The translations under genes were made by a program, and so were the position numbers. Source: Mycoplasmataceae bacterium (GTDB lineage Bacteria; Bacillota_I; Bacilli_A; Mycoplasmatales; Mycoplasmoidaceae). Taken from it: DNA of 64,000 nucleotides. Location: positions 372,001-436,000 of the forward strand of contig JAISBY010000010.1 in the NCBI GenBank assembly GCA_031265955.1, written 5' to 3'. The notes under the pieces are model-generated. The model saw nothing but the letters and a program-made list of their open reading frames with translations. It did no database searches and had not been told where the DNA came from. Shown here one piece after another: positions 1 through 64,000 of the stretch. Within the stretch, counting starts at the first letter, position 1. Every line of letters begins with the position of its first letter.

Positions 1-1551
1 ATTGCCACCACGACCGGGAGTAGCTAAATCAAACTTAAGTATGGCTCATCTAAAGAAAAAGAAATAAATGGGGGATAGCGCAATTCCAACAAGTAATGGA
101 ACTCATAAATTAATGCCCCCACCCTTAATTTCTGGAACCAAAGAATAAAATACATCATCCAAAAAGCAAGCTCCAACAACATGCGGACCATACGGTGTAT
201 AAAGAATAAAAATGGTATTAATCATTGCCGCAACACCATACATAATGGCATGAAAACCTCAATACAATCATGGTGCAATAAATAAAAAAGTAAATTCAAG
301 TGGTTCGGTAATACCAGTAAAAAACGAAACAAAAGCTGAAGACAGTAAAATTGAGCTAGCTAATTTACGATTATCACCTTTAGGAGCACAAGTAAGCATT
401 GCAAAAGCGGTGGCGGGTAAACAGAACATCATCACCGAACTTGCTCCAGCAGTGTATTGACCTGGAATAAATGTAAAACTATTATTTGCCGTAGGGATAT
501 CTTTTACACCTTTGTAAATCATATCAACGGTAAGTTTCACATTAGAATGAATTAAATCTCCGTTTTGATACAGATCGACTGGCACGCCAACTTTGCTAAT
601 CAAGTATCATTGGATTAAATTTTCGCCATTAATTTGATTTTGACTTGTCTCGCCTCAATAAGTTGCTCATGTTTCATAACTAGATGAAAGTTGGAAATAT
701 TCTCCGTGATATAGAACGGTATTTTGTCAATCCAAATGAAAAACACCGCCAACAACAGTGTAGTTCACCAAAGTAGTCACAATGAAGTGCAATCCAAAAG
801 GAAGCAGAGCTCGATTCATGAAGGCAATCCCGAATGAATTTAATCCACCTGGAGCTTTAGCCATGTAAATACCCAAGTTGTAAAGACCAATGCCGATAAT
901 TGGCCATCCAATAGCAAACAAGATTGAAACGATTGCTAGGAAACCAAATAAAACTATTGGTACAAAGCGAATTCCTGAGAAAAATCCAATGGCATTAGGC
1001 AATTGGATATTTTTAAATTTATTAAATGCAAAAGCCGTTATCGTTCCAATAATAATTCCGCCAAATACTGATGTTGATAACGATGGGATACCAATATTAG
1101 TTGTAAAAATAGCGCTGTATTCATCTGCGTTAAGATGATAGAACAGAAAATTACATCCTGTAACTACATCGCCGTCTTTGGTAACTGAAATCAAAGCAGA
1201 CTGAAAAGCATTAAATATTAATCAACCTAAGAAGGCACAAACTCCAGCCGGTCCCGAATCTTTAGTAAATTTAACGGCAATGGAAATGGCAAATAATCCT
1301 GGCAATGCTGAAAAAACTATTTTTCCGGGTGCCTCTAAATATTTGCCAAAAATATTAACACCAGTATTATGAATGATGGAATTATCAGAAAAGATGGAAC
1401 CAAGCCCAATCATAATGCCAGCAATTGGTAACATGGAAATGGGCAACATCAGTCCCTGTGATAATTTGCCGAAAAATTCCTTAACATTCCCTTTGGCTTT
1501 ATTAACAGATGTAGGAACTTCGCCAAAGTGAGTTTGTTTAGAAACTATCAT
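1..1551 (-). CDS. PTS transporter subunit EIIC (glucose/N-acetylglucosamine type), 3' end cut by window
   Basis: Membrane permease of a sugar PTS that imports and phosphorylates a hexose. The reading frame starts at 1551 and runs off the left edge, with several TGA codons read as Trp. Many hydrophobic segments are visible, with the family motif FTGITEPLEF at about residues 411-420 and the PLPFGLHF-like stretch around residue 260. It is a paralogue of the complete EIICB gene at 44819, sharing the N-terminal pattern SxGLMLPIxxLPIAGI. Any C-terminal EIIB domain would lie outside the window. Substrate cannot be fixed from sequence; the GlcNAc/glucose branch is inferred from overall resemblance. 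Confidence 0.88.
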
Positions 1552-1562
1552 AATTGTTGATT

Positions 1563-1572
1563 ATTATATAAT
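1563..1572. promoter_or_regulatory. Palindromic shared -10 box for two divergent genes
   Basis: ATTATATAAT is a perfect palindrome, so it presents TATAAT to both strands. On the plus strand the hexamer 1567-1572 ends 7 nt before the ATG at 1580, predicting a leaderless mRNA. On the minus strand the hexamer 1568-1563 lies 11 nt before the ATG at 1551. Confidence 0.6.
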
Positions 1573-1579
1573 CACAAAT

Positions 1580-2533
1580 ATGAAATATTGTTTTATCGGA
1601 ACATGAAGAATGCCATACGAATCTATTGTTAAAAATGTTTCGTTATTAAAGACTGGCGACCCAAAAGGTAATGCTATTGTAAACGTCATTAGTGATGTTG
1701 AAAACTATCCTTACTATAAGTCAGTAGGATATGGTGGCTTGCCTAATAGTGAAGGCATAGTAGAATTGGATGCAGGTTTTATGAATGGCCAGACACTTGC
1801 AGTCGGAGCGGTTGCAGGAGTTAATAGAATTAAAAACCCAATTCAAGTTGCTAGAAAACTAAGCTTAGATAAATTTAATAATTTTTTAGTCGCAACTGGC
1901 GCGGAAAAATATGCCATTCTTAACAAATTCAAAATGCAAAACATGTTAAGTGATCGTGCTAAGAAGATTTATCAAAACAAAAGGAAACTTTTACTTAAAA
2001 ACCCTACTCTTTCACCATATGATGGGCATGATACCGTTGGAGTTGTGAGTTTAGACTCTAAGGGGAATATTTTTGTTGGAACATCAACTAGTGGTTTATT
2101 CTATAAACGCCCAGGGCGGGTTGGTGATTCTCCATTTCCAGGTTGTGGCTATTATTGCGACCAAAAAGTTGGTGGAGCAACAGCTACTGGTTTAGGCGAA
2201 GACATTATGAAAGGTTGTCTTTCTTTTCAAACAGTAAACTTGATGTCACAAGGGTTACCACCAACCAAAGCCGCTCAATTGGCAATTGATAATTTTGCTA
2301 AAGACTACTTTAAGAAAAACAAAAAACATTGCGGCCCAATTTCTATAGTTGCGCTAAATAAAAACGGTGAATTTGGAATCGGTACTAATGTTGATTTTTC
2401 CTTCGTGGCAGTAAACCAAAAGAAAAAATGTGCTGTTTATTTAGCAACCATCACAAATGATAAAGTTAAGGTTTCGTTAGCTTCAAAAGAATGATTAAAG
2501 ACGTACGACCAAAACCATAAAGCTAAAGTTTAA
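1580..2533 (+). CDS. N4-(beta-N-acetylglucosaminyl)-L-asparaginase / isoaspartyl peptidase-like Ntn hydrolase
   Basis: Family T2 threonine hydrolase (glycosylasparaginase/isoaspartyl aminopeptidase), made as a precursor that cleaves itself to expose a catalytic Thr. The diagnostic GHDTVG motif is present, placing the nucleophile at about Thr152, followed by GDSPFPGCG and GGATATGLGE. The 317-residue length fits the family. Start is ATG 1580 rather than the later ATG 1610: it opens MKYCFIGTWRMP, where the W is a TGA codon, and sits 7 nt after a TATAAT box. The C-terminal 12 residues follow another TGA Trp codon. No secretion signal is seen, so a cytoplasmic role in releasing aspartate is inferred. 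Its stop overlaps the stop of the convergent gene. Confidence 0.88.
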
Positions 2534-4311
2534 TTATTAAGATCTCTTAAAAAGTTTTTGTATGAATCCGCATTAATTGGATTTTTATCTTTTGCCAACA
2601 TTGAAACAATTGAACCTTTTTTATTAGCGTTACTAACATTGAGTGAACTCATGTATCGTTTTCAAACTGCCTGGAATGAAGTGTCATTAACATCGGCTTC
2701 GTTTTTATCTACAAGTGAGTTAATTACATTAGTAGATTTTTGTACGGCAAAATAATCAATTACTGTAACTGGAACACTAACTGGTCCGGCTTCAAAATCA
2801 GAAACAACAATTATTTTTATTCTTGATTGGCTACGATATCCATAAGCAATAATCTCATTTATTTCATAAAGACTATTAGCAAATACCCGTTTAGTTTTAA
2901 GAATATTTTCTGTAACTGATGAACTATGTGCGAATAAATTTGAATCATACATGGTATTAACCACAGTTTCGTTTTGAACAAACGATAGTAAACGTTGTTG
3001 TGCTTTTTCAAAAATTGGTTGGCGGTACGGATATTGTTGATACAAAGGAATTGTTAAAATGGGGGCAAACATAAAGTAGATATCTTGAAAGTAAGTTTGA
3101 TTTGCGGCAATAAAATCATTTTTAATTTGCTCGTAATCATAATAATTAAAAAAACTATTGTAATTAACATCAAATTTAATAGACTCAAATGATGGTGATT
3201 CGATGATATTAATCGTATTCTTTTTAGTAAATCGGTAATTATTTTTAACTTTCATCAATTTCACCATTTCTTCTTGAGCTAATGGTGAAAACAAAGTTCT
3301 AAATTGTTGTTCATTATCACGCTCACATGGAAAGTATCGGTCAAATTCAGGATTATCCATATTTTCCATTTGTTTGTTTTTCTTAAAGAATTTTTCAGCC
3401 TTACGTTCATTCCTAAATTCACTTAAATTGACAAAATTCAAAGATTCAGCAGCGTTTGATTTATAGAAGAGTTTCGTATCTGTCCAATATCTTGGTGCTG
3501 GATTAGTAGTAGATGCAGTTATTACTTTAGGAACCATGTATGATTGTGAACGTCCATTGACATATCTTGTACGTCTTACCATAACGGTAACACTTCCGGT
3601 GTAAACATGATCGTACATTTCAGTGGATTTAGTTTTTAATACGATAAACGGGTTGGTGTTAAGAGTTCCAGATAAACAATACAAAGTTGAAGAGTTAACA
3701 TCGTTTTTTAACCAGCTAGTTCAATTTAGATAATCAGCCTCTGAAAAATACTTGGCAAAGGATATCAAAGGATAAGTTTTTTCAAAAATCTGTTGTGTCA
3801 GGCTGTAATAGATATGACTTTTTAAATCTTTTAGTTGATCTTGAGATACGTTAAATTCTTTAGTTCTTTCGCTCTGTAATTGGTCTAATTCTTGACGATT
3901 CTTTAGATAACTCTTTTTAACTAATCAACTCAAACCAAAAACTAATGCTCCTAAGGCAATTAAAACAGGACCAAGAATTAAGAAGAATGTCGAACTGTTA
4001 AAATTTGGGTTGATGACAGTTACAAATAAAATTAAAAATATACCTATCAAACCTCAAATTATTCCTACGGTTCTCATAAAGTTCATCCAAAAATGTGAAT
4101 GTTTCACTTCTTTAGATTCGCGTGAAATGTTTTTGTCTAGATCAATGATTTTATCGGCAGTGGTTCGATTAGCATTAATATCAATTTTAGACTTACCAAG
4201 AATTAATTGATTGAAAGTGTCAATGATGATTTGTTTATTTTTATCCTTTAAAGCACCATTAAAATAATCAACAACATGGAGTGTTTCATTGTTGAAAAAA
4301 CTTTCGGCCAT
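2530..4311 (-). CDS. Membrane protein of unknown function next to lemA (possibly DUF3137-like)
   Basis: 593-residue protein read through five or more TGA Trp codons. A soluble N-terminal stretch of about 80 residues is followed by two adjacent membrane helices (about residues 84-130), then a charged helical segment and a long hydrophilic domain to the C-terminus. It starts 25 nt downstream of lemA on the same strand, so the two are probably one transcript. In several mollicutes lemA is paired with a DUF3137 protein of this architecture; that assignment is from memory of gene neighbourhoods and is not proven by a motif. No catalytic signature was recognised. Its stop codon overlaps the stop of the asparaginase gene. 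Confidence 0.75.
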
Positions 4312-4336
4312 ATTGTTGATTATTAAGATTGTTTAA

Positions 4337-5017
4337 TTAAACATCCATTTTTAGACTAACGTCTTGTTTGTCTGCTTCGCTGGCTGCAAATAATGCGAAA
4401 CTGTGTAGGTGCATTGAAGAAGCAACGACGTTACTAGGTCATGCTTGGATTTCTTGGTTGAATTGTAAAGCTGTAGCGTTGTATAAACGTCTAGCGGCAG
4501 CGATTTCTCTTTCAATGTAATCGGCAGAGCTCATTAAATCACGGATCGTATCAGTGGTTTTTAAATTAGGATAGTTTTCAAAAGTAGCCATTAATCTAGA
4601 CAACGCACTAGAGCTTGCTGCATCTTGAGCGACTAATCCCTTTGTGTCGTTTGGAGCAATGTTTACATTACGTAGTCTAGTGATGTCGGTTAATAAAGAT
4701 TTTTCAAATTTTACTGATGTTTGAGTAGCATCTACTAATTTTACTAATGTATCACGTCTCTTCTTTAATTGAATATCAATTCCAGAGGTTGATTCATTAA
4801 TTTTTTCTTGTTGTCTTTTGAAATAGTTACCTTTTTTAACTTTTCAAACGGTAATGATAATACCACCAATAATAGTTAATCATAAAAAACAGAATAAAAT
4901 TCAAAAGATAATCTTTGCTCCTGACTTAATAGTTGCTTCTCTTTCGGTGTTAACAACGTTTGGCGTAAAACCTTCTTTACTTTGTTGTTCGTCTCTTTGT
5001 CTAGTATCTACTAACAT
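4337..5017 (-). CDS. lemA: LemA family membrane protein
   Basis: 226-residue protein with one N-terminal membrane helix (about residues 36-59) followed by the coiled, all-helical LemA domain. Recognisable features are the stretch FKRQQEKINES, the RRDTLVKLVDATQ heptad segment, and the C-terminal YNATALQFNQEIQAWPSNVVA, which matches the LemA consensus (yNxxvxxyNxxIxxfPsxxvA). Start ATG 5017 is preceded by a good Shine-Dalgarno sequence (AAGGAAAA), and a palindromic -10 box at 5047-5058 is shared with ybeY. The biochemical role of LemA is unknown. It is normally a membrane-anchored scaffold-like protein facing outwards. Confidence 0.93.
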
Positions 5018-5046
5018 ATATTTTCCTTATTTATATTAATCCAACC

Positions 5047-5058
5047 ATTATATATAAT
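5047..5058. promoter_or_regulatory. Palindromic shared -10 box (lemA / ybeY)
   Basis: ATTATATATAAT is self-complementary and gives TATAAT to both strands. The plus-strand hexamer 5053-5058 ends 6 nt before the ybeY ATG, so ybeY should be leaderless. The minus-strand hexamer 5052-5047 lies 29 nt before lemA, which has its own ribosome-binding site. Confidence 0.6.
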
Positions 5059-5064
5059 AATTTT

Positions 5065-5493
5065 ATGTTGGTATTTTATATTGATGACAAACTCAAAAAG
5101 TTAACAAACAAACAGCGCCAGTTATTTAAACTTGCAAATGTCTACTTGAGTAAACTTCAAAAACAAAATTTCATTTATGACATAAATATTGTTGACAATC
5201 AGAAGATAAAAAAACTTAATAATCAATATCGTCATATTAATAAGATAACAGATGTACTAAGTTTTGCTATGCATGATGCAAAGCAACCTAAAACCGAACT
5301 ACTTGGTGAGATTTTTATAAATTACCAACAAGCACAAAAACAGGCAACGGTTTCGGTTGATTATGAAATAACATTGTTGTTCATTCATGGGGTTTTACAT
5401 TTATTAGGCTACGACCACAAAAATAAAACGAATGAAAATGAAATGTTTTTGATGCAAAATAAAATAATCAAACAACTAAATCTCGTAAAATAG
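5065..5493 (+). CDS. ybeY: Endoribonuclease YbeY (rRNA maturation)
   Basis: Zinc-dependent endoribonuclease involved in 16S rRNA 3'-end maturation and ribosome quality control. The diagnostic metal-binding motif HGVLHLLGYDH is present with His108, His112 and His118. The upstream segment TDVLSFAMH also matches the family. Length 142 is normal. It opens the block ybeY-dgkA-era-recO-glyS-dnaG typical of Firmicutes. The start codon lies 6 nt after TATAAT with no Shine-Dalgarno sequence. Confidence 0.96.
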   Translation: MLVFYIDDKLKKLTNKQRQLFKLANVYLSKLQKQNFIYDINIVDNQKIKKLNNQYRHINKITDVLSFAMHDAKQPKTELLGEIFINYQQAQKQATVSVDYEITLLFIHGVLHLLGYDHKNKTNENEMFLMQNKIIKQLNLVK

Positions 5494-5499
5494 TAGGGT

Positions 5500-5883
5500 A
5501 TGGAAAAAAAGAAAACCAAATGGGCTTGATTAAAGAAGTTTGGTTATGCCTTTGTTGGGCTATTTACTTCAATTAAAGAAGAAACTTCTTTGGTAGTGCA
5601 TCTATTGATTGGATTGCTTGTTTTAATTATTGCTGCCTTATTACATAAACAAATGAGTTTTTTAGATTGAGCAGTTATTGTTTTGGTGATTGGAATGGTA
5701 ATTGGGATGGAATTATTAAATACCGCGATCGAGAACTTAGTAGATATCGTCGCCTTTAAATATAACTACAATGCCAAGAAAATTAAAGATATATCGGCGG
5801 CAGCCACTTTAATTATGACTATTACTTCCGTTGCGGTAGGCTTAATCATTTTCATTCCTAAAATAATTGAGGCATTGAAGTAA
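5500..5883 (+). CDS. dgkA: Diacylglycerol/undecaprenol kinase family membrane protein
   Basis: 127-residue small integral membrane kinase of the DgkA family with three hydrophobic helices. The key motif [12 protein letters not shown] (around residues 69-80) and the following [13 protein letters not shown] match the family's catalytic and metal-binding signature. The open frame in the standard code begins later because residues W9 and W56 are TGA codons. It starts 6 nt after the ybeY stop and ends 1 nt before era. In Gram-positive relatives the substrate is undecaprenol; in a wall-less cell diacylglycerol recycling is more plausible, but that is inference. Confidence 0.9.
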
Positions 5884-5884
5884 C

Positions 5885-6763
5885 ATGTATAGTGGCTATG
5901 TTGCTATTACTGGGAAACCAAATGTTGGTAAATCAACATTAATTAATACTTTATTAAAACGAACGGTAGCGATCACCTCGCCTAAGCCTCAAACAACTCG
6001 TAACCAAATTAAAGCCATTTATGAAGACAAAGATCTGCGAATTGCTTTTATCGACACCCCGGGTTGACACGAACCCCGATTTAAACTTGACTTGTTTCTC
6101 AACTCGCAAATTAAAAGTAGTTATAAAACGGCTGATGCTACTTTATTATTAGTTGATTTAACCAGACCATTTGACAACGAAGACGAGAAAATTATTAGTC
6201 TCATTAAAGAATATAAAATTTCTAATGTGATTTTGGTGTTAACTAAAAGTGATTTATCTAACTCCAAAAAAATAACTGCATATCAGGAAAAAATAAGTGG
6301 ATTGATTAAATTGCATACCACTATAGTGGTCTCTAGCAAACAATCAACTGGTTTAAGCGAATTGATTGATTCAATCAAACAATTACTACCAATTGAAGAA
6401 CGGGAATTAGTAATAGAAGATAATGATAATTTTACCATTAGCGAAATCATTCGCAGGCAAGTTATTTTCAATTTACAACAAGAGCTACCATATGCAACCG
6501 CTGTCATAATTGAATTAAATAACTACGATAAGTTTACTAATACATTAAACATCCAGGCTGTTATTGTGGTGGAAAAAGAATCACAAAAACCAATTGTTAT
6601 TGGCAAAGGTGGCTCTATGATTAAAAAAATTGGAACAATGTCTCGCAAAGATTTGATGAATACGTACGCCTCTAAAGTCAACTTAAAACTTTTTGTTAAA
6701 GTTAAAAAAGAATGACGTAATGATGAAAAGTTTTTAAAAGATATTGGTTATAGTAATAAATAG
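5885..6763 (+). CDS. era: GTPase Era, 30S ribosome assembly
   Basis: 292-residue Ras-like GTPase with a C-terminal KH domain that binds the 16S rRNA 3' end. The G1 P-loop GKPNVGKS is at residues 10-17, the switch-region QTTRNQ follows, G3 DTPG is at about 57-60, G4 is TKSD, and the KH-domain signature [13 protein letters not shown] lies near residue 240. Trp61 (right after DTPG) and the W near the C-terminus are TGA codons. It is tightly packed between dgkA and recO, the usual order. Confidence 0.96.
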
Positions 6764-6765
6764 TT

Positions 6766-7470
6766 ATGGCCGAAACAATTTATCGTGGGTATGTGGTTAA
6801 TAAATACCCCTTCCAAGTGTTCGATGAAATCGTAACATTTTTAATTGAGAACGGGAGGAAAATTCCTTGTTTGTCAAGAGGCAGTCGGAAAATTGAATCT
6901 AAAAATGCGCGAAATTTATTTATTGGTAGCTATGTTGAATTTCAAATATTTCAAAGTCGCAGTGATGACAAGATAAGTAGATTAAAAAAATCAAATACCA
7001 TCAAATCAATTGATTGAAATTATGAAACCATTGAATCTTTTAATCTATTAAACGAATGTGCAACAGTTACCAATGTTAAAGGTAAAGAACTATATACTTT
7101 CTATCAAGATAATTTGGAAATGATTCAAAAACAAACGTTCAACGATAAAATCATTGTTTTAGTCATATTGCGCCAATTTCTTAAAATTTCTGGTGTTATG
7201 CTAGAAGTTAATCGCTGTGTAAAGTGCGGTAGCAATAAAATTAAAACCATTTCTTTTAAAGAACATGGTTTACTTTGTAACTTATGCTTTGATTCTAAAA
7301 ATGATAAATTTTATGAACTACCTATTTCAAAAGCGATACATTATCTTTTTAATAACCAATATGATAAATTAAATGGTTATCTACACGAAATTGATTTTCT
7401 CATTAAATTAATCCGCATTTATACTGAAGACAATTTGGGAATTAAACTTAAGACATTAGCTGGATATTAG
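6766..7470 (+). CDS. recO: DNA repair protein RecO
   Basis: 234-residue recombination mediator acting with RecR and RecF to load RecA on gapped DNA. The N-terminal OB-fold opening GYVVNKYPFQVFDEIVTFL fits the family, and a four-Cys zinc module (Cys151, Cys154, Cys171, Cys174) lies in the C-terminal half. One TGA Trp follows residue 83. It starts 2 nt after the era stop. The classical position next to era supports the call, as RecO sequences are weakly conserved. Confidence 0.92.
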
Positions 7471-7481
7471 TTTCTCTCTGC

Positions 7482-7627
7482 TATAATCAGTTATGCAATC
7501 AAATAGGGGGGGATTAAACGATATAGTACTACAAGTACTAATTTAATAGCTTCTCTAAAAAACCAGACTTTTACATTTTTAGGAGTCTGGTTTTTGCTAT
7601 TTATCATACTTAAAAGAGGAGAAATTT
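7482..7627 (+). promoter_or_regulatory. Leader copy 1: -10 box, poly-G tract, conserved hairpin, internal terminator
   Basis: In order: TATAAT at 7482-7487; seven G at 7506-7512; a bulged hairpin at 7513-7547 (ATTAAA and TAGTACT pair with AGTACTA and TTTAAT, with an unpaired CGATA on the 5' side and a three-base loop); a terminator hairpin at 7557-7595; and a ribosome-binding site AGAGGAG before ATG 7628. A near-identical copy lies inverted at 15374-15516 before a different surface-protein gene. The hairpin stems are retained while loop bases differ. It could be an attenuator, or the source of a ~100-nt RNA ending near 7595. Confidence 0.65.
7557..7595 (+). terminator. Intrinsic terminator inside leader copy 1
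   Basis: Stem AAAAACCAGACT pairs with AGTCTGGTTTTT across a 14-nt loop and ends in a T run. It lies downstream of a promoter but upstream of the gene at 7628, so it would limit expression unless antitermination occurs. It would also terminate recO transcripts. Confidence 0.75.
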
Positions 7628-8245
7628 ATGAATAAAACAAAATTATTATTGGCAACACTAATACCAGGTGTTGCTCTAGTTTTCGCGGGAACTGGTGTTG
7701 GAATTGGTTATGCTATTTGACACAATTCCGATGATTTGTCTCGACACGCTCAAGAGTTAGTCAAAAAAATTAATGTCCCGTCTTTCTTGTCTGATGAAGT
7801 TCCTTACGTTCCAAGTTCTGCCGATATAGATATTTTTTTTACCTCGCTAAATGCCAATATTAACTACGACATACTTGAAAAACGACCAGGATTATTAGAA
7901 TCATGGAATAATGAAGAAGATTTTACAGTTAAAGCAGGAGATTGAATTATTGTAAACTCCCAATTTAAGTTTGCTAGAAATAATGACCGGTGTATTTCTG
8001 GCGGTTTTGATTTTAGTGATGTTACCAATGAAATTACAAAACTAAGATTATACAACGAGTCACCTACAGCGCTAACCCCAGACTTTGATTATTATGGCTT
8101 GAAATTGTGAGTTGAAGTGAGTATGGTTACATTTAATGATAGCGGTAGTCTTCTTCATTTGCGTGGCGAAAAGAAATTTTCAAATTTCCTAGAACGCATA
8201 CCAAAAAATGGAGATTACTCATTCCACACAAAAAGTCAAACGTAG
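7628..8245 (+). CDS. Surface-anchored protein of unknown function
   Basis: 205-residue protein with an N-terminal uncleaved signal or anchor segment (about residues 5-32) ending in GTGVGIGYAIWHN, followed by a hydrophilic extracellular domain. No lipobox cysteine is present. The same anchor motif (GVGIGYAxWHN) occurs in the leucine-rich surface protein at 61274. Start ATG 7628 has the ribosome-binding site AGAGGAG. The gene interrupts the usual recO-glyS order and is preceded by the poly-G leader element, so variable expression is suspected. No domain was recognised in the remainder. Confidence 0.78.
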
Positions 8246-8356
8246 AGTCTAATATCGAGCGGATTAAAATTTGTATTAAATTTGAAAATTTGTTGGATAG
8301 ACTTAATGAAAATAAATCAAGTATTTTACGGTTTTCATATTAATAACAATTACTAA

Positions 8357-8362
8357 TATAAT
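8357..8362 (+). promoter_or_regulatory. -10 box of the glyS-dnaG-deo transcript
   Basis: TATAAT 23 nt upstream of the glyS ATG. It is the only good -10 box in the 140-bp gap after the surface-protein gene. Confidence 0.5.
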
Positions 8363-8385
8363 GTATCAGGATAAGAGTGGCGTCC

Positions 8386-9753
8386 ATGATACAAGAACAA
8401 ATTGTTAATTTTCTAAAAAACTATGGATTTATTTTCCCGAACTCCGAAATTTACGGTGGCTTATCTAATGCTTGGGATTATGGTCCGCTTGGAGTTTTAC
8501 TTAAAAAGAATATTAAGGATCTGTGGTGAAAAGAATTTATTATTAAAGATCCTTTTGCCATTGGAATTGACTCATCTATTATCGTTAATCCCAATGTTTG
8601 AAAAGCTAGTGGGCACCTAAGTAATTTTAGCGACCCTCTAATAGAATGTAAAAATTGTCACAATCGTTTTCGTGCCGATAAACTAATTGAAGAAAATGTC
8701 AAAGATACTAAGATTACAGAGCAAACTGACTTTAAGACTTTAGAAAAAATCATTTCTGACAATAAAATTAAATGTCCGGTATGTGGTAAAAATGATTGAA
8801 CATCAATCCGAACTTTCAATTTAATGTTCAAGGTGCATCAAGGTATTCTTGATGATGAAACTAATATTAACTATCTACGTCCCGAAACCGCTCAAGGTAT
8901 TTTTATGAATTTTGCTAATGTGCAAAGAACAACTAGAGCAAAATTACCATTTGCTATTGGACAGATTGGTAAATCATTCCGCAACGAAATCACACCAGGT
9001 AATTTTATTTTTAGAACGAGAGAATTTGAGCAAATGGAACTGGAATATTTTGTTTTCCCTAAAGATGCCGATACAATCTTTGACGAGCAGTTAAAGAAAA
9101 TTCAGAATTTTATTCATAAAATTCTTCAAATCAATCAACACAATATTAAATTACGAGAACACAAAAAAGACGAATTGTCCCATTACTCAAATAGAACTAT
9201 TGACATCGAATATCATTTTCCTCACGGATGAAAAGAATTGTGAGGCATTGCAAACCGTACCGATTACGATTTAAAATCACATATAAAGCATTCGAACGCT
9301 AATCTTTGATATCTAGACCCAATCACTAATCAAAAGATAATTCCTTATGTTATTGAACCGTCTGTTGGCGTTGAAAGATTACTATATGCACTCATTAATG
9401 ATAAATACGAAATCGAAAAACTAAAAGATGACGAAACAAGAGAAGTGCTTCGATTACCATACCAATTAGCGCCGTATAAAGCTGCTGTTTTACCACTAGT
9501 CAATAAATTGAACACTGAAGCCAAAGAAGTCTTTGAATCATTAGTAAGTGTCGGAATCGAAACTATTTATGATACAAGTGGTTCTATCGGTAAGCGTTAT
9601 CGCAGACAAGATGCTATTGGTACACCGTTTTGTTTAACCTTTGACTTTGAATCAAAGGACGATAAAAAAGTCACTATCCGATACCGTGATTCTATGAAAC
9701 AAGAACGAATTTTCATTAAGGATTTAAAAGAATTTTTAATGAATCAAAGATAA
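8386..9753 (+). CDS. glyS: Glycyl-tRNA synthetase (class II, homodimeric)
   Basis: 455-residue synthetase charging tRNA-Gly. It opens with [18 protein letters not shown], the conserved N-terminus of the alpha2 type, then has a zinc-type Cys cluster (ECKNC about residue 87 and CPVCG about residue 131). Class II signatures follow: [30 protein letters not shown], and the C-terminal anticodon-binding domain ([15 protein letters not shown]). Many TGA Trp codons interrupt the standard-code frame. It lies directly upstream of dnaG, the normal Firmicutes arrangement. Confidence 0.96.
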
Positions 9754-9759
9754 ATTAAC

Positions 9760-11826
9760 ATGCTTAACCAAGTTAATTTTAATGTTATTAAAGAGATTCA
9801 AGAAAAAGCAGATATCGTTGCAATTATTTCTGCTTTTGTTAAATTAACTCGCAAGGGGAATAATTATGTTGGTTTATGCCCCTTTCATCCTGATAAAAAT
9901 CCTTCTTTAGTAGTTTCCCCGAAAAAGAAAATTTTTAAATGCTTTGTGTGCGGCGCAAAAGGGAATGTTTTTGGTTTTATCCAACAATATAAAAAGATTC
10001 CGTTTATGGATGCAGTTCAATGAGTTGCCAATCAAATCGGATATGATACTTCGCAATTGTCATTGCAAACTAATAATACTTACTTAGATCCAAAAATAAA
10101 ACGTTTGATAGATTTAAATAATCAAGTCAACGAATGGTATCAAGGATTTTTACATAATCCGGAAAATCAAGACAAATTGGATTACTTGCACCACCGTGGT
10201 TTAACCGATGAAATTCTTACCGAATTCGGTTTTGGTTACGCTCCCAAAGAACGTAATTTAATATATCGCATGGCATCTAATGCCAACGAAATGTTTGGGC
10301 CAAAACGCAGCAAAGATTTAACTTGAAACGAAAAAGAACTGCTCGATGATAGTTTGATTTCAATTAATCAAGAAGGTATGGTTTTTGATTTTTTTAGCGA
10401 TCGAATAACTATTCCCATCTACGATAATAACGGCTACTTAGTTGCCTTTAGCGGTCGTACTATTAGTAACATCGAACCCAAATATTTAAATACTTCTAGT
10501 ACTAGTTTATTTTCTAAAGGTAACGTGCTGTTCAATTTTCATAAAGCAAAATTTGAACATTCTGACAATATTATTATTGTTGAAGGTTTTATGGATGCGA
10601 TTGCCTATGTTAGAGCTGGATTCAAAAATGTTGTAGCAACAATGGGAGTGGCGTTAACTAACGAACATCTCAGCGCGCTTCGAACATCAACCAATCTTAA
10701 TGTAGTTATTTTATCTTTTGATAATGATAATGCAGGGAATATGGCTACTGTTGCTAACGGCCAAAGATTAATGCAGAGTGGTTTCAACACATATGTTGTT
10801 GCCGAATACGACAAAGATATAAAAGATGTTGATGAGTTATTTCATAAATCTGGTAAAACCGCAATCGAAAATATTTTGAACGAAAGAATTGATTTCATTA
10901 CTTTTCTCATCAATAATGAATTTATTAATAAAAAAACAACTGATGAAATTCAAAAGTCAGTTGTTTACATTCTTAAAAGCATGATTGATTTTGGTTCCAC
11001 TTCCATATTATTACGTCAACGACACCTAAAATTATTAGCCGATAAATCTGGATTGGCATTTGAAGATTTACGAGCCCAATTCAATTTCGATTTAGAGAAA
11101 CAAGCTAAAACTAAAAAAACACATAAAAAGAGTTACTATTCTAAACTAGTTAAGCCAGATAATGAAGCAGGTTTGCCCGAAACCTTTATAGAAGAAGAGT
11201 CGGTTGTTCCATCAATTGCAGAAACGCAAACAAAAATTAGTCGGTATTTAGAAGACTTAGAGGATAATCGTAAAATTAAACAGAAGCAGTTAACAGATGG
11301 TTATGATTCACTAATTTTAGCTTTTGCTAATAGTGGTAATGCTCTAACAAAATACATTGAAGAAATTAGTATCAATTCCACTGATTTTGATTTGGGGCAA
11401 CAAAAATTTGTATTAAAAGGAATTCAATATCTTGTTGGGAAAGACGAACTATTAACAGAAGAAAACCTGTTTAATTTTCTTGAAATACAAAGTAAAACTA
11501 CTAATGCCATCGCAAAAGATTATCAAAAAGCACTTATTTACTTTGAAAATTTAATTGAGGCTCCGACTTATAAAAGTTACTCAAAACGACTTTTAGCAAA
11601 GAAGCAAGAAGAGCGCATTGAAGATATCATTTATCATATAACCGATGTTAAATACCACCTATTAATATTTAATAAACTAATAAAAATATGAAAATTAAAA
11701 AAAGAAAATCAAGCCAAAAATGATAGTAAAATTGATCAGCTCTATCTTGAAATTAATGAGATACGGGATGCCTATAAGCTTTGAAAAGAGTTAAATCAAA
11801 AACACAGCAAGAAAAGAGAAAAATAA
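9760..11826 (+). CDS. dnaG: DNA primase
   Basis: 688-residue primase making RNA primers at the fork. Domains in order: the CHC2 zinc finger (Cys40, His43, Cys61, Cys64), the catalytic core, and a TOPRIM domain with the metal-binding Glu275 in VEGFMDA and acidic Asp321/Asp323 in SFDNDNAG, then a long Lys/Glu-rich C-terminal region likely to contact the DnaB-type helicase. It is somewhat longer than usual for the family. It starts 6 nt after glyS and ends 1 nt before deoD. The expected next gene in Firmicutes is the sigma factor sigA, which is absent here. Confidence 0.96.
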
Positions 11827-11827
11827 A

Positions 11828-12541
11828 ATGACACCACACAATCGCGCCAAACAAAATGAAATTGCTAAAATTGTTTTAATGCCTGGGGATCCACTTCGTG
11901 CTAAATGGATTGCCGAAAATTATTTAGTTAAGCCAAAACTAGTGAATGACGTAAGAGGAATGTTTGCTTATACTGGAATGTACAAAAATAAAAAAGTTAC
12001 TGTCATGGCTCATGGCATGGGCATGCCTTCCATCGGCATTTATTCATACGAATTATTTAAATTCTATAAAGTAAATACAATTATTCGCGTTGGATCAGCG
12101 GGTGGATTCACAAAAGAATTACAACTTGGCAGCATCGTTGTAGCAAATCAGGCGTTTAGTGAAAGTGGCTATGCAAAAGATATTGGTATTAAAGTACCAC
12201 CATCAAAAATTTTAAAAGCAAGCACTTCAACACTAAACAAATGTTTGCAAACTTCTAAAATGCTAAAAACAAAATGTTTTGTTGGCAAAGTTTTATGTGA
12301 AGATGCTTTTTATTCTAACACCCCTTGGCAAAAGAGAATGAATCTTTCTCAAGGGTTGTTAGCTGTTGAAATGGAAGCATTCGCGCTTTATGCTAATGCC
12401 ATGAAATTAAAAAAGAACGCTTTATGCCTGTTAACAATTAGCGATTCTTTTGTTTCTAATAAATCGATGTCCTCAGAACAACGACAAACATCTTTTAAAA
12501 GCATGATTAAATTAGCTTTAGAAACAGCAACGAGGATATAA
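11828..12541 (+). CDS. deoD: Purine-nucleoside phosphorylase
   Basis: 237-residue hexameric phosphorylase of the DeoD type, which splits purine (deoxy)nucleosides with phosphate. Phosphate-binding [11 protein letters not shown] near the N-terminus, RVGSAGG, the nucleoside-binding EMEAFALYA and the catalytic Asp in SDSF are all present. It is the first of four nucleoside-salvage genes spaced by 1-2 nt or overlapping, so it is translated from the same message as dnaG. Confidence 0.96.
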
Positions 12542-12542
12542 C

Positions 12543-13187
12543 ATGAAATATAACAAATACATTGACCACACATTATTACGAGCGGATGCCACTCAAAAAG
12601 AAATCAACCAACTCTGTCAAGAAGCAATAAAATTTGATTTCATGTCAGTATGTATTAACCCTGATTATGTAGCACGCTGTAAAAAACAATTAGCAAAATC
12701 AAAAGTGAAAGTATGTACGGTAATCGGTTTCCCTTTAGGAAGCAATACTACTAATACTAAAGTAAACGAAACTAGGGATGCACTTAAAAACGGTGCGACT
12801 GAAATTGATATGGTTGTAAATATTTCATGATTAAAACAAAAACAACTAACTAATGTCATCAACGAAATTAAGACGATTAAAAAAGCTTGTGGAACACGCA
12901 TTCTTAAAGTCATCGTTGAAACTTCATTACTATCACAACAAGACAAGATTAACGCTTGTAAATGCGTAATTGCAGCTAAAGCAGATTTCATTAAAACTTC
13001 AACAGGTTTTAGTACTGGCGGAGCGACTGTTAACGATATAAAACTTTTCAAAAAATATGTTGGTAATAAAGCAAAAATCAAAGCTTCTGGCGGTGTGAAA
13101 ACTTACGAAGACATGGTTAATATGATTAAAGCCGGAGCAAACCGCATCGGAACATCTCGAGGCGTTAGTCTCATGCAAGGAAAATAA
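12543..13187 (+). CDS. deoC: Deoxyribose-phosphate aldolase
   Basis: 214-residue TIM-barrel aldolase converting deoxyribose-5-phosphate to glyceraldehyde-3-phosphate and acetaldehyde, feeding glycolysis. The opening [12 protein letters not shown] is typical. Schiff-base Lys151 is in [10 protein letters not shown] and the proton-relay Lys in [10 protein letters not shown]. Its stop overlaps the next ATG (TAATG), indicating translational coupling. The acetaldehyde might be handled by the Fe-ADH encoded at 22661, but that is inference. Confidence 0.96.
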
Positions 13188-14488
13188 TGGATATTTTATC
13201 AATTATTGAAAAAAAGCGCACCGACCAAGAGTTAACAAAAAATGAAATTTTTTATTTTATCGACCAATTAGTTAATAAAAAAACGATTAATGACTATCAA
13301 GCAGCTGCATTAATTATGGCCATTAATATTAATGGCATGAACCCAACAGAAACTTTCCATTTAACTGATGCAATGTTAAAATCTGGTGAAATTATTAATT
13401 TAGATAAAGTTAGTGGTGTTAAAATTGACAAACATTCAACCGGAGGAGTTGGCGATAAAGTTTCCCTTATTCTTTCGCCAATTTGTGCGGCGCTTGGAAT
13501 TAAGGTTGCCAAAATTTCAGGCAAGGGATTAGGACATACTGGTGGCACCATCGATAAATTAGAATCGATTGGTGTGGATTGTAATCTTAATGAAAAACAA
13601 TATTTGAAGTTGCTCAAAGATAACGGTTTATTTATTATGGCTCAAACCGATGAATTAACTCCAGCCGATCGTACCATCTACGCTTTACGTAACGCAACTA
13701 GTACCGTTCAATCTATTCCGTTGATTGCTTCAAGTATTGCTTGCAAAAAATTAGCTTTAAAAACTGATTACATTTTTCTAGATGTTAAAGTCGGTGATGG
13801 TGGTTTTTGTAAAACAATCAACGATGCAACCAAGCTTTCGCATGCTTTATTAGCGATCTTCAAGGAATGTCATCGTAAAGCTATTATTCATATAACTAAT
13901 ATGACACAACCGTTAGGAAGGGCGATTGGTAATGCGATTGAAATAAAAGCGTCAATTGATTTTTTAAAAGGTAATCCTGAGTGTGATGAAGTGAAATCTT
14001 TAATTTATGATTTTGTGGCGGATATTATGTTAACTGTCAAAAAAACCAAAACTCGCAAACAAGCTTTAATGCAAATTGAACAAGTCATCCAAACTGGGAA
14101 AGCTTCAAAAGTTTTTAATCAATGGGTTATATCACAACATGCTAATGCTAATTTATTAAATTCTGGAAAGTACTTTAACCCCAGGCATATAAAAATAATT
14201 AAAGCGCCTAAGTCTGGGTATGTAGACTATCGTTCTACCAAAACCATAGGTTTAATATCGTTTAAATTAGGTGCTGGTCGTTTGCACAAGGAAGATCCCA
14301 TTGATTTCCATGCAGGCATTTATTTAAATAAAATTCGAAATGAATATGTTAAAGCAAACGAGACACTTGCCACATTTTATTCATCTAAACCAATTAACCG
14401 TCTTCTGGAAAAAGAATTCTTAGATAATGTACTACTTACTAAACAACCACACAAGAAGGAGCCGATCATAGTTAAGGTTATGAAATAA
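13187..14488 (+). CDS. deoA: Thymidine/pyrimidine-nucleoside phosphorylase
   Basis: 433-residue phosphorylase splitting thymidine (and perhaps uridine) to base plus sugar-1-phosphate. The phosphate-binding signature KHSTGGVGDK (about residues 80-89) and SGKGLGHTGGTIDKLES follow the glycosyltransferase-3 pattern, and there is a C-terminal PYNP domain with GAGRLHKEDPID. The start overlaps the deoC stop. Whether it is thymidine-specific or broad (Pdp) cannot be told from the sequence. Confidence 0.95.
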   Translation: MDILSIIEKKRTDQELTKNEIFYFIDQLVNKKTINDYQAAALIMAININGMNPTETFHLTDAMLKSGEIINLDKVSGVKIDKHSTGGVGDKVSLILSPICAALGIKVAKISGKGLGHTGGTIDKLESIGVDCNLNEKQYLKLLKDNGLFIMAQTDELTPADRTIYALRNATSTVQSIPLIASSIACKKLALKTDYIFLDVKVGDGGFCKTINDATKLSHALLAIFKECHRKAIIHITNMTQPLGRAIGNAIEIKASIDFLKGNPECDEVKSLIYDFVADIMLTVKKTKTRKQALMQIEQVIQTGKASKVFNQWVISQHANANLLNSGKYFNPRHIKIIKAPKSGYVDYRSTKTIGLISFKLGAGRLHKEDPIDFHAGIYLNKIRNEYVKANETLATFYSSKPINRLLEKEFLDNVLLTKQPHKKEPIIVKVMK

Positions 14489-14490
14489 AT

Positions 14491-14868
14491 ATGAAACATT
14501 ATCAAGAACTTAAAAAAATAATTAAAAATGCCTATGCACCATATTCAAAATTTATGGTCGCAGCTTTGCTTGAAACTGAAAAGGGTGATTTTATTGGCGT
14601 GAATGTTGAAAACTCTTCTTATCCACTTTCCATGTGTGCAGAAAGAAATGCAATTGGCGCAGCAATCGGTGGTGGCGCTAAAAACTTTAAAACCTTATAT
14701 CTTTTGTCATCTTCAAAAAAAAATAATGTCACGCCTTGCGGAGCTTGTCGTCAAGTTATTTCTGAATTTGCTAACGGTAATATGCCTGTTTATGTTTATT
14801 CAATAACTGGTAAATACAAGAAATATACTTTAAAACAATTATTACCATTTGCTTTTAAATTAAAATAA
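14491..14868 (+). CDS. cdd: Cytidine deaminase
   Basis: 125-residue zinc deaminase turning (deoxy)cytidine into (deoxy)uridine. The zinc ligands Cys49, Cys83 and Cys86 and the catalytic Glu51 are visible in MCAERNAIGAAI and TPCGACRQ, and the substrate-binding NVENSSYP precedes them. It is last in the dnaG-deoD-deoC-deoA-cdd run. In Firmicutes cdd often lies between dgkA and era; here it has moved to the salvage operon. Confidence 0.96.
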   Translation: MKHYQELKKIIKNAYAPYSKFMVAALLETEKGDFIGVNVENSSYPLSMCAERNAIGAAIGGGAKNFKTLYLLSSSKKNNVTPCGACRQVISEFANGNMPVYVYSITGKYKKYTLKQLLPFAFKLK

Positions 14869-14901
14869 AAACTTCCCTTATAGTTTATTTAGGAAAAGTT
14901 A
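14866..14901. terminator. Probable bidirectional terminator between cdd and a lipoprotein gene
   Basis: AACTTCCC pairs with GGAAAAGTT (one bulged base) around a loop of about 14 nt. The minus-strand read-out ends in T-rich sequence. It lies between two convergent genes and overlaps the 3' end of the minus-strand one. Confidence 0.45.
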
Positions 14902-15373
14902 TGGTTGCCATTCCTTTTAAAAAAGATAAGTCGGAAACGTCTTCATGATATTTGTTTAATATATCTAATAATTCTTCATTACCAATACCATAGTCTCGAT
15001 AATGCCCATCAAAAGTGTAAGAACTTAATTTTATTTGGTTATCTGAATAGTATTCTTTAAAAATGCCTGTCGTTCCATCAAAACTTATTGTTTTGTCGTT
15101 TGAATCAATACAAATTTCACCATATAAATTTGAATCACTGGAGAAAATGAGCCATCCACCAAGGTTGTTGCTGACATACAGAAACATTCTGTCATAATCA
15201 AAATTATGATTAAATTTAATAGTAGCATCTTTTAACTTATCACCTATTTTCAGTTCGCTGATATCAACAACTTTAGATTTGTTACAGCTTGTCAAACTAG
15301 TAACAAATGCAATGCTAGATATTCCTAGCACACTAATAGTACTGATCGTTTTAATTAAATTTATTCTTCTCAT
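14885..15373 (-). CDS. Lipoprotein of unknown function
   Basis: 162-residue protein with an N-terminal signal peptide and lipobox SLTSC (acylated Cys at residue 30). The mature part is small and hydrophilic with no recognised domain. Start ATG 15373 has the ribosome-binding site AAAGGGAA. The gene is preceded by leader copy 2 with nine G, an intrinsic terminator and a conserved hairpin, shared with the unrelated surface protein at 7628. Confidence 0.82.
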   Translation of the reverse strand: MRRINLIKTISTISVLGISSIAFVTSLTSCNKSKVVDISELKIGDKLKDATIKFNHNFDYDRMFLYVSNNLGGWLIFSSDSNLYGEICIDSNDKTISFDGTTGIFKEYYSDNQIKLSSYTFDGHYRDYGIGNEELLDILNKYHEDVSDLSFLKGMATITFPK

Positions 15374-15516
15374 TTTGTTTCCCTTTTGATTTAAATAGCA
15401 AAAACCAGACTTCTACAAAGGTAAAAGTCTGGTTTTTAGAGAAAGAATTAAATTAGTACTTATAGTACTGTATCGTTTAATCCCCCCCCCTATTTAATTG
15501 CATACTAGTGATTATA
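15374..15516 (-). promoter_or_regulatory. Leader copy 2: -10 box, poly-G tract, conserved hairpin, internal terminator
   Basis: Read on the minus strand: TATAAT (15516-15511), nine G (15490-15482), bulged hairpin (15481-15447) with the same CGATA bulge and the same AGTACT stem as copy 1, then a terminator (15437-15400), then the ribosome-binding site and ATG 15373. Compared with copy 1 the G tract is two longer, the hairpin loop changes from ACA to ATA, and the terminator loop is diverged while both stems are kept. Confidence 0.65.
15400..15437. terminator. Intrinsic terminator inside leader copy 2
   Basis: AAAACCAGACTT pairs with AAGTCTGGTTTTT around a loop of about 12 nt. T runs on both strands make it potentially bidirectional. 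On the minus strand it stands between promoter and gene. Confidence 0.72.
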
Positions 15517-15603
15517 TAACCATTTACTTCCAATGGGCACGCTTTGGTTATTTGCTTTTAAATTAAAATAAGAAACAGCGACACTATTGTATGGGTGCTT
15601 GCA

Positions 15604-15609
15604 TATAAT
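15604..15609 (+). promoter_or_regulatory. -10 box for the pgm-tpiA-gpmI operon
   Basis: TATAAT ending 8 nt before the ATG at 15618. With a start site 7-9 nt downstream, the mRNA would be leaderless. Confidence 0.55.
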
Positions 15610-15617
15610 TAAACATA

Positions 15618-17255
15618 ATGTCAAACTCAAAATTTATTATTCAAAAATGGTTAGATTCTCAAAAACTAACTCTTAAAGAAAAAAAAGATATTAAAAATCT
15701 TAGTTTACAAGAGCAAAATATCTTTTTTGCCGACGAGACAATGAAATTTGGTACGGCTGGTGTTCGCGGTAAAATGGGACCTGGCACCACAAGAATGAAT
15801 CGTTTTGCATACGCTAACCTTACGCAAGCATATGCCAAATATATTGTGCGTCAGTATGGTAAAAACAAAAGTATTGTCGTAGGGCACGATAACAGAATGA
15901 ATTCAGATGTTTATGCTTTACTAGCGGCAAAAGTGTTATCATCATTCGGAATTAAGGTATTGTTGTTTAATAAGAACAGTCTAATGCCCACTCCGATCGT
16001 TTCTTATGCCATTAGACAAACAAATTCGGTTGGCGGGTTAATTATCACGGCTAGCCACAATCCAAAAGAATACAATGGGTTTAAAGCGTATCACGATGAT
16101 GGCGGCCAGATATTACCTGATATCGCTAAAATGGTTGAACAGCATTTTATCAAACCAACTGAATTATTAGATTTCGAGTATACACCTAAACCAAAATTAA
16201 TATCTTTTCTTTCTAACGGTATTGTTGAACATTACTTTAAAGATGCTCAATGTGTGCTTATCAATAGAAAAGAATTGAAAGAAAAGAAAAAATATCCAAT
16301 AGTGTTGACAGCACATCACGGCACAGCCTCTAAACTATTACCGAAGTTTCTTAATAATCTAAATTTCAAGATTAAACCCGTGCGTGCACAGATGTTCTAT
16401 AGTCCTACGTTTGTAAACTCCCCTATTTCTAATCCAGAAGATATTAAATCATTTGACTTATCAATTAAACAAGCCGATCAACTACATAGTGATATTTGTA
16501 TCGGAGTAGACCCAGATGCTGATCGTATGGCGGTATGTATCAAACATAATGAAAAATGACGATTGATTACTGGAAATGAAATGGGAACAATTTACACATA
16601 TTATTGTCTTAAGTACCGCAAATTTACGAAAACACCATATGTAGTGTCCTCATATGTTTCCACATACCTAATTGATAGGATTGTGAAAGAATATAAAGGT
16701 AAGGTCTATCGTACTGGCACTGGGTTTAAATGAATGGGCGCTAAAATTACTGAAATTGGAAACAAGCAATCTTTAGTAGTAGCTTTTGAAGAAGCTATCG
16801 GGGCGCTTAACACAACAATTGATCGTGATAAAGATTCGTTTACTGCTTCAGCACTAGCGTTAGAAATTTACAATTTCTATAAGGTAAAACAAATGGATTT
16901 AGTAGACATGCTTGAAAAAGAAATTTACCCGAAGTATGGGCAATGGTTTGGAAAAACCGATTCGTTTACATATGATGTCCTAGAATGAAAACCGGTCTTA
17001 CAAAGTAAGATGAAATTATTAAAGGAATATCATTCTAAAAAGATTGGATCGTTTGCAATCAAACAAATTGTATGAAATAAATTGGGTGATTGTCTAGAAT
17101 GACATCTACACGATGATTCATGAATTAAATTTAGATTAAGTGGTACTGAACCTAAATTCAAAATTTATTACAATTTATTTGGTAGCAGCCAATCGGTATT
17201 GATAAAACAATATAATGAACTAGACAAAACTTTTAGAAAGATGATTGGAGCGTAG
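15618..17255 (+). CDS. Phosphoglucomutase/phosphomannomutase
   Basis: 545-residue alpha-D-phosphohexomutase interconverting hexose 1- and 6-phosphates (in nucleoside salvage a phosphopentomutase activity is also possible). The active-site phosphoserine Ser146 lies in TASHNP, the Mg-binding GVDPDADRMAV around residues 296-306, and the substrate-binding KFGTAGVRG near residue 43. Several TGA Trp codons are used, including one just after KHNEK. It heads a run with tpiA and gpmI. Pgm versus Pmm versus PdeoB specificity cannot be told from the sequence. Confidence 0.93.
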
Positions 17256-17260
17256 CGAAT

Positions 17261-18040
17261 ATGAAAAAATACATACTAGGAAACTGAAAGATGTTTAAAA
17301 CACAAAGTGAAATTAAACACTTTTGTGAAACATTCAATGCATTATTAAATAACGATCAAACCCTTTCTAGTCTTGATACAGTAATAGGAATCGCACCAAC
17401 GTATGTTGGTTTATCCACTTTTTTAATGCATAACAAAACTAAAACTTTAACATTAGCACAAAATGCTAATGCCGAAATTACTGGAGCATATACCAGTGAA
17501 ATTTCCTTCAACATGTTAAAAGATTTACATATTAACACAGTTTTATTGGGACACTCAGAGGTTCGTTTGCATTTAAATGAAACTGATGAAGTAATTAATA
17601 AAAAAGTTTTAACTTTATTAAAAGAAAAAATGCAACCAATACTATGCATTGGTGAAACTTTACAAGAATTTGAATCCAATCAAACTAATGACGTATTAGC
17701 AAAACAACTTAAGGCAGATTTAAGAAATATTGACTTATCAATGGTTGATCAATTAGTAATTGCTTATGAACCAATTTGAGCGATTGGTACTGGCAAAACC
17801 GCTACTATTGAGATTGTTGAAAAAACTTTTGTGGCACTCAAACAAATTTTAAAAGACATTTTGGGTGATAACATTGATAAGATAGCATTGCTTTATGGTG
17901 GTAGTGTCAATGAAAAGAACGCCAAAGATATACTTCAAGTAAGAAATGTTGATGGTGTATTGGTTGGTGGAGCGTCGCTTGATCCACAAAAATTTTATAC
18001 GATTGTTCAATCAACACCAGAATACATAAAGGCTAAATAA
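17261..18040 (+). CDS. tpiA: Triosephosphate isomerase
   Basis: 259-residue TIM barrel interconverting dihydroxyacetone phosphate and glyceraldehyde-3-phosphate. Catalytic residues are Lys10 in GNWKMF (W is TGA), His98 in LGHSEVR and Glu170 in AYEPIWAIGTG. The phosphate-binding LYGGSVNEKN is near the C-terminus. It starts 5 nt after pgm and its stop overlaps the gpmI start (TAATG). Confidence 0.97.
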
Positions 18041-19554
18041 TGAAAAAAGCAATTTTAATTATTATGGATGGTGTTGGTATCCGCAGCATCCAACAAGGTA
18101 ATGCAGTAGCGTTGGCTCATAAACCTAATTTAGATGCATGAATGAAAAAATATCCATACACGAAATTATTGGCATCAGAAGAAGCGGTAGGTTTGCCAAA
18201 AGGTCAAATGGGAAACTCTGAAGTTGGCCATTTAAATATTGGTGCAGGACGAATTGTTTATACGGGATTGTCCTTGATCAACCAAGATTTAAAAACAGGT
18301 AACTTTTACAAAAACCAAGCTTTTCTAGCTGCTATAAATTATGCAAAACAGAATAATAGTAAGTTACATATTATGGGTTTGGCAAGCTTTGGTGGAGTCC
18401 ATTCCAACTTAGAACACATTATGAGTATTTTTAAAATTGCTCGCGAACACAATGCCAATTGTGTTTTTCATGCTTTCGGAGATGGAAGAGATGTTCCGCC
18501 ACGTACGCTTTTAAATGATTTCCAAAAAACGATTTTACCAGCTTTAGAACAAAATAATATTAAACTTGGCGTCATCTCTGGACGTTATTACGCTATGGAC
18601 CGTGACAAACGTTGAGAACGTGAAGAATTAGCCTACGAGGCGTTAATTGGTAATCCTAAAGATACTTATACGAATCCATGTGACTATATTAATAAAATGT
18701 ATGCCGATAATATCACTGATGAATTTTTATTACCAGCCTTAAATGCTAATTATCCAAAAGAGGACGTTACTATTCAAGACAACGATGCCATTATTTTTGC
18801 TAATTTCAGACCAGATCGAGCAAGAGAAATGTCTCACATGATTTTTGGTTCATCTTACTATGACTACATCCCAGAAGTGCGCCGTAAAAATTTATTCTAT
18901 GTAACGATGATGACTTATGAAGGGATTCAACCTAGTATGGTTGCTTATCCACCAACTATATTCAAAAATGTGCTGGGACAAGTAATTGCTGATAACGGTT
19001 TAAGACAATTAAGAATTGCCGAAACTGAAAAATATGCTCATGTCACTTTCTTTTTTGATGGTGGTGTCGAAATTAATTATCCGCACGAAACTAAAATTAT
19101 TGTTCCGTCACCAAAAGTAGCTACTTATGATTTACAGCCAGAAATGTCTGCAAACGAAGTATGCAACAAATTGCTAGACAACATGTTGAACAACGATGTC
19201 ATCATTTGTAATTTTGCTAACGGCGACATGGTTGGACATACCGGCAATTTACAAGCCACAATTAAAGCGATTGAAACAATTGATTTAATGCTTGGAAAGA
19301 TTTATGAAAAGGCTTCAAGTAATGATTACACCATGTTTATCACCGCAGATCATGGTAATGCTGATGAAGAAATTGATTCTAACGGTAATAAAGTAACATC
19401 CCATACATTAAGTCCTGTGCCTTTTATTGTGACTGATACAAGTATTAAATTAAAAGACGATGGTAAATTAAGCAATATTGCTCCGACTATTTTAGATTAT
19501 ATGGGAGTTAAAATCCCGAAAGAGATGGACCAACCGTCTTTAATTAAGCATTAA
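18040..19554 (+). CDS. gpmI: 2,3-bisphosphoglycerate-independent phosphoglycerate mutase
   Basis: 504-residue alkaline-phosphatase-superfamily enzyme converting 3- to 2-phosphoglycerate in glycolysis, Mn-dependent. It opens IIMDGVG; the catalytic Ser60 lies in GQMGNSEVGHLNIGAGR; metal ligands are in ANGDMVGHTGN and TADHGNADE. Two TGA Trp codons interrupt the standard frame. Translation is coupled to tpiA by an overlapping start. Confidence 0.97.
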
Positions 19555-19564
19555 TAAACCGTAG

Positions 19565-19570
19565 TATAAT
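19565..19570 (+). promoter_or_regulatory. -10 box giving a leaderless GTG start
   Basis: TATAAT ending 5 nt before the GTG at 19576. The nearby ATG at 19574 is in a frame that stops quickly, so GTG is the start. Confidence 0.5.
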
Positions 19571-19575
19571 TCAAT

Positions 19576-20331
19576 GTGTTTTACCAACCAGGATATGTTT
19601 ATATATTTTTGCCTTTAATAGCTTTAATGGTTGTAATTGCTTTCTTGTTTTGGTTTTTCAATCGCAAATCATCTTTCCGTGTTAAAATGCGGTGGTTACT
19701 AATACTTTGGGTAATTTTAGTAGCAGGAGAGCTAACCAAACAGATTTACTATATTGCCGTAAACAATTGGATTGGTCGAATTCCTATCAATTTTTCTGCC
19801 ACTACTTTATATATTATGCCTTTTATTCTTTTTAGCAAAAAACACAGAAAAATTTATAAGGTTGCTTGACATTTGGAATATGTCGTATCTTCATGCATTG
19901 CTGTTGTTACGCTTATTTATCCTGCCTTGCTAGCTGGTGATTTGCCTACCGATGGTAATGTGTTTGTTTCGATGCAAGTAGCTTGATCGGTTATTTATCA
20001 TTTGATCGTTTTGTTAATAGGGCTTATCTTGCTTACTTTTCATCCTTTTGCTACCTTTGAATGGAAATATTTATTTTGAACAATTGTTTTTGTTGTTGCT
20101 TGATTACTACTAATGATAATACTTTCACTTCTTATGAAGAATAATCTAGGAATGATAGTAGAAGGCAGCTTTGTTAGTTCTTTGACGCTTTGGCCCCATA
20201 TTTTAGTAATGTCAACTGTTTACCTAGCGGGGGGGGTGTTATCCTTTATGATTTGAAAATTTGGTTTGATTCGTATTCGCGGATTAGATAATGTCTTGCC
20301 TAAATTTCATCAAAATTCAATTTTACTTTAG
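19576..20331 (+). CDS. Six-helix membrane protein with an in-frame poly-G tract
   Basis: 251-residue polytopic membrane protein with about six hydrophobic helices and no recognised catalytic motif. The layout with a RIPINF segment before a helix loosely recalls the YwaF/TMEM164-type family, but this is a weak guess. It carries eight consecutive G at 20229-20236 encoding AGGV (about residues 219-222). The reading frame stays open through it to TAG 20331, so the gene is intact as sequenced. Slippage by one base would replace the last ~30 residues. The start is GTG with no Shine-Dalgarno sequence. Confidence 0.72.
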
Positions 20332-20353
20332 AAACTTTTAGTTTTACAAACGA

Positions 20354-20359
20354 TATAAT
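20354..20359 (+). promoter_or_regulatory. -10 box of the tRNA operon
   Basis: TATAAT 11 nt upstream of the first tRNA, in a short gap after the membrane-protein gene. Confidence 0.55.
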
Positions 20360-20370
20360 TAACTCTCATC

Positions 20371-20447
20371 GGCCCGTTGGTGAAGCGACTTAACACACCG
20401 CCCTCTCAAGGCGGCATTCATCGGTTTGAATCCGATACGGGTCACCA
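20371..20447 (+). tRNA. tRNA-Glu(CUC)
   Basis: Complete cloverleaf: acceptor GGCCCGT with ACGGGTC, anticodon stem CCGCC/GGCGG enclosing loop CTCTCAA (anticodon CUC), T stem ATCGG/CCGAT, encoded CCA. The body is that of bacterial tRNA-Glu. Minimal mollicutes usually carry only the UUC version, so a C34 isoacceptor is notable. Confidence 0.9.
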
Positions 20448-20448
20448 T

Positions 20449-20523
20449 TGGGATGTAGCCAAGCGGTAAGGCTTCGGATTCTGAATCCGACATGCGGTGG
20501 TCCGAATCCACCCATCCCAGCCA
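20449..20523 (+). tRNA. tRNA-Gln(CUG)
   Basis: Acceptor TGGGATG with CATCCCA, anticodon stem TCGGA/TCCGA enclosing TTCTGAA (anticodon CUG), T arm GGTGG/CCACC, encoded CCA. One nucleotide separates it from tRNA-Glu and tRNA-Thr on either side, so all three are processed from one precursor. Confidence 0.9.
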
Positions 20524-20524
20524 C

Positions 20525-20598
20525 GCTGAATTAGTTTAGTGGCAAAACAAGAGCATGGTAAGCTCTAGCCCCGAGTTCGATTCTCAGATTCAGCACCA
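20525..20598 (+). tRNA. tRNA-Thr(GGU)
   Basis: Acceptor GCTGAAT with ATTCAGC, anticodon stem AGAGC/GCTCT around loop ATGGTAA (anticodon GGU), encoded CCA. Last of the three-tRNA operon, with a terminator 5 nt downstream. Confidence 0.9.
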
Positions 20599-20602
20599 GA
20601 AC

Positions 20603-20636
20603 AAAACTATTGACGAATCATCGCCAATAGTTTTTT
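20603..20636 (+). terminator. Intrinsic terminator of the tRNA operon
   Basis: AAAACTATTG pairs with CAATAGTTTT around a 12-nt loop and ends in six T. It also lies just beyond the stop of the convergent gene at 20642. Confidence 0.85.
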
Positions 20637-20641
20637 ATTTA

Positions 20642-21658
20642 TCAAAGTGCTTTATGTAATTCTAATAAACCAAGAAATTTAGGAATGACGATTTTCTTTT
20701 TATTAAAACTAATGTGTCCTGAATAAAAACCTAAATATTGGTGAAAGTTAGTCTTAATCAAACCTAACCCTCGACAATGTACATCACTTTTTTGAGCGAC
20801 GGTTTCAAAATAAATATGAATACGATGATCTGGTGTATATATTTCCATCTTATGATGATATGGGTCATTATAGTCTCAGCTGAAAAGAATGTCACGAACA
20901 TATTCACGTTTGTTGTTAACTCATATAGCATTTTCAGGATAAAGTGCGTTGTTATGAAAAATCGTGAAATTGAAGCCAACGTTACTCTTATTAATAAAAG
21001 TCGCACCACTACTTCATGCCCAAACTGTATTTCTTCTAAAGAAACCAGCCGATCAATCAATAGTTGCTAATGTGCTGTTAGCCTTTAAATCAATAATTTC
21101 ATTATTAACAACAGCTTTGATATTAGTTAATTTCAAACCAGCTCTTTTTTCAGTAAATGACCAATTGTCAAAATTAATTGGATTGACAACTCGCAAAGAT
21201 TTATGTTCCAATCCTAGATTAAATTGATAATCTAAAGAAATAATATTTTTGAAATTAAAATGACCAACAACATTGGTGGTATCGATATTTTTTTCAATGG
21301 ATAACGACATTTTCTTAGAATGATATTGAATTTGGTTGTGGTCAATGTCGTTAGTAAATTTAATATGACGATTGGAAATGGTTTTTTGTCATTGTGTAAT
21401 AATACCTTTATCTTTTTTATAAACATAGCCAAAAATATTTTTAGCAATGCTCACATCTATGATTGCTAAACCAATTATGTAATCTTGACTAGTAAAGCTA
21501 ACAAAGTGAAATTTATGAAAGGCTAATTTATGTTTAAATTGATTAACTTTTTTATCCCAAAAATTATGCAACACATAATCCTTCCAATTAAAATCAATTT
21601 TAGTATCGTGAATACCGTAATTAATTTTGTTAGTATCTTTGTTAACCAACTTAATCAT
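20642..21658 (-). CDS. DUF2804 domain protein
   Basis: 338-residue soluble protein read through several TGA Trp codons. Family-like features are the N-terminal NYGIHDTKIDFNW, the central STLATIDWSAGFFRRNTVW and the following NENAIWV-like stretch, which match my recollection of the DUF2804 signature. Function is unknown; the family fold has been compared with lipocalin/CrtC-like beta-barrels, implying binding of a hydrophobic ligand, but no activity is assigned. A minus-strand TATAAT (21683-21678) lies 19 nt before the start. Confidence 0.72.
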
Positions 21659-21712
21659 GTCTATATTCTCAATAATGATTATACCTACAAAGCAAAATGA
21701 CTGTTTTAAAGA

Positions 21713-21718
21713 TATAAT
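21713..21718 (+). promoter_or_regulatory. -10 box giving a leaderless start for the phase-variable phosphodiesterase
   Basis: TATAAT ending 6 nt before ATG 21725, so the first transcribed base should be the A of the start codon. Confidence 0.55.
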
Positions 21719-21724
21719 GTTTTA

Positions 21725-22664
21725 ATGAAGAAATTCTTGGAAATAGTTCCTTGCGGATTAGTACTATTCACTGTTTCAACTATAACATTAACCAGCTGCG
21801 GTAATAATGGTAATGTTGATGATAATTCATTCTTCATTTCGTTAGATAAATCTCGAGTCTTTAAAAATAAAACATCAGAACGTATTGGCGAACCAAGTCT
21901 ATACCAATATATGTACGAATGATTACAAGTTAATAACAATCACAAACTACTATTTATTGGATTTGACGGATGCAGAGCTGATGCAGTTTCCTATTATGTG
22001 TTAAATAACAAGACGTCAATTTTGAGCGATTTAGCTACAAACGGCGAGTTGTTGCTTGGTTTTTGTGGTGGAATAAATCAAACACAACAAACATCCACTA
22101 GTCCAGGGTGAACGTCGTTACTAACTGGAGAATGAGGTGCAACAAATGGAGTTACAACTAATCACGCCGACACACAATTATTACCAGGTCATCATACGAT
22201 TATGTACAACTTACAACATGATTCAATTGATAGCTCGTACACTTCCAGCCAGTGGCTGTGAAACGAAACATGACACACAGACTTTGATGAGGAGGGGGGG
22301 GGGTTCACCGTATGATTTTTATCAAGATGAATCAAGCCACCCGGAATATAGCACAATAGTAAACCAACTAAAGGAATTTATACCAAATCATCGGGCTAAT
22401 TTTGGTATTTTAGATTGCTGTGATAATGCTGGCCATGAATTTGGTTTTTCTCCTTCGGTTCCAGAATATGTGGAAGCACTTCGACAAAGCGACGAATATG
22501 CACGAGAACTTATTGATGAAGCGAGAAATAGTTGTACGAATCCTGATGAAAATTTATTAGTAGTTTTAACTACCGATCATGGTGGTATTAATTATGATCA
22601 CGGCGGATTTAGCGACGAAGAAACCACTACTTGATATGCCTTGAGTCAAAGCTTATTTAATTAG
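21725..22664 (+). CDS. Phase-variable lipoprotein, type I phosphodiesterase/alkaline phosphatase superfamily (out of frame as sequenced)
   Basis: Signal peptide and lipobox TLTSC (Cys25), then an alkaline-phosphatase-superfamily domain: metal-binding LLFIGFDGCRADA, nucleophile region SPGWTSLLTGEW, and C-terminal TTDHGG with a further metal His in NYDHGG. The protein is split over two frames at a run of ten G (22294-22303). Upstream the frame is phase 2. After the run the family sequence (SPYDFYQDESSHPEYS and TTDHGG) is in the next frame and ends at TAG 22664. As sequenced, translation stops 16 codons after the tract. Nine (or twelve) G would restore a protein of about 312 residues. The enzyme is probably an exposed nucleotide pyrophosphatase/phosphodiesterase or sulfatase-like hydrolase; substrate unknown. 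Confidence 0.82.
22294..22303 (+). repeat. Poly-G tract (10 G) inside a coding region
   Basis: Homopolymer of ten G in an AT-rich genome, located exactly at the frame break between two halves of one protein. This is the classical position for slipped-strand on/off switching. Confidence 0.85.
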
Positions 22665-23965
22665 ATATTGTCAAATTTACCACTGATAGCATTTTTATAA
22701 ATGTGAATTACTTCTTTACGCGAAAACTGAACAGGATTGGAAATACCGCAGAAATCTTTCATTGCCTTTGTAGCCATTTGTTTAATCTGTTTTTTAGTTA
22801 TTTTTGGTTGCACTTCATTTAAGGTCTTAGGAATACCTAATTCAGCCAAAAAAGCGATGATGTTTTTTACCGTTTCCTTTGCTTTGCCTAATTCATCCTC
22901 AGAGTAACTAGTCATATTCATATAGTCACTAATGTTAGCCAATTGTGGTGTGATTTTCTTTTTCTTTAATTCATAATCTAAAACATACGGCATGATTATT
23001 GCATTTGCCAAGCCGTGTGGAGTATTAAACAATCCGCTTAAAGCATGAGACAACGAGTGAATGAAACCAAGCGATGCACTATTAAAAGCAACTCCCGCCA
23101 TAAATTCAGCGTAGGCCATTTTTTCTCTTGCTTTTTTATCTTTAGGATTTCGATATACAATTGGCAAGTAATGATAAACCAGCATCATCGCTGAGCGTGC
23201 ATATACTTTACTTAAAACATTTCCATAAATAGAAAGTTCGGCTTCAATAGCATGAACTAATGTGTCCACTCCGACTCAAGTGGTTGGTTTGGGTGGTAAT
23301 CCCGTCATCAAATCACTATCATCAACATTGACATGTGGTTGGATATTTTTATCAACTAATGTCATTTTAAAATGTTTGCTTTCGTCTGTAATTACTGCCA
23401 CATTAGTAACACCGCTTCCAGTTCCGGCCGTTGTATTAATTGCGATAATTGGAACGATCGATACATTCTTACTAACGTTTATACCTTGTAATTTTTTAAG
23501 AGATTTGTTGTTTGATAAGGTGAGTGCCGCTCCTTTCGCTGCATCATGAACACTGCCACCACCAACTGAAATTAAGGCATCTGCATTTGTTTTATGGTAC
23601 ATTTCAATAATTTCTTGAACGACTTGAATCGAAGGGTTAGATTTAGTACCATCAAAAATATGATATTTAATTTTGTTATCGTCTAACTCAGTTTTAACTT
23701 TTTTGATAACTTCCGTGTTGATTAATACTGGACCAGTAATAATTAAGGCGCGTTTAAATTTTAAAGCATCAGATATGGTTTTGAATTTTGATAGCGAGCC
23801 AAAACCCAACATGCTAATAAAGGGATATTGATGAATTGCATCTCTCTCGTACCATTCACGCAGCATTGGTACTAGTTTCTGAAATAGCTTAGAATATTTT
23901 GCTTTTTGTAGCAAACAACGGGTTAGTTTTCATTTTAATAAAGTGGTAAAAATTCGATAAACCAT
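22661..23965 (-). CDS. Iron-containing alcohol dehydrogenase
   Basis: 434-residue group III dehydrogenase reducing aldehydes or oxidising alcohols with NAD(P). The nucleotide-binding GGGSVHDAAKG, the central TTAGTGSGVTNVAVI and the metal-site region HSLSHALSGLFNTPHGLANA are all present. Start ATG 23965 (MVYRIFTTLLKWK) has the ribosome-binding site AGGAGA; the internal ATG at 23914 would lose the N-terminal 17 residues. It overlaps the upstream gene by TAATG, so the two are coupled. Substrate is not determined. A role in disposing of acetaldehyde made by DeoC is possible. Confidence 0.93.
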
Positions 23966-24942
23966 TACAAAATTCTCCTAGTTTGTTGATTCATCCCCAT
24001 TATTTCCGTCAATTTTTTCCCCAAAATATCGCCACAAGTTTCTCAACGTTTAGGATTATTAAAAAAGTCATAATACATTTCATCAAAATCTTTTTTAAAC
24101 TTCTCAGTAGTAGTACCGATATATTTAAAAATGGTTTCAATTCTAGTGGCATGTCTTCGCAATTGCGTATTTACCATATCCAAAGATTCATAAGCTGTTA
24201 CTACCTCAAATTGGCGGTAATGTTGAATGGCTTCAGCGATTTTTTTGGTTTCATCGCTTAATGCAATATTGTTATAAGCGCTTTTAGTTAAAATATCAGC
24301 TTGAGCTAACTTTGCATAAATTCTCTTTAACTTTTTGCGGTTATATGTTTTTTTGCATATTTTATACAGTCTTAAAGTTTCCAAAATACCACCAAAAGCA
24401 CAAGCATTAACGAAATCATTTTCTTCTTTTAAATTAAAGCACGCTTCTAGCGCTAAAGGGATGTTGTGTAAAAAATATAAAGAGTCATTAATATTCCAAC
24501 GATGTGCTTTTTGGCAAGAGTTGAAAACAACGTCGGGAATTAATGCCTTTCAGGCGGTTTGATTTTGTTTTCAAACGATTCCTGTTCCATAAGATGACAT
24601 TTGTCCAGGGATGGTTTCAATGCAATAAACACGGGCTTTAAAATTATTAGATTGTTTGGCAATATCATGAATGTGGCGCACGCCATAGCTTAAGATTAAG
24701 TCAACGTCTTTTTCAATTTTGACAAAGTCTTGCCTAATATCAGTTGGACAAAGCACACATTGAGTGTTACGGTTTTTAATTTTATGAAATAACAATATAA
24801 CGTTATGATGGTTTATTTTTGAACTATTGCTTTCAAAAATAATAACCACTTTCTTAAAATGATTTTCACGTATCAATCTAATAAGTGGATGAAAAGATTT
24901 TAATCCAATAATTAATTGAGAACTAGTCTGGTATGCAAACAT
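23965..24942 (-). CDS. Divergent, probably metal-free iron-ADH-superfamily paralogue
   Basis: 325-residue protein translated just ahead of, and coupled to, the Fe-ADH gene. The first half has the alternating strand/helix pattern of the glycerol-dehydrogenase/Fe-ADH nucleotide domain. IETIPGQMSSYGTGIVWK aligns with the family's IPTTAGTGSEV region and IPDVVFNS with the LPDxxivDp segment, but the later His ligands of the metal site were not found. It is therefore best described as a degenerate or regulatory relative. The alternative is an unrelated hypothetical protein. A minus-strand TATAAT (24962-24957) lies 14 nt before the start. Confidence 0.62.
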
Positions 24943-24988
24943 AATTTAAGTTGTATATTATATCTATAATAATTTTTGTCGACCTAAT

Positions 24989-25213
24989 ATGAAAACTATT
25001 AAAGTACATGTTCAAGCTAATGCCAAAGTAAATAAAGTTGTGGATTCTTATAACGACGGCATTAAGGTTGCCATCAAAGCTAAACCAGTAGATGGCGAAG
25101 CTAATGACCAATTAGTAAAATTTATAGGCGATTACTATAAAGTCAAGAAATCACAAGTTTCTATTATTAAAGGATTCAAAAGCAAAGATAAAGTAATTCG
25201 TATTAATGATTAG
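24989..25213 (+). CDS. yggU: YggU/DUF167 family small protein
   Basis: 74-residue protein of the DUF167 fold. The signature AKPVDGEANDQLVKFI and the following KSQVSIIKGFKSKDK match the family pattern (P-V-GkAN-xLi and v-I-xG-xsrxKxv). Function is unknown in any organism. It is transcribed divergently from the ADH-like gene and precedes purL by 37 nt. Confidence 0.9.
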   Translation: MKTIKVHVQANAKVNKVVDSYNDGIKVAIKAKPVDGEANDQLVKFIGDYYKVKKSQVSIIKGFKSKDKVIRIND

Positions 25214-25217
25214 GTTA

Positions 25218-25223
25218 TATAAT
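25218..25223 (+). promoter_or_regulatory. -10 box of purL
   Basis: TATAAT 27 nt before the start codon, followed by a GGTGAGG ribosome-binding site at 25241-25247. Confidence 0.5.
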
Positions 25224-25250
25224 ATTTCCTCGTTAAAAATGGTGAGGTAA

Positions 25251-28200
25251 TTGTTGAAAACTAAACAGACTCGTGTTGTATATGTAGAGAAACGAAAACC
25301 ATTCAATGCTGAAGCAACCCATCTTTTACACGAATTGCGCACAAACCTAAATATCAAAAACATTATTGGTGCGCGCATATTAATTAAATATACCGTAGTT
25401 AACATCGACAATAAAACGTTTACAGCCTCACTAGGAACAATTTTTAGCGAACCACCTGTTGATTGCTTGTATTTAGAAAAATTCCCAAAAAAACCACAAG
25501 CATTTGCGTTTGGAGTGGCTCTTCTGTCTGGACAATTTGATCAGCGAGCCGATTCTGCTGAACAATGTATCAAACTAATTAATCCTAAATGCAACCCAAT
25601 AGTAAAGACTGTTCTAATATATGTTGTTGATGGCAATATCTCCCTTGAGTCGCAACAAAGAATTAAAAAATATCTAATTAACAGTGTGGATTCCTGCGAA
25701 GTAAATGTATTTTCAAGCGAGTATGTACAAACTCATCTACAACCTACACCAATCAAAACTGTTGGCGGATTTAACAAATTTAATAAAGAACAATTGGGTA
25801 ATTTTCATACAACACATAGTTTGGCAATGTCACTTGAAGATCTTCTTTTAATTCAAACCTATTTTCAAAAAGAAAAACGTTTACCAACAATTACCGAAAT
25901 TAAAGTAATTGACACTTATTGATCAGACCATTGCCGCCACACCACTTTTGAAACTCAAATTCACGAAGTTAAAATTCCTAATAGTTTGTACTCCGCTCCT
26001 ATTAAAAAGGCATATCAAGCGTATATTAAGTCGCGCGAAGATGTGTATGGCAAAAATACAAACCGTAAGATGTCGCTCATGGACATTGCCACTATTTGTG
26101 CAAAACAATTGCGTAAGCATAACGGATTAAAAGACTTAGATGTGTCCGACGAAAACAACGCTTGTTCTATTAATGTTGATGTTGCTATTAATAACAAGGT
26201 TGAGAAATACTTATTAATGTTTAAGAACGAAACACATAACCACCCAACTGAAATTGAACCATTCGGTGGAGCGGCTACTTGTTTGGGCGGAGCAATTAGG
26301 GACCCATTGTCAGGACGAACTTATGTTTATCAAGCAATGCGTGTCACTGGCAGTGCCGATCCAACTACACCAATTGAGAAAACACTACCAAATAAATTAC
26401 CGCAACGAACTATTAGTTTAGGAGCCGCTAAAGGATATAGTTCTTATGGCAATCAGATTGGTTTAGCCACAGGGCAAGTAGATGAAATCTATCATCCTAA
26501 CTATATGGCTAAACGAATGGAGATAGGCGCAGTAATTGGCGCTGCTCCCAAAAAAAATATCGTTCGTAGGCAGCCAACTAAAGGTGATGTCATTATCTTA
26601 CTAGGCGGACGTACTGGCAAAGATGGTATCGGTGGGGCAACTGGTTCTTCCAAATCACATACCTCAAAATCCGTTCAAGAAGCGGGAGCGGAAGTTCAAA
26701 AAGGAAATCCCATTTGTGAGCGCAAAATTCAAAGATTGTTCCGCAACGCTAATGTAACACGACTAATAAAGAAGTGCAATGACTTTGGTGCTGGTGGAAT
26801 TAGTGTTGCGGTTGGCGAATTATGCCCAGGGATTGATATCAACTTAGATTTAGTACCTAAAAAATATTTGGGGCTTAACGGAACGGAATTAGCTATTAGT
26901 GAATCTCAAGAACGAATGGCGGTTGTGGTTAGTGCTAAAGATGCCAAACAATTCATTAAATTTGCAGATGGCGAAAACTTAGAAGCCACCACAATTGCAC
27001 ATGTTACCAATAGTAATCGTCTACGCATGTATTGAAACAAAAACAAAATTGTTGATTTGGATCGTAACTTTCTAAGTACTAACGGAGCAATTCAGCATAC
27101 TAATGTAGAAGTTATCGCTCCAAGAAAGAATAATATACCAAAGCTAAAAATTAAAAATGCCTTGGTAACTTGAAAAGAAATGCTCACTAATCTTAACGCT
27201 TGTTCTAAATTAGGCATGATTCAAAGATTCGATTCAACCATCGGAACTAATACGATATTGATGCCTTTAGGTGGGAAGAATCAACTAACTCCTGCCGAAG
27301 GTATGGCGGCTCTAATACCTTCTTTTAGAAAAGAACAAAGTGAAACTGCTTCTTTAATGAGTTACGGGTTCAATCCATATTTAGGCGAATGAAGCCCTTT
27401 TCATATGGCTTACTATAGCGTAATTGAATCCATTACAAAAATAGTAGCTATGGGTGGAACATGAAACAAAGTTCATTTATCTTTTCAAGAATATTTTGAA
27501 AAATTGAATAAGAACGAAACCACTTGAGGCAAACCATTTAGCGCATTGTTAGGAGCCTACACAGTTCAACAAGCACTTGGATTGGGCGCCATCGGTGGAA
27601 AAGATTCCATGTCTGGTTCATTTGAAAATATTACCGTACCGCCAACTTTAGTATCATTTGCAGTAACTACTACATCTGCAAAAAATGTAATATCTCCCGA
27701 ATTTAAAAAAATTAATTCAACGATCGCTTTAATTCTTCCTAAATACTTAAATGACGGAACAATTGATTTTAACTGACTTAAAAGAAACTTTAATGTGGTT
27801 CAAAAAGCGATTATTAAAAAATCAATTATCTCAGCATACTCCCTAAAACATTTTGGAGTAGCAGAAGGTTTAACCAAAATGGCAATCGGCAATGATATTG
27901 GAGTTGAATTTAATAATGTTAATACCGACGAATTATTTGGAATCAACTACGGTGGATTAATTGTAGAAATTCCTCAAGAATATAACCCCAACATTATTTT
28001 AAAAGATTCTAATTACAAAATAATTGGTAAGACAAATGATTCTCAAAAGATTATTAACAAGCAACTAAACATAACATTAAGTATTAATGAAGCCAAAGAA
28101 TTAATGATTTCTAAATTAGCAAATGTTTTTGTGAACACCACTAAAAATGATGATACCAACATTAATTTGAAACATTATTTGGCAACAGAACGTAAATATT

Positions 28201-29024
28201 CAAAAAGAATAGTTAGTGTTCCGTTAGTAGTGATTCCAGTATTCCCTGGAACTAATTGTGAATATGATTCACAATATGCGTTTGAACGTGCTGGAGCTAA
28301 GGTGCAACAAGTTCTAATTCGCAATATGACTTCCAAAGATTTATTACAATCCATTGATGAATTAGTTAAAGCAATTCAAAAAGCAAACATCGTTATGATT
28401 CCCGGAGGTTTTAGTGCAGCCGATGAACCAGATGGTAGCGCTAAATTCATTGTGAACGTATTTAATAATCTTAAAGTTAAAAAAGCTATTACTGAATTAT
28501 TGGAAAAACGTGATGGATTAATGTTGGGAATATGCAATGGCTTTCAAGCTTTAATTAAATTGGGTTTATTGCCATATGGTAAAATTCAAAAACCAAAGGA
28601 TGATTCGCCGACATTAACTTTTAATAAAATTTCACATCATATGTCTGGCATTGTTAGAACCAAAATTGTTTCTAACAATTCTCCATGAATGACGGTTTTA
28701 AAACCAAACGACGTTAGGTTAGTTGCCATTAGCCATGGAGAAGGTCAATTTGTAGCTTCTGAAAAGCAAATAAAGCAAATGGAAAGACACGGACAAATCA
28801 TTAGTCAATATGTGGACCTAAATAATCACCCAACTATGAACATGCCACATAACCCTAATGGATCTAATTACGCTGTTGAAGCGATTATTAGCCCAGATGG
28901 TCGTATTTTTGGAAAAATGGGACACAGCGAACGAATTGGTTCTAATCTATACAAGAATGTTGTTGGAATTTACGACCAAAAAATATTTGAAAGTGGTGTG
29001 AAATATTTCACACACAAAAAATAA
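25251..29024 (+). CDS. purL: Phosphoribosylformylglycinamidine synthase, single-chain PurL with glutaminase domain
   Basis: 1257-residue ATP- and glutamine-dependent enzyme of de novo purine synthesis (FGAR to FGAM). Family features include NETHNHPTEIEPFGGAAT, GGRTGKDGIGGATGSS and FGAGGISVAVGELC, and a second ATP-grasp-like half with GGKDSMSGS. The C-terminal class I glutaminase begins VIPVFPGTNCEYD and has its nucleophile in GICNGFQ. Six TGA Trp codons split it in the standard code. No ATG is available: start is TTG 25251 (or 25254) after GGTGAGG. Single-chain PurL of this length is the type seen in Clostridia and Gammaproteobacteria, while Bacilli use PurL plus PurQ/PurS. Confidence 0.93.
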
Positions 29025-29043
29025 TTTTTCTTTTGTAAAAACA

Positions 29044-29049
29044 TATAAT
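29044..29049 (+). promoter_or_regulatory. -10 box of purE
   Basis: TATAAT ending 10 nt before ATG 29060, implying a very short or absent leader. Confidence 0.45.
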
Positions 29050-29059
29050 TCTAAAAGTT

Positions 29060-29539
29060 ATGAAAGTAGCAATATTTTTTGGTAGTAAATCCGATATCGA
29101 AGTAATGCGGGGCGCAGCTTCGGTTCTAAAAGAATTCGGCATTGATTATGAGTCATTTATTCTATCGGCTCATCGGGTTCCTGAAAAATTATCTGTTACT
29201 TTAAAAAACGTCCAAAACAAAGGATGCGAATTAATTATTGCCGGTGCCGGATTGGCAGCTCATTTACCAGGAGTAATCGCTAGTCAAACCATTTTACCGG
29301 TCATTGGTGTGCCAATCAAAGCTGAACTAAATGGATTGGATGCTCTATTATCCATTGTACAAATGCCTAAAGCTATTCCAGTCGCTACTGTCGGTATTAA
29401 TAATAGTTATAACGCTGGAATGCTAGCAGTCCAAATTTTAGCATTAAAATATCCTAAAATTAATGCTAAGTTGATCAAATGACGTCACGATATGAAAGAA
29501 AAGTTCTTAACTGATAATAGTAAAGGTGCTAAACTTTAA
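29060..29539 (+). CDS. purE: 5-(carboxyamino)imidazole ribonucleotide mutase, PurE
   Basis: 159-residue PurE of the purine pathway, interconverting N5-CAIR and CAIR. Substrate motifs GSKSDIEVM, SAHRVPEKL and AGAGLAAHLPGV are visible. The usual glycine after AGAG is a Leu here. No purK gene follows, so the ATP-dependent partner must be elsewhere or the enzyme acts as a direct AIR carboxylase; this cannot be resolved. The Trp near the C-terminus is a TGA codon, extending the frame by 19 residues. Confidence 0.92.
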
Positions 29540-29559
29540 TCTCTAGATTCTCTGCATTT

Positions 29560-29596
29560 TTGTTACTAAATTTGAAAATAATTTAGCAATTTTTTA
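29560..29596 (+). terminator. Intrinsic terminator after purE
   Basis: TTG...CTAAATT pairs with AATTTAG...CAA around a 7-nt loop and runs into six T. It separates purE from the next gene. Confidence 0.7.
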
Positions 29597-29628
29597 TTTC
29601 GCTTGTATTACATAGTATAGGGAGTAAG

Positions 29629-30096
29629 ATGAAAAATAATAAAATACCAACCATCGTTATGATGTCTACAAATATATTTGTAGACAAACTTGAAGATATA
29701 AGAGGGATTTGTAGAAAGCACAAAGCTAAAGAAATTTTAGATAATGTTGCCAACGACAATTTGTTCTATTTTAGTGATAACGAATCGTGAGTACAAGCAA
29801 GAGAAGAAATACAACTACTAGTAGTTGGACGGATAAATTTCAAGCTATCGTCTAAACGTGTTATCATAATTGATGAAATGAAAGATACAATTGTTAATCC
29901 GCCGCAACCACCTTCTTGATTTTTAGAATTTGAAAATAGAATGTTGAAGTTTCAAGAAGAAATGCTAAAGTTTCAAGCGATGGTAATAGCCCGTTTTGAT
30001 AAGCAAGAAGAATTCAATAATTATGTCATTTCAAGATTCGACAAGCTAGATAGTCGTTTGGACAATATCGTTAAACTCAATAATTTGAAGGAATAA
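29629..30096 (+). CDS. Hypothetical protein with shared C-terminal motif
   Basis: 155-residue protein; the W at residue 47 and the W in PPSWF are TGA codons. It has a mixed N-terminal part and a C-terminal helical half rich in Phe/Lys/Glu. The end reads SRLDNIVKLNNLKE, nearly the same as the end of the small protein at 60814 (SRFDNLVKVNNLKE). Such a shared tail suggests a common partner or a dispersed family like the mycoplasma DUF16-type coiled-coil proteins, but that is a guess. Start ATG 29629 has GGGAG upstream. It separates purE and purF. Confidence 0.7.
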
Positions 30097-30131
30097 CTTA
30101 ATTGCCATAGCATTAAACTCTAATCTTTATT

Positions 30132-30137
30132 TATAAT
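30132..30137 (+). promoter_or_regulatory. -10 box giving a leaderless purF
   Basis: TATAAT ending 6 nt before ATG 30144, so the predicted first base is the start codon itself. Confidence 0.55.
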
Positions 30138-30143
30138 AAGTTC

Positions 30144-31550
30144 ATGCTTAAAGATAATAATCAAACCGACAAACTAAAAGAAGCTTGTGGCATCTTCGGC
30201 ATTTTTTCAAAACGCTCCATAGAAATACCTTCATTAATTTACTACGGATTGTTTTCATTGCAACACCGTGGACAAGAAGGTACTGGAATCGTAGTTAGTA
30301 ATTTTAAAAATGTTGATCAATATAAAGATGTTGGTTCGGTTGGCGAGGTGTTTAACCGAGAAATTATTAATGATCTAAATAAAATCAAACCGTGTTCGGG
30401 GGTTGGACACGTACGTTATTCTACTGCCGGTAGTAAAGGCGTTGAAAATGTGCAGCCCATTTTAACCAATACGCGAATCGGGCCCATTGCAATCGCTCAT
30501 AACGGAAATTTAATCAATGCCGATTTAATTCGTGATCAATTGGAAAAACAAGGTTCTAATTTTTATACTTCTGTTGACAGCGAATCAATTATCAAATTGA
30601 TCTCTAAAAACCTTACCTCCTTTGATATTGCTAATGCCGTTAAAAAAGCTGTAGCGATGATTAAAGGCTCGTTCAGTCTAATTATTATGACTAAAGATAA
30701 ACTTATTGGTTTACGTGATCCTTATGGTATTAGACCGTTATGCCTAGGAAAGTTACCGTCTGGCGCTTATGTTCTTTCTTCGGAATCATGTGCATTAGAT
30801 GTTGTGGGAGCGACTTTTGTAAGAGATATTAATAAGGGTGAAATGGTAATCATTAGTAAATCCGGAATTAAATCTATTAATTATTCTAAAAATGAAAAAC
30901 AACACACTTGCATTTTTGAATATGTTTATTTTGCTAGACCTGATTCCACGATTGATGGTATTAATTGTTATCTTTCTCGAATCGAGCAAGGAAAGATGTT
31001 ATTTAAAGAACATCCGTTAAAAGCCGATATGGTTATTTGCGCTCCCGATTCTGGTGTTCATGCTGCTACTGGTTATGCTCAAGCTAGCGGAATACCTTAT
31101 GGAGTCGGTTTGATTAAAAACCGATATATTGCTAGAACCTTTATTAAACCAACACAAGAATTACGCGAACGCTCAGTTTATATCAAGTTAAACCCACTAA
31201 GAATCAATGTAAAAGATAAAGACATTATTTTGATTGATGATTCGGTTGTTCGAGGCACAACTTCTCATTATTTGGTTCGTGCGCTTAAAAATGCTGGTGC
31301 TAAAAAAATATTTTTATTATCAGCCAGTCCGATGATTAAGCATCCTTGCTTTCTAGGAATTGATACTCCAACCAGAGAACACTTGTTAGCAGCGAAACAT
31401 TCATTAGAAGAAATGCGCAAAATGATTGGTTGTGATTATTTAGGGTTCTTAAGTATTGATAATTTAATCAAAACTTGTGGTAGTGTCAATAAATTTTGCA
31501 CAGGCTGTTTTGCTGGCAAATACCCAATTAAACCACCAAGAAACAAATAA
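30144..31550 (+). CDS. purF: Amidophosphoribosyltransferase
   Basis: 468-residue first enzyme of de novo purine synthesis. The N-terminal glutaminase nucleophile is Cys15 after a short propeptide (ACGIFG). Glutaminase motifs include LQHRGQEGTGI and GVGHVRYSTAG. The PRPP-binding loop is DIILIDDSVVRGTTS. The C-terminal cysteines (HPCFLG and NKFCTGCFAGKYP) match the Bacillus-type [4Fe-4S] form. There is no Shine-Dalgarno sequence; the mRNA is predicted leaderless. Confidence 0.96.
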   Translation: MLKDNNQTDKLKEACGIFGIFSKRSIEIPSLIYYGLFSLQHRGQEGTGIVVSNFKNVDQYKDVGSVGEVFNREIINDLNKIKPCSGVGHVRYSTAGSKGVENVQPILTNTRIGPIAIAHNGNLINADLIRDQLEKQGSNFYTSVDSESIIKLISKNLTSFDIANAVKKAVAMIKGSFSLIIMTKDKLIGLRDPYGIRPLCLGKLPSGAYVLSSESCALDVVGATFVRDINKGEMVIISKSGIKSINYSKNEKQHTCIFEYVYFARPDSTIDGINCYLSRIEQGKMLFKEHPLKADMVICAPDSGVHAATGYAQASGIPYGVGLIKNRYIARTFIKPTQELRERSVYIKLNPLRINVKDKDIILIDDSVVRGTTSHYLVRALKNAGAKKIFLLSASPMIKHPCFLGIDTPTREHLLAAKHSLEEMRKMIGCDYLGFLSIDNLIKTCGSVNKFCTGCFAGKYPIKPPRNK

Positions 31551-31576
31551 AAACAAGGCTCGCGAAACCTTGTTTT
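31550..31576. terminator. Bidirectional terminator between purF and the yfcE operon
   Basis: AAAACAAGG pairs with CCTTGTTTT around CTCGCGAAA. It can end both the plus-strand purF transcript and the minus-strand transcript, the latter reading into a T run. Confidence 0.8.
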
Positions 31577-31750
31577 GAATCATGGGTGTTTGTAAACTAT
31601 TATTATTCCTTGTTTATGTTACGGTTAATATTGGAGTATTAATCTTCTTATCTAACATTCTTAAAACTTCAAACAATCTACACTAATAATTTATCATAAA
31701 CTTTCCAAAAATTCAAAATTATTTTCATAAATTAATAAATTAATTTAAAT

Positions 31751-32224
31751 TTATACATATTTGATTTGAAATTTTAACAAGTCATTTTCGATTTCAATAA
31801 TGGCATAACTTTTTTGCAAAGCGGCATTACGAGGAAGAGAAATAGAACCAGGGTTTAAAAGATATGGTTTATTCTTGCCGTCAATGTAATCTTTATGAGA
31901 ATGACCGAAAATCACAATATCAGCATCATTCGCTTTGCCTAAATCTTTTAAACGTTTATATCACTTTTCTTGATTTCATGATCATTCGTTTGAACCATGC
32001 GTTAGAAGAAATTTAAACTCGCCATATATAAAGATTTCAACATTTTTCCAATCGTAGTCATTATTTCCATCCACAAAGTAATTAAAATATTGTTTCATGG
32101 TGCCAATGGAAGTACTATAGTCGCCAGCATGAATCACTAAATCGGCTGCTTCTTTTTCAATAACTTTGACCATTAAATCGTTTGTACCGTGACTATCTGA
32201 TAAAACTAAAATGCGCTTTTTCAT
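31751..32224 (-). CDS. YfcE/MJ0936-family metallophosphoesterase
   Basis: 157-residue calcineurin-like phosphodiesterase. Metal-binding motifs in order: SDSHG (about residue 9), HAGDY, GNND, the LTHGS and the final GHSHKDY, followed by NPGS. It is last in the minus-strand run hypothetical-uvrC-yfcE, spaced by 3 nt from uvrC. The likely substrate is a phosphodiester, unknown in vivo. The 3' part lies after TGA Trp codons. Confidence 0.92.
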
Positions 32225-32227
32225 ATC

Positions 32228-34015
32228 CTAATTCAATTTTTCTTTAATAAGTCTAGCAATATTTTCTTTAACATATTGGCTTAATTCACTTATTGATGCT
32301 TTCTTAATGTTGGCAATGTTGTCATAGTGGCTTAACAACTTGTTAATTGATGCTACCCCTAGCCCTGGAATTTCATTAAGCATAGTTTTAAAAGTAGAAT
32401 TTTTATATTTCTCTCTAAAGAAGTTGATGGCATAACGATGTACTTCCTCTTGAATATTTAATAGAAATAAATATACAGAAGAATGTTTATCTAAAGTTAT
32501 TTGTTTTTTATTTTGAAAAACAAGGCAATTTGTTTTATGATGGTTATCCTTTGAAAGTCCTATTACTGGGATGATACGATCTAAGTTTAATTCGTGTAAC
32601 GCTTTAGTCGCCGCATTTATTTGGATTAAGCCTCCATCCACAATAATTAAGTTAGGAAAGGCTGCACGGCCCTCTTTAATAGTTCTAGCGTATTGGCGTT
32701 TAATTACCTCGTAAATGGCTGCGTAATCTGAATTTGCGTCTAAATCATTGATGATGAATTTTCGATATAGATTTTTATTAAAAACACCATCTTCTAAAGC
32801 GACCATTCCCGCGACCTTATCATCTCCAAACAAATTAGATATATCGAAAACATTAATTAACGAAAGATTATCTAATGAAAGTATTTTTCTAAGCTCGTTA
32901 AAGGCCTCGTCTGTTTTTGCCTTATGTTGTTTGTAAATTAAGTAATTCGTTTGCATGTAATTTTTAGCGTTAAGAGCAGCGTTTTGTAAAATCGATTTAT
33001 GCTTGCCAGAAATCGGTTTGATAAATTTGAATCCGTTTAATTTTGTTAATTGCTTAATTACTACATTTGATAAATTGACATAACATTTTTTAGGAAGATT
33101 GTATGATTTGTAATAATATTGAATTAAATAATCATTCAACACTTCTTCATAATCATTAAATATTTCGGTAATTTGTTGATGTTTTGTTAATAATTTCCCA
33201 TTAACATAAGAAAAAACTACAATAGCCATCAAATTATCTTGAACGTGATAACCGACTATATCTTCATTTTGCGAACCGCGTAAATTAACAGTTTGAGATA
33301 AAGACATTTCCTTAGAAACATTTTTAATTTGTTCAATTAAGTCTAAGTTGCGTTTAGCTTCTTCGTAATTTAAATTTTGAGCAGCCTTTTGTTCTAATGT
33401 TCTTAATCCGTTAACGATTTTTTTAGGATCGCCTTTAAAAAAACTATCAATTTGCTTAATATAACCATCATACTGTTGCGATTTAATATTATTAATGCAC
33501 GGACCTAAACATTGACCAACATCATAATATAAACACTTATTTCTAGGAATGTAATTACACTTACGGAACGGGAATAATTTTAACAAAAGATTATATGTGT
33601 CATAACGGTTGCTTTTGGTTGTGGCAAACGGACCGTAATATTTCCCTTTAACTTTTTTGTAGTCACGTGTATATAGTAATCTCGGATGTAATTCATTAGT
33701 TAATAAAATGTATGGATAACTAGACCCGTCTTTCAAAAGAATATTGTATTTAGGATGATATTTGCGGATTAAATTTGCTTCTAATAACAACGATTCGTTT
33801 TCATTTCTTACTACAATAAAATCTACATCAACAATATGTTCGACTAATAATGATGTTTTACCATCTTTGGGACGGTCGAAGTATTGATGCGTACGATTAA
33901 ATAGATTTTTTGCCTTGCCAACATAAATTACTTGTCCATACTTATTTTTCCATAAATAAACTCCAGGTTTTTTAGGAATTCTTTCAAGTTTAAACTCTAA
34001 TTGTTGTCCTATCAT
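32228..34015 (-). CDS. uvrC: Excinuclease ABC subunit C
   Basis: 595-residue nucleotide-excision-repair nuclease. The N-terminal GIY-YIG domain is PGVYLWKNKYGQVIYVGKAKNLF; a central UVR motif and a Cys-rich stretch (CLYYDVGQCLGPC) follow; the C-terminal RNase H-like endonuclease has DISNLFGDDKVAGMV and IVDGG; the helix-hairpin-helix is at the end (LNEIPGLGVASINKLL). It has no internal TGA. It lies 2 nt from the upstream gene. Confidence 0.96.
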   Translation of the reverse strand: MIGQQLEFKLERIPKKPGVYLWKNKYGQVIYVGKAKNLFNRTHQYFDRPKDGKTSLLVEHIVDVDFIVVRNENESLLLEANLIRKYHPKYNILLKDGSSYPYILLTNELHPRLLYTRDYKKVKGKYYGPFATTKSNRYDTYNLLLKLFPFRKCNYIPRNKCLYYDVGQCLGPCINNIKSQQYDGYIKQIDSFFKGDPKKIVNGLRTLEQKAAQNLNYEEAKRNLDLIEQIKNVSKEMSLSQTVNLRGSQNEDIVGYHVQDNLMAIVVFSYVNGKLLTKHQQITEIFNDYEEVLNDYLIQYYYKSYNLPKKCYVNLSNVVIKQLTKLNGFKFIKPISGKHKSILQNAALNAKNYMQTNYLIYKQHKAKTDEAFNELRKILSLDNLSLINVFDISNLFGDDKVAGMVALEDGVFNKNLYRKFIINDLDANSDYAAIYEVIKRQYARTIKEGRAAFPNLIIVDGGLIQINAATKALHELNLDRIIPVIGLSKDNHHKTNCLVFQNKKQITLDKHSSVYLFLLNIQEEVHRYAINFFREKYKNSTFKTMLNEIPGLGVASINKLLSHYDNIANIKKASISELSQYVKENIARLIKEKLN

Positions 34016-34017
34016 AA

Positions 34018-34683
34018 TTACAACTTAATCCCTTGTAATTTAAATATGCGTTCTAACGAAGTGTAAATTAAATAGTCGTCATAACATTTTAATATGTAAA
34101 TATTATGCTTGGTATATATTTCTAATCCACGCATTGAAACCTTATAGTCAACAATGGTTTCAAAATCAATAGGATAAATACTAATATCACGGTTTAACAG
34201 GATTTTTTTAGTGGTGATAAATATTTCTCCACTTTTTTGGATTGGTAACATCACGTTATCTTGTAACTTATACAAACCAACGTTTTCATATTTGTAATAA
34301 ACCTTTTCATTTTTATCAACGGGAAAATCGCAAATTAGATTTTTTAAATTACGAATTTTAGCAAAAACAATATTATGGTAATGATTTAAATATTCGTATT
34401 CATAAGAATTTAATTCTAACCTTAGGAAGAATTTATCAATTATTTTTTCTAATTTTTCAATGTATTCTCTGTCATAGAATTCGTTCTTGTGCATTCATTT
34501 CTTCAAGATCTCAAATCGATAACGTAAAAAATCCTTTTCTTCACGAATTTTAAAGAAAGCTTTAATTTTTCATTTAGGAATATGCATGAAATTATCAAAA
34601 TTAAAATGCTTCTCCATTTTTAATCTGTAACGAATGTAAGCATAATCATTGGAACTGCGTTCAAATAATCGCAATAACGACAT
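34018..34683 (-). CDS. Hypothetical protein with a possible PH/GRAM-like C-terminal domain
   Basis: 221-residue protein with a basic, helical N-terminal half. The C-terminal part (about residues 145-215) has the strand pattern GEIFITTKKILLNRD...DFETIVDYKVSMRGLEIYT, resembling bacterial PH or GRAM-type domains; this is inferred by eye. First gene of the uvrC-yfcE operon. Its start is 5 nt from a minus-strand TATAAT (34694-34689), so it is predicted leaderless. No function is assigned. Confidence 0.72.
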
Positions 34684-34688
34684 ACTTT

Positions 34689-34694
34689 ATTATA
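34689..34694 (-). promoter_or_regulatory. -10 box of the 34683-uvrC-yfcE operon
   Basis: TATAAT on the minus strand ending 5 nt before the start codon at 34683. Confidence 0.55.
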
Positions 34695-34704
34695 ACTTAA
34701 ACCA

Positions 34705-34710
34705 TATAAT
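34705..34710 (+). promoter_or_regulatory. -10 box of the DUF192-like gene
   Basis: TATAAT 45 nt before the start at 34756, divergent to the minus-strand promoter at 34689-34694. Confidence 0.45.
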
Positions 34711-34755
34711 TAAATAGTGTATTGAAATAAAAAAGAGCGTAAATACGTTGATAAA

Positions 34756-35133
34756 ATGATTGCTAATTCCCTTGCGAGAAAAAGTCCGTTTTTTAGACGC
34801 AATTTAACTGTTAATAAATCTATCACAACAATTAAAATTATTAAATTAAAAAACACGGATAGTTATGTTGAAAGAATTGCTGGATATTCTTCGCTTGATG
34901 AAAACATCTGTTTCTTGATTGAACACGTTAAAAAATTTGACACATTTTTTTTTAATACCAAAATTGATTTGGTAGCAACTGATATGTATCATAAAGCCAT
35001 CATGGTAATTCACGATTTGGTTCCTGATACGATTCCTAGTTTACCAAAAGAAACACGTAACATTTGAGTACTTAGCGTTGGCACAATTCTAACTCATAAC
35101 ATTAAATTAAAAGATTGCGTTAGCACGCATTAA
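34756..35133 (+). CDS. DUF192-like protein
   Basis: 125-residue protein. The pattern of an IDLVATDMYHKA strand followed by VIHDLVPDTIPSLPKETRNIWVLSVGTIL and IKLKDCV at the end fits a divergent DUF192 domain (strand with D, a Pro-rich loop, then E/L-x-x-G-T and a final G/D). There is no signal peptide. Start ATG 34756 is 45 nt after a TATAAT (34705-34710), so it has a leader. It ends in TAA immediately followed by the reverse-complement stop of the opposing gene, with no intergenic bases. Confidence 0.55.
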
Positions 35134-37089
35134 TTACTTAATGTCTGTTCTTGCATAAACAAGTGCTGCAGTACCTAATAAAAGAATTGCAAAGCAGGTT
35201 CAAAATATCGTTAAGCTCGTACTACTATAGTAAACATCTTGCGAATAACTATACATACTACTAAATGCATCAGATGTCATAGTATCCTCTATTAATTTTT
35301 TTATTGAATATCTAGAGTTTGCATAACTTATGCCGTTCGCTGTATCGCTTTGATAGGTCGAAAAGGTTGGAAACGAAACAACGTCTTCATGACGTGAATC
35401 ATCGCTTTGAAGAACGAAACGTCAATTTCTTTGAGTTTTATTAGCTGTATTTAACAAATCTAAACCATATTCTTCTCATTGAATTAAACGAACCGCTATC
35501 TTACTATCTGAATTAGGATTATCTGTTCATTCACTTATTGGTGGTAAACCTAAATCAGGATTCATTGCATGTTGATTAAAAGCGTCGTTTAAAGCAATTC
35601 AATAGCCTCTCGTTATATCTTGTTTTATCATTCACCAAACTGCCATAAAGTCAAGTTCCATCGCTGTATCATAAGAATGATCGTTTGGTTTTACTTTATA
35701 AGGCAATGGGAAATCTGCATTATCAAAATAAATATCAGATTTTGTATCTACAAATAAATCATTTATGAAACGATTGCGATAATCGGAATCCTTAAGCGCT
35801 CCAAAATGGATTGAAGTTGGATCAGTTAAATCACACCCAAAAAATTGTGATTCTGGGTCATCAGGTTTGTAAGTTTCTAATTTCTTAACATAGTTTTCAG
35901 TTTTAGTTTTGTCAATATCATTTCTAAAAGTGGTAAAGTCTTTAATATCAAACCATTTACTGTTAAGTAACGATTGAAACGAAGAATTTTCTTCTTTATT
36001 GTAAAAAACTGAATTTAATGTCATTCCGGAAATTGAATACAAGTCTAGTAGATCTAAATTTATTGTAAGCATATCTCAATTTGCCGATAGAATGCCTTGA
36101 GTTGATACTAAGTTGTAATTAATTATTGGCATCGTAGATGAATCGTAGTTTTCAAAAATAGTATGAGAATCATTCAGTGAATAATGGCGATTGACATAAG
36201 TGCCAAATGCACTATGCTCTTGAAGCGACTTGGAACTATCAAAAGTACGATATAAACTAGACAACTGTTGCCCAATGTTAATGTATGAAACAAACTGATT
36301 GTGTGAATTTTTATTACCCTCATTCGCATATCGTGCCGTATTTCAGTTATTGGTAGGATCATTGTGATCATCGGTAAAATATTTAACATGACTCGCATTA
36401 ACAACATCGTGAAACACGCCGTTTTGATCGGGATAACGTTTGCTTGCTAATGTAACTGCATATTTATCTCGCACATAAGATTCTGGTGTCTTAGCGATGA
36501 TTGGCATAATGGTATATAGCAAGTTAAATACAATCGCAATGCCGATGGTAGTCACCATAATGCTAATTTTACCGGCAACTGTACTTATCAAAATACCAAT
36601 TGATCCGAAAAATAAAAAAATAATTAATGTTGCTAATAAAATTCCCATTTCAATTTCAAAAACGTTTGAAGGTGTAATGCCATTAGGATTTTTAACTAAA
36701 TCATATTGCCCAAAGAAAAACATTCCCAACGCTAAAATCATTGCGAGAATAATTATCATAAAAGCGGTAACTAAGAAACATACAAATTTTGCACTAACTA
36801 TTTTCCAATGATTAATTGGTTTAGACATGATGATTAGCTCTGTACCATCATCACGACCTTCACGAAAAATAACTACTACTACTATTGAAGCAACGATGGA
36901 TAAAACCAAAGTTGAAATCGCTTGAATATCCACTATATTGTTATTTCAGATCGCTGTGGGACCAAGCTTGGTAAGCATTGGAACAAAAATAAGAATAAGG
37001 AAAAGATATAACAAAAATAAACCAACTGCAAATCATACCGATTTACGTTTTAATACATTCGTTTGTAGATAATAGTAGTAACTTAACAT
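35134..37089 (-). CDS. ABC-2 type transporter permease with a large extracellular domain
   Basis: 651-residue membrane protein. It has N-terminal helices, then the cytoplasmic loop motif DDGTELIIMSKPINHWK shared with the sister permease at 38144, several more helices, a very long hydrophilic region (about residues 230-610) and a last helix just before the C-terminus. It starts 1 nt after the ATPase stop. Together with 37091 and 38144 it forms a heteromeric exporter-like system; the cargo is unknown. Confidence 0.85.
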
Positions 37090-37090
37090 C

Positions 37091-38134
37091 CTAGCCTTTT
37101 TCTGTATCAACCGATCCTTTGATGACTAACTTACTATAAACTTGATCCAACGAAGGTTCAATTCGAGAAAACTTGGTAAAGGTAATACCGTTTTTGATTA
37201 ATTCCTTTTGCAAGGTAATCGCTTTGTCTTCGGTTGCAAAATTAACAACCATGGCATCGTTAGCATCATTAGAATAATGTTTTAAATGTTGAGCTTTTAA
37301 ATATTTTTTGGTAATTACATCATTACTAGTAGCAATTTCATAACGATGAGTTGAAAATTTATTCATTAATGTTTTTTTATCACCTGAATAAATGATTTTG
37401 CCACCATCTAAAATTGTGGCAGAATCGGCATATCGATCTAATTCAGCAAGCACATGGGAAGAAATAAAAATGGCTTTGCGTTTTTTTCTTAAGTCTATTA
37501 GCAATGAAAAGAATTCAGTTCTAGCCTTTGGATCCAAATTTGCTACTGGCTCATCCATAATAATGATGTCGGGGTCATGAATTAATGCTTGAGCTAGTAA
37601 AATTTTCTTTTTTTGACCACTGGAAAAAGAATTAGGTGTTTTGTGGCGCAAGCTTCACATACGAAGTGACTTTAATTTACGAATAGCAAATTTCTTAGCA
37701 TCTTTATGCGTTAATCCAGAAAGCATAGTCATTCATTGCAAATATTTAATCGCCGATAATCTTTCAGGGAAACGAGCATTTTCAGGAATATAACCTAATT
37801 TTCTTTTAGCTTTTTCTTTATTGTTTTTAAACCCATTCACTAGAATTGTACCGTTTCAATTGGTATAAGCACCAATCAAACATTTGATGGTAGTAGTTTT
37901 ACCAGCGCCGTTTGCTCCGATAAAAGCATGGAATTCTCCTGGATACACATTGAAAGAAATTTGTTGAACAGCCGGTAATTTTTTGGCGAAATAACGTTTG
38001 GTAAGATTTTTTACATACAAAATAGGCTTATTTTGTAAATCATCATATTCACGTATATGATCTTCGTCATATTTACGAGTAACGAAGAACGGTTTTTTTA
38101 TTTTTAAAATCTTGTTGGGTTTTAATCTTTTCAT
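37091..38134 (-). CDS. ABC transporter ATP-binding protein
   Basis: 347-residue ATPase. Walker A GANGAGKTTT, Q-loop region around YIPENARFPERL, signature SFSSGQKKK, Walker B IIIMDEP and the H-loop SSHVLAEL are present. There is an extra N-terminal extension of about 40 residues before the nucleotide domain. Start ATG 38134 has the ribosome-binding site AAAGGA. It lies between the two permease genes, 9 nt after one stop and 1 nt before the other start. Confidence 0.95.
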
Positions 38135-38143
38135 ATTGATCCT

Positions 38144-40441
38144 TTATTTGAAATCGGTTCTAATGTACACTGTGAAAGCAATCATGGTTAAAACAATGGC
38201 AAAAGTTGTTCAGAGTAATACCAATTGGTAATCTTGGAATTTTGCTGTTGTTGAATATGTTGCTCCCAATTGTTCATAAATTAATGGAAAATTAGTAGAA
38301 GTTGTAACTAAATTAGCGTCATAATTAAAATCACGATTTAAAGCCAAACTAAGTTCATCATCATCAGTGTCTTCCTCAAGCCCGGATAATGTTGCATTAC
38401 TATAACCCACTTCTCATTCTGATGAAATTCATTGAAGAATAGCTCTTGCACGTAAAATTTGATCATCGGTAAAATATGAAACTTGTTGTCCTGTTTCACT
38501 ACCATTAGCCCAATTATATTCGGGCGGAATTTCAACCCCGATTTGAGCCTGAATCATTGGGCAAATCGTCATTAAAATACCTGCAGGAATTGAAATGTCA
38601 GTATCAGGAATATTAATCATTCCCATATTGTATTGGTCGTCATCGTTAATGATTAGTGGTAAAACAGGCTGAGAAGTAAAATTTAAACCAGGAAAAAATT
38701 CAGTGCTCAAAGGAGTGTTATTAGCCGCCTTATATATTCGCGAATTTATCTTTTTAGTCATTTCTTTAAAAATATAAAGCTTAAACATTGCCATCGTCTT
38801 CATTAATTTTTCGTTAGCAATTTCTGGTGATACATTATGATCTCAAAAAACATCTTCAAAAATTCCATTTTTATCCGAAAGCGGTTCTCCGTCTAAATTT
38901 GTTGAACCATTATTCGCTCCAACCAAAGTCATATGAATAAAATTGTAGATGGAATTTGATGACTCGCAACGTTCTAAATCTGCTTCAGTTAGTACTTTTG
39001 AATAAGAAGAATCTTGACTAATTCAAACATCACTACAGTCAGGAACGATTTCAGGATGCCACAAACTATCTCAATATTTATCTTCATCAGGTCCGGGCGC
39101 TTGTGGATTATTTAAATAGTTTTGAGCTGCATCTAATTCGTCCCCAAAATTATAAGTTCTTACGTCTAATGTTTTAGTTCCACCATCAAAAATAGCTCCT
39201 AAAACTATATCAAACACTTCTTTTTGTAAATCATTCACAGCTAGATCATTTGGTGTGTAATACAACAAATTATTCATTCCACCAGCAATTCCGTTATGTC
39301 CCTTCGCAACTTTAAATTTACTTGGGGTAAGTGAACTAATTAATGATGAGGTTTGGGCGTTGGAATCACCAAGCATTACGATGTTTTCATCAGTTATTAG
39401 ATTAACGTATCGGTTTAATACAGTCATCAAAGATTGCTCAATGTTACCAAAATCAAATTTTAACGAACTAACATTTGCAGGAATAGAGACAAAGTAATAA
39501 GGTAAAACATCGTCGGTTTGATTAATTATCTCTTGTTCTAATTGGTAATCAAAAAAGCGGTTATGTCCAAAAGAATTCCCAGCATCTTTGGTGGCCGAGT
39601 TATTTAACCCTCCCATATTATTTAATAAGTTGAATTGTCCAATAGCATCAAAATAATTGGTGAGATTACTCTTAGTTTTATGCTGATAACCTTCTCATGC
39701 TTTTTTTTCATCAGAAAGATTTAGGAAATCAATATAAGGGTTATCGGCACTCAAATTATAATTTGGAGTTAATGCGGCAAAAGAATGTTCTTCGTTATCT
39801 TTCGCTAAATAACGCGTACTAATAATGGCGTGATTATCATCTATTGCTAAGCCTGCTGGAGATTTAATTACCAAAGCATTAACGGTCGATAGAATGCTTA
39901 ACAAAACTATAATCACTACATTTGCCAAAATAGTTCAAATTTTATTGGCAAACAAAGAAATCAAAGTGGCGAACATGCCAAAGATAATCAAAATAATTAA
40001 ATTAGAAAACAGCATTGATACAACTAAACCGGACACTTCGTTAGAAGATACATCTTTTAGCAAAAACGTTAGCGGAGCAATTACTAAAGATATCAAAGTA
40101 AAGAAAAATGAAAAAGCAAAAAATAAAAAAAATTTAATAATAGTTATCTTGCTTCGATTAATGGGTTTGGATAACAAAATTAACTCAGTACCATCGTCTT
40201 GATAATCTTTAAAAATAGTAATCGAAATCAACGCTCCAAATATTGAACCTACATATAACAAAATAGTTTGTGGCGCTAAGGCAATATTGTGTCACAACTC
40301 TCAAGGGCTCATACTTAATATAGCCGGAACAATTACAAGTAAAACGGCAGTAAAAAAAATATAAAGTGTACCAAAAATTCAGATTGTTTTCTTTTTGATA
40401 AGACTTTGAGCAAGAAACCTAAGATATGTCCACCCAATCAT
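38144..40441 (-). CDS. ABC-2 type transporter permease with a very large extracellular domain
   Basis: 765-residue permease, the first gene of the three-gene ABC operon. N-terminal helices, the loop motif DDGTELILLSKPINRSK (same as in the 35134 permease), further helices, then about 500 hydrophilic residues and a C-terminal helix ending IRTDFK (the sister ends ARTDIK). It is read through many TGA Trp codons. Start ATG 40441 is 9 nt from a minus-strand TATAAT (40456-40451). Confidence 0.85.
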
Positions 40442-40450
40442 CAGGGCAAA

Positions 40451-40456
40451 ATTATA
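40451..40456 (-). promoter_or_regulatory. -10 box of the ABC-2 operon
   Basis: TATAAT on the minus strand, 9 nt before the start at 40441, inside the 22-nt gap after ileS. Leader is at most a few bases. Confidence 0.5.
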
Positions 40457-40463
40457 TTTTTTT

Positions 40464-43163
40464 TTAACTATTTGTTATAACTTTGTAACAACGGGAGCAA
40501 ATGTGCTCATCATGCATTCCTGTTGGTTCATAATAATTTCAGCATCGTTCACATTTAATTAACTTGGCATCTGACACTTCTGCGGTAATCTCATCTTTTG
40601 CAGTACCGATGAATTTGACAATGGCAACATTAAGATATTTTGCCATTTCTGCTTCGGTAAATTTATATTTATTGTCAAATGAAAGCTCAACCAATGCTTG
40701 ATTGTTTTTATTAATCATTTTGTTATTACGTATTGTCTCCAGTTTTGCATAAACAATATTTTTTATTTCATAAAAATACGCCCATTTTTGCATATCAACT
40801 TTATTGAAAGAAATTGGAATTACATCAATTCATTTTTCAAGACATATTGATTCTTTTTTATTATGAAGATTAATGTATTTATAAACTTCTTCACAAGTGT
40901 GTGGAATGATAGGGGCTAGTAGAATTAGATACGATTTCAAAATCGTAAATAATACAGTTTGGATACGACGACGTTTCGCGTCATTTTTAGCTTCGCAATA
41001 TAAACTATCCTTAATCAAATCAAAGTATCAAGCTGATAATTCAATTACATGATTATTAATGGTTTTAATAATGCTATTGAATTGAAATTTTTCGTAATAA
41101 GTATTAATTTTAATAATGTTGTCTTGAAGCTGAGTTAAAATAAAACAATCAACATCATCAAAAGATAAATTACTATCTTTAGAATAATCAAAATCAGAAA
41201 CATTCGCTAAACAAAATCTAAATAGAGTATTCCTAATTCGGCGATACATTTCTGCGGTCTGCGTTAGGATGTTATCTGAAATTCTTACATCTTCTTCATA
41301 GTTAGTATTAGCAGCTCAAATTCGTAAAATGTCAGCGCCAAACTTATTACAAACTGTTAATGGATCAACTACATTCCCCACCGATTTAGACATTTTACGA
41401 CCCTGTTCGTCTAACACCATGCCGTGGCTTAACAATATTTTATATGGAGCAGTATTATTTGCAATAACACTATTTATTAATGAAGAATTAAATCAACCAC
41501 GATATTGATCATTACCTTCAAAATACAAATCAGCAGGATAGTTCAAACCGGCTGGTTCTAGTAAAGTAAATGATGTACCTGAATCAAACCAAACATCCAT
41601 GATATCGGTTTCTTTAGAATATTTTTTACTATCTTTATATTTAGGAGTTAAAAAATATTCAACTGGTTTTTCAAACCAAACGTTTGTGCTTTCTTTAGAA
41701 AGAATGTTAATGATATTGGTAATCAAATCAAAGTCCATAATCGGTTCATCTTTATCATCGAAAATTATTGGAATCGGTACCCCTCACACTCTTTGACGGC
41801 TAATACATCATTCCGTGCGATTTTTCATCATATCTTCAATGTGTTTACGGTTTTGTTCGTTGTTAAATTTAACATTTTTAAGAGCGTGTAAGATCTGTGG
41901 TTGTACTTTCTTAATGTCTATGAATCATTGTTTAGTCGCTCGATAAATTACCGGCTTTTTAGTTCGCCAATCGTGAGCAGCAGTATGGTTGATGAAACTT
42001 AGTTTTAATAAGGCTTTACTCTTTGTTAATTTATCAGTAATGATTTTATTGGCATCATCATAAAATAAACCAGCGATGTCGCTGTCGTTCACTTCTTTAG
42101 TAAACTTACCGTAATTATCAATTGGTGAAAACGGAGCAATGCCGTATTGTTTACACGCTAAATAGTCATCTTCACCAAAGCCGGGAGCGTTATGAACTAA
42201 TCCGGTCCCATCAACATTCGAAACATATGATGCCAAAATAATTGGCGATGTTCTTTCGTAGATAGGATGTTGATATTCAATTTTTTCTAATCTTTCACCC
42301 TTGATTTCTTCCAAAATTTTGTGATTTTTTCAAGCAAGAATTTCAGCTAAGGATGATAACCTTTCTTTTGAAATAACATAGATTTCATTACCAACTTGCA
42401 CTCTAACATAAACAAATTTAGGGTTAACTGCAATTGCCAAATTGCTTGGGATTGTTCATGGAGTAGTTGTTCAAATAATTAACTTATCATATTTTTTTAA
42501 GACATCGTTACCGTTAATTACTGGAAATGCAACATAAATACTTGGCGATTTAATATCACGATATTCTACCTCAGCATCAGCTAATGCCGATTGGCTGGAT
42601 CACGATCAATATACTGGTTTTAAATCACGATAAATTAAATTTTGCTGAAAAGCTTTTAATAACAAATTTAATTGACGATGTTCATAATCATTATCATAAG
42701 TAACGTAAATTTCTTTAAAATCAGTTAACATTCCTAATCTAGTAAATTGTTGTTTTTGCAGTTCAATATACTTATGAGCAAAATTACGACAATTATCTCT
42801 TTTTTGAGCAATTGATAGTTTAGGATCCTTGTTTTCACCAGTTACCAATAATGCATGCTCAATTGGTAAACCGTGCGTGTCTCATCCAGCAATATAGTTA
42901 GAGTAATCGCCTCTTAAATTATGATAACGAACAATAATATCTTTAATAATTTTATTTAACGAATGTCCGACATGAATGTTCCCGTTAGCGTATGGTGGCC
43001 CGTCATGTAAAGTCCAAAATTTACCTTTTTTATTTTGAGTTAAAACTTTCTGGTAAATATCATTATCTAATCACTGTTTTTGAATTAAGGGCTCTTTTTG
43101 GTAGAGATTTCCCTTCATTTCAAAATCTGTTTTTAAGATATTCAGTGTATTTTTATAATCCAT
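40464..43163 (-). CDS. ileS: Isoleucyl-tRNA synthetase
   Basis: 899-residue class I synthetase with editing domain. The HIGH-type motif is HVGH at residues 64-67 after [14 protein letters not shown] is at about residues 590-594 ([10 protein letters not shown]). The editing/WWSW-equivalent TTTPWTIPSN is present, as is a C-terminal zinc module (CERCWNYYEPTG...CSRC). Ten or more Trp are TGA codons. A minus-strand TATAAT (43182-43177) lies 13 nt before the start. Confidence 0.96.
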
Positions 43164-43230
43164 AATGCAAGGTGTTATTATAAGAGCATATAGCTCACCT
43201 ATATGTAATTATTAAAAATAAACATTGGAA

Positions 43231-43236
43231 TATAAT
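43231..43236 (+). promoter_or_regulatory. -10 box deciding the start at 43243
   Basis: TATAAT ending 6 nt before ATG 43243. A TTG at 43225 in the same frame lies upstream of the predicted transcription start and so cannot be used. Confidence 0.5.
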
Positions 43237-43242
43237 GGACTA

Positions 43243-43773
43243 ATGGAACGTTCTTATAGTTTCTTAAAAGTAGATGGATATACGAAAGAGAAAATTCAAT
43301 ATGCTTTGAGTTTTATTTTAGTTTATCCGATTTTCAAAACCAGACATTATGAACATATAATTCATGACGCAATTGAGCACTTAACTTTTTTAAAATTTAA
43401 CCTTTTAAAAATCGTGCGTTGACGTCAAAATGCTATTGCTATTCTTTATGTGAAATATCATAAAATACTTCCAACAATCGTTGAAGAACTATCTAGGAAT
43501 ATCATCGAACAGGAAGTAAACTCTTATAACTTTAATGATATGGAGATGGAAATTGAAGGAATCCAACAGTTGGTTGAATCAAATATTGACTACAATCACG
43601 ATGTGGCAAGTGAATATAACAAAATGTTGCGTTGATCTGAACAAGAATTTGCTAACGTAGTTCAATCTTATCACTCATATTATGCTAAACTTGTCATTAA
43701 AACTAGTCGCTTACCTTGAAAATATTTGTTCAAAATATTTAATTTAAATGAACTAGAACTCACACAACAATAA
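43243..43773 (+). CDS. Hypothetical protein upstream of ispH
   Basis: 176-residue protein, basic and largely helical, without signal peptide or recognised domain. Three TGA Trp codons fall in RWRQN, LRWSEQ and PWKYL. Start ATG 43243 follows a TATAAT by 6 nt. Its stop overlaps the ispH ATG (TAATG), so the two are translationally coupled, but function in isoprenoid metabolism cannot be claimed. Confidence 0.75.
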
Positions 43774-44615
43774 TGAAAATTACGATTCTCAAACCTTATG
43801 GATGGTGTTTTGGTGTTGCTAATGCCATCAAGACTATTAAAATTATTAAGAAAAAACATCCTAATCAAAAAATTTACTTAATTGGCAGATTGGTTCATAA
43901 CGAACATTTAATTCAGCAGATTAAAAGTAATAACATTATTTTTTTGAATGATGATTCTCATTCTAGAATAGATTTACTAAAAAAAATAAAAAATAAACAA
44001 GCTGTTATTGTTTTTTCAGCTCATGGTTCGCCCATTAATGCGTTGTCGTATGCCAAAACACATTTTAACTTTGTTTATGACTTAACTTGTCGCTACATTA
44101 ATAATAATGTCAAACTAGTAAAAAAACTTCTTAGTTTAAATTACAAAGTTATTTATTTCGGCAAAAAACATCATCCTGAAACTAATGCTATCCTTTCATT
44201 AAACAAAGCAATCCAATTAGCAGAAGATAAGGCAAACATTGTAACTAATAATAAGCATAAATATGCTTTAGTTAATCAATCTACTATCCCTATCTTTGAT
44301 ATTCCTTTATTGAATGACAATATAAAAATTTTCAATACAACTTGTAAAGTCGTACAAAATAGATATGACAATGTTAAAAAATTGAAAAACGTTGATTTGT
44401 TGATTATCATTGGCGACATTCATTCCAACAATAGCAATCAATTAATTAATTTGGCTAAGCTTAAAAAGATTCCAGTCAAATTAATAGAAAACGAAAAAAA
44501 TATCAAGACAACTTTATTTGATAAAGTTAATCATCTAGCAATTGCTAGCGGCACATCCGTTGAACCGACATTAGTTACAAACATCATTAAAAAAATAAAA
44601 ACTACTATGAAGTAG
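43773..44615 (+). CDS. ispH: 4-hydroxy-3-methylbut-2-enyl diphosphate reductase
   Basis: 280-residue [4Fe-4S] reductase that ends the MEP isoprenoid pathway, giving IPP and DMAPP. Three cluster cysteines are visible: Cys12 (GWCFGV), Cys106 (YDLTC) and Cys191 (NTTCK), with HxxE-like GRLVHNEHLI and AIASGTSVEP near the C-terminus. The MEP pathway is patchy in mollicutes; other MEP genes are not in the window. It ends 6 nt before the convergent tRNA-Arg gene. Confidence 0.94.
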   Translation: MKITILKPYGWCFGVANAIKTIKIIKKKHPNQKIYLIGRLVHNEHLIQQIKSNNIIFLNDDSHSRIDLLKKIKNKQAVIVFSAHGSPINALSYAKTHFNFVYDLTCRYINNNVKLVKKLLSLNYKVIYFGKKHHPETNAILSLNKAIQLAEDKANIVTNNKHKYALVNQSTIPIFDIPLLNDNIKIFNTTCKVVQNRYDNVKKLKNVDLLIIIGDIHSNNSNQLINLAKLKKIPVKLIENEKNIKTTLFDKVNHLAIASGTSVEPTLVTNIIKKIKTTMK

Positions 44616-44621
44616 TTTATT

Positions 44622-44698
44622 TGGCGCACCCGAAGAGATTCGAACTCCTGACCCCAGGTTTAGGAAACTTGTGCTCTATCCAACTGAGCTACGGATGC
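44622..44698 (-). tRNA. tRNA-Arg(CCU)
   Basis: Read on the minus strand: acceptor GCATCCG with CGGGTGC, D arm with AGTTGGATA, anticodon loop TTCCTAA (anticodon CCU), T arm AGGAG TTCGAAT CTCTT, encoded CCA. One A-C mismatch lies in the anticodon stem. Confidence 0.88.
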
Positions 44699-44807
44699 AA
44701 CATTTAATTATAGTTTCATGTCTTGGTTGTTACAATGTTTGTAGTACGGTTAGTAATCGCTATATCTTTTAATCACCATTACGTTCGTTGCAAGAAAAAT
44801 ATTGTTT

Positions 44808-44813
44808 TATAAT
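44808..44813 (+). promoter_or_regulatory. -10 box giving a leaderless GTG start for the PTS gene
   Basis: TATAAT ending 5 nt before GTG 44819. Confidence 0.5.
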
Positions 44814-44818
44814 TTTGT

Positions 44819-46690
44819 GTGAGACAAAATTTGGTTGGTTTTGGCGAAATTGAGCCCAATTCAATTCCTAAATCTAGTGTTAAAGATAAAATGAGTCAAC
44901 TTTCACGAGGGTTGATGTTACCAATCGCAACTTTGCCAATTGCCGGAATTGTGTTAGGAATCGGCGGAGCAATTACTGCTCATACATCCGCTAATAGTGC
45001 CGGCTACATTATCGGACAAATCATCGCAACGCCTGGTTCATTAATATTCACCATCTTGCCGCTAATTTTTGCGATTGCTCTAGCAATTAATTTTACTAAA
45101 AATGCAGGTGTAGCAGGATTGAGCGCAGCGATTGGATACTTAACCTTTGTAGCGATTCAAGCTGCTTTAGTCATTACCAACACAGCTTATAGTGCCGATA
45201 ATCCAGCCAGTTTTTCCGTTTCCTTTTTATGGTACAAATACAATGGTGAAACAGGATACGAACAATTTAACGGTTTATTTGCCAATTTTTTAGGTTTTAA
45301 AACATTACTCACCAGCGTGTTTGGCGGAATTATTATCGGACTAATCGTGGCAAAACTATATAACAAGTACAAAGATATTAAATTGCCAACAATTATTGGT
45401 TTCTTTAGTGGAGTACGTTTTATTCCGGTGGTAACAATTGGGGCTTCATTAATTATTAGTTTGCTATTTGCAATGGTTTGACCAATCATTGGTTTAGGTA
45501 TTTTTAAAGCTGGCGTTGGTTTATCATCTGCCCCAGCTGGTATTAATTCTTTCTTTTATTGGTTTGCTAATCGTGCTTTACTCCCTTTCGGTTTACACCA
45601 CATGATAAGTACTTTAGTTTATTTTACTCCAGTGGGCGGAACACTTGATTTATCTAAAACTGCTGTAGTTTGATATGAAGGATCTTACTGGTACGCCAGT
45701 ACCAATACGGTTCAACAACCTTGATTTGAAATTTTTGGTCTACAAGAAAGCACTCAATATACCGGAGAAATGAATATTGGCAGTTTCCTATTGAAACACA
45801 TTGGTTTACAAATTAATTTAATTCCAGTTGGTACTGGCGAAACTATTAATAATGTTCATTTAACCTACGATATGATGTTTAAAGGCTCGCGTTTTGATGC
45901 TGGAGGCTATGCTTACAATCCCGGACAATATTGCAATGGAGCTGATACCATCATGTTGTTAGCACTACCAGCCGCCGCTATGGCGATGCTATATCGAGCT
46001 CCAAAAGGAGAGGGACGTAAAGTAGCATTGTCTGTTACAGTGTCTGCCGCTTGTATTTCATCACTTACAGGGATAACCGAACCAATTGAATTTACTTTTT
46101 TATTTCTAGCACCTTGGTTGTTTTGAGGATTTCATGCTTTTTGCACAGGTTTAGCTTGTATGATTGCCACAATCTTTACCCTTTACACTCCAGTTGGGCC
46201 GCACGTTGTAGGTACAGATGGTTTAATTGATTTAGTTTTTTGAGGTATCATTCCACAAATTAATGGTGGCGGATCTAACTGATATATGGTAGTAGTTATT
46301 TCAGCGATCTTTGCTCCAATTTATTTTATTGTTTTCTCGTGAGCGATTAAACGTTTCAACTTAGCTACGCCTGGAAGAGGTACAACCAAATTATTTACTA
46401 AGAGTGACTATCTAACTAAAGGCAAGACTACATTAAAACCAAGCGATGACAAACGTGTCAGCGACATTGTTGATGCTCTTGGCGGCAAAGAAAACTTAAT
46501 CAATGTTGATGCTTGTTTTACAAGATTAAGATTGCAAATCAAAAATGATAAATTAGTTAATGACCAAGCATTGAAATCGCTGGGAGCAGTTGGAGTTTTA
46601 CATCCTACGCCTAACTCTGTACAAGTAATCCTTGGAACCGAAGCAGACGTAGTTAAAAATAAAATTATTCAATTGTTGGGATTAGAGTAA
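44819..46690 (+). CDS. PTS EIICB transporter (glucose/N-acetylglucosamine family)
   Basis: 623-residue fused permease and phosphocarrier. The EIIC membrane part (about residues 25-510) has SRGLMLPIATLPIAGI and TGITEPIEFTFLFLAPW. The C-terminal EIIB has its phospho-Cys566 in NVDACFTRLRL. No EIIA domain is fused. Start is GTG with no ribosome-binding site. It is the full-length paralogue of the gene at 1-1551; the substrate is not determinable by eye. Confidence 0.9.
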
Positions 46691-46698
46691 TTTCATTT

Positions 46699-46704
46699 TA
46701 TAAT
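46699..46704 (+). promoter_or_regulatory. -10 box of the PLP enzyme gene
   Basis: TATAAT ending 6 nt before ATG 46711, predicting a leaderless mRNA. Confidence 0.5.
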
Positions 46705-46710
46705 CACACT

Positions 46711-47880
46711 ATGAAAATAGCTACAAAAATTATTAGGGGTAAAAAACTTAAAAACCAATTTTTACCATTAACACAGCCGATTTACCAAACTTCCACTTTT
46801 AGTTTTGATAGTATTGAAGAATTTAAGCAAGTAAGATATAACATTTATCATAACAACAAAGGTTTTAATTACTCTCGCATATCTAATCCTACCAATAGTG
46901 CTTTAGAAAAACAAATCGCTCTACTTGAAGGCGCAGAAGCGTCAGTTACAACTGGTTCTGGAATGGGAGCAATTTCTACCACTCTATTAACCTTTCTTAA
47001 AAAAGGTGATCATATTATTTTTGATAACCAAATTTATGATGGCACACAATATTTAGCAGATGAAGGTTTACCAAATTTTGGTATCCAAACAACTTCCATA
47101 GATTTTAATAATTTAAAACTTCTTGAAAAAACTTTACGAAAAAATACAAAAGTAGTTTATTTTGAAACACCGACAAATCCTAAATTAAAAGTCAATGACA
47201 TTCAAGCTATTGTAAAATTAGTTCGCTCATTTAATAAAAACATCAAAATCATAATAGACGGTACAATTACGTCGCCTTATCTTCAAAAGCCAATTGATTT
47301 AGGGGTGGATATTGTAATCCATTCACTAACCAAATATATCAATGGTCACGGCGATGTAATTGGTGGCGTAATAAGCGGGCGACAAAAAGACATTAATCAA
47401 ATTAGGTTTTATGGAATTAAATTCTTGACTGGTTCTGTATTAAGTCCACATAATGCCTTTTTAGTTTTACGCGGTATTAAAACTTTAAATCTTAGAATGC
47501 AACAACACTCTGCGTCAGCTATGAAAATAGCAACTTATTTAAAGAATAATAAACACTTTAAAAATGTGCTTTACCCGGGTTTATCCACTCACCCGAACCA
47601 CCAGATCGCTAAAAAACAAATGTTCAATGGGTTTGGCGGCTTGATTTCTTTTGAAACAAACCTTTCTCATAGCCAGACAATTAAATTTGTTGATGCCTTA
47701 CAATATTTTGGGAAAGCCGTTAGCCTAGGCGATCCTGAATCACTAATTTCCTTCCCTTCTGCAATGTCTATTGAAGCAAATCATAAAACCGATACATTTC
47801 TAAGGATATCCGTTGGCTTAGAAGACCCAGATGATTTAATAAAAGACATAGAACAAGCGTTACAAAAAGCAAATAAATAA
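46711..47880 (+). CDS. Cys/Met metabolism PLP-dependent enzyme
   Basis: 389-residue fold-type I PLP enzyme of the cystathionine gamma-lyase/synthase and methionine gamma-lyase family. It starts at the typical TKIIRG and PLTQPIYQTSTF; SRISNPTNSALEKQIALLEGAEA is the family signature; the PLP Lys is Lys208 in SLTKYINGHGDVIGG. No TGA occurs inside it. Lyase versus synthase cannot be separated by eye; a methionine gamma-lyase or cystathionine lyase making a keto acid is likely in a parasite. Confidence 0.9.
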   Translation: MKIATKIIRGKKLKNQFLPLTQPIYQTSTFSFDSIEEFKQVRYNIYHNNKGFNYSRISNPTNSALEKQIALLEGAEASVTTGSGMGAISTTLLTFLKKGDHIIFDNQIYDGTQYLADEGLPNFGIQTTSIDFNNLKLLEKTLRKNTKVVYFETPTNPKLKVNDIQAIVKLVRSFNKNIKIIIDGTITSPYLQKPIDLGVDIVIHSLTKYINGHGDVIGGVISGRQKDINQIRFYGIKFLTGSVLSPHNAFLVLRGIKTLNLRMQQHSASAMKIATYLKNNKHFKNVLYPGLSTHPNHQIAKKQMFNGFGGLISFETNLSHSQTIKFVDALQYFGKAVSLGDPESLISFPSAMSIEANHKTDTFLRISVGLEDPDDLIKDIEQALQKANK

Positions 47881-47954
47881 TCCGTTATTAAATACGTGAA
47901 TATCGTAAGTTTTGTTAATTGACATAGCTTATTACTTACCTATGTTATTTTATA

Positions 47955-47960
47955 TATAAT
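47955..47960 (+). promoter_or_regulatory. -10 box of plsC
   Basis: TATAAT ending 8 nt before ATG 47969 and 2 nt before the earlier ATG 47963. Leaderless initiation favours 47969. Confidence 0.5.
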
Positions 47961-47968
47961 CAATGCTA

Positions 47969-48769
47969 ATGAAAAAGTTTCTATTTAATATCCTGCATTT
48001 TCTTGGATTGCCATTTGTTTCATTTGCTTTAGCTATTGGCATTCTACGATTAAAAGGGAAAGCTAAAAAGTACCAACGCATGGGAGAAGCTTTTCTTCCA
48101 GTTGATCGTTATCGAATTGTTTACAAGTTGTGTAAAAAATTACTCTATGTCAAACATATTAAGGTTGAAACCCAGGGTTTTGAAAACATCCCTAAAAAAC
48201 CAGTTTTGTTTATCGCCAATCACAAATCACAAATTGATCCAATTGCTCTTATTAAAATTCTTTTTGAGCAAGAAGGTTTACCATATTTCAGTATGCTTTC
48301 CAAAATTGAAAATAAACATTCCAAAATCGTAAAAGCAGCCATGGATTTAATTGATACCATTTACATTGATCGTGGTAATTTACGCCAACAATTTGAAGCA
48401 TTTGAAGAACAAAATAAGGTAATTAACGCTGGACGTAGTGTAATTATTTTTCCTGAAGGCACAAGAACTTATCAACACGAAATTGCTGAAATGAAACCAG
48501 CCGCTTTTAAAGTCGCACAAAAATCTTATATTCCGATTGTGCCAATCGTAATTTATGGTTCTAGTGGGTTAATGGATAACAACAAACAATACCGTAATAA
48601 ACAAAAAAAAGTTTACATTGAAGTTTTGGATGTCGTCAATCACCATTCATTTATTAATACTAAAGAAGAATATATTAGCGAACAAATTCGTAGTCAAATT
48701 GCTAGTCGTTATGAAGAAATGCATAAACTTTCACAAGAAAATAAACCAATCTTTACTAAAAAATATTAG
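47969..48769 (+). CDS. plsC: 1-acyl-sn-glycerol-3-phosphate acyltransferase
   Basis: 266-residue membrane-associated acyltransferase forming phosphatidic acid. The catalytic HX4D box is NHKSQID and the glycerol-phosphate motif is FPEGTR. The N-terminus is one hydrophobic segment. I chose ATG 47969 instead of 47963 because a TATAAT ends 8 nt before it, as seen for other leaderless genes nearby. Confidence 0.93.
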   Translation: MKKFLFNILHFLGLPFVSFALAIGILRLKGKAKKYQRMGEAFLPVDRYRIVYKLCKKLLYVKHIKVETQGFENIPKKPVLFIANHKSQIDPIALIKILFEQEGLPYFSMLSKIENKHSKIVKAAMDLIDTIYIDRGNLRQQFEAFEEQNKVINAGRSVIIFPEGTRTYQHEIAEMKPAAFKVAQKSYIPIVPIVIYGSSGLMDNNKQYRNKQKKVYIEVLDVVNHHSFINTKEEYISEQIRSQIASRYEEMHKLSQENKPIFTKKY

Positions 48770-48778
48770 AGGTAACTA

Positions 48779-49648
48779 ATGAAGCAATATCTTGAACTAC
48801 TACAACATATTCTAGAAAAAGGTGAAAAACGTCACAACCGTACCGGAATTGATACTATTTCTACTTTTGGTTATCAAAATCGTTATGATATTAGCGAATA
48901 TTTCCCTTTGCTGACCACAAAGAAAGTATTTTATAAATCAATGATTCACGAATTAATTTGATTCATTAGAGGCGACACCAATATCAAATATTTAGTAGAT
49001 AACAACTGCAATATTTGAAATGAATGACCATATGAAAGTTTTAAAAAATCTTCTGATTTCCATAATGAAACTTTAAAAGAATTCATCGGAAAAATCAGAA
49101 CTAATTCGGATTTTGCAAAAAAACACGGTGATTTAGGCCCAGTTTACGGTAAACAATGGCGTAACTTTTTGGGTGTTGACCAACTACAAAACGTTATCAA
49201 TCAAATTAAAACTAATCCTAATTCACGTCGTTTAATCGTTTGTGCTTGAAATCCTACTGAAGTTGATAAAATGGCTTTGCCACCGTGTCATTCTTTATTT
49301 CAATTTTATGTTGACGGTAATGGCGGACTTTCTTGTGAATTATATCAGCGTAGTGCTGATGCCTTCTTGGGCGTTCCTTTCAATATTGGCTCATATTCTT
49401 TGCTTGTTTACATCATTGCGGCAATGGCTGGTTTAAAACCCAAAGAATTTGTTCACACCTTTGGTGATTTACATATTTATGAAAACCATATGAAACAAGT
49501 TCAAGAACAATTATCAAGAACTCCAGGCAAGTTACCAAAATTAAAAATTAAACGAATTCCTAACCACATTGAGGAATTTACTATCGATGATTTTGAAATA
49601 ATCGATTACAATCCTCAAGGAGTTATTAAAGCGGAGGTCGCAGTTTAA
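48779..49648 (+). CDS. thyA: Thymidylate synthase
   Basis: 289-residue dUMP methylase. The catalytic Cys170 is in [12 protein letters not shown], preceded by the substrate loop RRLIVCAWNPTEV. The folate-binding [13 protein letters not shown] is at the N-terminus. A TGA Trp in HELIWFIRG splits the standard frame. It begins 9 nt after plsC with AGAGGTAA as ribosome-binding site and is followed directly by folA. Confidence 0.96.
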
Positions 49649-49649
49649 C

Positions 49650-50108
49650 ATGATTAGTTTAATATGAGCACAAGATTTAAATCAAGGTATTGGTATTGAC
49701 AATTTATTACCATGATCTATTAAAGAGGAAATGGGTCACTTCCGTAATATTACTAGAAATCAAATTGTAGTGATGGGGCAAAAAACTTTTGAATCAATTG
49801 GTAAACCACTGCTTAATCGTTTAAACATCGTAATTTCTGATGATCCTAATTTTAAAAGTGATGGGGTAATCGTTTATAACGACATCCAAAAATTAATTGA
49901 TGACTATAAAAATAAACACATTTATATTATTGGTGGTAAAACAATTTACGAGTTATTTGCACCAATCGCTGATGAATTAATTGTTTCTAAGATTAAGAAG
50001 ACTTATAATTGTAATCGTCATTTGAAGATTGATTTTAGTAATTTTCAATTAGTTAAAACCGAACCACATCCTGATTTTAACGCTGAATGGTGACAACGCA
50101 AAAAATAA
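49650..50108 (+). CDS. folA: Dihydrofolate reductase
   Basis: 152-residue reductase recycling folate used by ThyA. The N-terminus IWAQDLNQGIGIDNLLPW matches the family (both W in WAQ and PW are TGA). NADPH-site residues VMGQKTFESIGKPL and the IIGGKTIYELF motif follow. It ends after TGA Trp and WQRKK. It overlaps the scpA start by TAATG. Confidence 0.95.
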
Positions 50109-50908
50109 TGAATCAACAACCAAAAACTCTTAATTTAAAACTTAATACTTTTGACGGCCCAATTGATTTATTAGAATCTTTAATTCGCGAACATAAAATG
50201 GATATTTTAAATTTAGATATTGCCGCACTCGCAGCTCAATATCTAAAATTTATTAAAACATATGTTAATAAAATATCCATTGATGAAGCTAGCGAATATT
50301 TATCAATGGCAACATACTTACTTGAACTTAAATCTAAAAAAGTAATACCAATCGAAAATTTAGAAACTAATAGCTCTAGTTTTGAATTGGAAAGAGATCG
50401 ATTAGTAAAGCGAATTATTGAACACCGTAAATACAAAGAAACAATTCCTAAATTATTAAATATTCAAAATCGTCGTTTAGAAATGTATGCTAAGCAAGCT
50501 GATGATTTAGAAACATTTACACCGAACAACACTTTAATTGAAGAACTACCAGACGAAGTTAGTCCATCAAAATTAATGAAAGCCATGGAACTTGCTTTTG
50601 AAAAGTGGAAAATGGCATTATTTACCCGTCGTAAAATTTTGGTACAAGAACTGGCAGTTGACGATGTTGAAAAAGATATTCTCAATTTTCTCAACGAACA
50701 CCGAGACATTAAGAAAATATCGTTTAGTGATTTTCTCAAAGAAATAGATGAATTAAAACTTAGTCAACAATACATCGTAACGTGTTTTTCAGCTTTATTA
50801 GAATTAGTAAAATACCGCCAAATTAATTTAATACAATCCGATTTAGAAGACGACATTTTTATCTCTAAAAATTCACAAAAAGATGAAATGAAAGATTCGT
50901 TAATATAA
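50108..50908 (+). CDS. scpA: Segregation and condensation protein A
   Basis: 266-residue kleisin that with ScpB and Smc organises the chromosome. The N-terminal LNTFDGPIDLLESLI and DILNLDIAALAAQYL are diagnostic. Start ATG 50108 overlaps the folA stop; the upstream GTG at 50087 in the same frame is inside folA and is not needed. Confidence 0.94.
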   Translation: MNQQPKTLNLKLNTFDGPIDLLESLIREHKMDILNLDIAALAAQYLKFIKTYVNKISIDEASEYLSMATYLLELKSKKVIPIENLETNSSSFELERDRLVKRIIEHRKYKETIPKLLNIQNRRLEMYAKQADDLETFTPNNTLIEELPDEVSPSKLMKAMELAFEKWKMALFTRRKILVQELAVDDVEKDILNFLNEHRDIKKISFSDFLKEIDELKLSQQYIVTCFSALLELVKYRQINLIQSDLEDDIFISKNSQKDEMKDSLI

Positions 50909-50920
50909 TAGAGGAACTTT

Positions 50921-51487
50921 ATGAATGTAAAATCAATTATTGAGAGTATTCTATACGTAAGCGGGAATGATGGCATTGATGTCAATGACATTAAAAAAGT
51001 TGTGAATCTACCTGCAGATGAAATTCGCAAAGTTATTAAAGAAATTCAGGAAACATATAAGTCTAATCCTGATTCTGGATTTACAATTAAAGCCTATGGC
51101 GCTCATTTCTACTTATTAACAAAAACTGAAAACAAAGAATTTATTAGTAAATTAATTGATGTTAGGTTAAAAAATCCATTAACACCAGCGGTGATGGAAA
51201 CACTTGCTATTATTGCTTACAACAGCCCGTGCACTGGTGTCAAAATCGATGAAATCCGTGGCACATCAAGCGATGGTGCACTAAAACGTTTAGAATCACT
51301 AGGTTTAATTGTTAATAGTGGTCGTGCTGAAACTCCTGGACGTCCGTATCTTTACGAAGTAACACAAAAATTCTTCAATTTATTTGGAATCAAAAGCTTA
51401 AATGATTTGCCAAAAATCAACCAAGATAGTTCGGATCTTGAAAATGTTGATTTTTTCAATGCTAATCGTTTTGAAGAAGATAAATAA
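50921..51487 (+). CDS. scpB: Segregation and condensation protein B
   Basis: 188-residue winged-helix protein of the Smc-ScpA-ScpB complex. The family marks are IIESILYVSGNDGI, the second domain with PLTPAVMETLAIIAYN, and RAETPGRPYLYEVT. Ribosome-binding site GAGGAA lies 9 nt before ATG 50921. Confidence 0.94.
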   Translation: MNVKSIIESILYVSGNDGIDVNDIKKVVNLPADEIRKVIKEIQETYKSNPDSGFTIKAYGAHFYLLTKTENKEFISKLIDVRLKNPLTPAVMETLAIIAYNSPCTGVKIDEIRGTSSDGALKRLESLGLIVNSGRAETPGRPYLYEVTQKFFNLFGIKSLNDLPKINQDSSDLENVDFFNANRFEEDK

Positions 51488-51497
51488 GAATAATTAT

Positions 51498-51794
51498 CTA
51501 AACAGATGTAACCGTTGCGGATGGAACTGTGGGCTGAGTCAATTCATGCTTGTCAAGAATCTTCTCATAGATTCTTTCAAAAACAACAGCAAGTACTAAA
51601 GAAGTAATAAATAGTACGAAAGAAATAACCATTGCAATAAAGTATGTGGTGTTTTTAATCGTTGTCGCTTTACTATCAACAGATAAACCCAAACAAGCAA
51701 AAACAATACCGATGATTAAAAATGTAAAAGCAATAATTAGTCATCAAGCAAATGATTTGGTTTTCTTTTCTTTCGTTTTATTTTTCTTAAACAT
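51498..51794 (-). CDS. Small two-helix membrane protein
   Basis: 98-residue protein: basic N-terminus (MFKKNKTKEKK), two hydrophobic helices (about residues 17-40 and 51-72), short polar tail. Two TGA Trp codons open the first helix. It starts 9 nt after the fruA stop on the same strand, so it is probably co-transcribed. No function recognised. Confidence 0.7.
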
Positions 51795-51803
51795 TTGTTA
51801 GCT

Positions 51804-54026
51804 TTATCATTCAATGGCAGTTCGGTTGGTTTTAATACGATAGTATCAATTTTCTTTTACTAACTCATTGTAATATCAATTATCAAATTTGCTTGTTTTA
51901 ACAACATCAGTTTCTTTTTTGGTTTTTTTATGGAAAGTGAAAGTTTCTTTTAAAGTTGCTTTTAATCCACCACCCTGACTGGTTCTAATTAAGATTACAT
52001 AAATTAAAGCGTGAATAATAGCACCAATAGCAATTGCAACAATATACCAAGCGGAAGAAATACCGACGTTTGCCATCGCTGTAGGGGATTGCCCGGAAAT
52101 AGCAAATGGTGCTGAAACCGAATCACGAATGGTGCTACCACCAAATGCAGGGTAAATACCCATACAGAAGATGATGATTAATCCACCTCACATACCGACG
52201 TGACCGCCAACTAGGAACATACAAGCTAAACCACCAGCAATCGCACTACCAATAATATTACTAATGAATGTCTGTTTTAAACGCTTCGCCGCAAATGGAA
52301 TTGCTCCTTCGGAGATGCCCATGAATCCTAACGCTAAAGCAGTTACTCCTAATCCCTTTTCATTGTCGTCAAATAATCTTCGCCCAAAAGCAACGCTCGC
52401 TAATCCGCAACCCAATGGTGCGATTGGAATCGCTGCTGCAACTGCTCCCATTAAACTTGGATCAACTGGAATCAATGTGGTAGCGGTTGCTACAGCAATC
52501 TTATTGATTGGACCACCCATATCAAATCCAACCATTGCTCCTAGTACAAACCCAATAGCGATTCGACCACCAATGTTAGTTCCAGCAATTGCTAGACCAG
52601 CACCAAAATAATTCATTGCACATCCCATGATGCCACTTAAAGCAAATTGAAATGGAAATACCAATATAGATGTACATGCTACTGGGATAATAATTAAAGG
52701 TAATACTGGTTTTAACATTTTATGCATACGAATTTTGTTAAATTGATTCGTCAAATGTCCGGCAGCAAACCCCATCATTAAAGCAGCGATAATTCCTAAA
52801 CTGATGCCATCAATCGTAATATTTTGTCCAGCAGCCGTAACACTTACGCTTTCAGGAATACCACTTCAAAATATGTACATCGCAGGTGTCGCAGCACAAA
52901 CCGTGGCAATAAACCCTGGTCCTAATGCAGCTCGTCCTCCAATGGACATAGCGATATACCCCCCCATGACACCAGTAAATAAACTAAAACCAATGTTAGC
53001 AGCCATCAAGGCATAATCTAAAGTAGAACCCGAAGGAATATCACCAGATCCATAAACACCAACACCAATCGCGTTTAATATGGCATATACAATACCACTA
53101 AAAACAATAAAAGGAATCATATGACTCACACCGTTGAGGAAGTGCCCCATAAATTTCCCTTTTTTAACTTCGCCTAAGTTAACACCACCAGCATCACTTT
53201 CGTGCATTACTTTGGAATTAATTGTTTTATTTAAAGCTTGCACTGGTGTATTAATCGCTTCGTTGGTTTTAGTAATATAGATTTTCTTGCCGACAAAACG
53301 ATCTAACTCGACATTGATATCACTGGCAATAATAACTGCAGATGCTTTTTTAATTAATTCTGGCGTTAATTTATGTTCTTGTCCGGATTGACCTTGGGTT
53401 TCAATTCAAACATCATAGCCTACATCCTTGCCGTGCTTTTCTAAAGCTTCACGTGCCATATAAGTATGTGCGACACCTGTCGCACATGAACTAACACCGA
53501 TAATCAAACCCTTATTGTTTTTATTACTACTTTTTGTAATTACCGGAGCGTATTTGGATGTACTTGACACTTCTTTCTTTTCAATGGCGTTAGCAATGGT
53601 TTTGACAATTAAGTTTTTATTCTTTGATGTTAAAATTGTTTTATTGAAACTTTTGCTTAACAAAGCAGTGGCAATATTTTGTAAATATTGCATATGTAAA
53701 GTACCACGACTTTTTTCTGGTATTAATAATGCAAAAGCCACTTTCACTGGTTTCCCGCCAACCGCTTTTCAATCAATCCCATTTTTAAAACGTGCCACAA
53801 TAATCGCTGGTTTATTGAAATCAGCACTCATAGCATGAGGGATAGCAACAGCATCAGCCATACCGGTTGTGGATACTTCTTCTCTTTTAATTAAATCGCT
53901 AACCAATTCTTTGGCATCGTTGGTAACTCCTAATTTAACGGCTAATTGAGCAATTTTTTCAAATGCTTCACGTTGATTCTTAACGCTAATATCTAACAAT
54001 AGATGTTGATCTTCAAAGATTTCCAT
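51804..54026 (-). CDS. fruA: Fructose PTS transporter EIIABC
   Basis: 740-residue fused PTS protein for fructose import as fructose-1-phosphate. Domains in order: EIIA (phospho-His64 in AIPHAMSAD), EIIB (phospho-Cys181 in GVSSCATGVAHTYMA), and the EIIC permease with GGYIAMSIGGRAALGPGF and GFDMGGPINK. A run of seven G (52959-52965) encodes part of MGGY in the permease and is in frame. Ribosome-binding site AAAGGAG. No fruK is in the window. Confidence 0.95.
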
Positions 54027-54055
54027 AAGCTCCTTTAAAATACCTACTCACAAAG

Positions 54056-54061
54056 TATAAT
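54056..54061 (+). promoter_or_regulatory. -10 box of manA
   Basis: TATAAT ending 9 nt before ATG 54071, in the 44-nt gap shared with the divergent fruA. Confidence 0.5.
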
Positions 54062-54070
54062 ATACGGTAT

Positions 54071-54985
54071 ATGAAAAACAACATTCTTTTTTTAAAGCCT
54101 TATTTAGAAAAAAAATTATGAGGCGGTCATAATTTAAGCGATTTTAACATTAAACTACCAAGAGAAGATATTGGCGAAGCTTGAATCATTAGTGGTATCA
54201 AAGATAAATCATCAATTATCACAAACGAAGAGCATGGCGGCATAACTTTATTTGAATTTTACCAAGATCATCGTGCCTTCTTTGATAATCACGAGAGCGA
54301 ACAGTACCCATTATTAGTTAAACTGTTAGATTGTCAAGATGATTTAAGTGTACAGGTGCATCCTACGTTAGAGTATGCTAGTGAAAACCACGATGTATTG
54401 TCCAAAACTGAGGCTTGGTATATTTTGGATGCATTACCCAAATCACAAATTGTTTATGGGCATAACGCCAAAACAAAAAATGAATTAAAATCACTTGTTG
54501 AAAAGGGGCAATGAGATAAATTATTGAATTATATTGACGTTAAAAAACACGACCTCTTCTATGTACCAGCTGGTACGCTCCATGCTTTAAAGAAAGGATT
54601 AGTGGTATTAGAAATACAACAGTCATCTGATACCACTTTCCGCCTGTATGACTATGGGCGTGATAAAAATGATACAACACGCAAACTAACGGTTAATGAA
54701 TCACTAGAAAATATTATTACTCCTTTTGTAAAACCAGCACTTGAAACCAAAGATAACGAATTATTAACATCTCCTTTCTTTTCCATCGCTAAAATTGAAA
54801 ATAAAGGTAAATGCTCCTATGATTTTTCATATGCTTGTTGAATTCAATGCGTTGTAATTGAAGGCAATGGTTATATTGAAAATATGCCAATTCAAAAAGG
54901 TTCAACTTTCATTATCGGTAATGGTGATCTTACTTTCACTCTCTCTGGTAACTTAGAAATCATTACATCATACATTAGAAGGTAA
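54071..54985 (+). CDS. manA: Mannose-6-phosphate isomerase
   Basis: 304-residue zinc cupin isomerase converting mannose-6-P to fructose-6-P. Features: PYLEKKLWGGH at the start (W is TGA), metal motif LSVQVHPT, TEAWYIL, PAGTLHAL and LEIQQSSDTTFRLYDYGR. It stands divergent from fruA, both in hexose-phosphate metabolism, and begins the run manA-mutM-coaE. Confidence 0.94.
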
Positions 54986-54987
54986 AC

Positions 54988-55818
54988 ATGCCAGAGCTAC
55001 CAGAAGTCCAAACGATTATCAATACCCTAAGTAAAAGTGGTTTACTACACAAACAAATTATTAGCGTAAATGTATATAAAATTAAATTATTAAAAAACGC
55101 TACCCCCATTACGTTCAAGAAATTTATGATTGGCGAGAGTGTCAACCATATTGAGCGTAAAGGTAAATTTCTTATCTTTCATCTCACACATCAAAAAACA
55201 TTAGTTGTACACCTGCGTATGGAAGGAAAGTTATTCTATGAAACCAATGCATCAAACGTATCTAAAAAGCATCTTCGAATTGAGTTCTTACTAAATAACA
55301 GTCACGTCTTGCGTTATTATGACTCACGCATCTTTGGAACTTTTCACATTTATAAGGATCAGGCTTATTTAAAAGCACCACAATTAACAAAATTGGGACT
55401 AGACCCACTAGACCACTCGTTTAATTGGAATTACTTAAAAAACCGCATTAGCACATCTCACAGAGCAATCAAAACTGCTTTACTTGACCAGACAAACGTT
55501 TCTGGAATTGGTAATATTTATGCCGATGAAATTCTTTACTTAAGTAAGATTAACCCCACAAGAAAAGCTAACACCATAACCGATGCAGAATACAAAGATC
55601 TTGCCAAGTATAGTGCGCAAGTGTTATTAAAATCCATTAAATACGGTGGCACAACTATTGCTACTTATAAGTCTGATGCCAACCATAGTGGTGAATTTCA
55701 AAAAATGTTATTGGTGCACACTAAGAGAGGACAACCGTGTCCGCGATGTGGTGCTAAAATAGTCAAAACAAAAGTAAATGGACGCGGTACTTACTACTGC
55801 CCAAAATGTCAAAAATAA
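54988..55818 (+). CDS. mutM: Formamidopyrimidine-DNA glycosylase
   Basis: 276-residue bifunctional glycosylase/AP lyase removing 8-oxoguanine. The N-terminal catalytic MPELPEVQTI is intact (Pro2, Glu3). The H2TH region has DQTNVSGIGNIYADEILY, and the C-terminal zinc finger is CPRCGAK...CPKC. Length is typical. It is 2 nt after manA and followed by coaE. Confidence 0.96.
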   Translation: MPELPEVQTIINTLSKSGLLHKQIISVNVYKIKLLKNATPITFKKFMIGESVNHIERKGKFLIFHLTHQKTLVVHLRMEGKLFYETNASNVSKKHLRIEFLLNNSHVLRYYDSRIFGTFHIYKDQAYLKAPQLTKLGLDPLDHSFNWNYLKNRISTSHRAIKTALLDQTNVSGIGNIYADEILYLSKINPTRKANTITDAEYKDLAKYSAQVLLKSIKYGGTTIATYKSDANHSGEFQKMLLVHTKRGQPCPRCGAKIVKTKVNGRGTYYCPKCQK

Positions 55819-56399
55819 ATATGCTAGTCTGTATTACCGGAGAAATTGGAAGTGGCAAAACCGAAGCCTTAAAAATAATTAAGGAACAAGGTTACCATAC
55901 ATATGCTATGGATGACTACATTCATGAAATTTATAAAAAGGGTAATATTGGTTACAACCTAATAAAAAAGCATTTTGGCAGCGAGTTTGTAAATGCGTCT
56001 TGTGTGGCTCGAAAAAAGCTCGGAAAATTAGTCTTTTCTAATGCCACTAAATTAAAAAAACTTAATCAACTTACGATTCCAATAATGAAATCAAAACTTA
56101 AAGAAATCACTGAAAAATCAATGCTTTTATTTGTAGAGATGGGTATATATTTGTATCATGAAAGTGCCTTTTCTAAGTACTTTGATAAAGTAATTTTTAT
56201 TAATAGTAAAAAAAGTTTAAAAAATAAAAATTTCCGAAAGAAAATAACCTACCTAAGTAAGTTTCCCACAATTCTTGTGGGAAAATCAAATGGCGATATT
56301 AAAAACAAACAAAATAGTAACTACATTGTTGTGGATAACCATAAAAATTTGAAAGTTTTTCGAGAAAATATTTTAAAAACTTTGAAAATTTTCAAATAA
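55806..56399 (+). CDS. coaE: Dephospho-CoA kinase
   Basis: 197-residue kinase making CoA from dephospho-CoA. The P-loop GEIGSGKT opens the protein, with the early Asp region AMDDYIHEIY following. The frame starts at ATG 55806, inside the end of mutM, or at ATG 55821, 3 nt after the mutM stop. Both give a P-loop at a normal distance and neither has a ribosome-binding site. Short and divergent relative to the family, but the P-loop and mutM neighbourhood support it. Confidence 0.82.
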   Translation: MSKINMLVCITGEIGSGKTEALKIIKEQGYHTYAMDDYIHEIYKKGNIGYNLIKKHFGSEFVNASCVARKKLGKLVFSNATKLKKLNQLTIPIMKSKLKEITEKSMLLFVEMGIYLYHESAFSKYFDKVIFINSKKSLKNKNFRKKITYLSKFPTILVGKSNGDIKNKQNSNYIVVDNHKNLKVFRENILKTLKIFK

Positions 56400-56478
56400 A
56401 AAATATACTCCAACTAATTGATAAATATACATAGCAGTTCGGTATTAAATTTGTCATACATTTCAAGGAGGAGAGTCT

Positions 56479-57639
56479 ATGCTACAAAACACCAGATTTT
56501 ACGCCATAAAAAAGTATGCCTTCTCCTTAAACCACAACTTTTTATATGATTTATATTCTCCTATCATCGGTGTTCAAGCAACTAACCTCTACATTAAATT
56601 AAATTACGAATCCGAAAAACAAATCATATTGTTAAGTGTCGCTACAGAAATGGGTGATTTCTTAAAGCAAATGAGTATGACGATTGTTGAATTTGCCAAG
56701 GCGCGTGCCCAACTAGAAGCCATCGGTTTATTAACTTCCTTTTTAGAAATCAAAGGTAACTTAAGTACCTACACATTTATTACTAACGAACCATTAAACT
56801 TTAAAGCTTTTAATGAAAATCAAAAATTCCGCCATTTATTAATTAGACAAATTGGTGAAACCAATTATCAAAAATTGGAATATGTTTATGGAGCTAATCG
56901 TGTTCCGAATCAAGCTAATAACGTTACTGCGACTTTTGAGTCCGTTTTTGATGATGAAGAAATTAACCAAATTTCACTCATGAATTTCGATGAACTATAT
57001 AAACGTATTACTGCTTGTACCTCCTTACCAATTGTGATTGGCAAAGAAGCAAAAGCGGTGGTAGAATCGTATTTCAAGAATTACGATTTATCAATTAACG
57101 AGATTGAACATGTGATTTACAATGCCACAGTAATGACTGATGAACGCGATTATCGCGTTGATTCTGATCTACTCCGTGTGAAATTTCACCAACTAATCAA
57201 TAGTGTTAATAACTTGAGTATTTTGAATAATCTAAAGCTTAACCGTAATACCCAAATGTTTATCAAGCATTTACCAAAAGAAGATTTAAATAATGTTTTT
57301 GCTGACTACCAAGCCTTAAACTCCGAACAGTATTTAAGAGCCATTGTGAAATCATCACTAACTCCCGAACATTTAACAATAATTAATGTCCTACACAACA
57401 AATACTATCTACCAGATTATGTTATTAATCTGTTAATGGATTACACATTGTTTAAAACCAATGGTATTTTAAATCAAAAATACATTACTAAAGTAGCTCA
57501 AACCATCAACAATCTTGGTTTGAAATCGTTAGATCAAATCTATGACCACTTCCACTTTGTAAGTAATCTTAATTATCATGTTGAGCAAGTTAAAGCTAAA
57601 GTTCAAGAAAATTTAGTGGAATGAGCGGTTGAGGAATAA
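56479..57639 (+). CDS. dnaB: Replication initiation/helicase-loading protein DnaB (Bacillus type)
   Basis: 386-residue DnaB/DnaD-like protein used with DnaI to load the replicative helicase in Firmicutes. It opens YAFSLNHNFLYDLYSPIIGVQATNLYI, typical of DnaB's winged-helix N-terminus; the C-terminal DnaD-like region includes LTPEHLTIINVLHNKYYLPDYVINLLMDY. The end is read through TGA Trp (VEWAVEE). It has a strong AAGGAGGAG ribosome-binding site, unlike most genes here. Position next to dnaI supports the call. Confidence 0.88.
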
Positions 57640-57643
57640 TCTT

Positions 57644-58531
57644 ATGGATATCAAACACTTAGATATCCTCAAAGATATGAAAAGCAAGGGTGTTGCTCCA
57701 CCAAACGAATTAGAGCAATATCGTAATCATCCTCTGGTTGCTGGGCTAAACTTAACTGACAAAGAATTCAAACAATACTTGGGTGTTATTCTGCGAATGA
57801 TTAAAGAACAAACTGATATTGAGAATAATCCTGCTAACAATACCTACTTCTACACTAGGTTAGTTCGTAATCCAAAGGACAAGTTAGAAGTTGTATCAGT
57901 TCCCAATGAAAAGACTTACCAGCTAATGAACATTAAGTCGCATTATCTAATCCGTGATTTTCCCGAGAGATTATTAAACACCCTATTAAATCCAGAATCA
58001 ATCGGGAAATCTATTGATGTTACTAAAAAAAGAGTCATACGATATTACCTTGATGTTTTAAAGAATCCTGAGCAAAGTAAAGGAGCATATGTTTATGGTA
58101 ACGTTGGTATTGGTAAAACCTACACATCAATCGCTTTAGCAAACGAGTTTGCTAAAAGAGATTATCAAGTGGCTTTTGTTAATTGCGCCGACATTGCTTA
58201 TAAACTTAAATTGGGATTTGAGCAACCTAACAGTGTCAACAATGACCTTGTTAATAAAATGAAAGAAGCCAACGTTTTATTCTTAGATGATATTGGCGCT
58301 GAAGATGAGAAAGTTTGGTTTTACAATAATTACCTGATGATAATCCTAAATTACCGGATGGATCATAATAAGTTAACTTTTTTTACTTCTAACTTAAGCA
58401 TCGATACTTTTAGTACCAAACTTTCTAACTTGATGCACAAATCGTTTAATGCCGAGCGATTAGTTGAGCGAATTAGAGCATTAACTAAAAACCAACAATT
58501 TGAAATCATTGGTAATAATCGGCGTTACTAA
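57644..58531 (+). CDS. dnaI: Helicase loader DnaI
   Basis: 295-residue AAA+ helicase loader. Walker A YGNVGIGKTYTS, Walker B VLFLDDIGAED and sensor TFFTSNLSIDTF are visible. The C-terminal arginine stretch NAERLVERIRAL matches the family. Start ATG 57644 lies 4 nt after the dnaB stop; the earlier in-frame TTG 57629 is inside dnaB. Confidence 0.93.
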   Translation: MDIKHLDILKDMKSKGVAPPNELEQYRNHPLVAGLNLTDKEFKQYLGVILRMIKEQTDIENNPANNTYFYTRLVRNPKDKLEVVSVPNEKTYQLMNIKSHYLIRDFPERLLNTLLNPESIGKSIDVTKKRVIRYYLDVLKNPEQSKGAYVYGNVGIGKTYTSIALANEFAKRDYQVAFVNCADIAYKLKLGFEQPNSVNNDLVNKMKEANVLFLDDIGAEDEKVWFYNNYLMIILNYRMDHNKLTFFTSNLSIDTFSTKLSNLMHKSFNAERLVERIRALTKNQQFEIIGNNRRY

Positions 58532-58576
58532 GTGTTTGCTACCTTCACAGGCGAATAATCAGCCTAAAATATCAAA

Positions 58577-58582
58577 TATAAT
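58577..58582 (+). promoter_or_regulatory. -10 box of the lipoprotein gene at 58623
   Basis: TATAAT 40 nt before the start codon, with GAGGAAG at 58602-58608 as a distant ribosome-binding site. Confidence 0.4.
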
Positions 58583-58622
58583 GCGTGTATGGTTATCATA
58601 AGAGGAAGCGATAAAAATAAGC

Positions 58623-60350
58623 ATGAAGTTTAAAACACGAAACATAATGCATATTTTTATCCTGCTGTTTTCCTTTTTTTTACTTTTTATAAGTTCATTA
58701 ATACCTTTGACTTCTTGCGCAAAAATATCTCCTCCTTCAGTTAGCTTTGGAACATTAAATAAAATTGATCATATCGCCGGTTTGTCTACAAAATTGAATA
58801 TACATTTTTCACATTATTATGCTAAAGATTTTAAATTAGAAATTTATGTTACTGACATCAGTAATAAAAATCAACTAGATAAAAATAACGAAATTGAATT
58901 TATGGATTTAAGTGGAAACATTTATCCAATTGATGATTGAGTAAATTCTCACCCTATTAATTCTAATTATTTTCTGTGCCCAGATGTTTGCATAAAAAAT
59001 GATGTTATTGATCCAAATCAACCAGATGCTAATTTTAATATTCACATTCATCTATCTACTTCAACGGTTAGTATTGAAAAAATAATTTGCGTTATTTATA
59101 ACCAAGATTCATTTGATTTTGATATTCCAATCTACAATCCTGCAGATCCTAAAGTAAGAGTTAATCCAGATAACTATCATAAAAAAATAGATCCTAATAA
59201 TTTTACTAAACCTGATGCCATCCAGGAATATGGAATTAGTAGCATGACTGTGGCAGGAATTGATGAATTCGAAGATACGTCTAAGAATAAAAGTGGTTTT
59301 TATGTAAGTGTGGAAGAAAACAATCTAAAAGATTTATATAATTCCATCATCGCAGATGTTTACTATACATTTAATTCTTCGTATGATTTTTTTAGCACAA
59401 ACTTTTGATATATTTCAAATTTATCTCTTGATGAAAATAATTCATATTGTCGATTTATCTACAATTACAAAACTGGAATAATTGAAAAATTTAGTATGAA
59501 ACTTACTATCACTGGCGTAGTAATTGCCATTCCTATGTCCCTTATTGTTAATGTTGAATTTGGGCAAAGTAGCAAATACAAATTAATAGGTTTATTTCCT
59601 TACGTAGGTGAGGACAGCACTTTTGAAAATGGAGTTATATGAGACATTGCCCCATATGATACAACATCTTACTGACATTACAATGTTAATATTGCGAATT
59701 TGTATCATTGGGATCATACGTCTTGAAATAATGGGCGAAAAAAAATATTCTTCAGTACTGACGAATGATTACAAGGTTTATATATCAAATCTTGAGTGTT
59801 AGATGATTTCACAAATTTAACTGACACGAACGACAACTTTATTAGACCTAACATGTTGCAAGTTGGTTCCTATTACAGTCCTGCAGATACCATTACAGAT
59901 CTATATTTAAAACAAAATGTTAATAAAACTTTTTTTGGTAATTTATTTTCTGCGCCTAATTCAGGTTCGGCCGAACCTGAATATTGTTATCCAGAATTTG
60001 CTTTTGAAAATTGAGGTTCAGATAATCACCATCCATTAGAAACAACAAACTCGATTTTGGGTTTTGTAAATCCCGGAGATAGCCCTCTGGAAGAACCAAA
60101 TTACAATTGAAATATCTATCTTAATGCCGACACATTAATTAGCATGCCTTTTTATTATTGCACCACAATATCTAACGAAAAATATGCAAGCGAAAAAACG
60201 AGTGCATTTGATTATCATTTAGATCATTCTCCTGACGGGATGACATGATATTTAGGAATTATGCAAAGTTTTGGATGAAATGGAACTGACTACAATCCAA
60301 AAACAAATCTTTCAATTTGTATCGACCCTCATAACATTCACTATATTTAG
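58623..60350 (+). CDS. Large lipoprotein of unknown function
   Basis: 575-residue lipoprotein: signal peptide and lipobox PLTSC (Cys32), then a long polar, Asn/Asp/Ser/Tyr-rich extracellular domain without a recognised family. Eight or more Trp are TGA codons. The standard-code frame appears fragmented, but with table 4 one reading frame runs uninterrupted to TAG 60350. It contains the internal palindrome GGTTCGGCCGAACC at 59966-59979. Likely an antigen. Confidence 0.82.
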
Positions 60351-60813
60351 TTGATAAATTTAGCACCCTAACTATGTTAGCCAATAACTTAACTAAGTGC
60401 TAGTGCTTATATTTTGTTTTTTAACAAACGGGTTATTACTACAAAATATTTATCCATCATAAAATCCTCAAATAAATACAAAGTATGAAAGCAATACAAA
60501 GAAATAAACATACAATATAAAAAACGGAGATAAAGTTGATGAAGTAAATTTATATTACCTTGTAGATTTATAAAGTAAATAATGGGACTGTTAATACAAA
60601 GACTAGATTGCCATAAAATGGTAGTTATTAACATATCAAAATTTTACTTTCACCTCTTTAATAGTTTTTATTAGAAGGTGAATTTCTTTTAAATTACTTT
60701 TATGTATTAATTAATAGTCATTAAAAATAACTGAAAAAATCCAAAAAAATTACGGAATGTTTTTTCACTTATTTGTTTTATTATTGTCCTTCCACAAATT
60801 GAGGAGAAGAATA
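60351..60813. other. 463-bp intergenic region without a convincing gene
   Basis: No well-supported coding frame. A 75-codon hydrophobic frame on the minus strand (60634 to 60407) has a GAGGTGA sequence upstream but poor spacing. A long imperfect hairpin at 60649-60682 pairs TTCACCT with AGGTGAA and could terminate transcription in either direction. Confidence 0.4.
60649..60682. terminator. Imperfect hairpin, possible terminator
   Basis: TTCACCT pairs with AGGTGAA and an inner TAATA with TATTA, loop about 5 nt; T-rich sequence follows on the plus strand. Confidence 0.35.
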
Positions 60814-61065
60814 ATGAATAAACAAAAATCGTATAATGTAGGAATGAAAGTTGTTAAAGCACAAATCAACAAATATCCCAACGATCCTAAACGCGAAGGT
60901 CATAAACTTGATGTACTTGTTCCGATTCGCAAGAGAGGTAAAACAAATACCAACAGTGCCCCTAAATGGTTTACTTCATGAGTTAAGAATCAATACGAAA
61001 TAGATGTACAGCACATTAATTCTCGTTTTGATAATCTTGTTAAAGTTAACAATCTTAAAGAATAA
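60814..61065 (+). CDS. Small basic protein with shared C-terminal motif
   Basis: 83-residue basic protein, ribosome-binding site GAGGAG 8 nt before ATG 60814. The N-terminal half is Lys/Asn rich (KVVKAQINKYPNDPKREGHK). One TGA Trp follows FTS. The C-terminus SRFDNLVKVNNLKE closely matches the end of the 155-residue protein at 29629. No domain recognised. A longer start at ATG 60757 in the same frame lacks a ribosome-binding site. Confidence 0.65.
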
Positions 61066-61074
61066 TTAATGTTT

Positions 61075-61080
61075 TATAAT
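61075..61080 (+). promoter_or_regulatory. -10 box upstream of the CA tract
   Basis: TATAAT ending 9 nt before an ATG at 61090 and 40 nt before the (CA)n repeat; it probably transcribes the repeat and the downstream surface-protein gene. Confidence 0.5.
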
Positions 61081-61089
61081 TGTGAGATA

Positions 61090-61173
<84 letters not shown>

Positions 61174-61273
61174 TTTTTTTCGTCCTAATAATTCAATACT
61201 AGTAGCAAATACTGCTGCTGGTATTTTTTTATTGTCTCATTAACAAAAGTTATTAATTATTGAAGGGAATAAT

Positions 61274-62938
61274 ATGAAAAATAAAAGGAAACAAAACAAT
61301 AATTGGAAACCGCACAAATGTTGGGCTGCTTTACTTATCACATTAGGTTGCTTGGCGACGTCTGGTATTGGTGTTGGTATAGGGTATGCGGTTTGACACA
61401 ATAAGAATTCAAACCCAGATCCCATTCCACCAACTCCTCCAGCTCCTATAGAGCATATTTATACACTTGAAAGATCTGCAACAGTATTAGATTGAAATCG
61501 TGATCCCACAAAATCACTTTATACAGAATTTACGATGAAAGTAGATGGCGTAGCAATTTATGATCCGGCTAATGTAATGCTTAGTATTGATGCTGGTAGT
61601 GATTATGTAACTATTGACACAACTGCTAATAGAATAACTTATACTGGCAAAGATGTTGGTGGCGTTAAAACACCTGTTTACAACACTCTCCCAATTGATG
61701 TAACTGCGACATATGATGGACATACTGCTGCCACCTATATTGTATTAGATGATTTTGAGCCAACAAATGTTTTGGAACCAAATGATCCGGCGTGAGAAAA
61801 TTTATTTAAGACATCATCAGGCACATTAAATTCCGACAATATTGTTAGTAAAAACAATAATAATTGGTTACAACAGCAAAACCAATACGATACGATTGAC
61901 TTATCTTGTTTTACTTCCATAAGTTCTCAGGCCTTCCAAGGTTGTCCAAGTTTGAACAGTGCTATTGGAACAAACGATATTACTATTAGTTTTGAAAATT
62001 TTAATGCAACGAGTCTCAAATCCATCGGTGACGACGCCTTCCGATCTTGCGTACGAATTACAAATCTCATCCTTCCGAATACAACCGAAACAAATGCTTT
62101 TTCCATTGGTACTCGCGCCTTCCAAGAATGTGCAAATTTAAAAAAAGTATCCCTTCCTAGCGGAATTTCGACTGCTAGTATTTCCATAGGCAACAATGCT
62201 TTCTCGTGATGTACGGAACTCAAAAATTTCGTCTTACCAAATGCTAATATTTCCATTGGTCTAAGTGCCTTCAGTTACTGCACGAATTTAGAAACATTAT
62301 CACTACCAGAAGTTTCTACGTTCACTAAAATTACCTCTATCGGTACTAAGGCATTCGGTTACTGTGCGAGTTTAACGAAAGAAGGCATTCAAAAATTAGG
62401 CGATGACGGCTCAGGAAATCCTCATATTGATACCAATGTTTTGGACTATGCCGGTAACGGAACTGGTGTTTCAATTAAAGGTGCCGCCATTTTTATGAAG
62501 GTTTGAGGCATTGCTACTATATTAGCGTCAGGTGATTTGGGTGACAAACTAAACAATTATTTTACTTCTGTCATCCGGGGTTACGCCTTCAATAGCTGTG
62601 CAAGTTTGACAGACATTGATTTAAGCAGTGCAACCGCTACGAGTTTCGACGGTGGCGCTGTCTTTTATGATTGTTGAAAACTACTAACTGTAAAATTACC
62701 AGTAGGCATTACTTCCATCACCGATGGTAATTTTCGAAACTGTGCCGCTTTAACGGATTTATATTGGTATTATGGACAGATTCCTTCCTTTGGTTCTCAA
62801 GTTTTTGAGAACTGTGCAACTAACGGTGTGCTTCATGTAACTTCAGCATACGCTACAGCTCAAGGAATATCGACAGATTCTCCTGTAACTAACTGAAGTA
62901 CACTTTCAGGATGAACCTACGACGTTATAATGTCGTAA
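61274..62938 (+). CDS. Leucine-rich repeat (BspA/LRR_5-type) surface protein
   Basis: 554-residue protein anchored by an N-terminal hydrophobic segment ending SGIGVGIGYAVWHN, followed by a Pro-rich linker (PPTPPAP), a possible Ig-like/cadherin-like region, then repeats of the form SIGxxAFxxCxxLxxLxLP from about residue 215 to the end. These are the Treponema/BspA-type LRR_5 repeats used for adhesion. Several TGA Trp codons occur. Ribosome-binding site GAAGGGA. The (CA)21 tract upstream suggests phase-variable expression. The anchor motif matches the protein at 7628. Confidence 0.88.
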
Positions 62939-62976
62939 ACTGCACATTAAGTTTTTATCCAAAACTATTTAGTATT

Positions 62977-62982
62977 TATAAT
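62977..62982 (+). promoter_or_regulatory. -10 box of argS
   Basis: TATAAT ending 7 nt before ATG 62990, predicting a leaderless mRNA. Confidence 0.55.
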
Positions 62983-62989
62983 ACTAACC

Positions 62990-64000
62990 ATGTCTAAACT
63001 AGAAACAATTATTGAAGTCATCAAAAAGGAATTGCTTGCTGCTATTAAAAAACAAAATGAGCTTATTAATGACTTTGGTGTCAATATTAACAAGATTAAT
63101 ATCCAAGTTGAATTAACTAAGAATCCTAAATTTGGCGACTTTGCTTCCAATGTTATGATGACTTTAGGATTAAATCGGACTGATGCAATGAAATTTGCTG
63201 AAAAAGTAGCGTCACTTTTGCCGAAGAATATTTTTAGTGATGTTCAAGTGGTTAACCCTGGTTTTATAAATATGTTTCTTAATCCAGAATTTAATAGTGA
63301 TACCATTCGTGAAATACTAAAGGACGAAGATGACTGAGGTAAATTTCACTCCAAAAAAACTTTTTACAACATTGAATTCGTTTCGGCAAACCCAACTGGT
63401 TTATTACATATCGGTCATGCTAGAAACGCAGCTATTGGTGATACTCTATGTCGAGTTTGGGAATGCTATGGAATAAAAGTAAACCGTGAATATTACATTA
63501 ACGACGGTGGTAATCAGATTGAAAAACTAGGGATGTCCACCTTAGTCCGTTACAAACAAGTTTGTGGTTTAAATGATCAATTACCAGAGGATGCTTATCA
63601 TGGTTTGGAGATTGTTGATATCGCTAATCAAATTAAAAATAAGGTTAAGGAACAATACCTTAACGCAAATTATGACAAAGATAAAATATTAGAAAAAGCT
63701 GTAGCCGACTATTTTAAATCATATGCGAAAGATTATCTACTAACAGTAATTAAACAAACGCTTACTAACTTCGGTGTCCATATGGATATTTGATTTAGCG
63801 AAACACAAATTTATGAAAAGAAATTAATTGATTCAGCTTTAGACATTCTCCACAGCAATATTTATCAAAAAGACAATGCTACTTGATTAAAAACCACTAA
63901 TCTTGGCGATGACAAAGATCGTGTTTTAATTAAAAGCGATGGTAGTTACACTTATTTCGCACCCGATATTGCCTATCATAATATTAAACTCTCCCGTGGT
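62990..64000 (+). CDS. argS: Arginyl-tRNA synthetase, 3' end beyond window
   Basis: N-terminal 337 residues of ArgRS. The Arg-tRNA D-loop-recognition domain includes [14 protein letters not shown]; the class I HIGH motif is in [22 protein letters not shown], followed by [17 protein letters not shown] Trp codons occur after DEDD and in VWF-like MDIWF. The frame is open to the window edge. Start ATG is 7 nt after TATAAT with no ribosome-binding site. Confidence 0.96.

Follow-up and report, generated by a model that had tools for sequence, protein, structure and literature searches.

Repeat-bearing leaders ahead of surface-protein genes of a Mycoplasmataceae bacterium as candidate phase-variable leader-peptide attenuators

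Mycoplasma phase variation is commonly attributed to recombination, to repeats that alter promoter spacing or to repeats within coding frames. The locus analyzed here raises the question of what a G tract does when it is placed, together with an intrinsic terminator, between a promoter and a surface-protein gene, and when this arrangement recurs within the same 64-kb window (the whole stretch of DNA under analysis, 64,000 nucleotides). The two leaders described in the initial annotation were found as located, at 7482-7627 on the + strand and, inverted, at 15374-15516 on the − strand (Table 1). In leader 1 the TATAAT at 7482-7487 (+) is followed by G7 at 7506-7512, a hairpin, the terminator, a Shine-Dalgarno (SD) sequence and the gene ATG at 7628; in leader 2 the tract is G9 and the gene ATG, at 15373 (−), is again preceded by an SD sequence. 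The two are homologous over ~120 nt (BLAST E = 6.9e-38), and their folds score z = −4.6 (leader 1) and z = −5.8 (leader 2) against dinucleotide shuffles. The gene under leader 1 (7628..8245), for which no Pfam match was obtained, has recO on one side and a class II tRNA synthetase gene on the other, with dnaG next. A third leader of the same design lies within the window at 61075-61273 (+), with TATAAT, ATG, a (CA)21 repeat, terminator, ribosome-binding site and surface gene in that order. From the anatomy of these leaders and their likeness to a known system, we consider it highly probable that each acts as a leader-peptide attenuator subject to phase variation, a device used for surface proteins across the genome.

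Table 1. Positions of the leader elements and of the genes downstream of them in the 64-kb window.
Feature	Positions	Strand	Remarks
Leader 1, -10 element TATAAT	7482..7487	+	predicted transcription start ~7493
Leader 1, leader ORF 1, MQSNRGGLNDIVLQVLI	7493..7546	+	ATG directly at predicted transcript start
Leader 1, P1 5' strand AAAUAG	7501..7506	+	closing helix
Leader 1, G7 tract, frame-setting repeat	7506..7512	+	7-11 G across copies
Leader 1, P2	7506..7556	+	G tract and AUUAA paired with UUUAAU..CUUCUCU, around apical hairpin
Leader 1, P3	7558..7595	+	intrinsic terminator hairpin and U run
Leader 1, P1 3' strand CUAUUU	7597..7602	+	just 3' of terminator
Surface-protein gene under leader 1	7628..8245	+	205 aa; N-terminal membrane segment
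Leader 2, -10 element TATAAT	15511..15516	−	
Leader 2, leader ORF 2, MQLNRGGD	15477..15503	−	with G9 the stop comes 3 nt past the tract
Leader 2, G9 tract	15482..15490	−	
Leader 2, terminator hairpin	about 15400..15437	−	
Leader 2, P1 3' strand CUAUUUAA	15391..15398	−	partner UUAAAUAG at 15490-15497
Lipoprotein gene under leader 2	14885..15373	−	162 aa; LTSC lipobox
Leader 3, -10 element TATAAT	61075..61080	+	
Leader 3, P1 5' strand UGAGAUAAU	61083..61091	+	extends into start codon of leader ORF
Leader 3, leader ORF 3, MKENNSINSMS(HT)n..	61090..61173	+	
Leader 3, (CA)21 frame-setting repeat	61121..61162	+	
Leader 3, terminator hairpin AATACTAGTAGCA/TGCTGCTGGTATT and U run	61195..61231	+	
Leader 3, P1 3' strand AUUGUCUCA	61231..61239	+	
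Surface-protein gene under leader 3	61274..62938	+	554 aa

A chance origin of the pair is excluded, because further copies were found in the genome both by BLAST and with a covariance model. BLAST with the leader recovered 8 more full or partial copies in this 980-kb genome (G000). The covariance-model search proposed in the initial annotation was carried out with a model of the G-type leader (R1) built from nine copies, and it matched 12 full copies here, ~20 in G006 and ~30 in G013, with smaller numbers in G007, G012, G022 and G024. In several congeners (AG)n takes the place of the G tract at the same position, and a model of this GA version (R2) has matches in the same seven genomes as R1, including G000. 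The (CA)n leaders were surveyed by pattern searches; this genome has 18 (CA)n arrays of the (CA)21 length class, 13 of them inside such leaders. The family, in which G(7-11), (GA)n and (CA)n occupy one position, thus comprises ~30 members in this genome, as counted by targeted searches, and more than 100 in congeners, figures that overstate independence because copies within one genome are related. The length of the repeat differs among near-identical paralogues, (AG)n for example ranging over 20-42 nt in G007. In agreement with the earlier view that the element belongs to no named RNA family, Rfam returned no matching family at gathering or relaxed thresholds. Two (CA)n arrays of this genome, L223 and L227 (G000:C3:320842 and 463176), adjoin leader arrays back to back; neither has its own terminator, and both carry TATTCACCGAGRAARTTTC ahead of the repeat.

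The distribution of the leaders is narrow. Across 320 genomes of the order, the TATAAT-ATG-(CA)n pattern occurred in a handful of genomes, all of one genus out of 50, and the reversed control pattern gave no matches in this search; among 95 genomes of the family, the G form was present in only 1 of 11 genera. A contig scan for the G type returned relatives annotated as 'Mycoplasmataceae bacterium' and a few chance matches (Clostridia, Omnitrophota, others). Congeners devoid of G or GA copies also contain TATAAT-ATG-(CA)n, and in one of them, G021, it belongs to the same leader design. In G018 the ORF extends ~500 codons beyond (CA)n and, as read from its peptide, resembles a type I methylase subunit; this looks like ordinary coding-repeat phase variation. 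At L241 (G018:C47) and L243 (G023:C31), TATAAT-ATG-(CA)n directly opens long ORFs with the same start design, possibly as coding-frame phase variation of restriction-modification genes.

The genes downstream are consistent in kind. A readable downstream ORF is present in 103 of the 109 copies, and 92 of these 103 show a lipobox or an N-terminal membrane or signal segment, as called by simple rules and no trained predictor; with surface-type N-termini at this frequency, the downstream genes of the two original leaders are not a chance pair. Most of the downstream genes have no Pfam match, and one has Ig-like domains. A non-surface gene was also met: L164 (G000:C11, ~7684-7819, −) is a (GA)n leader with a GTG start ahead of a zinc alcohol dehydrogenase gene, possibly a phase-variable metabolic enzyme. 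Two other G tracts of the window lie in coding sequence. A G10 tract at 22294-22303 is within an ORF encoding a lipoprotein with a weak match to phosphodiesterase (21725-22351), coding seems to continue past it in another frame (ORF 22137-22664), and it looks like ordinary coding-frame phase variation, currently out of frame; a G8 tract at 20229-20236 is near the end of ORF 19576-20331, just ahead of a tRNA cluster.

What all versions of the leader have in common, as far as can be read from their sequences, is a start codon, a frame open through a repeat of 1-2 nt and stops so placed that the length of the repeat modulo 3 would decide whether the ribosome gets to the terminator. The block shared by leaders 1 and 2 starts exactly at an ATG, at 7493 (+) and 15503 (−), and the 5-7 nt that separate it from TATAAT are unconserved. 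With this ATG begins a short ORF that the initial annotation does not mention. An ATG is found 5-7 nt past the -10 element in 52 of 57 G-type copies, some GA copies having GTG there, and because the start codon follows TATAAT at this distance the G-type leaders would be leaderless. When TATAAT and (CA)n were searched for with no ATG required, 20 of the 21 matches nevertheless had an ATG 6-12 nt past TATAAT; the reversed control of this search gave zero matches. It is on this conserved spacing from TATAAT to ATG that the promoter claim rests, and not on the consensus scan of the region, in which promoter-like and terminator-like counts were not above those of shuffles. Three GA-type relatives (L188-L190) have no start codon and a G-type copy (L080) has ACG; these four look decayed. 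In many leaders (L065, L069, L070, L075, L078, L079, L095, L012, L015, L234) a C7-C11 run was observed from a few to ~30 nt upstream of TATAAT, possibly a second repeat acting on promoter spacing. Starts of this kind are nothing unusual in mycoplasmas: in M. pneumoniae 16% of transcripts are leaderless-like, and their translation is as good as that of leadered mRNAs (PMC10568206).

Among 112 copies with a start codon, a stop between it and the repeat is found in frame in 1 copy, in the +1 frame in 32 copies and in the +2 frame in 52, and the single in-frame case (L113) is an upstream ATG mis-picked by the script. A TAG spans the start of the G tract in most G-type copies and is always out of frame, despite upstream indels. 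The (CA)n leaders encode similar peptides from different DNA (MRDKILVVF, MRDEILVVF, MRSRIAF, MKNKILLV, in each case continued by HTHT..). The lack of in-frame stops is the signature of a translated frame.

Past the repeat, usually one or two frames close early and one enters the terminator hairpin. Of the 57 G-type copies, 52 have one and only one frame that reaches the terminator, the expectation from dinucleotide shuffles of the spacer being 24-53% in the three larger groups, a difference that is strong but not exact because the shuffles ignore the kinship of the copies and the limit of 12 nt used to call a reaching frame was our own choice. At least one closing frame together with at least one reaching frame is present in 103 of 109 G and GA copies, and the (CA)n leaders have the same arrangement. 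The closing stops are UUAA and UUUAAU in G000 and G006, at positions 2 and 31 after the repeat, and UAG and UAA in G013, at 10 and 18; in GA leaders they are at 0, 5, 8 or 11. Hence, as the stops used differ among lineages, the frame design is not one inherited sequence. The OFF state is less sharp in the GA type, since two frames often come within 12 nt of the terminator. The frames in which the copies now stand are predicted as 17 ON and 39 OFF for the G type and as 10 ON, 9 intermediate and 21 OFF for the GA type, so that ~30% of copies are presently in an open frame; such scatter, with near one-third open, is as predicted by free drift of repeat length. In the window, leader ORF 1 with G7 runs to the TAA at 7544-7546, 14 nt short of the terminator stem, and is predicted to be OFF or intermediate; leader 2 with G9, its stop lying ~41 nt ahead of the terminator, and leader 3 with (CA)21, which ends at the TAG at 61171, 24 nt ahead of the terminator, are both predicted to be OFF.

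These features suggest the following sequence of events. Transcription would begin at or just ahead of the start codon, and a ribosome would load there and translate the short ORF through the slippery G(n), (GA)n or (CA)n, whose unit is never a multiple of 3 nt. Units gained or lost at replication would change the frame in which the ribosome reads. One or two of the three frames would bring it to a stop within ~1-35 nt, the terminator hairpin would fold and transcription would end short of the gene (OFF); in the open frame the ribosome would enter the 5' arm of the terminator, or the whole hairpin, so that no terminator could form while the polymerase passes (ON). Helix P2 may induce a pause by which ribosome and polymerase stay synchronized; the closing helix P1 would form only after read-through. 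Ribosome and polymerase are closely coupled in M. pneumoniae, as is known from expressome work. The earlier suggestion of an attenuator is supported. Nothing in the analysis shows a separate function for the small RNA that had also been proposed; a terminated RNA of ~100 nt would be a by-product.

The G tract had been taken in the initial annotation for a graded, tunable part of the RNA fold. This is probably wrong in kind, because in other leaders the position is occupied by (GA)n or (CA)n, the latter being unable to form the same pairing. An attenuator, or a small RNA of ~100 nt, based on structure only would let the length of pairing between the tract and pyrimidines tune read-through with no translation involved, and it would fit the predicted P2 pairing of the tract with CUUUCUCU, retained in the G family, as well as the position of (GA)n opposite UCUUUUCUU in the GA family. 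We regard it as improbable, given that it leaves unexplained the fixed start codon, the missing in-frame stops and the arrangement of the stops, and that the (CA)n replacement is incapable of the same pairs. Expression could also be tied to nucleotide pools if the G tract were transcribed reiteratively, in the manner of Bacillus subtilis pyrG. The G run of the leaders is near the 5' end and followed by a terminator; however, its position is 13 nt past the predicted start, all of it is templated, and neither (GA)n nor (CA)n can act in this way, which makes this explanation extremely improbable. Control of the tract in trans by an anti-repeat small RNA, like that of RepG on the tlpB leader of Helicobacter pylori, concerns an object of the same type, an mRNA leader with a G tract of variable length on which the outcome depends (PMC8295292). 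Three repeats would however require three small RNAs, a pyrimidine partner is already available in cis, and the leader ORF and the terminator would have no explanation, so that very little credence is due to it.

In P3, a hairpin with a U tail, the stem differs among copies through compensatory changes, and 8 of the 38 predicted pairs show double changes; the conservation of the terminator stem inferred earlier from the two window copies therefore does not mean invariance across the family. Similarly, the CGATA bulge said to be identical is so in the two window copies, while elsewhere those columns read GTGTTA, GTGGTA, GTGCTA or GTGACA. The many similar copies, in both orientations and nearly always ahead of surface genes, might alternatively be targets of recombination, each being a DNA-level site for recombination, or a cassette for swapping promoters, of the kind found in the vsa, vsp and vpma loci. 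Such a role is very unlikely: the copies are dispersed through the genome, every gene has a promoter of its own, identity sets in at the predicted start of the transcript rather than at the promoter, and the stems vary by compensatory change. A copy of the P3 hairpin, with part of the preceding leader sequence (L016, G000:C3:368080-368143), immediately follows the stop codon of another gene, taken for rplL from a reading of its peptide, and thus stands where a terminator would normally be; it is possibly the origin of the leader terminator, or an offshoot from it.

Frame switching alone explains neither helix P2, a possible pause hairpin, nor the closing helix P1. In P1 the 5' segment of the transcript pairs with the bases right after the terminator, enclosing P2 and P3; the helix is present in the minimum-energy fold of leader 2. 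Its strands are AAAUAG/CUAUUU in G000, AUGAUCAAC/GUUGAUCAU in G007, UGACCACACA/UGUGUGGUCA in L082 and UGACAAGC/GUUUGUCA in (CA)n leaders, so that the pairing is kept although the sequence varies, with 10 bp in L082, 11 bp in L199 and 9 bp in the L117-L120 group. Overall the P1 score is above that of shuffled sequence (mean 12.4 versus 10.3), and in (CA)n leaders, some of which are near-duplicates, the combined p is ~5e-4. P1 is not universal, because in the G-type leaders of G013 it scores 10.6, not above the 10.4 of shuffles. Because its formation requires read-through, P1 may close off the leader ORF once the mRNA is complete. We propose, tentatively, that the leader is a one-shot switch, in which P1 would bury the leader start after read-through, each transcript would take a single ON/OFF decision and the finished mRNA would be translated only from the surface gene.

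Should the attenuator operate as proposed, a repeat in a separate, apparently leaderless micro-ORF would govern transcription termination ahead of dozens of unrelated surface proteins in one genus, with three repeats that are interchangeable. The coding signature would then testify, from natural sequences, to the translation of a leaderless ORF and to its coupling with transcription in a mollicute, and in any metagenome assembly the surface genes that are on could be predicted at once from the length of the repeat modulo 3. A literature search for GA-repeat or attenuator leaders in mycoplasmas, within a scope that most subscription journals fall outside of, yielded no mollicute example, nor, within that scope, a description of a genome-wide, multi-repeat, leaderless version in Mollicutes; the drp genes of M. 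agalactiae, followed as a lead, proved unrelated.

Several known systems share parts of this design. As in the trp-type amino-acid attenuators, there are a leader peptide, a hairpin of the pause type, a terminator and coupled translation, but those attenuators sense charged tRNA, whereas here the input would be a heritable random change of repeat length. A slippage switch has likewise been proposed for the 5' poly-G of lipoprotein genes in Mycoplasma agalactiae and M. bovis (P48-like, P68); there the tract is in the protein's own frame and a shift breaks the protein, whereas here a separate leader ORF would act on transcription (PMC2824730). In the H. pylori tlpB leader, too, a variable G tract sets the expression of a surface protein, but through RepG, a small RNA acting in trans, and in a graded way with length; the part of that source at hand describes no frame-setting leader ORF or attenuator (PMC8295292).

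The closest counterpart is Streptococcus gallolyticus pil1/pil3, where GCAGA repeats are found in a leader-peptide gene ahead of a premature terminator (PMC3894217). In pil1 a change in the repeat shifts the leader frame, longer peptides extend to the terminator and transcription rises, an effect for which the leader must be translated (PMC3894217); out-of-frame variants let the ribosome reach the hairpin and thereby relieve termination (PMC3894217). Stops 4 nt before the hairpin or inside it give high expression, and those at least 28 nt before it mostly low expression (PMC3894217). The leaders described here share with pil1/pil3 a leader ORF with a repeat unit that is not a multiple of 3 nt, a premature intrinsic terminator and a surface structure encoded downstream. 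Promoter, repeat-bearing leader ORF, intrinsic terminator, ribosome-binding site and gene follow in the same order, the ORF is open through the repeat, and there are both closing and reaching frames. They depart from pil1 in occurring in Mollicutes, in numbering ~30 in one genome instead of two, in using three kinds of 1-2-nt repeat, in having the start codon at the predicted transcript start and in a conserved fold with closing helix P1; pil1, in turn, has a 5-nt repeat and a leader ATG preceded by a ribosome-binding site, and it has been proved by experiment. With the start at the predicted transcript start and G, GA or CA repeats, in place of an own ribosome-binding site and GCAGA repeats, the leaders would work like pil1 and are not members of its sequence family in the strict sense. 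The mechanism itself is already published for S. gallolyticus pil1/pil3 (PMC3894217), and what is new here is the leaderless start, the three repeat types, the closing helix and the scale. The pil1 mechanism would then be a general-purpose, portable switch rather than an isolated case.
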